The notes under the pieces: generated by a model
Database searches by the model: none
The model's input: the letters and a program-made list of their open reading frames with translations, nothing else
Told to the model about the DNA's origin: nothing
Program-made: the position numbers and the translations under genes
Source: Nitrosomonas sp.
GTDB lineage: Bacteria > Pseudomonadota > Gammaproteobacteria > Burkholderiales > Nitrosomonadaceae
Length of the DNA: 64,000 bases
Direction of reading: 5' to 3'
Assembly: GCA_019635215.1 (NCBI GenBank)
Contig: JAHBZZ010000001.1
Location: forward strand, 361,535 to 425,534
Part shown: one piece after another, positions 1 through 64,000 of the stretch
Numbering within the stretch: position 1 is the first letter of the stretch
Layout of the letters: each line of letters begins with the position of its first letter

Positions 1-710
1 TAGAAAAATTCCGCATTCACCGTAAGATTGACATGCTCTACATTCTGCGAAAAATCATGCAGAAAAACATGCTGATCACGCTCTACTTTGACAAAAGCAA
101 TCATTTCATTCTGACATCCATTCTGGATATCAATGACAAAACAGATGAACTACTGATTGATAGCGGGCATGATCAGAAACTCAATCAATTGGCGTTAGCC
201 TCAATGGATTTAACCTTCATCACGTCGCTGGATCGGGTCAAAATAGAATTCACATCCAATCGGATTAGAGAAACATTATTCGAAGACCAATATGCCTTTA
301 CAGTCAAATTGCCCGATTCTCTGATCCGCATTCAGAGAAGAAATCATTTTCGTATACCTACGCCGATTATTACACCGATTAAGTGCGTAGTTCCGCTTCC
401 AAATCAAGAGGTACCGGTCAAGGCTGAAATCACGTTAATCGATATCAGCTGCGGCGGCATCGGCGTTATTGACCACCATCCGGTCGTCAGTTTTGAGCCT
501 GGTATGATCTATGACAATTGCCAGATCAATTTACCTGAAATCGGATGCATCATCTCAGCCATTCAGGTAAAAAACACACACGAAATGACACTTAAAAATG
601 GCAAAACATGCAAGCGGGCCGGATGCCAATTTATCAACCTATCCCTTGAGATGGAAACCATGATCCAACGTTACATCACACTAAAAGAACAAGCCAGCAT
701 AACACCCTAG
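1..710 (+). CDS. ycgR: YcgR-type flagellar brake, PilZ domain (5' end outside window)
   Basis: A c-di-GMP receptor of the YcgR family, which in enterobacteria binds the flagellar motor and slows swimming when c-di-GMP is high. The frame is open from base 3 through an internal ATG at 33, and residues before that ATG fit the family N-terminus, so the true start lies left of the window. The N-terminal YcgR domain is followed by a PilZ domain with both c-di-GMP signatures: RIQRRNHFR (the RxxxR motif) and DISCGGIG (D/NxSxxG). It ends 62 bases before a giant secreted protein on the same strand. Family assignment is firm; the flagellar role is by homology, since no flagellar gene is in view. Confidence 0.9.
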   Translation, partial: EKFRIHRKIDMLYILRKIMQKNMLITLYFDKSNHFILTSILDINDKTDELLIDSGHDQKLNQLALASMDLTFITSLDRVKIEFTSNRIRETLFEDQYAFTVKLPDSLIRIQRRNHFRIPTPIITPIKCVVPLPNQEVPVKAEITLIDISCGGIGVIDHHPVVSFEPGMIYDNCQINLPEIGCIISAIQVKNTHEMTLKNGKTCKRAGCQFINLSLEMETMIQRYITLKEQASITP

Positions 711-772
711 AATCCTATAACCGTACAATCCTGCAGAATATTCTGTCACCTTAGACAAAAGGGAGTATAGCA

Positions 773-3700
773 ATGCCATTAACCGACATCCGGACAGATC
801 ATGCAACACGACATTCAGCGTCTAACAAGCAACTGAATATAAAAGAAGTTATTTTTATTGATCAAGGCATTGAAGATTATCAAATCTTGATCGACGGTGC
901 CCGACCGGGAGTCCCCGTTCACCTCCTGGATTGCCAAAGTGATGGCGTGATACAACTTAGCGAAGTTCTACGGCAGTATTCACGTCTGGAAGCGATTCAT
1001 ATTGTGTCGCATGGCGATATTGGCTGCCTGACACTAGGCAACAGCCTATTATCCACAGCCACACTCAGCCAATATCGACACAATCTGTTTTCCTGGCAAG
1101 CCAGTTTCAAACAAGGCGCTGATATTCTGATCTATGGCTGCAATGTTGGAAAAGGTATAGCCGGTGAATACTTTGTCCGGCAACTGGCTGATATAACCGG
1201 AGCCAACATCGCTGCATCAAGCAGTCTGACAGGAAACAAGGAACACGGAGGAAACTGGACACTGGATGTAACGACCAATGAAATTCTTGCGGATTTTGTA
1301 TTTCGCAAAGAAAGTCTCGTGCGTTTTTCTTCAACTTTGGCGACAAATACTCTGGATTTTTCAACTTATACAATTACTGATTTTGTTACAGCAACCCATT
1401 CAACAACTGATTTTGGGATAATAAGTTTCAAATTAGTAAATAATGAAGATTCAACCGGAACAGCAAATGCATCACTAACTCTGGCCGCAACAGGTGAATT
1501 TGATAATTCTCTTGATGATTTATTCTATACAGGAACCGATGGAGAATATCTTGTTATTTATACCGATGGGCGCGAGGTTGATTTCCAGTCGGTTGGATTC
1601 GCCAGTGCTGCCATGGGGGGTGATGCTTATATCAGTTTAACGGGTTATGCGTATAAAGATGGTGTTTTACTAGGCAACCAAACTATCACTTCATCAGGAC
1701 CTACTTTTCCGGATAACGGAATTGCTGAGACCGCTACATTTACTGATGCTGTTTTTGAAAATGCCGATGAAATCCGCTTGATCGGTAACAATGCCAATGC
1801 GCTTTCAGGATTAGATGAATTTTCCAAGGCATTGATCGATAATTTAATCATTGCCGATCCTGTGACCGGACCCACCATCACCTCGGCAACTTATAATGCC
1901 AATACCCATACGCTGGTCGTCACAGGAACCAGCATACTAGCCACCGGTGGCGCAGACAATGATATCGATGTTTCCAAACTGACGCTGACCGGTGAAGACG
2001 GCACGTACACACTCACTTCTTCCAATGTCGAAATCGATTCGGCAACGCAGTTCACTGTCGTACTGAATGCGGTCGACCAGATCAACGTGGAAGGATTACT
2101 GAACAAAAATGGAACCTCATCCGTCGGCGCAGTCACCTACAATATTGCGGCTGCCGCAAACTGGAATCCCGCGCAAGCGGGTAATGCCGACTTAACAGAT
2201 AACGGTATTACCGTCAGCAATGTACAGACACCGACCATTACATCCGCAACATACGACGCGAATACCGGTGTGCTGACAGTCACCGGAACCCACTTGGTGA
2301 AAGCCAGCGGCGCAACCAACGATATTACCGCCAACAAATTCACGTTTACTGGCGAAGGCGGCAACACTTATACCCTGACCGATACCGCCAATGTCGAGAT
2401 CACTGACGGCACAAGTTTCTCCATCACGTTGAGCGCAACCGATAAAGCCATCATCAACCAATATATCAACAAAAACGGCACCAGTTCGACAAACGGAACA
2501 ACCTATAATCTGGCTGCAGCCGATGACTGGAATACGGTTATTGGCAATACGAATATCTCCGATACTACTGGCATCACCGTTTCAAACGTTGCTGTTCCTG
2601 CGATTACCAGTGCAACATACGACGCGAACAGCGGCGCACTGGTGGTTACGGGTACGAATTTCCTTCAATTGAACGGCGCGGCGAATGATATCGTCGCCAA
2701 CAAATTCACGTTTACCGGCGAAGGCGGCGAATATACCCTGACCGATACCGCCAATGTGGACATCACGTCCGGCACGGCATTCACGATCACATTAAGCGCC
2801 ACAGACAAGGCCGCAATTAATCAAATCGTCAACAAAAACGGCACTGCTTCCACCAGCGGTACCACCTACAATCTCGCCGCAGCTGAAGACTGGGCGGCCG
2901 GTGCAGATGCCGCCGTTGTCGTGGCTGACACGGTTGGCAATGGCATCACCGCTTCGAACGTGGCGGTTCCTGCGATTACCAGCGCAACATACAATTATTC
3001 GACCAACACGCTGATAGTCACCGGTACAGGCTTTCTTAAACAGGCTGGCGCAACCAACGATATCGATGTCTCCAAATTCACGTTTACCGGGGAAGGCAGC
3101 ACCACTTATACACTGACCAGTGCTTCGGATGTGGAAATCGATTCTGACACACAATTTACGATCATCCTGTCAGGTGCGGATCTTCTCAGTGTTGAAGTCT
3201 TACTCAACAAGAACGGCATCAGTGCAGCGGATGGCACAACCTATAATCTGGCGGCTGAAGAAGACTGGGCAGCCGGTGCGGATGCAGCGGTAAATGTAGT
3301 GGATGCAACGAACGGCATCACCGTTTCAAACTATGCCGCGCCCACGATCACATCGGCGATATATGATGCCAGCACCGGTCAATTGGTTATTACCGGTGAT
3401 AATTTTGTCAGCCTGGCCGGAGCATCCAACGATCTGGACGTATCGCTGCTTACCCTGACCGGCGAAGGCGGCAGCTACACCCTGACCGACACCGCCGATG
3501 TCGATATTACTTCAGCAACTTCGGCAACACTGACCTTAAGTGCTGCCGATCAACTCAATGTCCATGGGCTGCTCAATAAAAACGGAACGGTATCGGGTGG
3601 CGCAATCACTTACAATCTGGCAGCCGCCGACAATTGGATGGCCGGTGCACCGGTAGCCGATGATATCAGTGATACAGCAGGCAATGGCATCACGGTCAGC

Positions 3701-6655
3701 AATGCGCAGACACCCACCATCACTTCCGCCACTTATGATGCGGAGACTGGAACACTGGTTGTCACCGGCACGCACTTGTTTAAGAAACCGGGCGCCGGCA
3801 ATGATATTGATATTTCCACACTGACCTTTACCGGTGGCGTCGCAGATGCAACATATACGCTCACCAGTGCTTCCGATGTCGAAATCACCTCAGCCACATC
3901 GTTCTCGGTCATTCTGGCTGGCGCCGACAAAACGAATATCGATGCATTACTGGATCAATCCGGCACCATATCGTCAGGCGGATCAACCTATAATCTGGCC
4001 GCTGCCGATGACTGGCTGGCAGCCGCAGATACGGCGATCGACATCAGTGATGCCGTAAATGCCATCACGGTATCCAGCAATCCGAAAATCACTTCGGCAA
4101 CCTATGACGCGTCGACCGGGATACTCGTTGTTACCGGCACCAACATCCAGGCTAACGGAAGCGGCGACGATATCGACGTATCCCGATTGACTTTTACCGG
4201 TGAAGACGGCGCCACACATACATTAACCGATACCACCGATGTTGAACGCGACAGCCTGTCACAATTTACCGTCACGCTCAGCGCCACCGACAAAGCCGCT
4301 GTCAACCAGATACTCAATAAATCCGGCACGGTATCCACAAGTGGTACAAACTACAATCTGGCCGCAGCCGACGACTGGAACACCAATGTAACAGCAGGTG
4401 ATACTTCGGATACGAGCGGTAACGGCATCACCGTCAGCAATATACCCGCACCCGCCATAACCGCTGCAACGTACAATACCGGCGGCGGCGTACTGACAGT
4501 CACCGGCGCCGGCTTCCTCAAATTTGCGGGCGCAAACAATGATATCGATGCCAGCCTGTTCACATTCACCGGATTAGGTGGAGGAACCTACACACTGACT
4601 GATACTGCCGACGTCGACATCACCTCGGCTACCGTATTCACACTGATCTTGAGCACTACCGACAAAACCGCGGTCAATATACTCCTCAATGCCAGCGGGA
4701 CAGCTGCCAGTGACGCTACAACGTATAATCTCGCCGCGGCAGAAGACTGGGCAACCGGCTCGGATGCGGCAGTGATTGTTGCCGACACGGCAAACAATAG
4801 CATCACTGTGACGACACCAGCCCCTTCGGGTGGTGGCGGGGGCGGAAGCAATGGAGGTGGAAACAACGGTGGAGGCGGCAATGGTGGTAACACCGGTGGA
4901 ACAACAAAAACTGTCGATGGCGTCACCATACGCACAAAGACGGAAACCAACGGATCAATCACACTGACCGTACCGGTTATTGGCGACACACGTATTGATG
5001 ATCCGGATACACCACATGCGACACACGCAGATATTCCCGTCCTGATCGATGATTCAGGTGATTCGGTGCTTATCGTTGGACTGCCGGCCGGTACCGGCCT
5101 TACCGCCAATGGCCCGTCCACACCGATGAATACACAGGATGCCGCCAACAACCTGGCCCAGCGTATTGCACAGGTAACAACCACTGACAGCGATACACTA
5201 CTGGAAATGACAACGCATGGTCAAAATTTCCTTGCCGCACTAACAGCACAAGAAGATGTCTCGATACAAACCCTGACACTGAAGGCGGACAACAATCACG
5301 TACCCGGACTCCCCATTATCATCACCGGCCCAGCTCTTCCTGGCGACAGCAAACTGGTGCTGATCATTGATGCCAGCCAGCTTCCGCCAGGAACAATCAT
5401 ACAGCTCGATAATGTTGCATTTGCAGTCGTTACCGGTGCTGTCAGCGTCATCGGCGGTGCGGGAGATAATTTTGTGGTGCTCAACGAACAAAAACAGACG
5501 GTGATTCTTGGCGCGGGCGATGATATTCTGTTCGGCGGCGCGGGCGATGACACTATCGGCAGCTTGGGTGGCGATGATCAGGTTACAGGTGGTTCGGGCG
5601 ATGATATCGTGTACGGTGGCGCCGGTCACGACATTTTGACCGGCGGTTCCGGAAACGATGCGCTCAATGGCGGACTGGGTTTCGATACAGCAATACAGAC
5701 AGGCGCACTGACAGATTACCAGATCAAAACCAATGGCCATCATCTCACACTTACACATCACAATGGTGACGTGGATACACTGACCGATATCGAGATCGTC
5801 CGTTTCGAAACTGGCCCGAGCCTGGCCGTCGCACACTCTGTCGCGGAAGCTGCCGCGCACCATCTGGTCAAAACCTGGCTTGGACGCGACCTAACCGTTG
5901 CCGAAGGCAGCGCCGTACAGGATTGGACCAGCGCAGGCAGCAGTGACATCGTTCATGCTTTTCTGAATCTCCCCGAAGCTTCTGATTTCAGAAACATGAC
6001 ACCTGAAGAATTACTCAGCGGAATGGATGATAACCCCAATATCATTCAATTAAACACTGTCCGCGAAGTTACTGGTAATGATAACGACAATCAAGGTTAT
6101 CTGCCATTGGGATTGGCATTGCATATCGATGGCCGCGGCGGACACGATGTGCTCAGAATGCGTGGTGGCCGTGAGGATATCCATCTCGAACAGATCGATA
6201 GCAGTATCGAAATCACGCGGCTTAAAGACGGTGCGATGTTCAGGCTCGACAATGCGGAAATGATCGCATTTGACAGCGGTGAAAATATCCTGCTGGCGCA
6301 TAACCAGGTGGAAGGCATTCTCGGCCGTTTATTCCAGACTTTCTTTGATCGCGATGCCACCATCGACGAATGGCAACTGGGACGTGGAGCACTGACCCAT
6401 GGTATCGATCCCGATATAATTCTGGACTGGTTCCAGACGCGTGCAGACTTGAACACGCTGAACGATACCGATTACATTCAGGCACTTTATATGCAGACTT
6501 TCGGAAGAACGGCGACCGAAACCGAGCTGCATACGCAGCAATCCCGGCTGGAAAATGACAAAATCACACGCGAATGGCTCGCGGTGGATATTGCCGGCAG
6601 CGATGAAGCCATTACTACCATAGGCAGTGTTCTGTTGCTCGACGGTGGTTTATGA
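773..6655 (+). CDS. Giant DUF4347 / RTX repeat protein, probable type I-secreted adhesin
   Basis: A 1960-residue acidic surface or secreted protein. Residues about 25-180 form a DUF4347 domain (segments HIVSHGDIG and LIYGCNVGKG). A region of unknown fold follows, then eight tandem repeats of about 122 residues (about 366-1346), each starting near P-x-I-T-S-A-T-Y and ending YNLAAADDW...GITVSN. A glycine/asparagine linker (about 1352-1378), an unassigned domain, and RTX nonapeptides of GGxGxDxx type (about 1580-1640) come next; the C-terminal 100 residues resemble DUF4214 (LYMQTFGRTATETEL). No Sec signal peptide is visible, which with RTX repeats suggests type I secretion. GGGAG lies 8 bases before the ATG. 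No ABC/MFP secretion genes are adjacent. An adhesin role is inferred from architecture. Confidence 0.85.
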   Translation: MPLTDIRTDHATRHSASNKQLNIKEVIFIDQGIEDYQILIDGARPGVPVHLLDCQSDGVIQLSEVLRQYSRLEAIHIVSHGDIGCLTLGNSLLSTATLSQYRHNLFSWQASFKQGADILIYGCNVGKGIAGEYFVRQLADITGANIAASSSLTGNKEHGGNWTLDVTTNEILADFVFRKESLVRFSSTLATNTLDFSTYTITDFVTATHSTTDFGIISFKLVNNEDSTGTANASLTLAATGEFDNSLDDLFYTGTDGEYLVIYTDGREVDFQSVGFASAAMGGDAYISLTGYAYKDGVLLGNQTITSSGPTFPDNGIAETATFTDAVFENADEIRLIGNNANALSGLDEFSKALIDNLIIADPVTGPTITSATYNANTHTLVVTGTSILATGGADNDIDVSKLTLTGEDGTYTLTSSNVEIDSATQFTVVLNAVDQINVEGLLNKNGTSSVGAVTYNIAAAANWNPAQAGNADLTDNGITVSNVQTPTITSATYDANTGVLTVTGTHLVKASGATNDITANKFTFTGEGGNTYTLTDTANVEITDGTSFSITLSATDKAIINQYINKNGTSSTNGTTYNLAAADDWNTVIGNTNISDTTGITVSNVAVPAITSATYDANSGALVVTGTNFLQLNGAANDIVANKFTFTGEGGEYTLTDTANVDITSGTAFTITLSATDKAAINQIVNKNGTASTSGTTYNLAAAEDWAAGADAAVVVADTVGNGITASNVAVPAITSATYNYSTNTLIVTGTGFLKQAGATNDIDVSKFTFTGEGSTTYTLTSASDVEIDSDTQFTIILSGADLLSVEVLLNKNGISAADGTTYNLAAEEDWAAGADAAVNVVDATNGITVSNYAAPTITSAIYDASTGQLVITGDNFVSLAGASNDLDVSLLTLTGEGGSYTLTDTADVDITSATSATLTLSAADQLNVHGLLNKNGTVSGGAITYNLAAADNWMAGAPVADDISDTAGNGITVSNAQTPTITSATYDAETGTLVVTGTHLFKKPGAGNDIDISTLTFTGGVADATYTLTSASDVEITSATSFSVILAGADKTNIDALLDQSGTISSGGSTYNLAAADDWLAAADTAIDISDAVNAITVSSNPKITSATYDASTGILVVTGTNIQANGSGDDIDVSRLTFTGEDGATHTLTDTTDVERDSLSQFTVTLSATDKAAVNQILNKSGTVSTSGTNYNLAAADDWNTNVTAGDTSDTSGNGITVSNIPAPAITAATYNTGGGVLTVTGAGFLKFAGANNDIDASLFTFTGLGGGTYTLTDTADVDITSATVFTLILSTTDKTAVNILLNASGTAASDATTYNLAAAEDWATGSDAAVIVADTANNSITVTTPAPSGGGGGGSNGGGNNGGGGNGGNTGGTTKTVDGVTIRTKTETNGSITLTVPVIGDTRIDDPDTPHATHADIPVLIDDSGDSVLIVGLPAGTGLTANGPSTPMNTQDAANNLAQRIAQVTTTDSDTLLEMTTHGQNFLAALTAQEDVSIQTLTLKADNNHVPGLPIIITGPALPGDSKLVLIIDASQLPPGTIIQLDNVAFAVVTGAVSVIGGAGDNFVVLNEQKQTVILGAGDDILFGGAGDDTIGSLGGDDQVTGGSGDDIVYGGAGHDILTGGSGNDALNGGLGFDTAIQTGALTDYQIKTNGHHLTLTHHNGDVDTLTDIEIVRFETGPSLAVAHSVAEAAAHHLVKTWLGRDLTVAEGSAVQDWTSAGSSDIVHAFLNLPEASDFRNMTPEELLSGMDDNPNIIQLNTVREVTGNDNDNQGYLPLGLALHIDGRGGHDVLRMRGGREDIHLEQIDSSIEITRLKDGAMFRLDNAEMIAFDSGENILLAHNQVEGILGRLFQTFFDRDATIDEWQLGRGALTHGIDPDIILDWFQTRADLNTLNDTDYIQALYMQTFGRTATETELHTQQSRLENDKITREWLAVDIAGSDEAITTIGSVLLLDGGL
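1870..4812 (+). repeat. Eight in-frame tandem repeats of about 367 bp in the giant protein
   Basis: Repeat starts lie near 1870, 2230, 2600, 2970, 3340, 3713, 4083 and 4450. Each unit encodes a start like TPTITSATYDANTG, a GEGG-type turn, TLTDTADVDITS, a conserved LSATDK segment, then NKNGT and YNLAAADDW. Units differ at many silent and replacement sites, so they are old duplications rather than recent copies. Unit 7 begins NPKIT and unit 8 has GGG in place of the usual turn. The array stops at a glycine-rich linker. Confidence 0.85.
5510..5690 (+). other. RTX calcium-binding nonapeptide block
   Basis: The DNA encodes consecutive GGxGxDxx units (LGAGDDILF, GGAGDDTIG, GGSGDDIVY, GGAGHDILT, GGSGNDALN). 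In the RTX family such repeats form a calcium-loaded parallel beta roll and mark type I-secreted proteins. The block lies about 320 residues before the C-terminus. Confidence 0.9.
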
Positions 6656-6702
6656 CATCGGTAATATTCATTCTGCCATAACCCCGGAAATGACTTGGAC
6701 AT

Positions 6703-6722
6703 GCGATACCCCCGGGTATCGC
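6703..6722. terminator. Perfect hairpin between convergent genes
   Basis: GCGATACC-CCCG-GGTATCGC is an 8-bp perfect stem with a 4-base loop, between the giant protein gene (plus) and the ABC ATPase gene (minus), which converge here. No T tract follows on either strand, so a factor-independent terminator is possible but unproven. Confidence 0.4.
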
Positions 6723-6755
6723 GTATTCACCTGCGCGCATCGAACCACGGCCAGA

Positions 6756-7442
6756 CTATTGCGCCAGCATGCCATCGACCAGCCGTATCTGCCGCAAACA
6801 ACGCTTTGACAGACTCTCGTCATGTGTCACCAGCACCAGTGTAGTACCACGTTCGCGATTGAGTTCAAACATCAGTTCAATAATCTGTTTACCCGTGGAC
6901 GAATCCAGATTGCCGGTTGGTTCGTCAGCCAGCAATAGCTTGGGATCGGTGGCAAAAGCACGCGCGATGGCCACACGCTGCTGCTCTCCACCGGAAAGCT
7001 GTTTGGGATAATGCTGCAAACGCGATTCGAGACCAACGCGCTGCAATAGTTTTCGGGCGATCGATTCTGCTGCTTTGATGCCCGAGAGCTCAAGTGGCAG
7101 CATGACATTTTCCAATGCAGTCAACGCAGGAAGCAATTGAAATGACTGAAAGACGAAACCGAGTAATTTTCCGCGCAAGGCCGCCCGGCTATCTTCATCC
7201 AGTGTAAAAATATCTGTACCGTCCAGATGAACTTTACCGGATGTGGGGGTATCCAATCCAGCGAGCAGGCCCAGCAAGGTTGATTTTCCGGAACCGGAAG
7301 CACCGACAATCGCAACAGCTTCACCGGCATTCACCTCAAGATTGATGTCTCGCAGAATTGTCAGATTATCATCACCGGTGTTAACCTGTTTTGTCAGCGT
7401 ATCCGTCCACAGAATAGGCTTATTGACACGATTTTTTACCAT
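6756..7442 (-). CDS. ybbA: ABC transporter ATP-binding protein, YbbA/LolD-like
   Basis: A 228-residue nucleotide-binding subunit of the MacB/LolD/YbbA type, which powers extraction or export of lipophilic substrates at the inner membrane. Visible motifs are Walker [11 protein letters not shown]-loop [17 protein letters not shown], signature LSGGEQQR, Walker [13 protein letters not shown] and H-loop VTHD. The ATG at 7442 is chosen because TTAGGA lies about 8 bases upstream and the family N-terminus fits; an in-frame extension to 7499 would run deep into tesA. It is divergent from tesA, as in E. coli, but the permease partner (ybbP) that normally follows is missing: the next gene is the unrelated giant protein, convergent. 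Confidence 0.88.
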
Positions 7443-8160
7443 GAAAAATTTCCTAATTTTTTTTATATTCTTCTTATTTGTCATACCTGGCGCCTTCACA
7501 GTCGCAGCACCTGTACAACATACGACTACTATTATGGTTTATGGTGACAGTTTGTCAGCGAATTACGGCATTCCCACTGATGCAGGATGGGTCGCACTGC
7601 TGGAGCAGCGTTTACTGTCACACTCACCGTCTATCCGGATTATCAATGCCAGCATCAGTGGCGAGACAACGTTGGGCGGACGCAACCGCATAGCACAAGC
7701 ATTAGAAACACATCGCCCGGACATCATTATCCTCGGACTAGGCGCCAACGATGGTCTGCGGGGCGCTACGATCAAAACAATCTATGAAAACCTGGCCGAA
7801 ATAATCAAAATCTGCCAGCGGCACAACACTGCTGTCCTGCTTGCCGGTATGCAGCTACCGCCCAATTATGGCATGACTTATACACGAAAGTTCCAGGATA
7901 TTTATCCGCGACTCGCCGAACAATACCAGACTGGTCTGATTCCGTTTTTGCTCGCCGGATTCGGTAAAAAGAAAGAATTTTTCCAACCGGATGGTATTCA
8001 TCCGACAGCCGCCGCACAAAAAATGATTGTTGAAAATGTCTGGCATGTATTACAACCCGTGCTTCACAAGCATCCCACCCCAGTCAACCATCAAGATGAT
8101 TCACAAAATTCTGCAAATCGTCCGGCAAAGGCGCCGTCAGTTTTAATGGCTGACCACTGA
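7441..8160 (+). CDS. tesA: Arylesterase / lysophospholipase TesA, GDSL (SGNH) family
   Basis: A 239-residue periplasmic esterase of the TesA group, hydrolysing acyl-thioesters, lysophospholipids and aryl esters. The N-terminus is a signal peptide ([20 protein letters not shown], then VAA). SGNH blocks are all present: YGDSLSANYG (nucleophile Ser), SISGETT (Gly), LGLGANDGLRG (Asn) and DGIHPTA (Asp-His). The start at 7441 is set by the signal peptide; a longer open frame to 7243 only shadows the ATPase gene. Its ATG overlaps the divergent ATPase start codon, and its last 77 bases overlap the end of rluC on the other strand. No clear Shine-Dalgarno is seen. Confidence 0.9.
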   Translation: MKNFLIFFIFFLFVIPGAFTVAAPVQHTTTIMVYGDSLSANYGIPTDAGWVALLEQRLLSHSPSIRIINASISGETTLGGRNRIAQALETHRPDIIILGLGANDGLRGATIKTIYENLAEIIKICQRHNTAVLLAGMQLPPNYGMTYTRKFQDIYPRLAEQYQTGLIPFLLAGFGKKKEFFQPDGIHPTAAAQKMIVENVWHVLQPVLHKHPTPVNHQDDSQNSANRPAKAPSVLMADH

Positions 8161-9064
8161 GCGGATGTTTTATCGACATGCTGCCAGCATGTAAAAACAT
8201 CCGCTCCAGACGGATTTTATTGCGGCTACTGGATAAATGCCTGTTAACGATAAAATCGCCATATTTGCTATCACCGATAATCGGATAACCCAGATACGCC
8301 AGGTGTACACGAATTTGATGCGTACGTCCCGTCTTCAATTCGGCGCCCAACAGACTGTAGTCCTGCCATGCATGCAGCAGCGTAAAAATCGTGTGTGAAT
8401 CCATTTCCCTACAAGCGGAAAAATTTTCTCCTTTAAACTTGCTACTCGCTACTGTTACACGCCGTTCACCTTCCCGAGTCACATATTTGATCAGCGGCAG
8501 TTTGACATGCTGACGTGTATTAAACCATTTCCCTTTTACCAGCACCTGATAATGTTTTTCCATATCACCGGAACGAATCTGCTGATGCAATGTGACCAGG
8601 GCACTGCGTTTTTTAGCAAGCAGCAATACACCGGAAGTTTCGCGATCCAACCGGTGAACCAGTTCAAGAAATTTCATTCCAGGATGCTGCGCGCGAAGCT
8701 GTTCAATGACGCCAAAACTAATACCGCTTCCCCCATGAACGGCAACTCCTGCCGGCTTATCAACAACCAACAATGCTTCATCTTCAAAGATGATACGGAA
8801 TGAAATATGTCGTATTTTTGGAATGACTTGTTGTCTTGTCGTATTAGCTGCAGGAATCATTATCGGTGGAATCCGCACCAAATCCCCCAAAGCCAAGCGA
8901 TAATGAAAGTCAATACGTTTACCGTTGACACGCACCTGCCCACTGCGTAGCATCTGGTAAATATGGCTTTTTGGCACATTTCTGAAACGTTTGAATAAAA
9001 AATTGTCAATGCGCTGATCAACGCCATCTTCACTGATAATTTCTTTGACGATTGCAGTTTTCAA
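8084..9064 (-). CDS. rluC: 23S rRNA pseudouridine synthase RluC
   Basis: A 326-residue RluA-family enzyme; RluC makes pseudouridines at 23S positions 955, 2504 and 2580 in E. coli. The N-terminal S4 RNA-binding domain (about residues 15-75, KSHIYQMLRSGQVRVNGKR) precedes the catalytic domain with HRLDRETSGVLLLAKK, whose Asp is the nucleophile, and the RTHQIRVHLA motif. In Nitrosomonadaceae and relatives rluC sits opposite rne as here; a 527-base region separates their starts. The 3' end overlaps tesA. RluC rather than RluD is chosen for length, the S4 domain and the rne neighbour. Confidence 0.9.
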   Translation of the reverse strand: MKTAIVKEIISEDGVDQRIDNFLFKRFRNVPKSHIYQMLRSGQVRVNGKRIDFHYRLALGDLVRIPPIMIPAANTTRQQVIPKIRHISFRIIFEDEALLVVDKPAGVAVHGGSGISFGVIEQLRAQHPGMKFLELVHRLDRETSGVLLLAKKRSALVTLHQQIRSGDMEKHYQVLVKGKWFNTRQHVKLPLIKYVTREGERRVTVASSKFKGENFSACREMDSHTIFTLLHAWQDYSLLGAELKTGRTHQIRVHLAYLGYPIIGDSKYGDFIVNRHLSSSRNKIRLERMFLHAGSMSIKHPLSGQPLKLTAPLPDDLQNFVNHLDG

Positions 9065-9591
9065 TAGATTTTTTTGCCTATATGTTGCGTTTTACCTATA
9101 ATTCCCAACTTGAGTTGAAATGTTTGTTCATTTTCCGTTTCCATAGTTGTTAAGAGTAGTTTTCCACTAAATCAAAATATCTCTCCCTAGCTGAATCGAT
9201 TTATCAACAAGCAAATATTCGATCGACAGCCGAAATTTAATATAAAACAGAAAATAATATCAGAACCATCAATAATTCGTGATTCTTATTCAACAAAACA
9301 AAACCAAAACGCTGCAAACGCTCTCCCATTTCATGATTTACACGTGATTTTACATAACAAAATCCAATATGATCAGATATTTCAGCAAACTGGATTATTT
9401 ACATCACTACAGTTATCATAGACATACCACTACAGTTATCATAGATATATCGCTACAATTCAATAATAAAATAGAATTAACATAAATTGACAAATAAAAA
9501 TAAAATCAAACCAGCAAAAACTCGTCATCTTAATTATATTTTCCCGAAATTTCATCAATTCGCTTGTGTTGTTACACAGTAAGGCATATAA
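9065..9591. promoter_or_regulatory. Long AT-rich rluC-rne divergent region and rne leader
   Basis: This 527-base stretch without a gene separates the divergent rluC and rne starts and is much richer in A+T than both. RNase E mRNA in E. coli has a leader of about 360 bases through which the enzyme controls its own synthesis, so a long leader is expected. It contains a 23-bp tandem repeat (9405-9473). AAGG at 9581-9584 serves the rne ATG at 9592. I could not pick a convincing sigma-70 promoter. Confidence 0.55.
9405..9473 (+). repeat. 23-bp tandem repeat in the rne leader
   Basis: Units start at 9405, 9428 and 9451. The first two (CACTACAGTTATCATAGAYA core) agree at 21 of 23 positions; the third keeps only its first ten bases (8 matches) and then decays into AT-rich DNA. 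It lies 120-190 bases ahead of the rne start, so it would be in the mRNA leader or over the promoter. Confidence 0.75.
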
Positions 9592-12093
9592 ATGAGACGA
9601 ATGCTATTTAACGCAACCCAACCTGAAGAATTGCGTGTTGCCATTGTCAATGGTCAGAAACTGATTGATCTTGACATCGAATCCATCAATAAAGAACAAC
9701 GAAAAAGTAACATTTACAAAGCAGTTATTACACGCCTGGAACCAAGCCTGGAGGCCGCTTTCGTCGATTATGGCTGCGAACGGCACGGTTTTCTTCCGTT
9801 CAAGGAAATCTCACCGTGCTGCTTTGGAGACAAAGCTTCGGAAATTTCGCAAAGCCGCATCCAGGAATTTTTACGTGAAGGTATGGAGCTGATTGTTCAG
9901 GTCGATAAAGATGAGCGTGGCACAAAAGGCGCGGCATTAACCACCTATATCTCACTCGCCGGACGGTATCTGGTGCTCATACCCAACAATCCCAACAGCG
10001 GAGGTGTTTCACGGCGCATCACAGGCGAAGACCGCAATGAAATGCGCGAGGTATTGACGAAACTGGAAATGCCAGATGGCATGAGCGTCATTGCACGAAC
10101 TGCAGGCATCGGCCGCAGCGAAGAAGAATTGCAATGGGATCTGAATTACCTGACACAGCTGTGGCATGCCATTGAAGAAGCAGCCAATCATCAAAGCGGC
10201 GTTTTTCTGATTTATCAGGAAAGCAGTCTGGTCATTCGTGCCATTCGTGATTATTTCAGTTATGAAATCGGTGAAATTCTGATTGACAATCGAGAGATCT
10301 ATGAACAGGCTTGTCAGTTTATGCTGCATGTCATGCCGGCCAATGTCGATCGGTTGAAGTACTACCATGATGATGTACCGCTATTCTCACGCTTCCAGAT
10401 CGAGCATCAGATTGAAACCGCGTATTCACGTCAGGTTACGCTGCCTTCGGGCGGTGCGATTGTGATTGACCACACTGAAGCACTGGTGTCAGTGGATGTC
10501 AACTCGGCTCGTGCCATTCGCGGTACGGATATTGAGCACACAGCGCTGAACACCAATCTGGAAGCGGCGGATGAAATAGCCCGGCAATTACGTTTACGCG
10601 ATCTCGGTGGATTAATTGTCATTGATTTTATCGATATGGAATCGTCGCGTAATCAACGCGAAGTCGAAGCGCGCCTGCAGGAAGCATTACGCCAGGACCG
10701 CGCGCGGGTACAGATTGGCAAAATCTCCCGCTTTGGCCTGCTGGAATTATCACGGCAACGTCTTCGTCCGTCACTCGGTGAAAGCAACTATTCCTCGTGT
10801 ACACGCTGTCACGGCACCGGCTATATCCGCAGCACGGACTCCTCTGCCCTGCATGTTCTGCGCATCATTCAGGAAGAAGTGATGAAAGAACACACCAGTG
10901 CGTTGCATGTGCAACTGCCGATTGAAGTAGCTACCTATCTGCTGAATGAAAAACGTGCTGAAATTCATGAAATCGAAGAACGGCTTAAAGTTGACGTTAT
11001 CCTGGTACCCAATATCCACCTGGAAACGCCCAAATACAAAATAACCCGTTTACGTCATGAAGATACGAAACAAGCCGAACCACAACCCAGCTACACCATG
11101 GTCGACAAAACCACGGAAGATCTTGTACCGGATCTGACCGAACGGAGGCAGAAACCACAGCGCCCTAAGGCCGCTGTTCAGGGAATCACCCCCGCTCAGC
11201 CCGCGCCAATCCGCGATGACAAATCCAAAGAAACATCGCTGCTGGATAAATTCTTCAGCTGGTTTAAACCGGCACACACTATCGAGGTAAAGAAAGAAGA
11301 CCAGGATACCGAAAAAGCAGCGCATAAGGAAAAAGATACTGCTTCGTCATCGGACCGCAACAAAAAAAATACACGCGGACGCAACCGTTCGCGCAGTCGC
11401 GGTGAACGCAAGAATCACACACCGGCAAAACAATCGCCGAAGGATTCCGATGATCAGAATGTTGAAAAAACAGATGCTTCATCTCTGGCCGATGAAAAGA
11501 AAGTGGAACAATCATCCCGGATTGATACACAATCGCCGCAACACACACAGAATCCGTCCACAGTAATTGCATACGATGAGTCCGACACCATATCGACCGA
11601 TGCGGTTGAAAGCGTTTCCGCCGAAAAACAGGAAAACAAGAAACGTGCCCGCAGACATCGCAGCACCCGCCAAAAAGATCGCCCTACGCGCGGCAAATCG
11701 GATGCACCTTCTAAAGAAGACGCAGCAGATCAATTGCCGTTCGACTCAGATATCAGCACCGAACCCCGATCACATCCAGATGATTCACAATCCCATGTCA
11801 TCAGTGGAATAGATTCAGCTGCTGAAAAAAAGCTTCCACAATCGGAGCAACAGAATGCCGCAAGTTCGGTTGCAAAACCATCTGAGGTTTCCGATATACC
11901 CAGAGAAATTCATCGCGAACCCGAAAAAAAACTGAATCTTGAAGAAAGCGGTCTGGTTATGATCGAAACACCACCGGAAAAAATCGAATTGACCAACGAA
12001 GAATCACCATCTCCAAAACGGACACGGCGCAAAATCAAAAGCACGGTTACTCAGGAAAATGGCGAATTGACTCAAATAGAAACACGGGAATAA
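9592..12093 (+). CDS. rne: Ribonuclease E
   Basis: An 833-residue endoribonuclease that cuts AU-rich single-stranded RNA, matures rRNA and tRNA and scaffolds the degradosome at the inner membrane. The N-terminus [17 protein letters not shown] fits the family and fixes the start. An S1 domain (about 35-125) is followed by RNase H-like and DNase I-like parts with catalytic Asp residues in SVDVNSAR and IDFIDM, then the zinc link [10 protein letters not shown]. From about residue 500 the protein is low-complexity, with arginine-rich RNA-binding patches ([26 protein letters not shown]), the usual degradosome scaffold. Length is shorter than E. coli RNase E (1061) but normal for betaproteobacteria. 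A long leader suggests autoregulation. Confidence 0.96.
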
Positions 12094-12152
12094 GGGAAAA
12101 ACTGCCCCAAAACCAAGCTGTATTTAAAACTAGACAAAATCCCGGACGCCAG

Positions 12153-12187
12153 TTTTTCGATGCATAGTGCAGCTATGCGTCGAAAAA
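12153..12187 (+). repeat. Long stem-loop downstream of rne
   Basis: TTTTTCGATGCATAG, loop TGCAG, CTATGCGTCGAAAAA: arms of 15 bases pairing at 14 Watson-Crick positions plus one T-G pair, 60 bases after the rne stop. In the plus-strand RNA the odd pair is a G-U wobble; on the other strand it would be an A-C mismatch, so it folds best as part of the rne 3' UTR. No T tract follows the 3' arm, so it is not a standard terminator; it may protect the rne mRNA end. Confidence 0.6.
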
Positions 12188-12292
12188 TCGAAACAATCAT
12201 GACTTGATACCTCCCTGACGAAGCGAGTCACTTGGTCCGTCAGATGCCAGCCCAATGCACACAGACAATGAATCAACACGTTTAACAGGCTG

Positions 12293-15016
12293 TTAATGCG
12301 CCTGCTCCCAGTTTATTCCAGCGCCGATATCCACCAGCAAAGGCACATCCAGACTGATCACCTGTTCCATATACAAGGGAAGTTCAGACAGAATCGTATC
12401 GATTTCCTGGTCGGGTACCTCGAGTACAAGTTCGTCATGCACCTGCATAATCAATTGACTCTGTAGCCGGGCTTTTTCAAGCCATTGCTGCACGGCAATC
12501 ATGGCCAATTTAATAATATCGGCTGCCGTACCCTGCATGGGTGCATTGATAGCTGCACGCTCTGCACCCTGCCGACGGTTGCCATTGGGACTGTTAATCT
12601 CCGGCAACCACAGCCTGCGGCCAAGCACGGTTTCAACAAAGCCTGCCGTTCTGGCCTTTTCCCGGGTACGCTGCATATAATTGGCCACACCAGGATAGCG
12701 CTGAAAATATCGGTCAATGTAAGCGCGTGCCGCACTGCGCTCGATACCCAGCTGCGCAGCCAGACCGAATTCCGACATCCCATAGATCAGGCCAAAATTA
12801 ATCACTTTGGCATAACGACGCTGTTCTGCATCAATCTCATCCAGTGGCAAAGCGAAAATTTCAGCAGCCGTGGCACGATGAATGTCCTCGCCCGCTGCAA
12901 ATGCTTTCAGCAGCCCCTCATCCTGAGAAATATGCGCCATGATGCGCAATTCGATCTGCGAATAATCCGCAGAAACAATTTTATGATGCGCTGGTGCAAT
13001 GAATGCTTCGCGTATCCTACGGCCTTCGGCCGTTCGCACCGGAATATTCTGCAGATTCGGGTCCGAGCTGGCCAAGCGTCCGGTTACCGCAACCGCCTGC
13101 GCATAATTTGTATGCACTCGCCCGGTAGCCGGATTGATCATTTGCGGTAATTTATCCGTATAGGTCGACTTTAACTTGGAAAGTGTACGATATTCGAGCA
13201 GAATTCTCGGAAGTGGAAAATCCAGCGCCAGTTGCTGCAACACATCCTCATTGGTTGAAGGCACACCTTTGGGTGTTTTTTTAACTACTGGCAGTTTCAG
13301 TTGATTAAACAGGATATCCTGTATCTGTTTCGGTGAATTCAGATTAAAGGATTGCCCGGAAATTTGATACGCGCGTTGTTCCAGAACGTCCAGTTTCTGA
13401 CTGAGCTCCAGACTATGCGCCTGCAGTAACTGCTGATCAAGTAAAACACCATGACGTTCCATGGTGTACAGCACTTCCATGGCCGGTATTTCAATATCCT
13501 GATAAATAGACAACTGCCGTGCATCAGCCTGGATTCTGGGATACAGGCACTGATGCAGGCGCAACGTAATATCGGCATCTTCAGCGGCATAGTTTGTCGC
13601 CGTCTCTATGACAACCTGTTCAAAACCGATACGCTGCGCACCTTTACCGGTAACATCGTCATAACTGATGGTTTTGACATCCAGATGCCGCAACGCCAGA
13701 TTATCCATATTATGCGGCTTGTGCGACTCAAGGACATAAGACTGCAGCAGCGTATCATGCACAATACCGTTTAAACTTATGCCGTAATTGGCAAAAATAT
13801 GTTTGTCATACTTCAAGTTCTGACCGACTTTATGTTTGTCCGCACGCTCCAGCCAAGGCCGAAGCTTTTCCAGTACGTATCCCCGTTCCAGCTGGCGTGG
13901 CACACCGATGTATTGATGCATCAGCGGAATATAAGCGGCATGGCCACATTCGAAACAGAACGAAATACCCACTAATTCAGCCCGTATCGGATCCAAGCCG
14001 GTCGTTTCCGTATCGATGGACACCAGCGGTGCCGCATGCAATCTATCCAACCATGCGTTAAATTGCGTCTCATCCAGAATAGTCTGATATTCAACAGCTG
14101 GATCTTCCCAGTACGGATGGCGCGCATTCTGCATGTGGCTTTCGTTTGCATCCACCGGATCAGTAGCATCATGCTGGCGCAGCTCCTGCAATGCCGATTT
14201 CATACTCAATTCCTCATAGAGCACCGCCAAGCGTTCGGTATCCTGCGATTTCAACGTCAGATTGGCAAGGGTAACGGGGAGATCAACATCGCATTTAATT
14301 TCCACCAACTTGCGTGAAGTTTCGAACCAGTCGATCGCCTTGCGCAGATTTTCACCAACGACACCTTTGATTTCAGCCGAATGTGCAATGATGCTTTCCA
14401 GAGATCCATAGTGCTCAAGCCACTTGACCGCCGTTTTCGGACCCACTTTTTCCACACCAGGAATATTGTCCGAACTGTCACCGACCAGCATCAGATAATC
14501 CAGCATGCGCTCCGGCCTGACGCCAAATTTTGCATGAACTTTTTCTTCATCCAGTATTTCGTTATTCATGGTATTCACCAGCGTGATATGCACATTGACC
14601 AATTGTGCAATATCCTTGTCACCGGTAGAAATAATGCAGCGCATATTCTGTTCCTCAGCCTGCTTCGCCAGCGTACCGATCACATCATCTGCCTCAACGC
14701 CTTCAACAATCAGCAGCGGCCATCCCATCGCCTCGATACAGGCGTGCAGCGGCGCTATCTGCACAGCCAGATCTTCAGGCATTGGCGGCCGGTGCCCCTT
14801 GTAATCCGGATAAATCTCATCCCGAAATGTTTTACCTTTTGCATCAAATACGCACGCGCTATAATCGGCATGATAATCCTTGTGCAAACGCCTTAACATA
14901 TTGAGCACACCGTGAATCGCGCCAGTCGGTAAATTGTGATGACTGCGCAAATCCGGTAAGGCATGATAGGCACGATACAGATACGATGAGCCATCAACCA
15001 GCAATAATGTTTTCAT
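12293..15016 (-). CDS. polA: DNA polymerase I
   Basis: A full 907-residue Pol I used in Okazaki-fragment maturation and excision repair. The N-terminal 5'-3' nuclease/flap domain (about 1-290) shows LLLVDGSSYLYRAY and VGDSSDNIPGVEKVGPKTA. The 3'-5' proofreading domain is intact (SIDTETTGLDP). The polymerase domain has motif A VSADYSQIELRIMAH, motif B RRYAKVINFGLIYGMS and motif C QVHDELVLEV. It is divergent from the LOG-family gene with only 12 bases between the two start codons, so their promoters must lie inside each other's coding region or overlap. The stop codon sits in a TTAACAG-G-CTGTTAA palindrome (12282-12296). Confidence 0.98.
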   Translation of the reverse strand: MKTLLLVDGSSYLYRAYHALPDLRSHHNLPTGAIHGVLNMLRRLHKDYHADYSACVFDAKGKTFRDEIYPDYKGHRPPMPEDLAVQIAPLHACIEAMGWPLLIVEGVEADDVIGTLAKQAEEQNMRCIISTGDKDIAQLVNVHITLVNTMNNEILDEEKVHAKFGVRPERMLDYLMLVGDSSDNIPGVEKVGPKTAVKWLEHYGSLESIIAHSAEIKGVVGENLRKAIDWFETSRKLVEIKCDVDLPVTLANLTLKSQDTERLAVLYEELSMKSALQELRQHDATDPVDANESHMQNARHPYWEDPAVEYQTILDETQFNAWLDRLHAAPLVSIDTETTGLDPIRAELVGISFCFECGHAAYIPLMHQYIGVPRQLERGYVLEKLRPWLERADKHKVGQNLKYDKHIFANYGISLNGIVHDTLLQSYVLESHKPHNMDNLALRHLDVKTISYDDVTGKGAQRIGFEQVVIETATNYAAEDADITLRLHQCLYPRIQADARQLSIYQDIEIPAMEVLYTMERHGVLLDQQLLQAHSLELSQKLDVLEQRAYQISGQSFNLNSPKQIQDILFNQLKLPVVKKTPKGVPSTNEDVLQQLALDFPLPRILLEYRTLSKLKSTYTDKLPQMINPATGRVHTNYAQAVAVTGRLASSDPNLQNIPVRTAEGRRIREAFIAPAHHKIVSADYSQIELRIMAHISQDEGLLKAFAAGEDIHRATAAEIFALPLDEIDAEQRRYAKVINFGLIYGMSEFGLAAQLGIERSAARAYIDRYFQRYPGVANYMQRTREKARTAGFVETVLGRRLWLPEINSPNGNRRQGAERAAINAPMQGTAADIIKLAMIAVQQWLEKARLQSQLIMQVHDELVLEVPDQEIDTILSELPLYMEQVISLDVPLLVDIGAGINWEQAH

Positions 15017-15028
15017 TCAAAGAATCCT

Positions 15029-15748
15029 ATGAGCCTGCAAAATAAACCCGCCACCGCGCTTTCCCTGGAAAAATTATGGTCGGCAAAAGAATCGTGGCGC
15101 CTGTTCGGCATTATGGCAGAATTTGTCGAAGGAACTGAGCGTCTCGATTCGATTCAGCCTGCCGTGAGCATTTTCGGCAGTGCACGCACCGATGCGAATC
15201 ACCCGCACTATAAGCTGACTGAACAGATCGCCCAGCTGCTTTCTGATGCCGGTTTTTCAGTCATTTCCGGTGGCGGACCGGGTATTATGGAGGCAGCCAA
15301 TAAAGGCGCCTATTACGGCAAGTCTCCGAGCATCGGGTTGAATATCCAGTTGCCCCACGAACAGCATCGCAATCCCTATCAGGATATCAGTCAGTCATTC
15401 CGCCATTTTTTCGCACGCAAATATATGTTTGTCAAATTTGCTACTGCCTATGTTGTCATGCCTGGCGGATTCGGCACTTTGGATGAACTCATGGAAGCAC
15501 TTACACTTGTGCAAACGGGAAAAACGCGCAAAATGCCGATCATTCTGGTTTGCTCCGATTTCTGGCGCGGTATGATCGACTGGTTCAGAGATGTGCTGAT
15601 CGCAGAAAACTTTATTTCACCTGAAGACATGAATCTGATACAAATCATTGATGAGCCTTGCGAAGTGGTTAACGCCATCTTTAAATACTATGAAACACGC
15701 GGTTTCGAACCCAACACTGAAGAACGTGAAATTCAGCTGAATCTGTAA
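15029..15748 (+). CDS. LOG-family Rossmann protein (TIGR00730), nucleotide phosphoribohydrolase
   Basis: A 239-residue member of the LOG / YgdH-PpnN superfamily, often misnamed lysine decarboxylase. Characterised relatives cleave the N-glycosidic bond of nucleoside 5'-monophosphates, such as cytokinin ribotides or AMP. The glycine-rich segment SGGGPGIMEAANKGAY and the active-site motif PGGFGTLDELMEALTLVQTG are complete. It has a C-terminal region beyond the minimal LOG size (about 180-190). It is divergent from polA at 12 bases and is followed by DUF2782 and thrB on the same strand. The substrate cannot be read from sequence. Confidence 0.85.
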   Translation: MSLQNKPATALSLEKLWSAKESWRLFGIMAEFVEGTERLDSIQPAVSIFGSARTDANHPHYKLTEQIAQLLSDAGFSVISGGGPGIMEAANKGAYYGKSPSIGLNIQLPHEQHRNPYQDISQSFRHFFARKYMFVKFATAYVVMPGGFGTLDELMEALTLVQTGKTRKMPIILVCSDFWRGMIDWFRDVLIAENFISPEDMNLIQIIDEPCEVVNAIFKYYETRGFEPNTEEREIQLNL

Positions 15749-15809
15749 CCAACGTCTGTGAATTTAGGTAGAATACCTGTTCCGTCATACGAAACACCGG
15801 AAAAACGCC

Positions 15810-16208
15810 ATGTACCGATTACTGATGATCCTGTCGCTCAGCTTCGCGCTTTCTTTCGCATTACCGCTCATGGCGCAATCCGATAGACCCAAAAATCTGG
15901 TACCGTTGCCCGAGATACCGGAATTACCCGAACTGGGTGATGCTGACCTGCCAGAATTGGCTGCTCCTCCACCATTACCCCCTGGCATGGAACTGGATCC
16001 TGATCTCGAACCACAGGTGACCATTATCAAACGTGACGAAGACACGGTCGAAGAATATCGGCTCAACGGCGAACTGTATATGATCAAAGTGATTCCCCGC
16101 GTCGGCTTCCCCTACTACATGGTCAGAAATCGTGGTCGCATCAACGAACATTCCGGCGAACCCGGCGGTAATGTCAGCACCCCCATGTGGCGGCTACTTG
16201 AATTCTGA
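15810..16208 (+). CDS. DUF2782 periplasmic protein
   Basis: A 132-residue protein of the DUF2782 family, found in beta- and gammaproteobacteria near polA and thrB; its function is unknown. An N-terminal signal peptide (about 1-22, hydrophobic with PLMAQS at the end) precedes a proline/glutamate-rich stretch (LPEIPELPELGDADLPEL) and the conserved C-terminal part: VTIIKRDEDTVEEYRLNGE, MIKVIPRVGFPYYMV. It lies 61 bases after the LOG gene and 93 before thrB, probably in one transcript. Confidence 0.85.
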   Translation: MYRLLMILSLSFALSFALPLMAQSDRPKNLVPLPEIPELPELGDADLPELAAPPPLPPGMELDPDLEPQVTIIKRDEDTVEEYRLNGELYMIKVIPRVGFPYYMVRNRGRINEHSGEPGGNVSTPMWRLLEF

Positions 16209-16301
16209 GTGTTATAACAAGCAAAGGAATTTTTCAACGGATTATTTCAGCCTGCCTTACTGGCACCCGCATATATCAGCCTATTTTCATTTTATTCACG
16301 C

Positions 16302-17252
16302 ATGTCCGTTTTTACACCTGTCACTGAAAAACAACTTTCCGACTGGCTGAGAAACTATGCACTGGGCGAATTGATCGATTTACAGGGCATTTCATCCGGC
16401 ATCGAGAACACAAACTTTTTCGTCACCACTTCTCAAAACAAATTTGTACTGACGCTGTTTGAAAAACTAACTGCCAGGGAATTACCTTATTATCTGAATC
16501 TTATGGCACATCTGTCAGCCCGTCAGATACCCTGTCCGGCACCGATACCCATGCACGATAACCGGCTGTTCGGCGAACTCAACGGCAAACCGGCATGTAT
16601 CGTTTCCTGTTTACCCGGAAAATCTCTGGAGACACCGAGTTTACGGCATTGCGCGGAAGTCGGTAGCATGCTGGCCAAAATGCATTTAAGCGGCCAAACC
16701 TACCCTGCCCATATGGAAAATCCGCGCGGATTGCGCTGGTGGCAAGCCAGAAAACCCGAAATCCAGCCATTTCTGAATCCCGAAGAATACGCGTTACTGG
16801 ATAACGAGCTGGATTTTCAAGCCTCACATCAGCCGGAAAACCTGTCTAAAGGCGTCATCCATGCTGATCTTTTTCGGGACAACATCCTTTTTACGGATCA
16901 CACTATCGGTGGCGTGATTGATTTTTATTTCGCCTGTAATGATCATCTGTTGTACGATCTGGCCATTGTCGTCAATGATTGGTGCATTACCGAACACAGA
17001 ACCCTGGATGAAGTACGCACATTGTCACTGCTCGAGGCTTATCACAAGATCCGGCCACTGACGGCAACGGAATACCATTTCTGGCCCGCCATGCTGCGTG
17101 CCGGCGCACTACGTTTCTGGATTTCCCGTTTGTATGATTATCATTTACCCAGGCCGGGAGAACTTACGCATGCGAAAAATCCGGATGAATTTAAAACGCT
17201 GTTACAGCATCATTCAGGAAATCAGGATAAACTGAAACAACTCTGGCCGTAA
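16302..17252 (+). CDS. thrB: Homoserine kinase (ThrB type II, APH-like fold)
   Basis: A 316-residue kinase phosphorylating L-homoserine in threonine synthesis. It belongs to the aminoglycoside-phosphotransferase-like homoserine kinase family of Pseudomonas and betaproteobacteria, not the GHMP family of E. coli. The family N-terminus ([16 protein letters not shown]) sets the start; [13 protein letters not shown] is the nucleotide-loop region, [11 protein letters not shown] the catalytic loop and GVIDFYFA the metal-binding DFG equivalent. No threonine synthase or homoserine dehydrogenase gene is adjacent. No strong ribosome binding site precedes the ATG. Confidence 0.93.
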
Positions 17253-17341
17253 AAACACAAGAATGATTGCCTTATTTTCAACCGGTCTATAATAAAAAAA
17301 CAAAAAATTGTCATATCGAACTTAACACTGGAGAAGTACCC

Positions 17342-18376
17342 ATGGAAATTCGTCAAGTCAGCGCAATACATGGATGGTATTGGATCGTCCAAGGCTTCCA
17401 AATGTTTCGCAAAGCACCAATGATCTGGATGTTGATTTGTTTTATTCCTTTTCTGATCGTCGTCACACTTGCTTTGTTGATCCCGATGGTCGGGCCGCTA
17501 ATTTTCATGCTTATCGCACCGGTTTTTTTAGCCGGCATTATGGTGGCTTGCCGTGAGCAGGAGCAAGGCCGGCAAATCGAAGTCCCGCATTTATTCATCG
17601 GCTTTAAAACCCATACAGCGCCACTCATCACCGTCGGTGGTATTTTTCTGGTTGGGTTGCTGATTATCTACAGTGTGTTTCTTTCAACCGGCGGCAGCGA
17701 TCTGATCGCCATGCTGGAGCGCGGAAAACGCTACGACAGCAGTGAAATAGGCGGCATATCCAGCAACATTCTGTCTTCCTTTTTGATGGTCATTTTGTTG
17801 CAGATTCCACTGCTGATGGCATTTATTTTTTCTCCGGCATTGATCGTCCTGCACAATTTCTCACCGGTTAACGCCATGAAAAAAAGTTTTCAGGCATGCA
17901 TACGGAACATCATTCCTTTCTTTGTTTACAATCTTATTCTGAATTTATTATCGATTATCGTTTTGCTGGTACCTTATATCGGACTCGTCATACTAAGTCC
18001 TGTTCTTTTTGCTTCAATTTATGTCAGTTATAAGGAAATCCTGCTGGGTGAACCGGTCAAGGTGCCTACTGACGATTACTATTCAACAACGGATTATCAG
18101 AAAGCAACCTGGTCAAACAATGAAGAAGAATCCGCCAAGGAAACGCAGGATCATGCGCCGGTGATGAAGGAAACCCAGGCGGAGAAAAAAGAGCAGAAAC
18201 AGAGTATCCGTACCGAAGACCGAACGGAAATACCCGAAGGTGATATTGTGCACTGCCACCAGTGCGATATACTGATCCCTAAAGAAGAAGCCATTCGCTT
18301 TGATGGCAAATACTTTTGCAGCAGCGAACATTTCCAAGAATACCAGGCAGAAATGTCCGCCAAACCGAGAAAATAA
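17342..18376 (+). CDS. BPSS1780-family membrane protein fused to a PP0621-type zinc ribbon
   Basis: A 344-residue inner-membrane protein. Residues about 1-235 match the BPSS1780 family: an HGWYWIVQGFQMFRKAP start, two adjacent membrane segments (about 27-70), one near 100-120 and three to four more up to about 235. A charged, glutamine/glutamate-rich linker follows, then C305-x2-C308 ... C326-x3-H330 in a PP0621-like pattern (CHQCDILIPKEEA and GKYFCSSEH), a likely zinc site facing the cytoplasm. GGAG lies 8 bases before the ATG at 17342, preferred over a longer frame from 17267. Both families are of unknown function and are usually separate genes. Confidence 0.8.
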   Translation: MEIRQVSAIHGWYWIVQGFQMFRKAPMIWMLICFIPFLIVVTLALLIPMVGPLIFMLIAPVFLAGIMVACREQEQGRQIEVPHLFIGFKTHTAPLITVGGIFLVGLLIIYSVFLSTGGSDLIAMLERGKRYDSSEIGGISSNILSSFLMVILLQIPLLMAFIFSPALIVLHNFSPVNAMKKSFQACIRNIIPFFVYNLILNLLSIIVLLVPYIGLVILSPVLFASIYVSYKEILLGEPVKVPTDDYYSTTDYQKATWSNNEEESAKETQDHAPVMKETQAEKKEQKQSIRTEDRTEIPEGDIVHCHQCDILIPKEEAIRFDGKYFCSSEHFQEYQAEMSAKPRK

Positions 18377-18483
18377 ACATCAAGATCTCAGCCTTGCACT
18401 GCATCCTCTGGCCGGGATCTTGAACAAGTTCTTAGAGATCTGAAGCTGCTTTACGAGAAAAAACATTGTCATAGTACGTACGA

Positions 18484-18891
18484 TTATTGTCTGCCATTAT
18501 CCGATGCTTTTTTACTTTCCCTGACGACTGTAGTTTCCTCGATAATCTCAGCATCTTCGACATTATCCCGCCTGCCGCTTTGATCGGATTGGGCAGTATA
18601 ATCATACTGTCGGTCATCCGGTGTTGCTCCGGATTCCTGCATGCGCTGTCTGAATTTACGGCGCAACCACCAAATGCGCGTGGCAAAAATGACGGCAATA
18701 ATTGAAAACAACGCAACAAAAATAGTGAAAAAAAAGACACCCAGTACCGCCAGCAAAGCCAGTACCGGAATCATAATCACCAGCGCTACCCAGCGGTTGA
18801 CCGGAGAAGATGAATTACCTTGCGGATCGTTTCCCTGTTGTTCGTAGCTCGAAATTTTCCGGATTATGATTCTGCGATGCTCATCATTCAT
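18484..18891 (-). CDS. Small membrane protein of unknown function, coupled to pepP
   Basis: A 135-residue protein I do not recognise. Residues about 33-70 form two closely packed membrane segments (VALVIMIPVLALLAVLGVFF and IFVALFSIIAVIFA) followed by a basic stretch RIWWLRRKFRQR and an acidic, disordered tail. Its ATG overlaps the pepP stop (ATGA), so translation is probably coupled to pepP. It converges with the BPSS1780-like gene; the gap between them has an imperfect inverted repeat (CAAGATC at 18381, GATCTTG at 18416) without a T tract. Confidence 0.7.
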   Translation of the reverse strand: MNDEHRRIIIRKISSYEQQGNDPQGNSSSPVNRWVALVIMIPVLALLAVLGVFFFTIFVALFSIIAVIFATRIWWLRRKFRQRMQESGATPDDRQYDYTAQSDQSGRRDNVEDAEIIEETTVVRESKKASDNGRQ

Positions 18892-20201
18892 TGCATTAAC
18901 TCCTCTATTTCCCGCACTGCTTTCGGTACTCCTACAGTCAGTATTTCATGTCCTTCCGGCGTAATCAGCACATCATCCTCAATGCGCACACCGATATCCC
19001 AGAAATGTTGCGGTACATTTTCAGCCGGCCGGATATAACAGCCCGGCTCCACTGTCAGCGTCATGCCTGCCTGCAACATCCGCCACTCACCCAGCTGTTT
19101 GTATTCGCCGACATCATGCACATCCATACCAAGCCAGTGACCCGTGCGATGCATATAGAAACGCCTATAATCCTCCGATTCCAATACGGCATCCACGCTT
19201 CCCTGGCATAAGCCGAAATCGACAAACCCTTGCGCCAGGACTCTCAGCGCCGCCTGATGTGGATCATTCCATGTATTGCCTGATCTAGCCTTGTCTATCG
19301 CCGCCTGTTGCGCAGCCAGCACCAGTTCATAAATATCCTTCTGCGCGGGCGTGAATCGGCCGTTGATCGGGAATGTCCGCGTGATATCGGATGCATACCC
19401 GTCAAGTTCGCAGCCTGCATCAATCAACAGTAAATCCCCCGAATTTAATTGTGCCGTGTTATCAATGTAATGCAGTATGCAAGCATTCGCACCGCCAGCT
19501 ACGATGGAGGTATACGCCGGAGCTTGTGCGCCATGCCGGCGAAACACATGCAACAATTCGGCCTCGATTTCATACTCAAATTTACCCGGTTTTGTCGCCT
19601 TCATCGCAAAACAATGCGCCTGCGCGGAAATCTCGGCCGCACGACGCATGGTTTGCAATTCATATGCGTCCTTGATCAAACGCATTTCATCAAGTAACAC
19701 GCGACAATCGCTGATTTCATGCGGTGCGGTCACGCCGCTGCGGCTTTGCGCACGCACCGTGTTGATCCATCCGGCAATGCGCTGATCCCAGGCAGCATCA
19801 TGTCCTATTGCGGAGTAAACGACAGACTGGCCTGTCAGTAACTGGGGCAACATTTCATCCAGTAGCGTTATCGCATAGGCTTCATCGAAACAGAAAGTTT
19901 CCCTGGCCTGCGATGGCCCGTAACGGAAACCATCCCAGATTTCCCTTTCCACATCTTTAGTACGGCAAAACAAAATATGTCTGGCCGGTGCTTTTGCCGA
20001 TGCTGCGACAATGACCAGCACCGCTTCCGGTTCTTTAAATCCGGTCAAATAGTAAAAATAACTGTCAAAGCGGTAAGGATAATGCGCATCCCGATTACGC
20101 AACCGCTCGGGCGCGGTCGGAATAATAGCCACACCGCCTTTCATTTTCAACGCCAATTGTCTGCGCCGAATCACATAATGCTCCATTGTTGTCATGATCA
20201 A
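18888..20201 (-). CDS. pepP: Xaa-Pro aminopeptidase (aminopeptidase P II)
   Basis: A 437-residue cytoplasmic metallopeptidase that removes an N-terminal residue preceding proline. The N-terminal creatinase-like domain (about 1-170) is followed by the pita-bread catalytic domain with all five dinuclear-manganese ligands: Asp in LLIDAGCELDG, Asp in SDITRTFP, His in GHWLGMDVHD, Glu in TVEPGCYI and Glu in GVRIEDDVL. It heads a pair with the small membrane protein through an ATGA overlap. In E. coli pepP lies before ubiH and visC; those are not here. Confidence 0.95.
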   Translation of the reverse strand: MIMTTMEHYVIRRRQLALKMKGGVAIIPTAPERLRNRDAHYPYRFDSYFYYLTGFKEPEAVLVIVAASAKAPARHILFCRTKDVEREIWDGFRYGPSQARETFCFDEAYAITLLDEMLPQLLTGQSVVYSAIGHDAAWDQRIAGWINTVRAQSRSGVTAPHEISDCRVLLDEMRLIKDAYELQTMRRAAEISAQAHCFAMKATKPGKFEYEIEAELLHVFRRHGAQAPAYTSIVAGGANACILHYIDNTAQLNSGDLLLIDAGCELDGYASDITRTFPINGRFTPAQKDIYELVLAAQQAAIDKARSGNTWNDPHQAALRVLAQGFVDFGLCQGSVDAVLESEDYRRFYMHRTGHWLGMDVHDVGEYKQLGEWRMLQAGMTLTVEPGCYIRPAENVPQHFWDIGVRIEDDVLITPEGHEILTVGVPKAVREIEELMQ

Positions 20202-20240
20202 TGCTTTTTTAAATCACAATCACCGCACACGGCATAACCC

Positions 20241-20954
20241 TCATCCTTGTCGTTCAGTCAACTGCCTATCGAGCTGCTCCAATCGCGCTGGCGTACCGAT
20301 ATCTTCCCAGACACCTGAAAAATATTCGCCCGTAACCCTTTTCTCCGCGATCGCCGCCCGCAAAACCGGCGCCAGCTTCACCGGCTGCCCCGGTACCACA
20401 TCGCTGAACAAGACCGGATGATAGATACCAATACCACTGAATGTCAGCTGTTTCTCACCAGCCAACCCTACTGTCCCATGATTCAATACGAAATCACCCG
20501 CTGCATGATGCGCCGGATTATCCACAAGGACCAGATGCGCCAATCGACCAGTGCCGTGCTGCATAATATCCGACAGAACCGGTAACAGCCGTGCATAATC
20601 CAATTCACAGTACACATCAGCATTGACCGCCAGAAACGGCCTATTGAGATCATGATTAGTCAGCAATGGCAATGCATTGGCAATGCCGCCCGCTGTCTCC
20701 AGCACCTCCAGCTCGGGCGAATAAACGATATGCACACCATATCGCTCACCATTGCCAAGCATAGATGCAATCATTTCGCCCAGATAGGCATGATTGATCA
20801 CAATCTCCGTAAAACCGGCCTGCGCAAGACGGTTGATCTGGTATTCGATCAGCATATGACCACCTACTGTCAACAGAGGCTTCGGTCTGCTATCAGTCAA
20901 GGGGCGCATGCGTTCGCCGCGCCCAGCGGCCAGAATCATTGCTTTAAACTGCAT
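20241..20954 (-). CDS. murU: N-acetylmuramate alpha-1-phosphate uridylyltransferase MurU
   Basis: A 237-residue sugar nucleotidyltransferase that makes UDP-MurNAc from MurNAc-1-phosphate in the peptidoglycan-recycling bypass that avoids de novo MurA and gives fosfomycin tolerance in Pseudomonas. The pyrophosphorylase signature AAGRGERMRPLTDSRPKPLL is at the N-terminus; AVNADVYCELD holds a metal Asp. The ATG at 20954 is chosen since the family begins a few residues before ILAAG; an upstream frame to 21026 overlaps amgK. It lies 19 bases after amgK, whose product makes its substrate. Confidence 0.92.
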   Translation of the reverse strand: MQFKAMILAAGRGERMRPLTDSRPKPLLTVGGHMLIEYQINRLAQAGFTEIVINHAYLGEMIASMLGNGERYGVHIVYSPELEVLETAGGIANALPLLTNHDLNRPFLAVNADVYCELDYARLLPVLSDIMQHGTGRLAHLVLVDNPAHHAAGDFVLNHGTVGLAGEKQLTFSGIGIYHPVLFSDVVPGQPVKLAPVLRAAIAEKRVTGEYFSGVWEDIGTPARLEQLDRQLTERQG

Positions 20955-20973
20955 ATCGGAAAAACATAACCCG

Positions 20974-21984
20974 TTAGAACGTATAACCGACTTCCTGCGT
21001 TGACGTGTTGCCTTCCAGTTCATCAAGCAGATTGAGCATAGGGACCAGTTCCTGATAACGTTCGCATGCCTTGCGCAGGTAACGCATCACCCGCGGCATA
21101 TCCTTCAAATACGTATCTTTGCGATCACGGTAGCACAATCGGGCAAAAATACCGAGTACTTTGATATGACGTTGCACACCCATCCATTCAAAGTCACGAT
21201 AAAAAACGCCAAAATCACTTGCCACCGGCAATCCCACCTTACGCGCTTTCTCCCAGTAGCGGATTACCCAATCAAGAATGCGCTCTTCGTCCCACTGGAT
21301 ATAAGCGTCCTTCAGCAAGGATACCAGATCATAGGTAATCGGTCCCAGAACAGCATCCTGAAAATCAAGTATCCCAGGATTAGGTATGGTCACCATAAGA
21401 TTACGCGAATGATAATCTCGATGCACGAACACACGCGGTTGCGACAAATTGTTCTGTACAACGCGGTCGAATATCCGGGACAGCACCATCTTCTGTGCAT
21501 CAGTCAATTCCACCTGCAGATGACGCGCCACGTACCAGTCCGGAAAAAGATTGAGCTCAAGGCGTAACAGCTTTTCATCATACACGAGCAAATCCCCCAC
21601 CTGCCGGGCCAGCTGCATCCGCACCAGCGCATCAGTTGCAGTCGCGTACAGGCTGTCCGCAGTTTCCGGCTCACTGTTCAGCGCTTGCAGATAAGTTGTA
21701 CTGCCAAGATCGGACAGTAACAAAAATCCCTGTGTCGCATCACGCGCAATGATCTCCGGTACATGTACCGCTTCGGCCAGCAATTGCGCCACGCGCACAA
21801 ATGACATACAGTCTTCGTGTTCAGGCGGTGCATCCATGACAATCCAAGTTTTATCCTCGGACGTTACTCGGAAATACCGTCTGAAACTTGCATCCGCAGA
21901 TGCCGGTTCCACCGTAAAAAATTGCCCGGGAAATTGCTTTTGTAGCCAGTTCTCAAGTAACTGCAAACGATCCATGTTAATCAC
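20974..21984 (-). CDS. amgK: N-acetylmuramate/N-acetylglucosamine anomeric kinase AmgK
   Basis: A 336-residue aminoglycoside-phosphotransferase-fold kinase phosphorylating the anomeric hydroxyl of MurNAc and GlcNAc, first step of the AmgK-MurU recycling route. Motifs: the Brenner catalytic loop VFVHRDYHSRNLMV and the metal-binding GILDFQDAVLGPITYDL. The start may be 21984 (MINMDRLQ) or the second ATG at 21975. murU follows at once, so the two are an operon. In many relatives lptD-surA lies divergent upstream; here ubiK does. Confidence 0.92.
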   Translation of the reverse strand: MINMDRLQLLENWLQKQFPGQFFTVEPASADASFRRYFRVTSEDKTWIVMDAPPEHEDCMSFVRVAQLLAEAVHVPEIIARDATQGFLLLSDLGSTTYLQALNSEPETADSLYATATDALVRMQLARQVGDLLVYDEKLLRLELNLFPDWYVARHLQVELTDAQKMVLSRIFDRVVQNNLSQPRVFVHRDYHSRNLMVTIPNPGILDFQDAVLGPITYDLVSLLKDAYIQWDEERILDWVIRYWEKARKVGLPVASDFGVFYRDFEWMGVQRHIKVLGIFARLCYRDRKDTYLKDMPRVMRYLRKACERYQELVPMLNLLDELEGNTSTQEVGYTF

Positions 21985-22206
21985 TCATGCATTTAAAAAC
22001 TTCTGAAGATGACCCTGCCGTCAAATCCTGTTACGATCAAAGTTATTTTTGGTATATTGAGACAATAAAGGTAATTACTGCTGTTTGGATAATCTGTAAT
22101 TCCATAATTCGGTACAACAACACAATTATTATTTTATCACGCCACATACGAACCAAAGATTATTCCAAATTCAATAGCTATCACAACATCATCGATGGAG
22201 GACAAA

Positions 22207-22506
22207 ATGCTTAACAAAAATATCATTGAAGAAATCAATTCAAAAGTCAGCGAGATTCTGCAAAACAGTCCGGCAAAAGATGTCGAGCGAAATATGCGCG
22301 CTGCGCTATCTGGTGTTTTTTCCCGCCTGGATCTGGTGACACGTGATGAATTTGACGTACAGCAGAATGTCCTGCAGCGTACACGGGAAAAATTGACCCA
22401 ACTCGAAGCAAAAGTGACTGAACTGGAACAACAGTTCGGTATTTCAAGAACCGGTAATGAGACAGCAACTACCGGCACATCCCAGGAAAAATCCGATTCT
22501 GCGTAA
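22207..22506 (+). CDS. ubiK: Ubiquinone biosynthesis accessory factor UbiK (BMFP/YqiC family)
   Basis: A 99-residue coiled-coil protein. UbiK is a lipid-binding accessory factor that binds UbiJ and aids aerobic coenzyme Q synthesis; Brucella BMFP is a membrane-fusogenic relative. The protein has an amphipathic N-terminal helix (IIEEINSKVSEILQ), then DVERNMRAALSGVFSRLDLVTRDEF and a trimeric coiled coil (LTQLEAKVTELEQQ). The ATG at 22207 has GGAGG 6 bases upstream, which overrides the in-frame ATG at 22195. It lies before yifB, an arrangement common in betaproteobacteria. Confidence 0.88.
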   Translation: MLNKNIIEEINSKVSEILQNSPAKDVERNMRAALSGVFSRLDLVTRDEFDVQQNVLQRTREKLTQLEAKVTELEQQFGISRTGNETATTGTSQEKSDSA

Positions 22507-22623
22507 GACAAATAAGCACAGCGTAGCCAACCCAACTCGACATCATGCATGTACTTTTTTCATTGATTCCCCGTTCATGGTTTTTTGAAGAATCATGAAC
22601 ATTGTTGACTGATACGCATCCAA

Positions 22624-24129
22624 ATGCCGCTCGCCGTTCTGTACAGCCGCGCACTGAATGGCATGCATGCACCACTGGTTACAGTTGAGACGCATATCGC
22701 CAATGGCCTGCCAAGTTTTACTATCGTCGGTCTTCCGGAAACGGAAGTCAAGGAAAGTCGTGATCGCGTCAGGGCCGCGCTGCAAACCGCGCACTTCAAA
22801 ATACCTGCACAACGCATCACCGTCAATCTGGCGCCCGCTGACCTGCCTAAGGAAAGCGGGCGTTTTGATCTGCCAATCGCGCTTGGTATTCTGGCAGCTT
22901 CCGGTCAAATTCCCGCCAATGCGTTGAACCAATATGAATGGGCCGGCGAGCTCGCCCTGACAGGTGAATTACGGCCGATACACGGCGCACTGGCCATGAC
23001 GTACAGCGCCGCACAGTCGGGCCGCAGTTTTGTCTTACCGCAGCACAATGCCGCCGAAGCTGCGCTGGTTAAACAGGCGCAAATCTATGCCGCACAGTCT
23101 TTATTGCAAATTTGCGCTCATCTGACCGGCGACCAGCCGTTGCCGGTGTATCACAATCCGCCTGAAAAACAAAACATCATTCCGGATTACCCGGATATGG
23201 AAGAAGTCAAGGGACAAACGCAAGCCAAGCGCGCACTGGAAATCGCCGCCACAGGCGGCCACAGCCTATTAATGGTCGGTCCACCCGGCACCGGGAAATC
23301 CATGTTAGCGGCACGTTTTCCCGGTCTCTTGCCACCGATGACTGAATCGGAAGCCCTGGAATCAGCCGCCATACAATCTCTCAGCCACGGCGGTTTCGAT
23401 ATCAACAACTGGAAACGCAGACCTTACCGCGCACCGCATCACACCGCATCAGGCGCTGCACTAGTCGGTGGCGGCAGCCATCCGCGCCCCGGTGAAATCT
23501 CGCTGGCCATGCATGGCGTGTTGTTTTTGGATGAGCTCGCCGAATTTGACCGCAAGGTGTTGGAAGTGTTACGCGAACCACTCGAATCCGGGAAAATCAC
23601 CATCTCACGCGCAGCACGCCAAGCTGAATTCCCCGCCCGCTTCCAACTCATCGCAGCGATGAATCCTTGCCCCTGCGGCTATCTGGGTCACCCTTCCGGC
23701 AAATGTCATTGCACTCCCGACAAAATCTCCCGCTACCGTACACGAATTTCCGGTCCATTGCTCGATCGCATTGATCTGCAAATCGAAGTTCCAACCGTGC
23801 TGCAGGAAGAATTGATGCGCCAGCAAATAAATGGCGAGAAAAGCGGCACGATCCGCCAACGCGTTGAAAAATCACATCGATTGCAGCTTGAACGGCAAGG
23901 CAAAACTAACAACTGTCTGAGCGTTAAGGAAATCGATCAATTCTGTGCACTTGATAATCTCAGCGAAAATCTATTAAAGCAAGCAATTAGTCGCTTGAAT
24001 TTATCAGCAAGATCGTATCATCGTATTCTGAAGGTGGCACGAACCATTGCAGATTTAGCAGGCACCGAGAAAATCAATAATCAACATATTGCTGAAGCGA
24101 TTCAGTATCGCAGATTGGATAAACATTAA
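22624..24129 (+). CDS. comM: YifB/ComM-family Mg-chelatase-like AAA+ ATPase
   Basis: A 501-residue hexameric AAA+ helicase of the ComM group; in Vibrio and relatives ComM drives branch migration during natural transformation, and it is widespread in bacteria that are not known to be competent. The N-terminal Lon-like fold has NLAPADLPKESGRFDLPIA; Walker A is GPPGTGKSM, Walker B LFLDELAEF, and NPCPCGYLGHPSGKC is a cysteine-bearing insert typical of the family. Sensor and arginine-finger region is near RISGPLLDRIDL. It follows ubiK by 117 bases. No competence genes are in view. Confidence 0.92.
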   Translation: MPLAVLYSRALNGMHAPLVTVETHIANGLPSFTIVGLPETEVKESRDRVRAALQTAHFKIPAQRITVNLAPADLPKESGRFDLPIALGILAASGQIPANALNQYEWAGELALTGELRPIHGALAMTYSAAQSGRSFVLPQHNAAEAALVKQAQIYAAQSLLQICAHLTGDQPLPVYHNPPEKQNIIPDYPDMEEVKGQTQAKRALEIAATGGHSLLMVGPPGTGKSMLAARFPGLLPPMTESEALESAAIQSLSHGGFDINNWKRRPYRAPHHTASGAALVGGGSHPRPGEISLAMHGVLFLDELAEFDRKVLEVLREPLESGKITISRAARQAEFPARFQLIAAMNPCPCGYLGHPSGKCHCTPDKISRYRTRISGPLLDRIDLQIEVPTVLQEELMRQQINGEKSGTIRQRVEKSHRLQLERQGKTNNCLSVKEIDQFCALDNLSENLLKQAISRLNLSARSYHRILKVARTIADLAGTEKINNQHIAEAIQYRRLDKH

Positions 24130-24268
24130 ATGCCGCCGTACTGCTTTCTTGAATTTCAACGTGACGATGCCGTAACTTCTCTATTTGCTCATGTCCTGCC
24201 ATCTCCAGATCCTCGTTTTAAGTCATCTACGAAAAGTTTACCGGATCAATGAGCATATATCATTAGTA

Positions 24269-25306
<1,038 letters not shown>

Positions 25307-25341
25307 TTAAAAAAATATCTTTTGAAGGAACTTATATATAT

Positions 25342-25369
25342 TTGGTACTGTCTTTTGTTTGGGCATAAG
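25342..25369 (+). promoter_or_regulatory. Possible promoter of the hemB-divergent sRNA
   Basis: TTGGTA (25342-25347) and CATAAG (25364-25369) are spaced by 16 bases and would start transcription near 25376, just before the first hairpin. An alternative -35 is TTGAAG at 25322. Both are weak matches. Confidence 0.35.
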
Positions 25370-25375
25370 AACAAG

Positions 25376-25469
25376 TGTCCCCTACCTTTTCCTCCCTGAA
25401 GGTGGGGCCTTAAGTGATATTAAGGCGGTTCCCCCCCGGTTTTTACTCCCCTTTAACCGGGGGTTTTTT
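25376..25469 (+). ncRNA. Candidate three-hairpin small RNA with C/U-rich loops
   Basis: Hairpin 1: CCCC (25379-25382), a bulged T, ACCTT (25384-25388), loop TTCCTCCCTG, AAGGT (25399-25403), GGGG (25404-25407). Hairpin 2: CCTTAA (25408-25413), loop GTGATA, TTAAGG (25420-25425). Hairpin 3: CCCCCGGTT (25433-25441), loop TTTACTCCCCTTT, AACCGGGGG (25455-25463), then six T. The loops of hairpins 1 and 3 carry CCTCCC and CTCCCC, complementary to Shine-Dalgarno sequences. Such loops are known in neisserial sibling sRNAs and alphaproteobacterial CcsR/cuckoo RNAs. No ORF overlaps it. The 5' end is a guess; expression is untested. Confidence 0.55.
25433..25469 (+). terminator. Strong factor-independent terminator
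   Basis: A perfect 9-bp G/C-rich stem (25433-25441 with 25455-25463), a 13-base loop and T6 (25464-25469) on the plus strand. Both flanking protein genes are on the minus strand, so this terminator needs a plus-strand transcript of its own. Confidence 0.85.
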
Positions 25470-25644
25470 ATTGTAACTCAGTCAATATAATCCTATAACC
25501 TATTCTAGAACTGAGCTGATCGCATCTGGCTCGAATTCTTTTGTGTGCCTCGTTCTTGCTATCATTTCCTGTTCAATTCATTCTTTCCCTTAACGATGTA
25601 CCAGATCTATTGAATCACATCAATAAGCCATGATTCTGCCAGAT

Positions 25645-26247
25645 CTACAGATAACCGTTCTCGGTCCAATCTTGAAGGACTTTATTCGCTTCTTCAATAC
25701 CGATGGATTTATTGCTCGAAAATAATTGAACGCTCACCATTGGATAATCAATTTTCAGGAAATCCCTGACTTGATCCAATGTAATCATTGCCTGTTGTCT
25801 GCTCAGCTTATCGGATTTCGTCAATAGAATGTGAACAGCTTTATGTGTAAAAGAAAACCACTCAAGCATCTGTAGATCAAGATCCTTAAGAGGGTGCCGA
25901 ATATCCACTATTAAAACAAGGCCAATGAGCTCTTCACGTGTCAACAGATATTGGGTGAGAAATGCTTCCCAGTGTTTGCGAATTGCAATTGGAACTTTTG
26001 CATAACCATAACCTGGTAAATCGACTAGAAAATGACCGGAATTCAAACGAAAATAATTGATCTGCTGTGTTCGTCCTGGAGTTTTACTCGTAAAAGCGAG
26101 TTTAGTTCGCCGCGCAAGCGCATTAATTGCACTTGATTTTCCGGCATTAGAACGTCCTGCAAAAGCGATTTCTTTTCCATTGTGAACTGGAAGATCTTTT
26201 AAACTGTTTGCAGATGTATAAAAAGTCGCACCTTCAAATAGAATCAT
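25645..26247 (-). CDS. engB: Ribosome biogenesis GTPase EngB (YihA/YsxC)
   Basis: A 200-residue essential GTPase needed for 50S subunit assembly and, in several species, division. G motifs are G1 [10 protein letters not shown]3 DLPGYG and G4 TKSDK; the segment [13 protein letters not shown] is the switch I region. It ends the leftward run coaX-engB with 6 bases to coaX, so the genes are cotranscribed. Length equals the family norm (about 200-210). Strongly AT-rich in codon third positions, like its neighbours. Confidence 0.94.
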
Positions 26248-26253
26248 AAACTA

Positions 26254-27003
26254 TCATTTCGGATCAGATTGAAATATATCGTCAGCAATTACAATCAAAC
26301 CATCTAGAACCAAGTTATCAATTTCTACAAAGGGAAATTCGATATGTGATTGAATAAGTTCAACACCGCCACCACTAAGAATACAATTCTGAACTTGATA
26401 TCCTTGATGTTTATAAAATAACTGAAATGACTTATCGATCATTGCAGTTAAAGCAATCACAATACCACAATGTACAGCGCTGGAAGTCGTCGTAGGAAAA
26501 AACTCATAACGCGCGGGCGTAACATAATTTATCTGCGTATTAAACTTTAAACTCTGAAGTTGCAAAAAAGGACCTGGAACAATATAACCACCAAGAAAAA
26601 CACCATTTCTGGATATTGTATCAACAGTCATAGCTGTTCCTATATTTACAACCAGACATGAATCATGAAATTTATTCCATGCTGCGATCATCGCTGCCCA
26701 ACGATCGGATCCTAATTGTAGGTAATTATAGCTATTTTTAAGTCCGCACTGATAAGATCGGGATGCAATCCAATGCACTTTAAAGCCGAAAGAAGCAAAT
26801 ATACAATTGAGTTGATTGGTTATTAAATGATTCGAAACAGTTGATGCTATAACGTAGCTAATATTTTTTAACTCATCCCAATGGCTGATCAGCATTTCAA
26901 TTTCATGATGTGCTAATTGACCTTTAGCAATCCACTGATGATCTTTGTTAACACCCCACTTAACACGAGAATTCCCAACATCAACGGCTAATACTGATGT
27001 CAT
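26254..27003 (-). CDS. coaX: Type III pantothenate kinase
   Basis: A 249-residue ASKHA-fold kinase catalysing the first step of coenzyme A synthesis. Motifs: the phosphate loop VDVGNSRVKWG, LGSDRWAAMIAAW and VNIGTAMTVD. It begins directly after the birA stop with no base between, so the pair is coupled, an arrangement common in betaproteobacteria where birA and coaX are also found fused. Type III enzymes are not inhibited by CoA and need a monovalent cation (family knowledge). Confidence 0.93.
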   Translation of the reverse strand: MTSVLAVDVGNSRVKWGVNKDHQWIAKGQLAHHEIEMLISHWDELKNISYVIASTVSNHLITNQLNCIFASFGFKVHWIASRSYQCGLKNSYNYLQLGSDRWAAMIAAWNKFHDSCLVVNIGTAMTVDTISRNGVFLGGYIVPGPFLQLQSLKFNTQINYVTPARYEFFPTTTSSAVHCGIVIALTAMIDKSFQLFYKHQGYQVQNCILSGGGVELIQSHIEFPFVEIDNLVLDGLIVIADDIFQSDPK

Positions 27004-27786
27004 TTATGACAACTTAGGCCTTAAAGTAATATCACCAATAGTAAAACTTTTCTGACCACATTCAGTCTGAAGAACTAATTCTCCTTCATCACTTACCCCA
27101 ATAACTTCACCCTCTATAATTTCCTTGTTAGGCAAATGTAAAATAACAGACTGATTTTGGAAATAATGGAATTGCAGCCATTCTTCACGAAAAACTCTAA
27201 AACCATATATCTCAAAAACTTTAAGTAGCTGATATATCTCTACAAGAATTAGCGCCAATAGCTCATTGCGATTAACCTTATGGCCAGTGATCTGATATAA
27301 ATCAGTAACCGGGTAATCAGCATGAATACTAAAACTTAGAGGTAATTTAATATTGATACCTATGCCAATTACAACTGACAATGTATGATCTGAATTAGCT
27401 TTACACTCGACTAGAATACCAGCCATTTTTTGATGACCAAATAACACGTCATTTGGCCATTTGATTCTAAAATCTGCCTTAGCAAATTTGACTAATACAC
27501 GAACCAAGGATAAAGAAATTGACAAACTTAATCCCGATAGATAACGAGAATCTAGATGAGTTGTCCACAATAGACTAAAAGTTAGGCTACCGCCTAAATT
27601 AGAATACCAGTGATGTGCTCTTCTTCCTCTACCATGTGTCTGCAGTTCAGCAATTACAACGGCTATAGTTTTATATGAAGCGTAATGTGAAATATTATCA
27701 AGAATATGCTGATTCGTAGAAGCTAACCAATCATAGGCTACAATAGTAAAATATTTTTTTTGTATCGACAGATGAAGCTGTATCAC
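27004..27786 (-). CDS. birA: Biotin--[acetyl-CoA carboxylase] ligase
   Basis: A 260-residue biotin protein ligase that activates biotin to biotinyl-5'-AMP and attaches it to the AccB carrier. The ligase motif ELQTHGRGRRAHHWYS (biotin/ATP loop), IKWPNDVLF and KMAGILVE are present, plus a C-terminal SH3-like domain. It has no N-terminal helix-turn-helix, so unlike E. coli BirA it should not act as a repressor. The start is GTG at 27786. It heads birA-coaX-engB. Upstream lies about 250 bases to the rplQ stop. Confidence 0.92.
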   Translation of the reverse strand: MIQLHLSIQKKYFTIVAYDWLASTNQHILDNISHYASYKTIAVVIAELQTHGRGRRAHHWYSNLGGSLTFSLLWTTHLDSRYLSGLSLSISLSLVRVLVKFAKADFRIKWPNDVLFGHQKMAGILVECKANSDHTLSVVIGIGINIKLPLSFSIHADYPVTDLYQITGHKVNRNELLALILVEIYQLLKVFEIYGFRVFREEWLQFHYFQNQSVILHLPNKEIIEGEVIGVSDEGELVLQTECGQKSFTIGDITLRPKLS

Positions 27787-27857
27787 ATTGGAATCAATCC
27801 AATGAATAGATTCTAATAGTCGTATTCTTTTTTTTTAAATTCTACTAAAAAACCGTT

Positions 27858-27875
27858 ACATATTAGAAAATATGT
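27858..27875 (-). other. AT-rich hairpin between rplQ and birA
   Basis: ACATATT-AGAA-AATATGT forms a perfect 7-bp stem; read on the minus strand it is followed 5 bases later by T6. It could be a second, weak terminator of the ribosomal transcript or part of the birA leader. The rest of 27787-28037 is AT-rich with no gene. Confidence 0.35.
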
Positions 27876-27991
27876 CAGTTCATCTATTTTATGAATAGAA
27901 CACTTTAAACTAAAGGACAAATATTGATAAGTGTGGTATCTATAATCTTTTAATAAATCTAGAAATTCTCGCAAATAAAACATTTAGGCTT

Positions 27992-28017
27992 AAAAAAAGA
28001 ATGATAAGTCCATCACT
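27992..28017 (-). terminator. Probable terminator of the ribosomal operon
   Basis: On the minus strand AGTGAT-GGACTT-ATCATT (28017-28000) makes a 6-bp stem with one G-U pair, followed by C and T7 (27998-27992). It lies 20 bases past the rplQ stop, the right place to end the str-to-alpha transcript, though the stem is weak. Confidence 0.5.
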
Positions 28018-28037
28018 ATAGAAATGCTGAAATTCCT

Positions 28038-28460
28038 TCAATTAACTTTATTTTGCTCAGATATTGATGTATTTGAATCTTCATTAGTAAAGGATGTCTT
28101 ATATGGCCGCTCTACCAATTCAACCAAAGCCATTGGCGCATTGTCACCTTTTCTATAACCATTCTTCAATATGCGAATATAGCCACCTGGTCTATTAATA
28201 TACCTTGGCCCTAATTCTGAAAATAGCTTAATAACACTCCTACGATCCCTTAATTTATTAAATACATTTCTTTTATTAGCTAGATTAGAAACTTTACCAA
28301 GAGTAATCATAGGCTCAATAAAACGCCTTAGCTCCTTGGCTCTAGGCAATGTTGTCTTTATTAATTCGTGATGTATTAACGAATTTGTCATGTTACGAAA
28401 CATAGCAAATCTATGACTACTTGTACGGTTGAGTTTTCGAAATGCCTTATGATGGCGCAT
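28038..28460 (-). CDS. rplQ: 50S ribosomal protein L17
   Basis: A 140-residue large-subunit protein located near the peptide exit tunnel. Conserved segments are [17 protein letters not shown] at the N-terminus, [15 protein letters not shown] and RPGGYIRI. It is about a dozen residues longer than E. coli L17 through a C-terminal tail ([14 protein letters not shown]). It closes the alpha operon; its ATG lies 14 bases inside the end of rpoA, implying translational coupling. Confidence 0.97.
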
Positions 28461-29451
28461 GATTCATATCCTTAGATAAATTTTCAAGATTAGCAGGTGG
28501 CCAGTTGTCTAATTTCATCCCTAGAGTTAGTTCACGAGCAGCTAATACTTCCTTAATTTCATTGAGTGATTTTCGTCCAAGGTTCGGTGTTCTTAAAAGC
28601 TCAGCTTCAGTTCGTTGGATTAAATCGCCTATATAGTAAATATTCTCCACCTTCAAGCAATTAGCTGATCGGACTGTTAGCTCTAAATCATCTACAGGCC
28701 TGAGTAAAACCGGATCAATTTGAGGGGTTTTAGGTTGTTCTGTTGGCAACGGAGTGCTTTCGAGATCAGCAAAAACGGATAATTGCTGCACCAAAATACG
28801 TGCCGCGTATCTTATCGCCTCTTCTGGATCAACAACACCATTTGTTTCAATGTCCATTATTAACTTATCAAGATCCGTACGCTGTTCAACTCTGGCACTC
28901 TCTACTATATAACTGATTCTTTTGATAGGACTAAAAGAAGCATCAAGCATAATAGCTCCGATATTCTTATCAGAATCGCGAAATTTTCGTACGCTTGCAG
29001 GTAGATAACCTCTTCCTTTGGAAACTTTTAACTGTAGATCAAGTTTTCCATCCGTAGTCAAATGAGCAATAACATGATCTGGATTAAGTATCTCAACATC
29101 ATGATTTTTTTCTAAGTCATTTGCAGTTACCACACCTTTTCCCGTTTTAAACAATTTTAATGTAGCTTCATCACTAGAATGAAGTTTCAAAACAATACCC
29201 TTGATATTGAGTAGCACATCAACAACATCTTCCTGTACGCCGTCAATAGCTGAATACTCATGAACTACCCCAGAAATCTTAACTTCTGTGGGTGCATAAC
29301 CAGTCATAGAAGATAATAAAATTCTGCGAAGAGCATTCCCTAATGTGTAGCCATATCCACGTTCAAAAGGTTCCATTACCACTCTGGCATGTAATGGTGA
29401 TATATTCTGAACATCAATTATACGTGGTGTTAATAACTCATTAACTTGCAT
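28447..29451 (-). CDS. rpoA: RNA polymerase alpha subunit
   Basis: A 334-residue subunit that dimerises to start RNA polymerase assembly. The N-terminal domain (about 1-235) has [20 protein letters not shown]; the C-terminal domain (about 250-325), reading [18 protein letters not shown] and [16 protein letters not shown], contacts UP elements and activators. It overlaps rplQ and follows rpsD by 33 bases, the universal alpha-operon order. Confidence 0.99.
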
Positions 29452-29484
29452 TTAATGTCCTTAACAAAGGTAATACTTATGCCA

Positions 29485-30111
29485 TTACTTAGAATACAGT
29501 TCAACTACAAGAGATTCATTAATAGTAGACGGTAAATCAGATCTATCAGGTCTATTTTTGTAAAAACCTTTCATTCCTTTTATATCCATTTCTATCCATG
29601 CAGGAAATCCCCTATTTTCTGCTGATTGCATAGAGGATTTTATACGAATATGTTCTTTTGATTTGTTATCAAGTTCAATCAAATCTCCAGGATTAACCAA
29701 ATACGAAGGCGTATTGACACGTTTCCCGTTAACAAGTATCGAATTATGTCTAACTATTTGCCTAGCTTCAGAACGTGAGGCCCCAAATCCCATCAAAAAA
29801 ACAATATTATCTAAGCGACTTTCAAGCATTTGTAGCAGGTTTTCACCAGTTATGCCTTTATGCTTATCTGCTTTTTTATATAAATTCCTAAATTGCTTTT
29901 CCAAGAGCCCATATATCCGTCTCAGCTTTTGCTTTTCTCTAAGCTGAACGCCATAATCAGACAAACGTCCTTTCTTTTGCCCATGTTGCCCGGGTGGATA
30001 ATTTCTTCTTTCAATAGCGCATTTGTCAGAAAAACATTTTTCACCTTTTAAAAAAAGTTTCTCTCCTTCTCTACGACAAAGCTTACATTTAGAATCAAGA
30101 TAGCGAGCCAA
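29485..30111 (-). CDS. rpsD: 30S ribosomal protein S4
   Basis: A 208-residue primary 16S rRNA-binding protein. The N-terminus is of the zinc-binding form with four cysteines (CKLCRREG and KCFSDKCAI); the S4 domain ESRLDNIVFLMGFGASRSEA is central. In E. coli S4 represses the alpha operon by binding a pseudoknot upstream of rpsM; I did not resolve that structure here. It lies 12 bases after rpsK. Confidence 0.98.
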   Translation of the reverse strand: MARYLDSKCKLCRREGEKLFLKGEKCFSDKCAIERRNYPPGQHGQKKGRLSDYGVQLREKQKLRRIYGLLEKQFRNLYKKADKHKGITGENLLQMLESRLDNIVFLMGFGASRSEARQIVRHNSILVNGKRVNTPSYLVNPGDLIELDNKSKEHIRIKSSMQSAENRGFPAWIEMDIKGMKGFYKNRPDRSDLPSTINESLVVELYSK

Positions 30112-30123
30112 AAGTGTTCTCCT

Positions 30124-30513
30124 TTATATACGGCGTTTTTTAGGTGGCCTACAACCATTATGGGGCACTGAAGTTACATCAGATATACTTGTAATTTTAA
30201 ATCCAGCACCATTAAGTGCCCTGACAGCGGAATCACGGCCAGGTCCAGGGCCTTTTATTTTCACTTCCAGATTCTTCACACCATATTCCATCGCAGTTTT
30301 CCCAGCATTTTCAGCAGCTACTTGAGCAGCAAAAGGGGTACTTTTTCGTGAGCCTTTAAAGCCAGAGCCACCAGCTGTTGCCCAAGACAAGACATTACCT
30401 TGTCTATCCGTTATAGTTATTATTGTATTGTTAAAAGAAGCATGTACATGTGCTATACCTTCAGATATATTTTTCTTTATCTTTTTTCTAACGCGGATAT
30501 TTGCTTTAACCAT
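30124..30513 (-). CDS. rpsK: 30S ribosomal protein S11
   Basis: A 129-residue protein of the 30S platform, contacting mRNA at the E site. Typical segments are [26 protein letters not shown]-like [18 protein letters not shown] and [13 protein letters not shown] at the C-terminus. Same length as E. coli S11. It sits between rpsM and rpsD in standard order, 28 bases after rpsM. Confidence 0.98.
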
Positions 30514-30541
30514 AATTCATTTATAGTAAGTTGAGTTATTA

Positions 30542-30901
30542 TTACCTTGCTCGTATAGCTTTTCTTGGACCTTTTCTCGTTCGTGCGTTAGTACGAGTCC
30601 TTTGCCCTCTTACCGGAAGACCCTTTTTATGACGCAATCCACGATAAGTACCGAGATCCATAAGCCTCTTAATATTCATAGAGACTTCCCTACGCAAGTC
30701 GCCTTCAATATTCAATCTAGCAATATGATCCCTTAAAACATCAAGTTGTGGTTCTGATAACTCTTTCAGCTTTACATCAGTAGGTATGCCAGCTTCTTTA
30801 CAAATATTTCTAGAAATAGTTCTTCCTATACCATATATAGAAGTTAACGCTATCCATAAATGCTGATGATTTGGTAAATTAACTCCAGCAATTCGTGCCA
30901 T
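30542..30901 (-). CDS. rpsM: 30S ribosomal protein S13
   Basis: A 119-residue head protein forming intersubunit bridges B1a and B1b. It begins [20 protein letters not shown], has the helix-two-turn-helix segment [11 protein letters not shown] and the basic tail [15 protein letters not shown] that reaches P-site tRNA. It starts the alpha operon and follows rpmJ by 16 bases, so it is probably read through from spc. Confidence 0.98.
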
Positions 30902-30917
30902 ATCTAACCTATTAACT

Positions 30918-31031
30918 CTAACCTTGTCGTTGTTTATGTCTTGGATCTGTACAGATTACTCTAATAATTCGATTTCTTCTAATTATCTTGCAGTTTCTGC
31001 AAACTCGTTTCACTGAAGCCATTACTTTCAT
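30918..31031 (-). CDS. rpmJ: 50S ribosomal protein L36
   Basis: A 37-residue protein, read on the minus strand from ATG 31031 to TAG 30918. It begins [15 protein letters not shown] and ends DPRHKQRQG. The zinc ligands of the Cys-Cys-Cys-His form are present ([14 protein letters not shown]). Its place between infA and rpsM is the standard one. L36 binds 23S rRNA domains II, V and VI. Confidence 0.96.
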
Positions 31032-31062
31032 ATTTATAGTTCTAAGAGAAAAAATTAAAAAG

Positions 31063-31281
31063 CTATTTTGCCCTAAACGTTATACGGGCACGCGTTAAAT
31101 CATATGGAGTCAAATCAACTGTCACTTTATCACCGGGCAAAATCCTTATGTAATGCATACGCATCTTTCCAGATATATGACCAAGTACTATGTGACCATT
31201 TTCAAGCTTTACTTTAAATGTAGCATTTGGTAATGTCTCTAGAACCTCACCCTGCATCTGTATCGTTTCTTCTTTAGCCAT
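31063..31281 (-). CDS. infA: Translation initiation factor IF-1
   Basis: A 72-residue OB-fold protein occupying the 30S A site during initiation; same length as E. coli IF-1. It begins [20 protein letters not shown] and has [18 protein letters not shown] and ARITFRAK. Lying between secY and rpmJ is typical of betaproteobacteria, whereas in E. coli infA is elsewhere. Confidence 0.98.
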
Positions 31282-31299
31282 GACAATATCTACAATCTA

Positions 31300-32631
31300 T
31301 TATCTTGCGGGTAGACGACTATTATTTCCTTTAAGATTCGCTTTCTTCAATAAACTATCATATTGAGATGACATAACATGTGATTGCACTTGAGACATAA
31401 AATCCATAGTGACTATTACGATAATAAGCAATGAAGTACCGCCAAAGTAAAAAGGAACATTCCATTGCAAAATTAAGAACTCAGGTAATAAACAAACCAA
31501 GGTAACATATATTGAGCCTGTCAATGTTAAACGTAACATAATCCTCTCAATATACCGTGTTGTTTGATCACCAGGTCTAATACCAGGTATAAATGCACCA
31601 CTCTTTTTTAAATTATCAGAAGTCTCCTTAGGATTAAAAACTAATGCCGTATAAAAGAAACAAAAGAAAATTATCATTGCTGCATATAGAAAAACATATA
31701 ATGGCTTACCTGGTGAGAGAGATGCACTTAAGTCTCTTAGCCATATCAATGAATCACCTGAAGCAAACCATCCTGCCAATGTCGCTGGAAACAAGATAAT
31801 ACTAGATGCAAAAATAGGTGGTATAACACCTGCCATATTTAGCTTTAAAGGCAAATGAGAGCTTTGGCCTCCATATATTTTTTTTCCTACCTGTCTTTTT
31901 GCATAATTTACTAAAATGCGCCGCTGGCCTTTTTCAACAAATACTACAAAACCTGTAACAAAAGTAGCTGCGACAAATATGAATAAAGCAATGAGGAAGT
32001 GCATAGAGCCAGTACTGACCAAATCCAAGGTTCCACCTATGGCACTCGGTAGGCCCGCTGCAATTCCAGCAAAGATTATCAATGATATTCCGTTACCAAT
32101 CCCACGCTCAGTAATTTGCTCACCTAACCACATTAAAAAAATAGTACCAGTCACTAACGTAATAACGGTAGTTAGAACGAACATTGAGCCAGGATTTATT
32201 ACCAATCCAGCCTGCGCTTGTAATGCAAATGATATACCATAACTTTGAACTAAAGCTAAGGCAAGTGTACCGTATCGCGTATACTGTGCTATCTTTCTCC
32301 TACCACTTTCGCCTTCTTTTTTCAGAGCTTCCAAATACGGAACAGCGACAGTGCCAAGCTGCATAATAATTGATGCGGATATATAGGGCATAATGCCAAG
32401 AGCAAATATCGAGAATCTCGATAGCGCCCCACCTGAAAACATATTGAACATCCCTAACACCCCGCCTTGTTGGGAGTCAAATAGATCTTTTAGTACATCT
32501 GGATCAATTCCGGGAACAGGTACATGAGCACCTATTCGATATACAATTAAAGCCAACAGCAAGAACCATAATCTACGCTTTAAATCAGCAAATCGATCAA
32601 TGGGTTTCTGTATAAATCCTTTTGTAGCCAA
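31300..32631 (-). CDS. secY: Protein translocase subunit SecY
   Basis: A 443-residue inner-membrane channel protein with ten membrane segments; it forms the Sec translocon with SecE and SecG and works with SecA and ribosomes. Visible features are the plug region after TM1 ([12 protein letters not shown]), TM2 [19 protein letters not shown] and the cytoplasmic loop [17 protein letters not shown] used by SecA and ribosomes. Length equals E. coli SecY. It follows rplO by 23 bases in the spc operon. Confidence 0.99.
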
Positions 32632-32654
32632 TTTTTCCCTTTAAAACTGTTATA

Positions 32655-33083
32655 TCAAGTAGCCGCAGATACAAGTATCTCTTTAACGCCTTTGGTTAAA
32701 TAAATATCTTGAATTGTAATATTGTTTGGTAATGTGCTATTGACTGATTTATATATCCTCACAGATTTAACTCGTAAAGATATTAAATTATATTGTCTTA
32801 GGGTTTCAATATTTATTACCGATTCACTTATATTGGATAAATCTTTCGATCGTAAACTAACTGTTTCATTACTACTCAAACTCATGAAACCACGCTTTGG
32901 TAAACGACGATACAGTGGCATCTGCCCACCCTCAAAACCAACCTTGTGATACCCACCAGCACGCGATTTTTGACCTTTATGTCCTCTTCCAGCTGTTTTT
33001 CCTTTTCCGCTTCCGATACCTCGGCCAACTCTCTTTCTGGATTTATTTAAACCTAGACTATTAGCTATTGTATTGAGGTACAT
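32655..33083 (-). CDS. rplO: 50S ribosomal protein L15
   Basis: A 142-residue late-assembly large-subunit protein. The glycine/arginine-rich N-terminus ([20 protein letters not shown]) runs into rRNA, and [18 protein letters not shown] is conserved. It starts 2 bases after the rpmD stop and precedes secY as in most proteobacteria. Confidence 0.97.
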
Positions 33084-33085
33084 AA

Positions 33086-33274
33086 TTATTCACATTTAAT
33101 AAGGTAGTTAACTTTATGAATCATACCACGCACCGCTAGTGTATCCTCCAATTCTGCAGAACTATTTAATTTCTTCAAACCTAAACCTTTTATTATTTGA
33201 CGGTGCGATTTCTTTGTACCAATTAAACTTTTTATTAAAGTAATTCGAATTCTTTTATTCGTTCCAGCATTCAT
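33086..33274 (-). CDS. rpmD: 50S ribosomal protein L30
   Basis: A 62-residue large-subunit protein. The family segments [29 protein letters not shown] and [10 protein letters not shown] are present. Its ATG overlaps the rpsE stop by one base (TAATG), so it is probably translated by the same ribosomes. Confidence 0.96.
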
Positions 33275-33804
33275 TAGTCATGACCCAAAATTTCATCAAT
33301 CGTCTTACCACGTTTAAGCGCTATCATCGTTGGAGTATTCATTGAATATAAGCCCTGGAGCGTAGCTCTTACTACATTATATGGATTTGTAGAGCCTATG
33401 CATTTTGCAAGAATATTATGCATTCCCATTACTTCAAAAATTGCTCTCATCGGTCCTCCCGCAATAATCCCTGTACCATCCGGCGCTGGTTGCATATAAA
33501 CCCTTGCTGCCCCATGCCGCCCAACGATTGGATGATAAATTGTGCCATTTTTTAATTTCACTTTAATTAAAGAACGCTTTGCTTCATCCATTGCTTTCTG
33601 TACAGCAACTGGCACCTCTCTTGCTTTTCCTTTTCCCATACCAACACCACCATCGCCATCGCCCACGACTGTAAGTGCTGCAAACCCCAAAATTCGCCCA
33701 CCTTTAACGACCTTAGTAACTCTATTGATAGCTACCATCTTTTCTCTTAGGTCATCAATATTAACGCCGTCTATATTGCTATATTTATTAATTGCTTTGG
33801 TCAT
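33274..33804 (-). CDS. rpsE: 30S ribosomal protein S5
   Basis: A 176-residue protein lining the mRNA entry and contributing to decoding accuracy. The double-stranded RNA-binding domain has [17 protein letters not shown] and [18 protein letters not shown]; the second domain includes [13 protein letters not shown]. It is slightly longer than the E. coli protein at both ends. Lies 16 bases after rplR. Confidence 0.98.
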
Positions 33805-33820
33805 GTTGATATTTATTTAT

Positions 33821-34177
33821 TCAGAATTTTAATCCACTATCTCTGGCCGCTTCAGCTAAAGCTTTTATACGGCCATGATATTTATATCCAGAACGATCAA
33901 ATGCTATACGAATGATACCGATATCTTTAGCTTTCTCAGCTATGCGTTTTCCTATGAGTATGGCTGCCGAAATATTATTTCCAAATTTTATTTCAGATCT
34001 AATATTAGGTTCAACAGTCGAAGCGCTAGTTAATGTTCGATTGTTCACATCATCAATTAGCTGAACATAGATGTGTTGATTTGTACGATAAACAGATAAA
34101 CGAACTACATTAAGCTCATTTATTTTCTTTCTCGTTTTTTTTGCACGTTTCAATCTGTTAAGTTTTAAATTTTTCAT
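33821..34177 (-). CDS. rplR: 50S ribosomal protein L18
   Basis: A 118-residue 5S rRNA-binding protein of the central protuberance. It has a basic N-terminus ([14 protein letters not shown]), [19 protein letters not shown] and [20 protein letters not shown]. Standard position between rplF and rpsE. Confidence 0.98.
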
Positions 34178-34191
34178 ATTAAAATCAAACT

Positions 34192-34725
34192 TTATTTCTT
34201 CTTAGTTTCTTTTAATTTAATTAACTCATCGGCATAGCGCACACCCTTACCTTTATAAGGTTCAGGCCTTCTAAATGCTCTTATTTCGGCAGCAGTTTGC
34301 CCAACTTTCTGCTTATCCACACCTCTAATAAGAATTTCAGTCTGGCTAGGTAATTCGATATTTATATATTCCGGAATTGGATAATTTATAGCATGCGAAT
34401 AGCCCAAGCTTAAATTTAAATCATTTCCACTAATTTGAGCTCTATATCCGACACCGACCAATATTAATTTCTTTTCGAAGCCTACTGAGACACCTTGTAC
34501 CATATTAAAAACTAAAGAACGAATTGTGCCTGAGAGGGCTTTAGCATGCTGACTATCATGCTTGGTTTCAATCTTAATCGAGTTATTTTCTTTATATATA
34601 CTCAATTCGGATCCAATACTTTGCCCAAGCTGACCTTTCGGTCCCTTAATAGTTATCTCAGCTGCATTTATATCAACTTCTACCCCCGAAGGAATAATTA
34701 TAGGATTACCACTTACTCGCGACAT
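34192..34725 (-). CDS. rplF: 50S ribosomal protein L6
   Basis: A 177-residue protein near the factor-binding site beside the sarcin-ricin loop; same length as E. coli L6. The ATG at 34725 ([17 protein letters not shown]) is preferred over an in-frame TTG at 34746 since it matches the family and has AAGGA about 10 bases upstream. The C-terminus carries [13 protein letters not shown], the rRNA-binding motif. Confidence 0.97.
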
Positions 34726-34742
34726 TCTGACTATTTCCTTTG

Positions 34743-35138
34743 TCAAACCACTTCACAAATCACTTCACCACCAACACCTATTTTTTTTGCTTTTTTTCCT
34801 GTCATTACACCTTTAGAAGTTGAAATGATCGAGACCCCCAAACCATTCAATACATCAGGAATTTCAGAAACTGATTTATAAATACGCATCCCTGGCCTAC
34901 TTATTCGTTTGATGGAATCAATAACAGGCGATCCGGCATAATATTTCAGATCAATTTGAATATAAGCAATATTATTAATATTGTTTATATTATATGCTGT
35001 TATATAACCTTCCTCTTGCAATACAGATGTGATTGATTGTTTAATTTTAGAAAAGGGAATTAATACATACTTTTTTCTAGCCAATTGAGCATTTCGAATT
35101 CTAGTCAGCATGTCTGCTATAGGGTCACTTAAACTCAT
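34743..35138 (-). CDS. rpsH: 30S ribosomal protein S8
   Basis: A 131-residue primary 16S-binding protein. It begins [18 protein letters not shown] and ends with the conserved [14 protein letters not shown] and GGEVICEV. In E. coli S8 represses the spc operon by binding mRNA near the rplE start; the equivalent site was not resolved here. Confidence 0.98.
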
Positions 35139-35162
35139 AATAAAAAATCCTGCTTTAATGTA

Positions 35163-35468
35163 CTACCAACTTGCTTTTGTTATACCAGGTATCTTTCCGC
35201 TCATTGCTATATCACGCAATTTACTTCTTCCCAATCCAAATTTAGTATAAACACCGCGCGGTCTTCCTGTTATAGAACATCGATTTCGCAATCTCACCGG
35301 ACTTGCATTTCTCGGTAGATTTTGAAGCTTTAAACGTGCTTCAAATCTTTCATCATCGGATAAAGATAAATCATTAATGATCAATATCAATTTTTTTCTG
35401 ACGGCAGAATATTTTGACACTATCAGCTGACGCTTTAAATTTCTATTTATAATTGAAATCTTTGCCAT
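35163..35468 (-). CDS. rpsN: 30S ribosomal protein S14 (zinc-free form)
   Basis: A 101-residue protein of the 30S head, same length as in E. coli. Conserved parts are [20 protein letters not shown] and [18 protein letters not shown]. It lacks the CxxC pairs of the short zinc form, so it is the long zinc-independent type. It starts 4 bases after the rplE stop. Confidence 0.98.
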
Positions 35469-35472
35469 ATCA

Positions 35473-36012
35473 TCAACTTTTAAAAGGAAAATTAAACGCC
35501 TTTAATAATGAACAAGCCTCCTCATCACTTTTAGCCGTTGTCGTGATAGATATATTCATACCTCGTAAAACATCAATTTTATCGTATTCTATTTCTGGAA
35601 AAATGATTTGCTCCTTAATCCCCATATTATAATTTCCTCTTCCATCAAATGCTTTAGAAGAAATTCCACGAAAATCACGTATCCTTGGTATTGCAATAGT
35701 AATCAGCCTATCTAAAAAATCATACATAAGTGCACTCCTTAGTGTCACCTTACAACCTATCGGATACCCTTCGCGTACTTTAAATGTGGCTATGGATTTA
35801 CGAGCAGTTGTCACTACAGGTTTTTGCCCTGTTATTTTTTTTAAATCAGAAATAGCATGATCAATAATTTTCTTATCAGTTGTAGCCTCTCCAAGTCCTA
35901 TATTTATAGTAACTTTTGTAACCCTTGGAACTTCCATAATTGATTTATACGAAAATTCCTTGATCAAGGATGGTACAACATTTTTATAGTATATTTCTCT
36001 TAAGCGATTCAT
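35473..36012 (-). CDS. rplE: 50S ribosomal protein L5
   Basis: A 179-residue 5S rRNA-binding protein contacting P-site tRNA; same length as E. coli L5. Segments: [36 protein letters not shown] and [16 protein letters not shown]. It lies 18 bases after rplX. Confidence 0.98.
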
Positions 36013-36030
36013 TGGTTTCTTGCCATTTCG

Positions 36031-36342
36031 TTATATTTTTTCACCACTCGACCTGAATACTCTAATTTTATTATTATCAGCATCTACAGAAAATCCCACG
36101 CGATCTTGTTTTTTTGTAGAAAAATTATATATAGCGACATTAGATAAATGAATTGGCATATCAATATTCACTATGCCACCTGTCACTCCTGTAGACGGAT
36201 TTGGTTTTTGATGTTTTTTTAGGGTATTTACACCCTGTACTTGCACATAGTTATTATTAATTATTTTAACAACAGCACCTCGCTTTCCTTTATCTTTTCC
36301 AGAAAGAATAATAACATCATCGCCTTTTCTTATCTTTTTCAT
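36031..36342 (-). CDS. rplX: 50S ribosomal protein L24
   Basis: A 103-residue assembly-initiator protein bound near the 23S 5' end and tunnel exit. The KOW motif lies at the N-terminus ([20 protein letters not shown]), followed by [14 protein letters not shown] and [15 protein letters not shown]. Standard order after rplN. Confidence 0.97.
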
Positions 36343-36361
36343 TTAAAATTCCGACTTAGAT

Positions 36362-36730
36362 TTACAGTACTTCTGGAGCTAGCGAAACAATTTTCATAAA
36401 TTTCGCTCCTCTAAGTTCACGTGTTACTGGACCAAATATACGTGTTCCTATGGGCTCAAGCTTTGTATTTAATAATACAGCTGCATTATTATCAAACTTA
36501 ATCAAAGATCCATCCAATCTTCTGATACCTTTTGCCGTTCGAACAACAACAGCATTATAAACATCACCTTTTTTAACTCTTCCTCGCGGCGCAGCATCCT
36601 TGATGCTCACTTTTATTACATCACCTATATTTGCATAATTCCGCTTCGAGCCACCCAGCACCTTAATACACATAACTGAACGCGCGCCAGTATTATCAGC
36701 TACTTTTAGGATTGATTGCATTTGAATCAT
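36362..36730 (-). CDS. rplN: 50S ribosomal protein L14
   Basis: A 122-residue protein at the intersubunit face (bridges B5 and B8) and the RsfS binding site. It begins [20 protein letters not shown] and has [14 protein letters not shown] and [18 protein letters not shown] lies before the ATG. It heads the spc operon: the 203-base gap to rpsQ matches the E. coli site of the S10 terminator and spc promoter. The gap has ATGAGAGA (36773-36780) paired with TCTCTCAT (36860-36867); I could not choose a promoter. Confidence 0.98.
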
Positions 36731-36933
36731 TGATCACTCGCCTTTTAACTAAATCTAAACTCTAATTTTCAAATGAGAGATTGTATTAAGATTTAACGAT
36801 ACCACTTTCTATAAAATACTAATCAAACTCTGCTTCACATTTCTGAGACTAATCAATTGTCTCTCATAAAATTACATATCAACATCCCTTAGGAAACCGG
36901 TAATTTTACTTTTTTTGCGCCACTTTAGCAAAT

Positions 36934-37197
36934 CTAACTCAAAGTAGCTTTTGATATAAACCTTAATAAACGCCAAGTTTTAGTTTTGGAAACTGGCTTT
37001 GTTTCCTCTATTAATACGATATCACCGACTTGCCCCTCATTATTTTCATCATGCACATGATATTTCTTTGAGCGGGTAATAATTTTCCCATACAACGGAT
37101 GCTTAACTCTTCTATTTACCAGTACAGTCAAAGTCTTATCAGTCTTATTACTTGTTATTTTTCCTGTAAAGGTACGTTTAAAGCTCTGGTTGTTCAT
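36934..37197 (-). CDS. rpsQ: 30S ribosomal protein S17
   Basis: An 87-residue OB-fold protein and primary 16S binder. Conserved parts are [39 protein letters not shown] and [16 protein letters not shown]. Its ATG overlaps the rpmC stop by 4 bases. It is the last gene of the S10 group. Confidence 0.97.
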
Positions 37198-37394
37198 AAT
37201 GCGCTTAACTTTTCAGTAATAATGGTTTTGATTCTAGCGATATCACGTTTGTTATTTTTTAATAGATTTAAATTTGATATCTGTTGCGTGGCAAGTTGCA
37301 TTTTCAAACTAAATTGAATTCTTAACAAAGCATGTAATTCTCTTTTTAGATCTTTTAAATCCATTTCACGTAACTCTCTAACGCTCATTTTCAA
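37194..37394 (-). CDS. rpmC: 50S ribosomal protein L29
   Basis: A 66-residue helical hairpin protein at the tunnel exit near the SRP and trigger factor site. Typical text is [20 protein letters not shown] and [10 protein letters not shown]. It overlaps rplP and rpsQ by 4 bases each. Confidence 0.96.
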
Positions 37395-37807
37395 CCACCA
37401 AGCTGTCTAATGATAAATGTCGTTTTAACTGGAAGCTTTGCAGCGGCTAATCTAAAGGCTTCCCGTGCCAATGCTTCATTAACTCCATCCATTTCATACA
37501 ACATTTTTCCTGGTTTAATCTCAGCCACAAAATATTCAGGGCTACCTTTTCCCTTACCCATCCTAACCTCAGCAGGTTTATGAGAAATAGGCTTATCTGG
37601 AAATATTCTGATCCAAATTCTCCCCCCCCTTTTAATGTGGCGCGTCATTGCACGCCTTGCAGCCTCAATTTGTCGCGCTGTTATTCTACCGCGCTCTATT
37701 GCCTTCAATCCAAATTCACCAAAACTTACTTTTGCACCACGTGTAGCTATTCCTGTGTTTCGACCTTTCTGTTGTTTTCGGTATTTTGTTCTAGCTGGTT
37801 GAAGCAT
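37391..37807 (-). CDS. rplP: 50S ribosomal protein L16
   Basis: A 138-residue protein needed for peptidyl transferase activity and A-site tRNA placement. The ATG at 37807 ([19 protein letters not shown]) is preferred over the GTG just before it by family alignment. [19 protein letters not shown] holds the arginine that is hydroxylated by RoxA in some bacteria. It starts 17 bases inside the end of rpsC. Confidence 0.97.
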
Positions 37808-38570
37808 CACTATCTCCGGATTCTTTCTTAATCTCTATATTATCAACGGGTAAAACTTCGAAATTCAGTTTTTCTTTTTTAATAGCTCTTTTTCTTTCTA
37901 ATTCATTATTAGTATTTGTTGAAGAAAGATTGGCGCTCTCTTTACCAAAAACTTCACCTCTAAAAATCCATACTTTGATACCAATTATTCCATAGGTCGT
38001 TTGCGCTTCGGAAGTTGCATAGTCAAGATTTGCTCTCAAAGTATGTAAAGGCACTCTGCCTTCTCTATACCACTCTGTTCGCGCAATTTCAATCCCATTA
38101 AGACGACCAGAACTCATAATTTTTATACCTTGAGCTCCAAGACGCATTGCATTTTGCATGGCACGTTTCATTGCACGCCTGAACATAATTCTTTTCTCGA
38201 GTTGCTGCGCAATATTATCTGCAATTAGTTGTGCATCAAGTTCCGGTTTTCTGATTTCTTCGATATTAACATGAACAGGAACTCCCATTCGCTTTTGTAG
38301 TTCTACCCTTAGTGTTTCAATATCTTCACCTTTTTTTCCAATAACCACACCTGGCCGTGCACTAAATATTGTAATTCTGGCATTTCTGGAAGGTCGTTCA
38401 ATCAAAACACGCCCAACAGAGGCATGCTTAAGCTTTTCTGCTAGATATTCTCTCACTTTGATATCTTCATTTAACATTGCAGCAAATGAATTACTATTTG
38501 CATACCATTTTGAAAGCCAGTTTCTGTGAACTGATAGACGAAATCCAGTTGGATGAATTTTTTGACCCAT
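37791..38570 (-). CDS. rpsC: 30S ribosomal protein S3
   Basis: A 259-residue protein at the mRNA entry with helicase activity. [20 protein letters not shown] opens it, the KH domain includes [14 protein letters not shown], and the C-terminal domain has [20 protein letters not shown]. It is about 25 residues longer than E. coli S3 through a low-complexity tail rich in Ser, Asn, Lys and Glu; such tails are common in betaproteobacteria. Confidence 0.98.
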
Positions 38571-38606
38571 TTACTACGCCTTTAATTTAAATGATTTTGT
38601 CTTTTA

Positions 38607-38936
38607 TTAATCAGCTACTGTGATAGTTATATGACAAGTCGGCTTCATTAATCGATTACCTCTTCCCTTCGCACGTGCACTTGTGCGTGGCATGTACGTA
38701 CCTCTGTCAACAAAGATACTCGATATCTTTAACTCATCAACATCAGCCCCATCATTATGTTCGGCGTTTGCGATTGCAGATTCTAACAACTGTTTTATAA
38801 TAAAAGCGCTTTTTTTGGAACTAAAAGTTAATAAGCTAATCGCTTTATCTACATGCATTCCTCTAATCTGGTCGGCAACTAACCGACCTTTTTGCGCCGA
38901 TAATCGAACACCTTTTAATTTAGCTGTTGTTTCCAT
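38607..38936 (-). CDS. rplV: 50S ribosomal protein L22
   Basis: A 109-residue protein whose beta hairpin lines the exit tunnel constriction. Segments: [32 protein letters not shown] and [19 protein letters not shown], the last forming the tunnel loop where macrolide-resistance changes occur in other species. Standard place between rpsS and rpsC. Confidence 0.97.
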
Positions 38937-38946
38937 TTATTGATTC

Positions 38947-39225
38947 CTATCTTTTGGCAGTCTTTTTATCAGCAGCATGACCTTTAAATGTTCTTGTTAT
39001 TGCAAATTCCCCTAATTTATGACCAACCATATTCTCTGTTATGAATACTGGTATATGCTGCCTACCATTATGAACTGATATAGTTAATCCAATAAAATTT
39101 GGCAATACTGTGGAACGTCTAGACCATGTTTTAATCGGTCGTTTATCATTCGTTTCTACAGCTTTATCAATTTTTGCCAATAAATGAGTGTCTACAAATG
39201 GTCCTTTTTTTATAGATCTAGCCAT
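38947..39225 (-). CDS. rpsS: 30S ribosomal protein S19
   Basis: A 92-residue head protein partnering S13. [40 protein letters not shown] and [16 protein letters not shown] are conserved. Same length as E. coli S19; 4 bases after rplB. Confidence 0.98.
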
Positions 39226-39229
39226 TAAA

Positions 39230-40063
39230 CTAACCTTTTCTTGAATAACGATGTCTGACGATCATAGTTTCAGTGCGTTTATTAGATCGTGTTCTGTAAC
39301 CTTTAGCAGGCGTACCCCACGGACTAACAGGATGTCTTCCGCCTGAAGTTCGACCTTCCCCTCCCCCATGGGGATGATCAATCGGATTCATCGCTACACC
39401 TCGAACAGTCGGCCTTATACCACGCCATCTCATAGCGCCAGCCTTTCCGATTGATTTCAAATTGTATTCAGCATTGCTCACTTCACCAATTGTCGCTCTA
39501 CAATTAATATGAACTTTCCTTATTTCTCCTGACCGCAATTTCAGGAGTGCATAATTCCCATCTCTTGCTTGAAGTTGTGCAGAAGTACCAGCTGATCGTG
39601 CTAATTGCGCTCCTTTTTCAGGCAAAAGCTCAATGCAATGTATAACAGTTCCAACAGGAATATTTCTTAACTGTAACGCATCTCCCAGCTTAATTTGCGC
39701 ACTACTTCCGCTGTTGATAACATCGCCTATCTTCAATCCTTTTGGCGCTATTATATAGCGACGCTCACCATCTATATAACAAACCAAAGCGATATTGGCT
39801 GTTCTATTCGGATCATACTCTATACGCTCAATCCTACCCGGAATACCATCTTTATTTCTTTTAAAATCAATTTTTCTATAATGCTGCTTATGCCCACCAC
39901 CTCTATGCCGGATGGTAATTTTTCCAGTGTTATTCCTTCCCGCCTTACTATTTTGTTTTTCTACTAACTTTTTAAAAGGCTCACCTTTATACAAATCAGC
40001 TTGGATTAATCGTACTACTCCACGCCTTCCAGGCGATGTTGGTCTAAGCTTTACAAGTGACAT
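39230..40063 (-). CDS. rplB: 50S ribosomal protein L2
   Basis: A 277-residue primary 23S-binding protein essential for subunit joining and peptidyl transfer. Key segments are [12 protein letters not shown] near the start and [20 protein letters not shown] near the end, containing the conserved histidine. Its ATG overlaps the rplW stop by one base (TAATG). Confidence 0.99.
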
Positions 40064-40398
40064 TATTTAACTCCGACACTCGGTAAATTGGTAAAACTCA
40101 ATTCCTGGCCTTCTTTTATACTAACAATTGCTTTTTTCCAATTGCTTCTGTTTCCTAAATAACGACCAAATCTTTTCTGCTTACCCTTCACATTCATAGT
40201 TTGGACCTTTTCAACCTTAATGTTCTGATCCTTCCATATCATTTCAATGGCAGCTTTTATTTCACTTTTGGTTGCATTTCGCACCACGCGAAAAATTGTT
40301 TGATTATGAGCTTCACCAATGGATGTTCCCTTTTCTGAAATATAAGGGGCAAGTATCACTTGCATCAGACGTTCATATTGTTTTATTGATCCACTCAT
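40063..40398 (-). CDS. rplW: 50S ribosomal protein L23
   Basis: A 111-residue tunnel-exit protein that docks trigger factor and SRP. Conserved: [28 protein letters not shown] and [20 protein letters not shown]. It overlaps rplD by 4 bases (ATGA) and rplB by 1, so all three are probably coupled. Confidence 0.97.
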
Positions 40399-41015
40399 AA
40401 AAATAATTCCTCAAATTTTCTGATGCTATTTGTAGTGACAAGTGTTTTATCGAATTTCAAGAGATTAACCGGATCAATGCTATCTGCTTCTATAACCAAA
40501 ATATCCGGCATATTTCTTGATGACAAATAAAGCGTATCTTTTAATTCGTCTGTAATAAGCAGCAAATTCTCGAAACCAAGTATTTTTAATTTTTCTTTAA
40601 ACTCCTTGGTCTTATGCGTTTCCATAGTAAAAGTATCAATAATTGTCAATCTATCATCGCGCACAAGCTTAGATAAAATTGTACTCATTCCAACTCGATA
40701 CATTTTTTTATTTATTTTCTTTTTATAATTCTCTTGTGGATTATTTGGAAAAACTTTACCACCACCACGCCAAATTGGACTAGAAGCCCTACCTACTCTA
40801 GCCCTTCCGGTACCTTTTTGTCGCCATGGTTTACGGTTTGATTTAGCAACGCTTGATCTATCCTTTTGTGCTCTTGTTGCACTTCTTGAGTTAGATAAAT
40901 AAGAAGTAACTATTTGGTGAACAATCGCTTCATTATATTCCCTATTAAACAAAGAATCGGAAACAGATATACTACCTATATCTTGCTTTTGTTCATTGAT
41001 CAGTTTTAATTCCAT
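40395..41015 (-). CDS. rplD: 50S ribosomal protein L4
   Basis: A 206-residue protein whose extended loop (KPWRQKGTGRARVGRASSP) lines the exit tunnel. In E. coli L4 controls the S10 operon through the rpsJ leader; here rpsJ sits only 71 bases behind tuf, so that leader is probably absent. It starts 19 bases after rplC. Confidence 0.98.
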   Translation of the reverse strand: MELKLINEQKQDIGSISVSDSLFNREYNEAIVHQIVTSYLSNSRSATRAQKDRSSVAKSNRKPWRQKGTGRARVGRASSPIWRGGGKVFPNNPQENYKKKINKKMYRVGMSTILSKLVRDDRLTIIDTFTMETHKTKEFKEKLKILGFENLLLITDELKDTLYLSSRNMPDILVIEADSIDPVNLLKFDKTLVTTNSIRKFEELFL

Positions 41016-41034
41016 TACTTATCTACCTTACTTT

Positions 41035-41697
41035 TTAGTTTTCAACTTTCTGTTTTTCTTTTTTTATACTTGAAGAAATTATCACTTTGCTTCCTTTTGA
41101 TCCAGGAATAGCTCCTTTAATAAGCAATAAATTTCTATCTTTATCTATTTTTACTATTTCTAAATTTTGAATTGTACGCCTTACATTTCCTAGCTGCCCA
41201 GACATTCTTTTACCTGGAAATATTCGTCCTGGATCCTGCGCCATACCTATAGACCCTGGCTTTCTATGTGCCTTGGAATTACCGTGTGATGATCTATTCG
41301 ATGAAAAGTGATGACGCTTTATCGAACCCGCATACCCCTTGCCAATCGTAATTCCTGAAACATCGACTTTTTGACCTACCTGAAAGATATCAATCTCGAC
41401 AGATGAACCTAATGCTAGTTGTACGGCATCGTCATCAGTTAAAACTCGAAACTCTTTCATAAAATCTGCAGCCTCAGTTCCAGCTTTAGCAAAATGCCCC
41501 GACAGTGATTTATTCACACGAACCGGCTTCTTCTTGCCGAATGCAACTTGCACCGCCGAGTACCCATCCGTTTCATGGATTTTAATTTGCGTCACACGAT
41601 TACCCGCCACATCCACAACAGTAACTGGCAAACTATCACCACTTTCGGTGAATATGCGCGTCATCCCCACTTTTTGACCGATTAAACCTAAACTCAT
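41035..41697 (-). CDS. rplC: 50S ribosomal protein L3
   Basis: A 220-residue protein that nucleates 50S assembly and reaches the peptidyl transferase centre. The ATG at 41697 ([20 protein letters not shown]) is chosen for the family N-terminus and GGAAGA upstream; the frame extends to 41727 without support. [20 protein letters not shown] is the central extension near the active site. Confidence 0.98.
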
Positions 41698-41779
41698 TAT
41701 TCTTCCGATATTAAATTTTTTAATCACATCGACAAAATTTTACTCAATCCCTGTCGTGATTAACTAATACAAGTGTATA

Positions 41780-42088
41780 TTAAAGCTTAATTTCCACATC
41801 GACTCCGGCGGGTAAATCCAGTTTCATTAAAGCATCAACAGTTTTATCAGTCGGATCTATGATATCCATCAATCTAAGATGCGTTCTAATTTCAAATTGA
41901 TCGCGCGACGTTTTATTTACATGGGGAGAACGCAAAACATCAAACCTTTCTATCCTTGTTGGCAACGGAACAGGACCTCGAACCACAGCGCCTGTTCTTT
42001 TTGCCGTATCAACAATTTCAAGTGCTGACTTATCGATCAATCGATAGTCAAATGCTTTTAGTCTTATTCTAATTTTCTGATTTTGCAT
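41780..42088 (-). CDS. rpsJ: 30S ribosomal protein S10 (NusE)
   Basis: A 102-residue protein that also acts as NusE in antitermination, pairing with NusB and NusG. Conserved: [40 protein letters not shown] and [14 protein letters not shown]. It follows tuf by 71 bases and is separated from rplC by 82 bases. Last gene toward the right with the AT-rich composition. Confidence 0.98.
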
Positions 42089-42159
42089 GACCTTGATTCC
42101 GCACCAAATTTATTATGTATATCTTATTGCTCTAGATTCTGTAGTTTCCAAAACAGATA

Positions 42160-43350
42160 CTACTCAATTACTTTAGCTACGACGCCTGCACCAACAGTTC
42201 TACCGCCTTCGCGTATAGCAAACCGCAAACCATCTTCCATTGCAATTGGTGCTATCAGATTCACTGTCACTGAAATATTATCACCCGGCATTACCATCTC
42301 AGTCCCCGCCGGCAACTCTATCGCTCCAGTTACATCGGTTGTCCTGAAATAAAACTGCGGACGATAGCCCGGAAAAAATGGCGTATGACGCCCACCTTCT
42401 TCTTTACTCAATACATAAATCTCGGCCGTAAATTTGGTATGCGGCGCTATACTCCCCGGCTTCGCCAGCACCTGACCACGCTCAACTTCCTCACGCTTGG
42501 TACCACGCAGCAATACACCCACATTATCTCCCGCTTGCCCCTGATCCAGAAGCTTCCGGAACATCTCCACACCCGTACAAACCGTCTTCAGCGTCGGCTT
42601 GAGTCCAACAATCTCTATTTCATCACCCACCTTGATGATGCCTCTCTCTACACGCCCGGTAACTACCGTACCACGGCCCGATATCGAAAACACATCTTCT
42701 ACCGGCATAATAAATGCGCCATCAATTGCCCTTTCCGGCTCCGGTATATAACTGTCCAATGCTTCCGCCAGCTTCAAAATCGAAGGTTCGCCTATCTCAC
42801 TCTGGTCCCCCTCCAGCGCTTTTAAAGCCGAACCTACAATAATCGGTGTATCGTCTCCTGGAAAATCATATTTGGACAATAATTCGCGTATTTCCATCTC
42901 GACCAGTTCCAGCAGTTCCGCATCATCTACCATGTCCGCCTTGTTCATATATACAATGATATAGGGCACACCCACCTGCCTGGCCAATAGTATATGCTCA
43001 CGCGTTTGCGGCATTGGACCATCTGCAGCCGATACTACCAGTATCGCTCCATCCATCTGCGCAGCACCGGTAATCATATTCTTAACGTAGTCAGCATGAC
43101 CAGGACAATCCACATGCGCATAGTGGCGTTTTTCGGTTTCATACTCAACATGTGCAGTATTGATGGTAATACCCCGCGCACGCTCCTCAGGCGCCGAGTC
43201 AATCTGTGCATAGCTTTTTGCTTCACCACCATACTTTTGTGTCAATATCGTCGTGATCGCCGCCGTCAATGTGGTCTTCCCATGATCCACATGCCCAATC
43301 GTCCCCACATTTACGTGCGGTTTTGAACGCTCAAATTTGCTCTTTGCCAT
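42160..43350 (-). CDS. tuf: Elongation factor Tu
   Basis: A 396-residue GTPase delivering aminoacyl-tRNA to the A site. G motifs: [21 protein letters not shown] and NKADM; switch I has [14 protein letters not shown]; domains 2 and 3 are complete ([26 protein letters not shown]). The gene has clearly higher G+C and more biased codons than the ribosomal genes that follow it. Many betaproteobacteria carry a second tuf elsewhere; only one is in this window. Confidence 0.99.
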
Positions 43351-43380
43351 GACTTATCCTTTACACTTTCACCAAAAATA

Positions 43381-45471
43381 TCATTTCTTATTAATAACTG
43401 CTTCAGCAACATTTTTTGGTGCCTCAGCGTAATGCTTAAATTCCATTGTATACGTCGCTCTTCCCTGAGTTGCTGATCTTAATGCGGTCGAATATCCAAA
43501 CATTTCAGCCAATGGCACCTCGGCTCGAATCAATTTCATACCAGGTATATCATCCATACCCTGTATCATTCCGCGTCTGGATGACAAATCACCGACCACA
43601 TTACCCATAAATTCTTCCGGAGTTTCCACTTCTACAGCCATCATCGGCTCCAATAAAACAGGACTAGCCTTTCTCATTCCATCTTTGAAGGCTATTGATG
43701 CGGCCATTTTGAATGCATTTTCATTAGAGTCAACATCGTGATATGAACCATCGAAAAGAGTAACTTTAATGTCCACAACCGGGAAACCCGCCAATATACC
43801 ATTAGGCAATGTTTCTTGCAAACCCTTCTCTACCGCAGGAATATACTCTCTTGGCACCACGCCACCCTTGATTTCATCAACAAACTCAAAACCTCCCCCT
43901 GCTTCATTAGGTTCCATCTTGAGCCATACGTGACCATATTGCCCCCTGCCTCCTGACTGCTTGACAAACTTTCCTTCCACCTCAACAGATTTTTTAATCG
44001 CTTCTCTATAAGCGACTTGAGGCGCGCCAACATTCGCTTCCACACCAAACTCACGCCTCATCCGATCAACAATGATTTCCAAATGCAACTCACCCATACC
44101 TGAAATGATAGTCTGACCGGATTCTTCGTCCGTTCTTACCCTGAACGAAGGATCCTCCTGCGCGAGCCTATTTAAGGCTACCCCCATTTTTTCCTGATCC
44201 AGCTTAGTTTTCGGCTCAACTGCAACATGTATAACCGGTTCTGGAAAATCCATTCTTTCTAAAGTAATGATGGCATTAGTATCACACAATGTATCTCCAG
44301 TAGTGACCTCCTTGAGACCTACAGCAGCAGCTATATCGCCAGCCCGAACCTCTTTAATTTCTTCGCGCTGATTGGCATGCATTTGCAAAATTCGCCCAAC
44401 CCTCTCTTTACGAGACTTAACCGAGTTAAAAACTGTATCGCCCGAACTTACTACACCCGAATAAACTCTAAAAAAAATGAGCTGGCCAACATAGGGATCA
44501 GTGGCCACTTTAAATGCCAACGCCGAAAAAGGCTCATTATCATCCGATTTTCTTTGATCGGATTCGCCATTCTCTTTTATACCCTGAATCGCAACAACAT
44601 CTATCGGCGACGGCATAAAATCAATAACCGCATCAAGCATTGCTTGCACACCTTTATTTTTGAAGGCCGTACCACATAGCATTGGCACTATTTCATTGCT
44701 GATCGTTCTTATCCGAATACCATTTTTGATATCTGAAATTTCCAAATCACCTTCTTCCAGATATTTATTCATGAGCTCTTCGTTCGCTTCCGCCGCCGAC
44801 TCCACCATTTTCTCGCGCCATTCCTGAACTTCAACTTTCATTGACTCGGGAATTTCTCGTTCCTCAAATTTGAGCCCTTTACTTTCATCGTCCCAATAAA
44901 TAGCTCTCATTTTTACCAAATCAACAATACCTTCAAATTTGTCTTCCGAACCAATAGGTAATTGAATAGGCACTGGATCCGCTTTCAATCTTGATTTAAT
45001 CTGGTCATAGACGCGCATGAAATTTGCGCCCGATCTATCCATTTTATTGACAAATGCCAGCCTTGGAACTTTATATTTGTTTGCTTGCCGCCAGACAGTC
45101 TCAGTTTGCGGCTGCACACCACCTACAGCGCAAAATACCGTACACGCCCCATCCAATACGCGCAGGGAACGCTCTACTTCAATTGTAAAATCCACGTGAC
45201 CCGGTGTATCAATGATGTTTATGCGATGCTCCGGGTAATTACCTTCCATTCCTTTCCAGAAACATGTTGTAGCCGCAGAAGTAATTGTAATCCCACGCTC
45301 CTGCTCCTGCTCCATCCAGTCCATTGTTGCCGCGCCATCATGCACTTCTCCAATCTTATGCGACACACCCGTATAAAACAGTATGCGCTCAGTCGTCGTT
45401 GTTTTACCAGCATCAATATGCGCCATAATTCCAATGTTTCGATAGCGCTCTATAGGAGTTTTTCTTGCCAC
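43381..45471 (-). CDS. fusA: Elongation factor G
   Basis: A 696-residue translocase GTPase. Motifs: [15 protein letters not shown] (G1), [18 protein letters not shown] (G3), [12 protein letters not shown] (G4), then domains II to V with [20 protein letters not shown] and [20 protein letters not shown]. It lies between rpsG and tuf in the usual str order, 60 bases after rpsG and 30 before tuf. Confidence 0.99.
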
Positions 45472-45531
45472 AATTACTATGCCTTAAAAATTAAAAACTA
45501 CAAATTTAGTTTCTTAGTTCAATGAAATGCA

Positions 45532-46002
45532 TTAAAACCTGAAATGTGAAAACGCCTTGTTAGATTCAGCCATACGATGCACCTCTTCTTTTTTCTTAAC
45601 CGCGCCACCCCTACCTTCTGCGGCATCCGATAATTCGCCTGCCAAACGCATGTCCATTGACTTTTCACTTCTTTTTCTTGCCGCATCCCTCAACCAACGC
45701 ATCGCCAGAGCATTACGACGAACCGATCTCACTTCAATAGGAACTTGATAGTTTGCACCACCGACACGTCTACTTTTCACTTCAACCAGCGGCCTGACAT
45801 TTGTTAATGCCTGAGTAAAAACTTCCAGCGGATCAGAGCCCGTTTTTCTTTCTATCTGCGTTAGCGCGCCATAAATGATCCTTTCGGCAACCGATTTTTT
45901 TCCACGTGTCATCAACACATTTACAAATTTTGCCAACTCTACATTATGATATTTCGGATCTGGCAATATTTCGCGCTTTGGAACTTCCCTACGTCTTGGC
46001 AT
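45532..46002 (-). CDS. rpsG: 30S ribosomal protein S7
   Basis: A 156-residue primary 16S 3'-domain binder at the E site. Segments: [40 protein letters not shown] and [16 protein letters not shown]. In E. coli S7 represses the str operon in the rpsL-rpsG gap; here that gap is 55 bases. Confidence 0.98.
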
Positions 46003-46057
46003 TATTCTATCTCACAAACTTTGATACTTGATATTTGGCATTATGCAACCCCGAGAA

Positions 46058-46435
46058 CTAGGATGTCTTCGGTTTCTTAGAGCCATATTTAGATCTTCCT
46101 TGCTTACGATCCTTAACTCCAGCAGTATCCAGACTACCTCTCACCGTGTGATACCGCACACCTGGCAAATCTTTCACACGCCCGCCCCGAATGAGCACGA
46201 CGGAATGTTCTTGCAAATTATGACCTTCACCACCGATATAGCTAGACACTTCATAACCATTTGTTAAGCGTACTCTCGCAACTTTCCGCAATGCGGAATT
46301 AGGCTTTTTTGGCGTAGTGGTGTACACCCGCGTACAGACACCTCTTTTCTGAGGACAATTCTCTAATGCGGGAACATTGCTCTTGACGCGCTTGGCTTCT
46401 CGCGGCTTACGTACTAATTGACTTATAGTCGGCAT
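46058..46435 (-). CDS. rpsL: 30S ribosomal protein S12
   Basis: A 125-residue decoding-centre protein. [20 protein letters not shown] and [18 protein letters not shown] carry the two lysine sites of streptomycin resistance in other bacteria (both wild-type here) and the aspartate modified by RimO. AGGA lies 8 bases before the ATG, directly after the T tract of a terminator-like hairpin. It is the first gene of the ribosomal block; rpoB-rpoC are not upstream. Confidence 0.98.
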
Positions 46436-46449
46436 ATAAACTATGTCCT

Positions 46450-46480
46450 AAAAAAAACTGAGACGGCCTTTAGAGCCGTC
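46450..46480 (-). terminator. Terminator-like hairpin in the rpsL leader (possible attenuator)
   Basis: Minus-strand GACGGC (46480-46475), loop TCTAAAG, GCCGTC (46467-46462), then TCAG and T8 (46457-46450), immediately followed by the AGGA of rpsL. Because the promoter lies upstream, termination here would cut off the whole ribosomal transcript, so it must be inefficient or regulated. Confidence 0.7.
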
Positions 46481-46599
46481 CTGATTTTGCATGCTGAATT
46501 GATATTTCTTTTATTACCAGCCCTTATTAAACTTATATCTTCACGGCTGACTTGATTACTCCACACACCAACTTTCTGATGTCTTAGAAAAGACAGCGG

Positions 46600-46628
46600 A
46601 TTCTATGAGGTTTATCGCTTGATGTCAA
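46600..46628 (-). promoter_or_regulatory. Near-consensus sigma-70 promoter for the str operon
   Basis: On the minus strand TTGACA (46628-46623), a 17-base spacer and TAGAAT (46605-46600). The predicted start is near 46593, giving a leader of about 158 bases before the rpsL ATG. This is the best promoter match in the window and stands ahead of its longest operon. Confidence 0.8.
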
Positions 46629-46750
46629 GTCTAACTTTGTGCCCGCCCATAAAAGAAACTCAGCTTTTCCCTAAAAATACAAACTGCTATATCATTTAAT
46701 TTATGACTCATGTCAACACCATCCTGGCCAATTCCAACATGATTGTTGCA

Positions 46751-47236
46751 TCAATCTCTAAAATTCTGATATTGCAATGGAAAATCTGTGATCGCTTTTT
46801 TCACTATCCCGATCGCCTCTTGCAGCATATCTCTCTTCACACCCGTTACGCGTAATGAATCACCTTGGATAGTTGTTTGCACCTTTAGCTTACTTTCTTT
46901 CAGAATTTTGGCAATTTTCTTTGCCAATTCCGCTTCAAGCCCTGTTTTCACCGTTACAGTCTGCTTGATCTTGTTGCCGCTCACCTTCTCAATATTCCCT
47001 CTATCCAGGCAGCGCACATCAATTTTCCTTTTGGTCAATTTTGTCCGCAAGATATCCAAAATCTGTTCGAGCTTGAAATTATCATCAGCATACACCGTCA
47101 GAACGAGATCCGACTGCTCAATACGCGCATCGGATCCTTTAAAATCAAACCGGGAACTGACTTCCTTATTTGTTTGTTCTACAACATTTCTAACTTCATG
47201 ACTATCCACTTCTGAAACAATATCGAACGAAGGCAT
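46751..47236 (-). CDS. yajQ: YajQ-family nucleotide/c-di-GMP-binding protein
   Basis: A 161-residue protein with two ferredoxin-like domains. YajQ proteins bind tRNA or nucleotides, and the Xanthomonas member is a c-di-GMP effector affecting transcription with a LysR partner. It begins [20 protein letters not shown] and has [13 protein letters not shown] and [19 protein letters not shown], all typical. GAGGA lies 5 bases before the ATG. It lies between argG and the str promoter, all on the minus strand. Confidence 0.93.
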
Positions 47237-47305
47237 ATATTCCTCATTATTACTTTATGGTTTCTACTACTGCGGCATAAAAAAACAACGAGTCTTCTTA
47301 AACTC

Positions 47306-48529
47306 TTAAACTTTCCTTCTTTTATTTGCCGCAATACGAAGACGCAATGCATTCAATCGGATAAAACCAGCCGCATCGGCTTGATTATAGGCACCCGCAT
47401 CATCCTCAAATGTCGCGACATTTTCATCAAACAGCGAATCTGTTTTTGAATCACGCCCAACCACCATTACATTGCCTTTATATAGCTTCAATCTCACCCA
47501 GCCATTTACATTTTCCTGAGTGACATCAATCAAGGCTTGAATGGCTTTACGCTCCGGGCTCCACCAGTACCCATTGTAAATTAGTGTTGCATACCGCGGC
47601 ATTAGCTCATCTTTCAGATGACTGACTTCGCGATCAAGCGTAATAGACTCCAGCGCACGGTGCGCACGCAACAAAATTGCACCCCCTGGGGTTTCATAGC
47701 AGCCACGCGATTTCATACCGACATAGCGATTCTCCACCAAATCCAATCTACCGATGCCATGCTTCCCACCCAATTGATTAAGTGTTGCCAGAATGTCTGC
47801 TGAACTCGATCGGCATCCATTTAACGCCACCGCGTCTCCACGTTCAAATTCAATTTCCAGAAACTCTGCCTCATCAGGCGCCTTTTCCGGCGACACCGTC
47901 CATCGCCACATCAATTCTTCCGGCTCTGTAGCTGGATTCTCAAGGCTTCTGCCTTCGTATGAGATATGCAAAAGATTGGCATCCATACTATAAGGAGAGC
48001 CATTTTTTTTCTTCATCTCCACTGGAATGCCATGCTTCTCCGCATACGCCAGCAGCTTCTCTCTTGAATTCAGATCCCACTCCCGCCACGGCGCAATCAC
48101 ATGTATATTGGGTTCCAATGCATAATAACCCAACTCAAACCGCACCTGATCATTTCCCTTGCCTGTAGCACCGTGAGACACGGCATCCGCCCCCGTTTCT
48201 TTTGCAATTTCAATCTGTCTTTTCGCAATCAAAGGACGCGCAATACTGGTTCCCAATAAATATTCGCCCTCATAGATAGTATTCGCTCTGAACATTGGAA
48301 AAACAAAATCCCTGACAAACTCCTCGCGCAAATTGTCAATATAAATCTCATTCACACCCAACTGACGCGCTTTGGCACGTGCAGGCTCAACCTCTTCACC
48401 CTGCCCGATATCCGCTGTAAACGTTACAACCTCACAACGATAAGTATCCTGTAACCACTTTAGAATCACTGAAGTATCCAAACCGCCAGAAAAGGCCAGA
48501 ACCACCTTATTTATTTCTCTCATCCTCAT
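47306..48529 (-). CDS. argG: Argininosuccinate synthase
   Basis: A 407-residue enzyme condensing citrulline and aspartate with ATP in arginine synthesis. The PP-motif [18 protein letters not shown] is at the N-terminus, with [15 protein letters not shown] and [15 protein letters not shown] (aspartate/citrulline binding) following. Two in-frame ATGs (48529, 48523) begin it. It is 20 bases after argF, closing an argD-argF-argG operon. Confidence 0.97.
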
Positions 48530-48549
48530 TTACTCACGATTCACAATCA

Positions 48550-49473
48550 TCAGACCTTCCCGGTCTTTCCCAGCAATAAATATTCCAACAGTGCTTTCTG
48601 CGTGTGAAGACGGTTCTCAGCTTCATCCCATACCACTGACTGCGGACCGTCTATGACTTCGGCAGCCACCTCTTCACCCCGATGAGCTGGCAGACAATGC
48701 ATAAATAGCGCATTTTCTTTTGCCAAGGCCATCATTTCAGCATCAACACGGAACTCAGCGAAATCCGTCTTCCTTTTCTCGGCCTCGGCCTCGAATCCCA
48801 TACTGGTCCAAACATCCGTCGTGACCAGATCAACATTTCTCACTGCATCATGGGGATTGGCAAATTCCTCAAAATGTCCCGCTGTCTTTAGTCCGATCTG
48901 CGCGGGCTCAATATCATAGCCAGGTGGCGTCGAAACATGCACTTTAAAATCGAAGATTTCAGCAGCCTGCAGCCAGGTATTGCAGATATTATTAGCATCG
49001 CCTATCCAGGCAATAATTTTTCCCTTGATATTCCCTCGGTGTTCTATAAACGTAAAGATATCCGCCATGATCTGACAAGGATGATATTCATCTGTCAATC
49101 CATTAATTACCGGCACATTAGAATGATCCGCAAAACGTTGCAAAATGTCATGCGCATAGGTACGAATCATAACAATATCGGCCATGCGCGAAATAACACG
49201 CGCCGCATCCTCGACAGGCTCTCCTCTGTCCAGTTGGGTATCACGCGTGGAAAGATAAATGGACGAACCGCCCAATTGATTCATACCGGCCTCAAACGAT
49301 AACCGTGTTCGAGTCGAATTTTTATCAAAAATCATGACCAGTGTTCGGTCGATCAGTGGCCAGTATTGCTGATATTGTTTAAATACCTGTTTTATATATC
49401 GCGTACGCGCAAACAGGTATTCATACTCCTCCCGGCTAAAATCATTAAACTGAAGATAATGTTTCAACTGCAT
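48550..49473 (-). CDS. argF: Ornithine carbamoyltransferase
   Basis: A 307-residue enzyme making citrulline from ornithine and carbamoyl phosphate. The carbamoyl-phosphate loop FDKNSTRTRLSFE and the ornithine/catalytic motif FMHCLPAHRGEEV are present. The ATG at 49473 (MQLKHYLQFNDFSREEYEYL) fits the family; an in-frame start at 49512 adds 13 residues with no similarity. It is 52 bases after argD. No clear ribosome binding site. Confidence 0.96.
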   Translation of the reverse strand: MQLKHYLQFNDFSREEYEYLFARTRYIKQVFKQYQQYWPLIDRTLVMIFDKNSTRTRLSFEAGMNQLGGSSIYLSTRDTQLDRGEPVEDAARVISRMADIVMIRTYAHDILQRFADHSNVPVINGLTDEYHPCQIMADIFTFIEHRGNIKGKIIAWIGDANNICNTWLQAAEIFDFKVHVSTPPGYDIEPAQIGLKTAGHFEEFANPHDAVRNVDLVTTDVWTSMGFEAEAEKRKTDFAEFRVDAEMMALAKENALFMHCLPAHRGEEVAAEVIDGPQSVVWDEAENRLHTQKALLEYLLLGKTGKV

Positions 49474-49525
49474 ATCAACAAAAAAAAACCAATCAGAAAA
49501 AATATTCAACAATCATTCAATCTGA

Positions 49526-50698
49526 TTAGCCATTCAGAAACTCCCTGATTAATCGGCAGGTAATATTGACCACCTGTTTGCCTTCATCCGGCTGCATCAC
49601 CAGCGCAGGCAATAAACGCACCACTTTCTCGGAAGTGACATTAATGAGCAGTCTTTGGTCCAATGCTCTTTTAACCAGATCAAGACATGACACTGACAAT
49701 TCAATACCAATCAATAATCCTTGTCCTCTGATTTCCACCACACCATCAATATCGGCAAGTTGCGCACGCAAATGTTCACGCATAAAAACGCCCAGCTCAT
49801 GCGCATGATTGATCAGATCCTCTTCCTCAAGCACTGCAAGCGTTTCAAGCGCAGCAGCACAAACCAGTGGATTACCGCCAAAAGTAGAAGCATGATTGCC
49901 CGGCTTGAGAACTTCAGCCGCCATACCTTTTGCCAAGCACGCGCCAATGGGAACCCCCGAACCCAGCCCCTTGGCCAACGTCATCACATCGGGCGTAATG
50001 TCACTATGCTGAAATGCAAACCATTTGCCACTGCGCCCGATCCCTGATTGCACCTCGTCAAGCATCAACAACCAACCATTCTGGTCGCATAAATCACGTA
50101 ATTCCTGTAAATAACGTGCTTGAGGAACATTGACCCCCCCCTCGCCCTGGAAAGGCTCCACCAAAACGGCAACGACATTCTTGTTATTTTCCGCTACCTG
50201 CCTGACTGCCTCCAGATTGTTATAGGGCACGCGAACAAAACCTGTCAGCAACGGTTCAAATCCAGCCTGCACCTTCCGATTACCCGTCGCAGTCAGTGTA
50301 GCCATCGTACGACCGTGAAACGACTGTTCCATCACAATAATTGTTGGCAGAGCGATCCCATTATTATGGCCGTGTAATCTTGCCAGCTTTATTGCCGCTT
50401 CATTAGCCTCGGCGCCGGAATTACAGAAAAAAACCTTATCCATTCCGGATAATGTAGCCAGACGCGTAGCCAGTTGTTCCTGCCGTTCTATAAAATAAAT
50501 ATTTGAAGTATGGATAAGCATCCTTGCCTGACGGCATATCGCCTCCGTCAAACGCTGGTGACTATGTCCCAGACCGCAAACGGCCACACCCGATAGTGCA
50601 TCTAAATAGCGTTCACCCTGACTATCCCACAGCCAAACGCCCTCTCCTTTCACAAAGGTTACAGGCAACCGTGAATAAGTATTCATTACATTTGACAC
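49526..50698 (-). CDS. argD: Acetylornithine aminotransferase
   Basis: A 390-residue PLP enzyme converting N-acetylglutamate semialdehyde to N-acetylornithine (in some species also succinyl-diaminopimelate). The PLP lysine is in MTLAKGLGSGVPIGA; FCNSGAEANEAAIKLAR and LMLDEVQSGIGRSG bind the cofactor. The start is GTG 50698, where SNVMNTYSRLPVTF matches relatives; an ATG four codons later is possible. First gene of argD-argF-argG, divergent from gyrA. Confidence 0.96.
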   Translation of the reverse strand: MSNVMNTYSRLPVTFVKGEGVWLWDSQGERYLDALSGVAVCGLGHSHQRLTEAICRQARMLIHTSNIYFIERQEQLATRLATLSGMDKVFFCNSGAEANEAAIKLARLHGHNNGIALPTIIVMEQSFHGRTMATLTATGNRKVQAGFEPLLTGFVRVPYNNLEAVRQVAENNKNVVAVLVEPFQGEGGVNVPQARYLQELRDLCDQNGWLLMLDEVQSGIGRSGKWFAFQHSDITPDVMTLAKGLGSGVPIGACLAKGMAAEVLKPGNHASTFGGNPLVCAAALETLAVLEEEDLINHAHELGVFMREHLRAQLADIDGVVEIRGQGLLIGIELSVSCLDLVKRALDQRLLINVTSEKVVRLLPALVMQPDEGKQVVNITCRLIREFLNG

Positions 50699-51027
50699 GT
50701 CTATGCTTAGCTCGCTTAATTAATCATTAACACAACAACTTGATATATCTGACAAGGGTATAGCGGTTACACAATATCATTGCAGTACCCGCTCAGTCTC
50801 AAAGGATTTTTAAAAAAGCTATTATCTTCACTCATATAGTCAGCTTTTTCAAGTTTTTTTTCCAGAGCATCACATGGTGTTATCCCGTTTGAGAAGAATC
50901 CTATAAAGTTAGCTAAGATACATACACCCCCCATCATGGTAGAATAAAAAATTTGTATCAAGCGATAAGGGAAACCCTATCCGCGTTGATCGTGTAAACA
51001 GCAGCTACCCTTTACCTATTACAAAAC
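50699..51027. promoter_or_regulatory. argD-gyrA divergent spacer
   Basis: A 329-base spacer. On the plus strand TAGAAT (50940-50945) with GATACA 17 bases upstream (50917-50922) is a plausible gyrA promoter, followed by a leader with a small hairpin GATAAGGG-AAA-CCCTATC. A 64-codon minus-strand frame at 50767-50961 has no recognisable product and begins at TTG; I do not call it. No promoter for argD was chosen. Confidence 0.45.
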
Positions 51028-53577
51028 ATGAATCAATTTGCCAAGGAAACACTACCGGTAAGCCTTGAAGAGGAAATGCGCCGATCCTATCTGGATTATG
51101 CGATGAGTGTCATTGTAGGGCGCGCATTGCCGGATGTCCGGGATGGCCTCAAACCCGTTCATCGCCGGATTCTGTTCGCCATGCACGAACTCTCTAATGA
51201 CTGGAACCGTCCTTACAAAAAATCCGCACGGATCGTGGGTGATGTGATCGGTAAATATCATCCGCACGGCGATACCGCCGTTTACGACACGATTGTACGC
51301 ATGGCGCAGAATTTTTCCCTGCGCTATATGCTGATCGACGGACAGGGCAATTTCGGTTCAATTGACGGCGATAACGCTGCAGCCATGCGTTATACTGAAA
51401 TTCGCATGTCACGCATTGCACACGAGTTACTTGTCGACCTGGACAAAGAAACTGTAGATTTCGGTCCCAACTATGATGAATCCGAAAAGGAACCTTTAAT
51501 CCTGCCGGCAAAAATTCCCAATCTGTTGATCAACGGATCCTCGGGAATCGCCGTAGGCATGGCAACCAACATTCCACCACACAATTTCAACGAAGTCATC
51601 GAGGCAAGCCTGAAACTGCTGCGAAACCCAGATACCGGCATCGATGACCTGATCGCATGCATTCCGGCACCTGATTTCCCTACCGCCGGAATTATTTATG
51701 GCATATCCGGTGTACACGACGGTTATCGTACCGGGCGTGGCCGCGTCATCATGCGTGCGCGCACACATTTCGAAGACATCGACAAAGGCAACCGGCAGGC
51801 CATTATTGTCGATGAGCTCCCCTATCAGGTTAACAAAGCCAATTTACTCATCCGTATCGGCGAGCTTGTACGCGACAAAAGAATCGAAGGCATCTCGGAT
51901 TTACGCGACGAATCCGACAAATCCGGCATGCGCATTGTTATTGAGCTCAAACGCGGAGAACTCCCGGATGTTATTCTCAATAATCTGTATAAAGAAACGC
52001 AGATGCAGGATACTTTCGGCATGAACATGGTCGCCCTTCTCGACGGCCAGCCGCGGCTTTTGAATCTGAAACAAATCCTGGATGCATTCTTACGTCACCG
52101 GCGCGAAATCGTCACCCGCAGAATTGTTTTCGAACTCAAGAAAGCGCGTGAACGCGGACATATTCTGGAAGGTCTTGCGGTTTCACTGTCCAATGTCGAT
52201 GAAATCATCGCCTTGATCAAGGCTTCGCCAACACCGGCTGTCGCCAAAGAAGCACTCATGGCCAGAGCGTGGCGTTCAGGCTTGATCGAAGAAATGCTTG
52301 CGCGTGCCGTGGCTGATGCTATGGCTTTACGCCCCGAAGGACTCTCACCCGAATTTGGCCTGCACGCACAAGGTTACCGGCTTTCCGACGCACAGGCACA
52401 GGCCATACTCGAATTGCGCCTGCAACGGCTCACCGGATTGGAACAGGATAAAATCGTCGAGGAATACAAGGAGGTGATGGATCGAATCATTGACTTCCTC
52501 GATATACTGGCAACACCCGACCGCATCACAGACATCATTTCTGAAGAACTGGAAGCCATGCGGCAGCAATTTGGCGACAAACGCCGCAGTGAAATTGTTG
52601 TTGATACGCAGGATCTCAGTATGGAAGACCTGATCGCCCCCGCCGATGTGGTCGTCACGCTTTCCCACAATGGCTATATCAAGTCGCAGCTACTCGACGA
52701 ATACCGCGCCCAGAAACGCGGAGGGCGCGGTAAACTGGCCACTAGTACCAAGGAAGACGATTTCATCGATAATCTGTTTATCGCCAACACGCACGATTAT
52801 ATTCTGTGTTTCTCCAGCCTGGGGCGTGTGTACTGGATTAAAGTCTATACGGTACCTCAGGGCGGTCGAACCTCGCGCGGCAAACCGATTATCAACCTGG
52901 TTCAACTGGAAGCAGGCGAAAAAATCAATGCTGTTCTGCCTGTCAAAACATTTGATGACAATCATTATGTCTTTATGGCGACGGCATCGGGCACAGTCAA
53001 AAAAACACCTCTGTCCGAATTCTCGCGGCCGCGTAACAATGGCATTATCGCCATTGGCCTTAACGAGGATGATTATCTGATTGGCGTAGCGCTGACCAAT
53101 GGCGAATACGATGTCATGCTCTTCTCTGACAACGGAAAAGCCATGCGCTTCAGCGAAAACGACGTCCGTCCGATGGGACGCGGCGCGCGCGGCGTGCGCG
53201 GCATGAAACTGGCGACAGGCCATAAAGTCATTTCACTACTGGTTGCCGAGAATGAAGAACAAGCCGTGCTGACCGTAACCGAGAACGGCTATGGCAAGCG
53301 CACGCCGATCAGCGAATACACCCGCCATAACCGTGGAACACAGGGCATGATCGCGATCAAAACCAGCAAACGCAACGGCAAAGTCGTTACCGCAAAACTG
53401 GTCCGTCCGGATGATGAAATTATGATGATCACCTCAGGCGGCATACTGATACGCACCCGTGTCAATGAAGTGCGCGAAATGGGCCGCGCCACCCAGGGCG
53501 TTACACTGATCAATCTCGATGCTGGCGAAAAACTGACAGGATTGGAACGCGTCGTTGAAAGCGAAGAAGAAGAATAA
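51028..53577 (+). CDS. gyrA: DNA gyrase subunit A
   Basis: An 849-residue type II topoisomerase subunit that cuts and rejoins DNA. The catalytic tyrosine lies in [15 protein letters not shown]. The quinolone-determining region reads [13 protein letters not shown]: position 83 is Thr (Ser in E. coli) and 87 is Asp. Six beta-pinwheel blades form the C-terminal domain, and QKRGGRGK is the GyrA box that identifies gyrase rather than ParC. It begins a plus-strand run; serC follows by 57 bases. Confidence 0.98.
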
Positions 53578-53634
53578 ACAAAAAATGCAGTACGGCTTTC
53601 TTCAACCTATCCGAGCCACGCTCCTGCACAACTT

Positions 53635-54726
53635 ATGAATCCCATCTACAATTTCAGCGCGGGACCCGCAGTATTGCCGCGGGAAGTCCTGCAGCAAGCG
53701 CAAAATGAAATGCTCGACTGGCAGGGCTGCGGCATGTCTGTCATGGAAATGAGTCATCGCGGCAAGGAATTCATGTCCATCATCGAAACGCTGGAAAACG
53801 ATTTACGCGAACTGGCATCCATACCCCGGAATTACAAAATCCTGTTTTTACAGGGTGGTGCTTCCAGTCAGTTTGCCATGGTACCGATGAATTTACTGCG
53901 CGGCAAAAAAAATGCGGACTATATAGTCACCGGCCAGTGGTCCAGCAAAGCCGCTCAGGAAGCGCAGCGCTACTGCACGGTCAACATTGCCGCATCGTCC
54001 GAAAGCGCCAGCTTTACATATGCACCGAAACAGAACACATGGCAGATAAACCAAAGCGCCGCATATCTCCATTACACCACCAACGAAACGATCGGCGGCG
54101 TTGCATTCAATTGGACGCCCGAATTATCGGAAAACAGCGATATTCCTCTGGTTGCCGATATGTCATCTGATATTTTGTCGCGCCCATTGGATGTTTCACG
54201 CTATGGCCTGATTTACGCCGGCGCGCAAAAAAATCTTGGGCCAGCCGGATTGGTACTGGTCATTATCCGCGATGATCTTGCAGGCGACGCATTACCCGGA
54301 ACACCCACTCTATTTGATTATCAGGTGCATATCGACAACGCTTCCATGTACAACACGCCGCCGACCTATGCCATATACATCACCGGACTGGTCATGAAAT
54401 GGCTTAAACAGCAAGGCGGATTGGCCGTAATTGAGCAGATGAACATCCGTAAGGCCGCGATACTGTACGATCTGATTGATAACTGCGATTTTTACCACTG
54501 CCCGGTTGTCCGTTCAGACCGTTCGCGCATGAATATCCCGTTTACGCTCAAAAACGCTGCGCTGGATGCCACTTTTCTCAATCAAACCGAAGCTAACGGA
54601 CTGATTCAGCTCAAAGGGCACCGCTCTGTCGGTGGCATGCGTGCTTCGCTGTATAACGCCATGCCCCTTGAAGGTGTTGTACGGCTGGTTGAATTCATGC
54701 AGGAGTTTGCCGACAAACATGGCTGA
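53635..54726 (+). CDS. serC: Phosphoserine aminotransferase
   Basis: A 363-residue PLP enzyme of serine synthesis, also acting in pyridoxine synthesis. It begins MNPIYNFSAGPAVLPREVL; the PLP lysine is in YAGAQKNLGPAG; FLQGGASSQFAMVPMNL and GHRSVGGMRASLYNAM bind substrate. serA starts 8 bases before its stop, so the two are coupled and supply consecutive steps of the pathway. Confidence 0.97.
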   Translation: MNPIYNFSAGPAVLPREVLQQAQNEMLDWQGCGMSVMEMSHRGKEFMSIIETLENDLRELASIPRNYKILFLQGGASSQFAMVPMNLLRGKKNADYIVTGQWSSKAAQEAQRYCTVNIAASSESASFTYAPKQNTWQINQSAAYLHYTTNETIGGVAFNWTPELSENSDIPLVADMSSDILSRPLDVSRYGLIYAGAQKNLGPAGLVLVIIRDDLAGDALPGTPTLFDYQVHIDNASMYNTPPTYAIYITGLVMKWLKQQGGLAVIEQMNIRKAAILYDLIDNCDFYHCPVVRSDRSRMNIPFTLKNAALDATFLNQTEANGLIQLKGHRSVGGMRASLYNAMPLEGVVRLVEFMQEFADKHG

Positions 54727-55918
54727 TCATCAAAGAAACACCTTCAGAATCCTGACTCTGAATCAGATTTCGCACCTGGGTCTGGAACATTTTCCTAAGG
54801 ATCGCTATCAGGTCGGGCCGGATATCGCCAGACCGGACGCAATTCTGGTACGTTCACACAATATGATTGATATGGACATTCCCGGCGGTGTTCTGGCTAT
54901 CGGGCGTGCAGGGGCAGGTACCAATAACATCCCTGTACAGACCATGAGCCAGCGCGGCGTGCCTGTCTTCAATACACCCGGGGCGAATGCCAATGCTGTC
55001 AAAGAACTGGTAATCGCCGGCCTCCTGATTGCCGCGCGCAATCTGCTGCCCGCATTACATTTTGTCGAAACCCTGCAAGGCAATGACGCAGCACTCCACG
55101 CGCAGGCCGAAAGCGAAAAAAAACGCTTCTCAGGGGTCGAACTGCCAGGGCGCACACTCGGCGTGATCGGCCTGGGACAAATCGGCCGGCTAGTTGCTGA
55201 CGCAGCGCTTAAAATGGGTATGAAAGTTGTCGGCTACGACCCCAATATCACTGTCGAATCCGCCTGGAGCCTATCGGCTGAGGTCAAAAAAGCCAATACA
55301 CTTGAAGCATTACTGCGCCACAGTGATTTTATTACGGTTCACATTCCGTTACTGGATTCGACCCGGCACCTGATTAATGAAAAAAGCATCAGCCTGATGA
55401 AACAGGGCGTTATCCTGCTGAATTTTTCGCGCGACAGTATCGCCAGTGAAGACGCCGTACTCGACGGCATTGCATCCCGGAAAATAAAATATTATGTCTG
55501 TGACTTTCCCAGCCAGAAGTTGCAACACCACGAATCCGTGATTACATTGCCGCATCTGGGCGCATCGACCCAGGAAGCCGAAGAAAACTGCGCCATTATG
55601 GTGGTCAACCAGCTCATCGATTTTTTACAAAACGGAAATATCAAAAACACGGTCAATTTTCCCAATATCGGTATGGAACGCGAATCGCCTTACCGGGTAG
55701 CGATAGCCAACGCCAATGTCCCCAACATCGTCGGACAGATTTCTACCTGCATGGCCGAAGCCGGTCTCAATATCCACAATATGGTCAACAAATCCCGAGG
55801 TGAAATGGCTTATACACTGGTCGATGTGGACAGCCCCGTTCCACACAAAGTCATAGAAGCGATTGCTTTGATCTCGGGCGTGCTATCCGTACGCTATGTG
55901 CCCTTCCCGATTCAATAA
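54719..55918 (+). CDS. serA: D-3-phosphoglycerate dehydrogenase
   Basis: A 399-residue enzyme giving 3-phosphohydroxypyruvate, the SerC substrate. The NAD-binding segment is LGVIGLGQIGRLVADAALKM; the catalytic His is in LPHLGASTQEAEENCA; an ACT domain (about 325-399, VGQISTCMAEAGLNIHNM) likely gives serine feedback. The ATG at 54719 is chosen over an open frame from 54632, which lies inside serC and adds unrelated residues. Order serC-serA-pheA-hisC-tyrA follows. Confidence 0.95.
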   Translation: MADHQRNTFRILTLNQISHLGLEHFPKDRYQVGPDIARPDAILVRSHNMIDMDIPGGVLAIGRAGAGTNNIPVQTMSQRGVPVFNTPGANANAVKELVIAGLLIAARNLLPALHFVETLQGNDAALHAQAESEKKRFSGVELPGRTLGVIGLGQIGRLVADAALKMGMKVVGYDPNITVESAWSLSAEVKKANTLEALLRHSDFITVHIPLLDSTRHLINEKSISLMKQGVILLNFSRDSIASEDAVLDGIASRKIKYYVCDFPSQKLQHHESVITLPHLGASTQEAEENCAIMVVNQLIDFLQNGNIKNTVNFPNIGMERESPYRVAIANANVPNIVGQISTCMAEAGLNIHNMVNKSRGEMAYTLVDVDSPVPHKVIEAIALISGVLSVRYVPFPIQ

Positions 55919-55930
55919 ACATTTAACGCT

Positions 55931-57001
55931 ATGAATGAGCAATTAAAACAATTACGCGACAAGATTGACGGTATCGACAGCGAAATACTCAGACTGCTCA
56001 ATAAGCGCGCGGAATGTGCCCAGCAAATTGGTTTAGTCAAAAAAAGCGGCATTATCTACCGCCCCGAACGCGAAGCCCAGATATTAACCCGGATGCAGCA
56101 GGAAAATCCGGGGCCGCTGGATAATACGCGCATCGTCCAGCTCTTTACCGAAATCATGTCGATATGCCGTGCACTGGAAAAGCCGATGACAATTGCCTGC
56201 CTGGGTCCCCAGGGTACATTTTCCGAAGAAGCCGCCATCAAACGTTTCGGCAGCGCAATAACAACGTTGCCTTGCGATTCAATCGACGCAGTATTTCGCA
56301 GTGTCGAATCCGGCAATGCAGGTTATGGCGTCGTGCCCGTAGAGAATTCAACCGAAGGCGCAGTTGGCCGCACACTGGATCTGCTGTTACAAACATCGCT
56401 GACCGTCTGCGGCGAAATTCAATTACCGGTGCATCAATCATTAATGGCACAGCAAGCCGATGTGACGCAGATCGATAAAATTTACTCGCACCCACAATCG
56501 TTTGCGCAATGCCACCACTGGCTGCAAGCCAATTTGCCGACCCTGTCCAACAGGCATTATATCAATGCAGGCAGCAATGCCGATGCCGCCCGCCTTGCCG
56601 CGCAAGACAAAAACGCCGCGGCAATCGCCGGAAAAAGAGCCGCTGAACTCTATGGACTGATAATCTGCGCCGAAAATATCGAGGATGACTCGAAAAATAC
56701 AACCCGTTTCCTGGTGCTCGGTACGCAGCGCGTCGAATCATCCGGCAGAGACAAAACATCGTTGATTATATCCACCGGCAATTATGCGGGCGCCATTCAT
56801 AAATTACTGACACCGTTTGCAGAACATGGCGTCAGCATGACCCGGCTCGAATCGCGCCCCTCGCGCATCAATCTCTGGCAATATGTTTTTTTTATTGATA
56901 TCGAAGGCCACCGGAACGACAGCAATGTCACTGCCGCACTCAAGGAACTGAACGAAAAAGCAAGCTTCCTGAAAATACTCGGATCCTATCCTGTCACATG
57001 A
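55931..57001 (+). CDS. pheA: Bifunctional chorismate mutase / prephenate dehydratase (P-protein)
   Basis: A 356-residue enzyme of phenylalanine synthesis. The AroQ mutase domain (about 1-90) has LRDKIDGIDSEILRLLNKRA; the dehydratase domain has ACLGPQGTFSEEAAIKRFG and the TR motif NTTRFLVLG; the ACT domain has LTRLESRPSR-type text (MTRLESRPSR), the phenylalanine-binding ESRP site. It starts 12 bases after serA. Confidence 0.97.
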   Translation: MNEQLKQLRDKIDGIDSEILRLLNKRAECAQQIGLVKKSGIIYRPEREAQILTRMQQENPGPLDNTRIVQLFTEIMSICRALEKPMTIACLGPQGTFSEEAAIKRFGSAITTLPCDSIDAVFRSVESGNAGYGVVPVENSTEGAVGRTLDLLLQTSLTVCGEIQLPVHQSLMAQQADVTQIDKIYSHPQSFAQCHHWLQANLPTLSNRHYINAGSNADAARLAAQDKNAAAIAGKRAAELYGLIICAENIEDDSKNTTRFLVLGTQRVESSGRDKTSLIISTGNYAGAIHKLLTPFAEHGVSMTRLESRPSRINLWQYVFFIDIEGHRNDSNVTAALKELNEKASFLKILGSYPVT

Positions 57002-57105
57002 CCTGATTCACGGCATGACAATCCCGGTCATCCGTTACATCAAAGCAAAAATACGCAATAAAAATTGATCCAAACATTTTCAATCATTGATAAGACAAAA
57101 CAATT

Positions 57106-58224
57106 ATGAATCTCTGTGATTTCGCACCGGAATACATCCGCGCCATACAACCTTACCAACCCGGCAAGCCGATATCGGAACTCGCCAGGGAAATGGGACT
57201 GGACGAAGGCAATATCATTAAACTGGCTTCGAACGAAAATCCGCTCGGCGCCAGCCCGCTGGCACTAGAGGCTATGATTCAGGCATTGCACGACATTGCC
57301 CGCTATCCCGACGGCAGTGGATTCGAATTGAAACAGGCATTATCGAAGCTATATGGCATCGGCAGCGAACAAATCGTACTTGGCAACGGCTCCAACGATG
57401 TATTGGATTTGGCTGCCCGCGTTTTCCTGAAACCGGGCGCAACCGCCATTTACTCGCAACACGCCTTCGCGGTATATCCGTTGGTCACGCAAGCCATTGG
57501 CGCCGAAGGCATCTCGGTGCCTGCGCGAGACTACGGACATGATCTTCCAGCGATGCTTGATGCCATCACGCCGGAAACACGCATGGTTTTCATTGCCAGC
57601 CCCAACAATCCGACCGGCACGCTCTCCAATCCCAATGATCTGCTGCGTTTCATCGAACGTGTATCGCGCGACGTCCTCGTCGTACTGGACGAGGCCTATC
57701 ATGAATACCTACCCGCGGCCAACAGACCGGACAGTATCAGCTGGCTAAAGCAGTTCCCCAATCTGGTGATCACACGGACATTTTCCAAAATCTATGGACT
57801 GGCTGGCGTGCGCGTCGGTTTTGGACTCGCACACCCCGAGATCGCCAATCTCATGAATCGTGTACGCCAACCATTTAACGTCAGCAGCATCGGGCTGATC
57901 GGCGCGCTGGCAGCGCTGGAGGATACTGAATTCGTCCAACGTGCGTATGCGCTGAATCGTTCGGGCATGCTGCAAATGACCGATGGTTTTCGCAAACTGG
58001 GCGTAGAATACATTCCGTCTTACGGCAATTTCATCAGCTTTAGAATCAAAGGTGATGCGATCAGCACACAGAAAATTTATCAAAACCTGTTACGGCAAGG
58101 TGTCATTGTCCGTCCGCTGGGCATCTATGAAATGCCCCAGCATTTACGTGTCAGCATAGGATTGGAACATGAGAATCAACGATTCTTGGAATCACTCGAA
58201 TACGCACTGGGAGAAATAGCGTGA
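57106..58224 (+). CDS. hisC: Histidinol-phosphate / aromatic aminotransferase
   Basis: A 372-residue class II PLP aminotransferase. Position inside a pheA-tyrA cluster suggests it works on aromatic keto acids as well as, or instead of, imidazole acetol phosphate. [19 protein letters not shown] is the N-terminal substrate motif; the PLP lysine is in [18 protein letters not shown]. It ends in a GTGA overlap with the next small reading frame. No other his gene is in view. Confidence 0.95.
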
Positions 58225-58385
58225 TTATCGTTATGAACAAAAATGTTACCGAAGCACAAATCGGTAACATTGTAAAAAAAGCCCAGGATCTAGGCCACGA
58301 AATCAACCTTCAGGACGCCGTCATCAATATGTGCGGTATTCCGGCCGGCGGCAATCAGATCCAGATCATCGGCCTCAGCTTTTAA
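58221..58385 (+). CDS. 54-residue stand-alone piece resembling the DAHP synthase regulatory domain
   Basis: Reads from GTG 58221 (overlapping the hisC stop as GTGA) to TAA 58383-58385. It begins [20 protein letters not shown], close to the ferredoxin-like N-terminal regulatory domain of type I-beta DAHP synthases (Thermotoga AroF begins MIVVLKPGSTEEDIRKVV). The second half is diverged and ends [10 protein letters not shown], where full enzymes read an RTVIGIIGD-like strand. The catalytic barrel of about 260 residues is absent; tyrA starts 10 bases later. In several betaproteobacteria a full DAHP synthase gene occupies this slot, so this is a remnant or a free regulatory domain. Confidence 0.65.
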
Positions 58386-58395
58386 CTATAATCGC

Positions 58396-59289
58396 ATGCA
58401 TCCCCTTCCCGTGATGCTTGACAGGCTGGTGGTTATCGGTGTCGGACTGATCGGCGGCTCGTTTGCGCTGGCATTGCGCAAAACCGGTGCGGTACGTCAT
58501 ATTACCGGTGTCGGACGCAGTCACGAAAACATGCGACATGCACTGGAACGCGGCATCATTGATGAAATCGCACCCGACATAGTATCCGCCTTGCATCTGG
58601 CTGATTTTGTGCTGCTCGCCATGCCGGTCGGCCAGACCGAAAACATCATGACGCAGATCGCACCGCACCTGCAACCTGACACCATTGTCTCCGATGCGGG
58701 CAGCACCAAACAGGATGTCGTTACGGCCGCACGTCGTCATCTCTGCGGGAACCTAAAAAACTTCGTGCCCGGCCACCCGATTGCGGGTGCTGAACAAAGT
58801 GGCGTCCTCGCCGCACAGGGTGACCTGTACGCAGGGAAACATGTCATTCTTACCCCCCTCGAAGAAACCCGCACTGATGCCGTTGAAACAACTGTCGCAC
58901 TATGGCGGGCCTGTGGCGCAAAAGTCTCGCACATGCCGGTTGACGAGCATGACCGGATTCTCGCCGCCACCAGCCACCTGCCACATATGCTGGCATTTAC
59001 GCTCATGAATCATCTATGCAAAAGCACGGATACTCCCGAAAACCTGCTGCGCTTCGCGGGCAGCGGCTTCCGCGATTTTACCCGTATTGCTAGCAGTTCC
59101 CCCGAAATGTGGCGCGACATCTGCCTCGCCAATCGCAGCGCCCTGATCGGACAAATGACTGCGTATCAGCATGAATTGAATATTTTAATGAACATTCTGG
59201 AAAATGGAGATGGGGAAGCATTGCAAAAAGCATTTTCGCAAGCCCGGCGCATGCGGGAGGACTGGCTAAACCGCCAGGATCAATCGTAA
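58396..59289 (+). CDS. tyrA: Prephenate dehydrogenase
   Basis: A 297-residue enzyme oxidising prephenate (or arogenate) toward tyrosine. The nucleotide-binding motif VIGVGLIGGSFALALRKTG is N-terminal; GHPIAGAEQSGVLAA and SHLPHMLAF are the substrate/catalytic segments. The start may be 58396 or ATG 58414. It has no chorismate mutase or ACT domain. In relatives aroA-cmk-rpsA follow; here a 289-base gap and a porin do, so synteny breaks at 59289. Confidence 0.93.
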   Translation: MHPLPVMLDRLVVIGVGLIGGSFALALRKTGAVRHITGVGRSHENMRHALERGIIDEIAPDIVSALHLADFVLLAMPVGQTENIMTQIAPHLQPDTIVSDAGSTKQDVVTAARRHLCGNLKNFVPGHPIAGAEQSGVLAAQGDLYAGKHVILTPLEETRTDAVETTVALWRACGAKVSHMPVDEHDRILAATSHLPHMLAFTLMNHLCKSTDTPENLLRFAGSGFRDFTRIASSSPEMWRDICLANRSALIGQMTAYQHELNILMNILENGDGEALQKAFSQARRMREDWLNRQDQS

Positions 59290-59578
59290 GAAAAAAGCAC
59301 CCTGGTAAAGCAGAGAATCCGTTAAACCATCATCGTTGACCGATACCAGACAACATATCTTATTTCGATTAGCCATCTTTGATACAAATCGTTAGAATCT
59401 GAATCTTACAATCGCGACATACGCTCAATGACATGATACACAATAAATTCACACAAATCCCGTCAGCCCCCAATCCACTCAAGAAAGTTAGTTTCATGTA
59501 TTAAAAGAATATCAGGAGATCCCAAGGATCGAATCAGATACTGCCCATTGACAGACGAATCCTTATCATCATGCAAAA
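59290..59578. other. tyrA-porin spacer, no gene seen
   Basis: A 289-base AT-rich spacer marking the border between the aromatic amino-acid cluster and the accessory genes. I see no aroA remnant, tRNA, terminator with T tract, or mobile-element end. Confidence 0.5.
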
Positions 59579-60922
59579 ATGAAACTGCACAAATGGCTAT
59601 TATGCGCCCTGGCAGGTAGCGCGTTATTTTTCGACACCCATTCAATTACGCTTTATGCCGGCAATCTGAAAAATTTTATTGACGAAACCCGAATAAAATT
59701 GGGCGGTTGGATTAATGGCGGCGCAACCTTCAATCCCAGTCAGACTAACGGATATAACGGTCCCGTTATTTTTGCCGATCAGGCGAACCAATTCCAGCTC
59801 AATCAATTCAATTTATTTGTACAGCGCCCTGTAGTTTCCACAGGCCAGACCTGGGATTTTGGCGGACGCGTCGACTTTATGTTTGGAACGGATGCCATTT
59901 TTACTCAGGCTTTCGGCGTTCCCACTTTTGATGTGAATTCCGGAGAGCCTCGCAGCAGAAGCAACTGGGATCTGGATCTGTGCTGCGCATCTACGCGCAC
60001 CTACGGTATCGCACTGCCGCAGACTTACCTGGAGGTTTATGCCCCTATTGGAAACGGACTCAATATCAAAATTGGTCATTTTTACACACCAACAGGCTTT
60101 GAAACAGTACCTGCGCCCGACAATTTTTTTTACACACGCGCCTATACCTTGAATGTCGGTGAACCCTTCACCCATACCGGCCTACTGGCAAACTACACCG
60201 TCAACAAGAATTGGCTCATTTTAGGCGGCGCACTAACCGGCAGTGCCACAGGTGGCTGGGATGCCGGATGGGACAAGGAACTGGGAAACTGGAGCGGCAT
60301 TGCAGGATTCACCTGGAACAGTGACAATCAGGCAACCTCAGTGCATATTTCAGGTACGTACAGTGAGACTTCCACACGCAGTAGCGAACCTTTCTGGTTC
60401 TATAACATAGTATTTAAACAAAAAATAAATTCAAGAACACTGCTCGTTCTACACCATGTATACGGTATGGCCGGCGGGGTTTTATTGAACAATCTGAAAT
60501 ACACCAATACGATAAAAGACGCCACATGGATGAGTTTTGTCGCACACTTGTATTATGATCTGACGGATAATGTGTCGGCGGGCATCCGGGGCGAATGGTT
60601 CCGTGACGCGGATGGCTTCCGTAATCCGTCTCCCTTCCGCATCGCTGCAGCCACCAACATCGTTAACGGCAACGCCATCAGTTATGCCGGCGATATTAAC
60701 AGTGTCACCATTACACCCGCCGATTATTATGCATTGACGATGGGTCTAAACTGGAAAGCCGCCAAAACGCTGAAATTGAAATGGGATGCTATCAAGAAAC
60801 TCGATGTTCGCCCGAACATCCGCTACGACAGAGTTGATGCTTATCAGGCTGCTGCTTACAGGCCATTTGCCGGCAATAAGGACCAAATCCTGTTTTCACT
60901 GGATTTCGTATTACCGTTCTGA
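59579..60922 (+). CDS. Outer-membrane beta-barrel porin, BBP2 (OmpL-like porin-2) type
   Basis: A 447-residue predicted outer-membrane protein. The N-terminus is a signal peptide (MKLHKWLLCALAGSALFF, then DTHS). The mature part alternates aromatic/hydrophobic strands typical of barrels and has BBP2-like text: LGGWINGGATFNPS, QFQLNQFNLFVQRPV, QTYLEVYAPIGNGLNIKIGHF and GEPFTHTGLLANY. It ends with phenylalanine (FSLDFVLPF), the BAM signal. No ribosome binding site is obvious. Substrate unknown. Confidence 0.82.
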   Translation: MKLHKWLLCALAGSALFFDTHSITLYAGNLKNFIDETRIKLGGWINGGATFNPSQTNGYNGPVIFADQANQFQLNQFNLFVQRPVVSTGQTWDFGGRVDFMFGTDAIFTQAFGVPTFDVNSGEPRSRSNWDLDLCCASTRTYGIALPQTYLEVYAPIGNGLNIKIGHFYTPTGFETVPAPDNFFYTRAYTLNVGEPFTHTGLLANYTVNKNWLILGGALTGSATGGWDAGWDKELGNWSGIAGFTWNSDNQATSVHISGTYSETSTRSSEPFWFYNIVFKQKINSRTLLVLHHVYGMAGGVLLNNLKYTNTIKDATWMSFVAHLYYDLTDNVSAGIRGEWFRDADGFRNPSPFRIAAATNIVNGNAISYAGDINSVTITPADYYALTMGLNWKAAKTLKLKWDAIKKLDVRPNIRYDRVDAYQAAAYRPFAGNKDQILFSLDFVLPF

Positions 60923-61009
60923 TGGTCTCGGTTTAAAACTGAAAAAGCGAAACAGTCAACGCATAAGAACGGTCTCCGAATATAAACTCGATCACTATCC
61001 GCTTTCTTA

Positions 61010-61432
61010 TCAGAGTTCTGCGCCTGGATATTCCGGATCTGCCGCCGTGAAGTCACGCTCCAGATCAATATCTGTTTGATTGATCCGGTTTTTCTGCTCA
61101 TTCGCCATTCTCCTGTGAAGATCAACATGACGCAGGCTTTCTTCCAGAATTTTCTCGTATCTGCGAATATTGGCGGAAGAATGTGAACGAAGATCCTGAC
61201 CTTGCCAGCCAAAATAATAAGGATGCACTTCGCATTCTTCGAGCAGTTTTTTATTCTCTTGCAGCTTTACTTTCGCTTCCCCGGCTAAATCGCCATAATA
61301 CCTGACCAAGGCATCATGATCGTGATGTGCAATCCCTGCCTCACTCATAACAGGCGGATGCAATTGTGCGCAGGAAGTTAACAAAGTAAGCATCAACGCA
61401 GGCAACAGCACTGAAAATTGTAATGCTTTCAT
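61010..61432 (-). CDS. Putative lipoprotein of unknown function
   Basis: A 140-residue protein. The ATG at 61432 is preceded by GGGAGGG and starts a lipoprotein signal MKALQFSVLLPALMLTLLTS followed by the acylated Cys. The mature part is rich in charged helices (DLAGEAKVKLQENKKLLEE, YEKILEESLRHVDLHRRMAN) and has an HHDHDA stretch that might bind metal. It converges with the porin gene. I do not recognise the family. Confidence 0.7.
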   Translation of the reverse strand: MKALQFSVLLPALMLTLLTSCAQLHPPVMSEAGIAHHDHDALVRYYGDLAGEAKVKLQENKKLLEECEVHPYYFGWQGQDLRSHSSANIRRYEKILEESLRHVDLHRRMANEQKNRINQTDIDLERDFTAADPEYPGAEL

Positions 61433-61530
61433 GATAGATACCCTCCCAACATTAACCAGCAACGTTATCGTAATTTAATCAGATCGGTGTGTATATTGGG
61501 GAAACTCTTGTTTTTTTCTAAAGGAAACCA

Positions 61531-61779
61531 TTAGAACACCTTGGATCCACTTTGGGAGACAATCTCTAAACTGCGCATTTCACTTTCAACAATATCGTAA
61601 AACTCAGATAAACTGATTACAATCGATAGAGACGTAGCCATCATCATTTCGCTGTAAAGTTTTGTCCGTTCGTAAGAAGGAAGGAATTGGCAAACGATAT
61701 CACGATCAGTTGTGGTAATCATACCGTGGAGCAACTCTTTAAAATTGAACCATTTTATGTAGCGCAGGCTATAAAACAA
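61531..61779 (-). CDS. Doubtful small reading frame
   Basis: An open frame of 82 codons starting at TTG 61779, with an internal ATG at 61722. It matches no family I know, has no ribosome binding site and faces away from the broken porin gene. The surrounding gap 61433-61781 holds nothing else I can support. Listed for completeness only. Confidence 0.2.
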   Translation of the reverse strand: MFYSLRYIKWFNFKELLHGMITTTDRDIVCQFLPSYERTKLYSEMMMATSLSIVISLSEFYDIVESEMRSLEIVSQSGSKVF

Positions 61780-61781
61780 CA

Positions 61782-63270
61782 GTGATTAAGTTATTGGATA
61801 AGAGAGGTGCCGTCATGTTTGCTGGCATCGTTTTGTCCGGAACTGAAGCATTGTCTATTCCTGCTGGTGAGGCTCAAGGGTTGCCGCCTGCTGTAAAAAC
61901 AATCGCTACCCAAAGAGATGGAGCGACAGTATCCGTTACCCCACCATTCAAGTCACTGCGTTACGATGAAGATTATCGGTATCTTCGCCTTCCAATCGTC
62001 ATACTGATTTTTGGGATCCCATTAAATATATCCCCCTTAGTGATCAGAAAAACTGGTTTTTCTCAGTCGGCGGTGAAATGCGGCAGCGATACGAGTTCTA
62101 CCATAACCCCAACTTCGGGAGTGGTCCGTCGAATAACCGGGGAAACAACGACTATCTGCTGCAGCGCTATTTTCTGCATAGTGACCTGCACCTGGGGGCG
62201 CATTTGCGCTTTTTCGGCCAGTTTATGTCAAGCCTTGAACATGGCCGTATCGGTGGGCCACGACCAGAAGTGGATCGCAATGTATTCGATGCGCATCAGG
62301 GATTTATGGATATAGTTATTCCGTTCACTGAGGGTATGTCGGCTATCTGGCGGCTGGGGCGGCAGGAATTTGAATACGGTTCGGGCCGGTTTATTTCCGC
62401 GCGTGAAGTACCGAATACACGCCGCTCATTCGATGCGGCCCGGGTACTCTTCCGCGTAGACAAATGGGCAATCGATGGATTCTGGGGTAAACCGGTACGC
62501 AACCGTGTCCGGGCATTCGATGACGATCCGGATCCGAATAAATCCCTGTGGGGTGTTTATGCCATTCGTCGGCATTCGCTTTTACCGGATGGGCATACCG
62601 ACCTCTCTATTACTTCGGTTTTGAGAACAAGCAAGGCGTGTTTGCTCAGGGTACCGCACACGAAGTGCGTCATACGCTTGGCACCCGGTTGTGGGGACAG
62701 CCATTGCCATGGGAATACAACGTTGAACTGATCTGGCAGTTCGGCCGGTTTGGAAGTGGAAACATTGACGCATGGGCGGTAGCCACCAATATGCACTATA
62801 GCCTGAGCGATTTACCATTTTGCCCCCAGCTGGGGCTGACACTGGACATCACCAGCGGCGACCGCAATCCAGACTCGGCTAATCTCCAGACATATAATCC
62901 GCTCTTTCCAACCGGAGCCTATTTTAACCTGGCGGATCTGCTCGGGCCGTCGAATTTTATTCATGTGCATCCTTCTGTAGATTTCTATTTTGGTACGAAG
63001 CTCAGAATGACGCTGGATTGGGTGTTCTTCTGGCGAGAAAGCACCCATGATGGACTCTATTCGATTGCGACTTTACCCATCCGATCGGTGCAAATCAATC
63101 GAGGACGATTTTCAGGCAGCTCTCCCGCTGTAACGATGTCCTGGAATGTGAGCCGGCACATCACGATGCTGGCCAGTTATGTCCACTTTTTTCCGGGCCC
63201 CTCCTTTGACACGGATCCGGGAAATAACTCGGTTGATTATTTCACGGCTTGGCTGACCTATAAATTCTAA
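61782..63270 (+). pseudogene. Alginate-export-family outer-membrane porin, two frameshifts
   Basis: Three reading frames together encode one Alginate_exp protein: N-terminal part to about 61996 (YDEDYRYLRLP), middle to about 62605 (HTDFWDPIKYIPLSDQKNWF, YLLQRYFLHSDLHLG, RRSFDAARVLFRVD, LWGVYAIRRHS), and C-terminal part (YYFGFENKQGVF, TLGTRLWGQPLPWEYN, ITSGDRNPDSANL, FTAWLTYKF). The first break near 61998-62003 fits loss of one base; the second at CTCTCT (62603-62608) fits a gained TC. The start is GTG 61782 or ATG 61815, the latter with AGAGAGG upstream. Could also be two sequencing errors. Family members move anionic polysaccharides or other small solutes. Confidence 0.85.
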
Positions 63271-63462
63271 TTAAAAATAAGCTAGTCAGTTTACTGACAG
63301 CGGCGTATGCTTTGAACAAAGTATCTGAATTGTTATCTGCTTGGTTAAGCACTCATCAGTGTTGAAACAGAGAAGGGTTTGATATCAGCTGCGATGATGG
63401 TCACATTTTCTCATCATTTCTTCTGTCTCTGAATCCAAGGAAGAATCAAAGGAGATTTATTC

Positions 63463-64000
63463 ATGAAAAAATATCCTTTTATCGACAATCTGACACGCCG
63501 GGCTTTTATGCAACGCAGCATACTGCTGGGAACAGGTTTGCTGCTGACAGCACGCTATTTCCATCTGTTTTCAAAGGAGGTCCATGCCATGACAAATAGT
63601 GTACCTGACACGATTTTCTACAACGGCAAAATTACCACGTTGGATAAAAGCAATCCCGAAGTAACGGCTATGGCGCTAACAGACGGATGGATATCCGCTA
63701 CCGGTTCGGATAAGGCGATTCGCGCGCTGGCGAAGCCGGATACGAAAACGATCGATCTGGGAGGTAGACGCGTTATTCCCGGTCTCAACGATTCCCACCT
63801 GCATCTTATCCGCGGTGGGTTGAATTACAACATGGAACTGCGTTGGGATGGGATACGCAGCCTGGCTGATGCCCTGGCGATGTTGAAAGCTCAGGCCGAG
63901 CGCACGCCTGCACCACAATGGGTGCGTGTGGTCGGTGGATGGAGCGAATTTCAGTTCAAAGAACGGCGTATGCCGACTTTGGCGGAAATCAATGCAGTTG
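63463..64000 (+). CDS. Amidohydrolase family protein (YtcJ-like), Tat-exported, 3' end outside window
   Basis: The first 179 codons of a metal-dependent amidohydrolase. AAAGGAG lies before the ATG at 63463. The N-terminus has a twin-arginine signal (LTRRAFMQRS then a hydrophobic run to about residue 43), so the enzyme is predicted periplasmic. DTIFYNGKITTLDK and GRRVIPGLNDSHLHLIRGG are typical of amidohydrolase family 3, with the HLH metal ligands. Substrate unknown. It follows the broken porin by 192 bases, a spacer in which only this ribosome binding site stands out. Confidence 0.88.
   Translation, partial: MKKYPFIDNLTRRAFMQRSILLGTGLLLTARYFHLFSKEVHAMTNSVPDTIFYNGKITTLDKSNPEVTAMALTDGWISATGSDKAIRALAKPDTKTIDLGGRRVIPGLNDSHLHLIRGGLNYNMELRWDGIRSLADALAMLKAQAERTPAPQWVRVVGGWSEFQFKERRMPTLAEINAV

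What the first reader, a model, noticed from the sequence alone, without database searches (positions are those of the whole stretch)
25342..25469. Candidate anti-Shine-Dalgarno small RNA divergent from hemB
Between two minus-strand genes lies a plus-strand element with three consecutive perfect or near-perfect hairpins, the last a strong terminator with T6 that no annotated gene would use. Loops 1 and 3 are C/U-rich (CCTCCC, CTCCCC), able to pair with ribosome binding sites. Neisserial sibling sRNAs and alphaproteobacterial CcsR/cuckoo RNAs use the same design to repress many mRNAs. Structure is seen directly; regulatory role is inference.
Basis: partly seen in the sequence, partly recalled or inferred. 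Interest (0 to 1): 0.72.

Follow-up and report, generated by a model that had tools for sequence, protein, structure and literature searches.

The report
Stress-controlled anti-ribosome-site small RNA
A small RNA gene of a known family sits between hemB and engB in this nitrifying bacterium; its envelope-stress-type promoter and fixed C-rich loops suggest that it blocks translation of other genes, and many distantly related bacteria have a similar RNA gene beside engB.

Summary
The structure is real and belongs to a known Rfam family: RF02837 anti-hemB, 60.2 bits, cut-off 49.5. The predicted RNA (25361-25469) folds into four consecutive hairpins, not three. In its bacterial family, 74 of 100 genomes have an above-cut-off match; of 90 loci fetched, 87 show both hemB and engB. 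Stems change with compensation while the loops CCTCCCT (81 of 82) and TCCCCTTT (76 of 82) stay fixed. New, as far as my searches show: (1) a sigma-E (RpoE/AlgU)-type promoter, GGAACTT-N16-GTCTTT, lies upstream, and the genome has RpoE and RseA. (2) Across the GTDB class, 81 of 130 best RF02837 hits lie tail-to-tail with engB, and 57 of 80 of those have polA upstream: the locus of Spot 42, ErsA and sX13. (3) A few class members score weakly on the sX13 or ErsA models. Best reading: an envelope-stress sRNA whose C/U-rich loops mask Shine-Dalgarno sites, probably orthologous to the polA-engB sRNAs. Expression, sigma-E control and targets in this organism are not shown.

The parts
25327..25333 (+). 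-35 element GGAACTT of a sigma-E/AlgU-type promoter (consensus recalled)
   Evidence: 7 of 7 to GGAACTT; GAACT present upstream of 92 of 94 Nitrosomonadaceae R1 matches, window not among them
25350..25355 (+). -10 element GTCTTT, 16-nt spacer from the -35
   Evidence: 4 of 5 scored positions; relatives often have [GCA]TCTTA. The window fails the strict TCNNA pattern, as do L065, L069-L071, L073 and L075
25361..25469 (+). predicted mature sRNA, 109 nt
   Evidence: Fold -46.1 kcal/mol, z -3.57. Start inferred from the -10 and from the 105-nt length of ncS04 (PMC5688073, passage)
25380..25471 (+). Rfam RF02837 anti-hemB match, 60.2 bits
25361..25380 (+). 5' hairpin, outside the 81-position Rfam match
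   Evidence: helix 1 of A2: 5 of 5 pairs with double changes
25381..25406 (+). hairpin 1; loop TCCTCCCT at 25390-25397, anti-Shine-Dalgarno-like
   Evidence: core CCTCCCT in 81 of 82 sequences, stems in many compensated forms
25407..25426 (+). hairpin 2, 7 bp, loop GTGATA
   Evidence: helix 4 of A2, 95.2% of cells paired
25433..25469 (+). intrinsic terminator with C/U loop TTTACTCCCCTTT (25442-25454) and T6
   Evidence: TCCCCTTT in 76 of 82 sequences
24269..25285 (-). hemB, divergent neighbour on the 5' side
   Evidence: NF006762, 502.7 bits
25645..26247 (-). engB/yihA/ysxC, convergent neighbour on the 3' side
   Evidence: TIGR03598, 234.5 bits

Best explanation
25327-25469 is a free-standing trans-acting sRNA gene of Rfam family RF02837. 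RNA polymerase with sigma-E (RpoE), released from RseA on envelope stress, would start at about 25361 and stop at the terminator at 25464-25469. The 109-nt, four-hairpin RNA carries two C/U-rich apical loops (UCCUCCCU and UUUACUCCCCUUU) that imitate the anti-Shine-Dalgarno tail of 16S rRNA. It would pair with G-rich ribosome-binding sites, probably with Hfq, and block translation of a set of mRNAs. By descent it is probably the betaproteobacterial form of an engB-convergent sRNA gene that elsewhere sits between polA and engB (sX13, ErsA, and by position Spot 42); here hemB replaces polA. Shown by computation: family membership, structure, conservation, promoter consensus, synteny. Inferred: transcription, sigma-E dependence in this organism, Hfq, target repression, common descent.
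For: Rfam hit above cut-off, the only above-cut-off RF02837 hit in the own genome. Same family: 94 of 100 genomes match at E<=0.01, 74 above the cut-off (at E<=0.01 5 of 14 unrelated control genomes also ring, 0 above the cut-off). Both hemB and engB in 87 of 90 fetched loci. Covariation in the family: 90.0% of cells paired, score 0.316 against 0.158 shuffled and at most 0.069 slid; class-wide and named: 0.634 against 0.198. Strict sigma-E pattern upstream in 84 of 94 family matches (shuffled mean 1.17, max 5) and 23 of 57 class/named matches (mean 0.31, max 3). RpoE and RseA adjacent in the genome. engB convergent in 81 of 130, polA upstream in 57 of 80. The same RNA in L125 scores 47.7 bits on RF02837 and 39.5 on RF02232 sX13 (E 5.5e-4); L115 scores 34.8 bits on RF01719 ErsA (E 0.0046) (all below cut-off). 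ErsA loci: 8 of 9 have the same promoter type and polA upstream. Literature passages: sX13 repression needs its C-rich loops and G-rich target motifs (PMC3771888); ErsA is AlgU-dependent and represses algC (PMC8395346).
Against: No transcript data for this organism. ncS04, the Burkholderia homologue, showed no significant change in any of the seven conditions of Table 2 (PMC5688073, passage); Burkholderia-type promoters look sigma-70-like by eye, which may explain this but was not tested. The window's own -10 (GTCTTT) fails the strict pattern. In the own genome GAACTT-N15-17-GTCTNW occurs 4 times and its reversed control 15 times, so the motif alone means little without conservation. Only 30 of 121 named hairpin-1 matches have the strict pattern. 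R1 finds neither ErsA (1 of 30 Pseudomonadaceae loci, E 0.52) nor Spot 42. The weak side hits also fall on other C-rich families (ar14, suhB, RF02278), so they may reflect shared design. Pairing of CCUCC loops with Shine-Dalgarno sites is close to automatic. sX13 is reported Hfq-independent. 49 of 130 class hits were not found convergent with engB within 3 kb.
Confidence: 0.72

Rival explanations
1. It is an expressed anti-Shine-Dalgarno sRNA, but under a housekeeping promoter, and similar to sX13/ErsA only by convergence at a favoured genomic site.
For: ncS04 did not respond to the tested conditions (PMC5688073, passage). C-rich-loop sRNAs exist in other families: LhrC gives a below-threshold hit here, 34.6 bits against a cut-off of 110, and ar14, suhB and RF02278 give weak hits in class loci. 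R1 does not find ErsA or Spot 42.
Against: The GAACTT..TCTTA promoter is conserved in the family far above shuffles, and no sigma-70-like site was found at 25200-25700 (shuffles give 1.2 on average). Convergence with engB in 81 of 130 class hits and polA upstream in 57 of 80 is hard to get by chance.
Confidence: 0.16
2. It is a cis-acting antisense or divergent-promoter element that controls hemB or engB only, as the name anti-hemB might suggest.
For: Fixed linkage to hemB and engB in the family (87 of 90 loci); back-to-back arrangement with hemB.
Against: The sRNA (25361-25469) overlaps neither coding region. In 57 of 80 engB-convergent class loci the upstream neighbour is polA. The fixed parts are the C/U loop cores, and the 95 nt upstream of the hemB start hold no GGAG-like site for them.
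Confidence: 0.07
3. It is only a terminator or structured 3' region of readthrough transcription, without regulatory function.
For: It ends in a strong intrinsic terminator. A plus-strand gene (YifB type, 22624-24129) does end about 1.2 kb upstream, on the far side of hemB.
Against: No plus-strand ORF of 60 aa or more lies between that gene and the element. Loop cores are more fixed than stems, and the promoter is conserved.
Confidence: 0.05

Closest known systems
Rfam RF02837 anti-hemB (Burkholderia RNA 7; ncS04 of B. cenocepacia)
   Same: Sequence, structure and hemB/engB neighbourhood; CU-rich stretches; ~105 nt
   Different: The Rfam model covers 81 positions, and its match here leaves out the 5' hairpin. 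Burkholderia copies have sigma-70-like promoters by eye, the window a sigma-E-like one
sX13 of Xanthomonas (RF02232)
   Same: Stems with C-rich loops acting on G-rich motifs near start codons; intergenic position next to polA (PMC3771888, passages); one class member scores on both models, below the sX13 cut-off
   Different: Downstream of polA rather than beside hemB; loop 2 here is not C-rich; no RF02232 hit in the window; reported Hfq-independent
ErsA / Pseudomon-1 of Pseudomonas (RF01719)
   Same: Convergent with engB; GAACTTT-type promoter; by eye a 5' hairpin and a terminator loop with TCCCC; AlgU-controlled (PMC8395346, passages)
   Different: polA upstream instead of hemB; by eye no CCUCCCUGAG hairpin 1; not found by R1
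Spot 42 (spf) of E. coli
   Same: polA - sRNA - engB(yihA) convergent layout
   Different: No R1 match; CRP-controlled and without such loops (recalled)
Betaproteobacteria toxic small RNA RF02278 (bdhR1; B. pertussis S17 is described as similar)
   Same: CU-rich design against ribosome-binding sites in Betaproteobacteria (PMC5688073, PMC11722255, passages)
   Different: Two hairpins, other loci; the window scores only 19.5 bits against a cut-off of 50

Membership tests
RF02837 anti-hemB | covariance-model score above the curated cut-off | tested here: met
   60.2 against 49.5 bits
RF02837 anti-hemB | encoded beside hemB on the opposite strand | tested here: met
   hemB and engB both found in 87 of 90 family loci
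RF02837 anti-hemB | expressed as a ~105-nt RNA | not testable with these tools
   reported for ncS04 in PMC5688073 (passages); no data for this organism
ErsA (RF01719) | Rfam model match | tested here: not met
   no hit in the window
ErsA (RF01719) | convergent with engB | tested here: met
ErsA (RF01719) | polA immediately upstream | tested here: not met
   hemB is the neighbour
ErsA (RF01719) | sigma-E/AlgU-type promoter sequence | tested here: met
   7 of 7 at -35 and 4 of 5 at -10; fails the stricter pattern
ErsA (RF01719) | AlgU/RpoE dependence in vivo | not testable with these tools
   -
sX13 (RF02232) | Rfam model match | tested here: not met
   no hit in the window; class relative L125 reaches 39.5 bits, cut-off 50
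sX13 (RF02232) | three stems with apical C-rich loops | tested here: inconclusive
   hairpin 1 and terminator loops are C-rich, hairpin 2 loop GUGAUA is not
Spot 42 | sequence/structure similarity | tested here: not met
   R1 does not match the spf locus L126; no Spot 42 hit in the window
LhrC (RF00616) | score above cut-off | tested here: not met
   34.6 against 110 bits
Betaproteobacteria toxic sRNA (RF02278) | score above cut-off | tested here: not met
   19.5 against 50 bits
Neisserial sibling RNAs; CcsR/cuckoo RNAs | homology to those RNAs | not tested
   no dedicated comparison made; RF02837 is the only above-cut-off Rfam hit in the window

The most novel reading that the evidence does not exclude
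anti-hemB (RF02837), sX13 (RF02232) and ErsA (RF01719), and by position Spot 42, are branches of one ancestral envelope-stress sRNA gene fixed tail-to-tail with engB before Beta- and Gammaproteobacteria split. It used C-rich loops against Shine-Dalgarno sites and sigma-E for control. Lineages later replaced polA by hemB, the sigma-E promoter by sigma-70 (Burkholderiaceae, Comamonadaceae) or the loops themselves (ErsA, Spot 42).
Probability: 0.47. Interest if true: 0.7.

Novelty: new member of a known kind. Interest (0 to 1): 0.5.

Why it matters
[quoted passage not shown] The class-wide synteny here speaks to the first half and adds the betaproteobacterial hemB-engB locus. It gives the anti-hemB family, for which the passages I read name no function, a concrete hypothesis: envelope-stress control and blocking of ribosome sites. 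It makes ammonia oxidisers a testable system for it, with flhD and nirK as first, weak candidate targets.

Tried and rejected
Sigma-70 promoter scan: none found in 25200-25700, shuffles give 1.2 on average; this led to the sigma-E search. LhrC, RF02278 and NsiR1 Rfam hits: all far below cut-off. A promoter pattern search in the own genome gave 4 sites, the sRNA among them, and 15 for the reversed control: not informative. Global MAFFT alignment of 82 sequences misaligned stems of different length and gave a poor consensus, so I used a hairpin-wise rule and a covariance model. The hairpin-wise rule found no hairpin-1 stem in 18 of 82 sequences and a few spurious ones. R1 alignments lean towards the model structure by construction, and R1 was run mostly on loci already picked by RF02837 or by the hairpin-1 pattern, so its hits there are not independent. 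R1 on 30 engB loci from RF02837-negative genomes: E<0.01 in 5 of 30. R1 on 30 Pseudomonadaceae engB loci: one match at E 0.52. Rfam on 20 of the RF02837-negative engB loci: no above-cut-off hit. The stretch printed as 'flhD region' was mis-cut and is not used. A reading frame runs open through the RNA; not pursued.

Rows dropped. Family loci: 90 of the 93 other positive genomes were fetched (G016, G026, G062 not); 6 of 91 spacers failed the extraction rule, 2 were duplicates and 1 truncated sequence (L054) was removed, leaving 82; 10 of 140 positive genomes had places beyond the print limit; 80 of the 81 convergent genomes. One search delivered 120 loci, of which 80 were printed; searches used the 80, all 120; 26 of these 120 named loci, 28 class loci (L108 left out as a second copy of a family genome) and E. 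coli; window and the two rows of L183 (same genome as L110) left out; 45 of the RF02837-negative class genomes, engB found in 40, 30 loci delivered; 59 genomes, 30 loci; one search scanned 20 of these 30.

Full report
What is there. Between hemB (24269-25285, minus) and engB/yihA (25645-26247, minus; both named by NCBIfam) lies a plus-strand element. Rfam calls it RF02837 anti-hemB at 60.2 bits, cut-off 49.5, the only above-cut-off Rfam hit in the window and the only above-cut-off RF02837 hit in the own genome. The predicted 109-nt RNA 25361-25469 folds into four back-to-back hairpins at -46.1 kcal/mol (z = -3.57; 1 of 200 shuffles as stable). The 5' one (25361-25380) lies outside the 81-position Rfam match, which starts at 25380.

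Conservation. RF02837 matches at E<=0.01 occur in 94 of 100 genomes of the same family, 74 above cut-off; at E<=0.01 5 of 14 unrelated control genomes also ring, none above cut-off. The family is taken to be Nitrosomonadaceae, because 1 kb of locus L009 (genome G022) is identical to Nitrosospira briensis Nsp8; that the window genus is Nitrosomonas is inference. Of 90 fetched loci, 87 show both hemB and engB and 3 show only one. In 82 distinct sequences (from 91; 6 failed extraction, 2 duplicates, 1 truncated) CCTCCCT is present in 81 and TCCCCTTT in 76, while the hairpin-1 stem takes many compensated forms, for example CCCGCTT/GAGCGGG, CCCTGTCTT/GAGACAGGG, CTCCGCCTT/AAGGCGGAG and, in the window, CCCTACCTTT/GAAGGTGGGG; the stem rule failed in 18 of 82. 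A 110-position, four-hairpin model (R1, from 13 sequences) finds the element in all 91 sources given (95 matches); these loci had been picked by RF02837. On that alignment (92 distinct rows) 19 of 25 pairs have double changes, with 235 double-changed cells against 62.5 shuffled and a covariation score of 0.316 against 0.158. The 5' helix has double changes in 5 of 5 pairs. Such alignments lean towards the model; the slid controls reach at most 0.069.

Promoter. No sigma-70-like site was found in 25200-25700 (shuffles: 1.2 on average). Instead GGAACTT (25327-25333), 16 nt and GTCTTT (25350-25355) precede the RNA, the form of sigma-E/AlgU promoters (consensus recalled). A strict pattern GAACT-N15-20-TCNNA is found upstream of 84 of 94 family matches; 100 rounds of dinucleotide shuffling gave a mean of 1.17 and a maximum of 5; GAACT alone is in 92 of 94. 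The window itself fails the strict pattern, as do L065, L069-L071, L073 and L075, through the last base of the -10. The two matches without GAACT are second tandem copies (L009, L013). In the own genome a similar pattern occurs 4 times and its reversed control 15 times, so the case rests on conservation, not on the motif. The genome has RpoE (TIGR02939, 328 bits) with RseA next to it.

Wider distribution. In the GTDB class, 142 of 370 genomes have a match at E<=1e-4, 23 above cut-off; 1 of 14 control genomes rings. For 130 of the 140 other positive genomes the place was printed. In 81 of 130 engB lies within 3 kb tail-to-tail (64 of the 81 within 151 bp, median 48); 5 are adjacent in another orientation, 21 have engB on another contig, 15 gave no engB match at 1e-15, and 8 are on the same contig but far. 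At 30-35 bits 14 of 30 are convergent. In 57 of 80 of these polA lies upstream on the same strand within 3.5 kb; in 19 it is on another contig and in 4 elsewhere. This is the layout of E. coli polA-spf-yihA. R1 finds 54 of 55 chosen class and named loci, missing only E. coli Spot 42. Covariation there is 0.634 against 0.198 shuffled over 57 distinct rows. Strict sigma-E promoters precede 23 of 57 class/named matches (shuffled mean 0.31, max 3). Burkholderia, Paraburkholderia and Comamonadaceae loci instead show sigma-70-like sequences by eye (no statistical test).

Link to known RNAs. The same RNA in L125 hits RF02837 (47.7 bits) and RF02232 sX13 (39.5 bits, E 5.5e-4). L115 also hits RF01719 ErsA (34.8 bits, E 0.0046), and L113 and L101 hit it weakly (E 0.055 and 0.067) (20 of the class loci). 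All these side hits are below their cut-offs, and similar weak hits fall on ar14, suhB and RF02278. In Pseudomonadaceae (so taken because G244 has an above-cut-off RsmY), RF01719 is found at 9 of 20 engB loci scanned; 8 of the 9 have polA upstream and a GAACT..TCNNA promoter, the ninth (L332) neither by my rules. R1 does not recognise them (1 of 30 loci, E 0.52), and by eye ErsA lacks hairpin 1. In 30 engB loci of RF02837-negative genomes R1 reaches E<0.01 in 5. So the link to sX13 and ErsA is position, promoter, design and weak bridging scores, not direct membership.

Function. sX13 repression needs its C-rich loops and G-rich motifs, which in sX13-repressed mRNAs lie mostly near start codons (PMC3771888, abstract and passages). 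ErsA is AlgU-controlled and represses algC with Hfq (PMC8395346, passages). ncS04 of B. cenocepacia, the anti-hemB homologue, is reported from dRNA-seq with RACE, with Northern blots, as Hfq-bound, and as unchanged in the conditions of Table 2 (PMC5688073, passages). On 362 predicted genes of 424 kb, loop 1 and the terminator loop pair with the 25 nt before starts at mean -6.17 and -5.21 kcal/mol, against -4.31 and -3.34 in coding windows; the hairpin-2 loop shows no gain (-2.96 against -3.20). Energies of -9 or lower: 18.0% for loop 1, 2.2% for its shuffles; the shuffle value is an average over 10 shuffles, whose mean energy is -5.58, so this comparison is rough. Start choice used Shine-Dalgarno strength, which favours this result. 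Candidates: FlhD, whose ribosome site holds AGGGGAGTA, a perfect 9-nt complement of the terminator loop that occurs twice on the two strands of 360 kb (chance alone would give a few); and copper nitrite reductase with GGAGGGAG before its ATG. These are leads only.

Literature on novelty. Searches for anti-hemB, RF02837 and related names, ncS04, sX13 with ErsA, ErsA/engB/Spot 42/sigma E/yihA and pairs among Pseudomon-1, sX13, ErsA, ncS04, anti-hemB, Spot 42 listed no paper that I saw joining anti-hemB with sigma-E or with the polA-engB sRNAs; the library holds open-licence papers only, and I read passages, not whole texts. That ErsA is a functional orthologue of Spot 42 (PMC8395346) and that sX13 shares the polA locus with Spot 42 and the alpha-r7 RNAs (PMC3771888) is already in print. 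PMC3521395 (passage) lists Anti-hemB among homologues of known sRNAs in Burkholderia. PMC11722255 (passages) describes S17, a different betaproteobacterial sRNA against ribosome sites.

Verdict. Real, a new member of a known family, with a new and testable hypothesis of envelope-stress control and a deep shared locus.

Noticed in passing
L037 1015-1119, 1285-1390, 1548-1653 (+): Three tandem copies of the sRNA, each preceded by a GAACTA-type promoter, in one genome of the window's genus; two copies also in L009 and L013, where the second copy has no GAACT upstream.
   Followed up: partly
L155, L161, L185 and similar; L151, L156, L182: Burkholderiaceae and Comamonadaceae copies show sigma-70-like promoters by eye (TTGAGA..TATCAT or TTGAAA..TTAAATT) in place of GAACTT, a possible promoter swap.
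   Followed up: partly
L103 1501-1566 and 1700-1770; L109 1299-1366 and 1501-1570: Tandem short versions (66-71 nt matches) that by eye lack hairpin 2.
   Followed up: no
L181 6169-6258 (Vogesella aquatica): Here the RNA lies downstream of engB on the same strand instead of converging with it.
   Followed up: no
L262 16896-17294 (-), L258 11449-12561 (+): flhD and nirK of the same genome have ribosome sites with good matches to the terminator loop and loop 1.
   Followed up: partly
L116 2037-2121 (-): A c-di-GMP-I riboswitch lies about 450 bases from the sRNA in this class member.
   Followed up: no
window 773-6655 (+): A 1960-aa ORF with a G-rich ribosome site (AAAGGGAGTATAGCA); its protein was not examined.
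   Followed up: no
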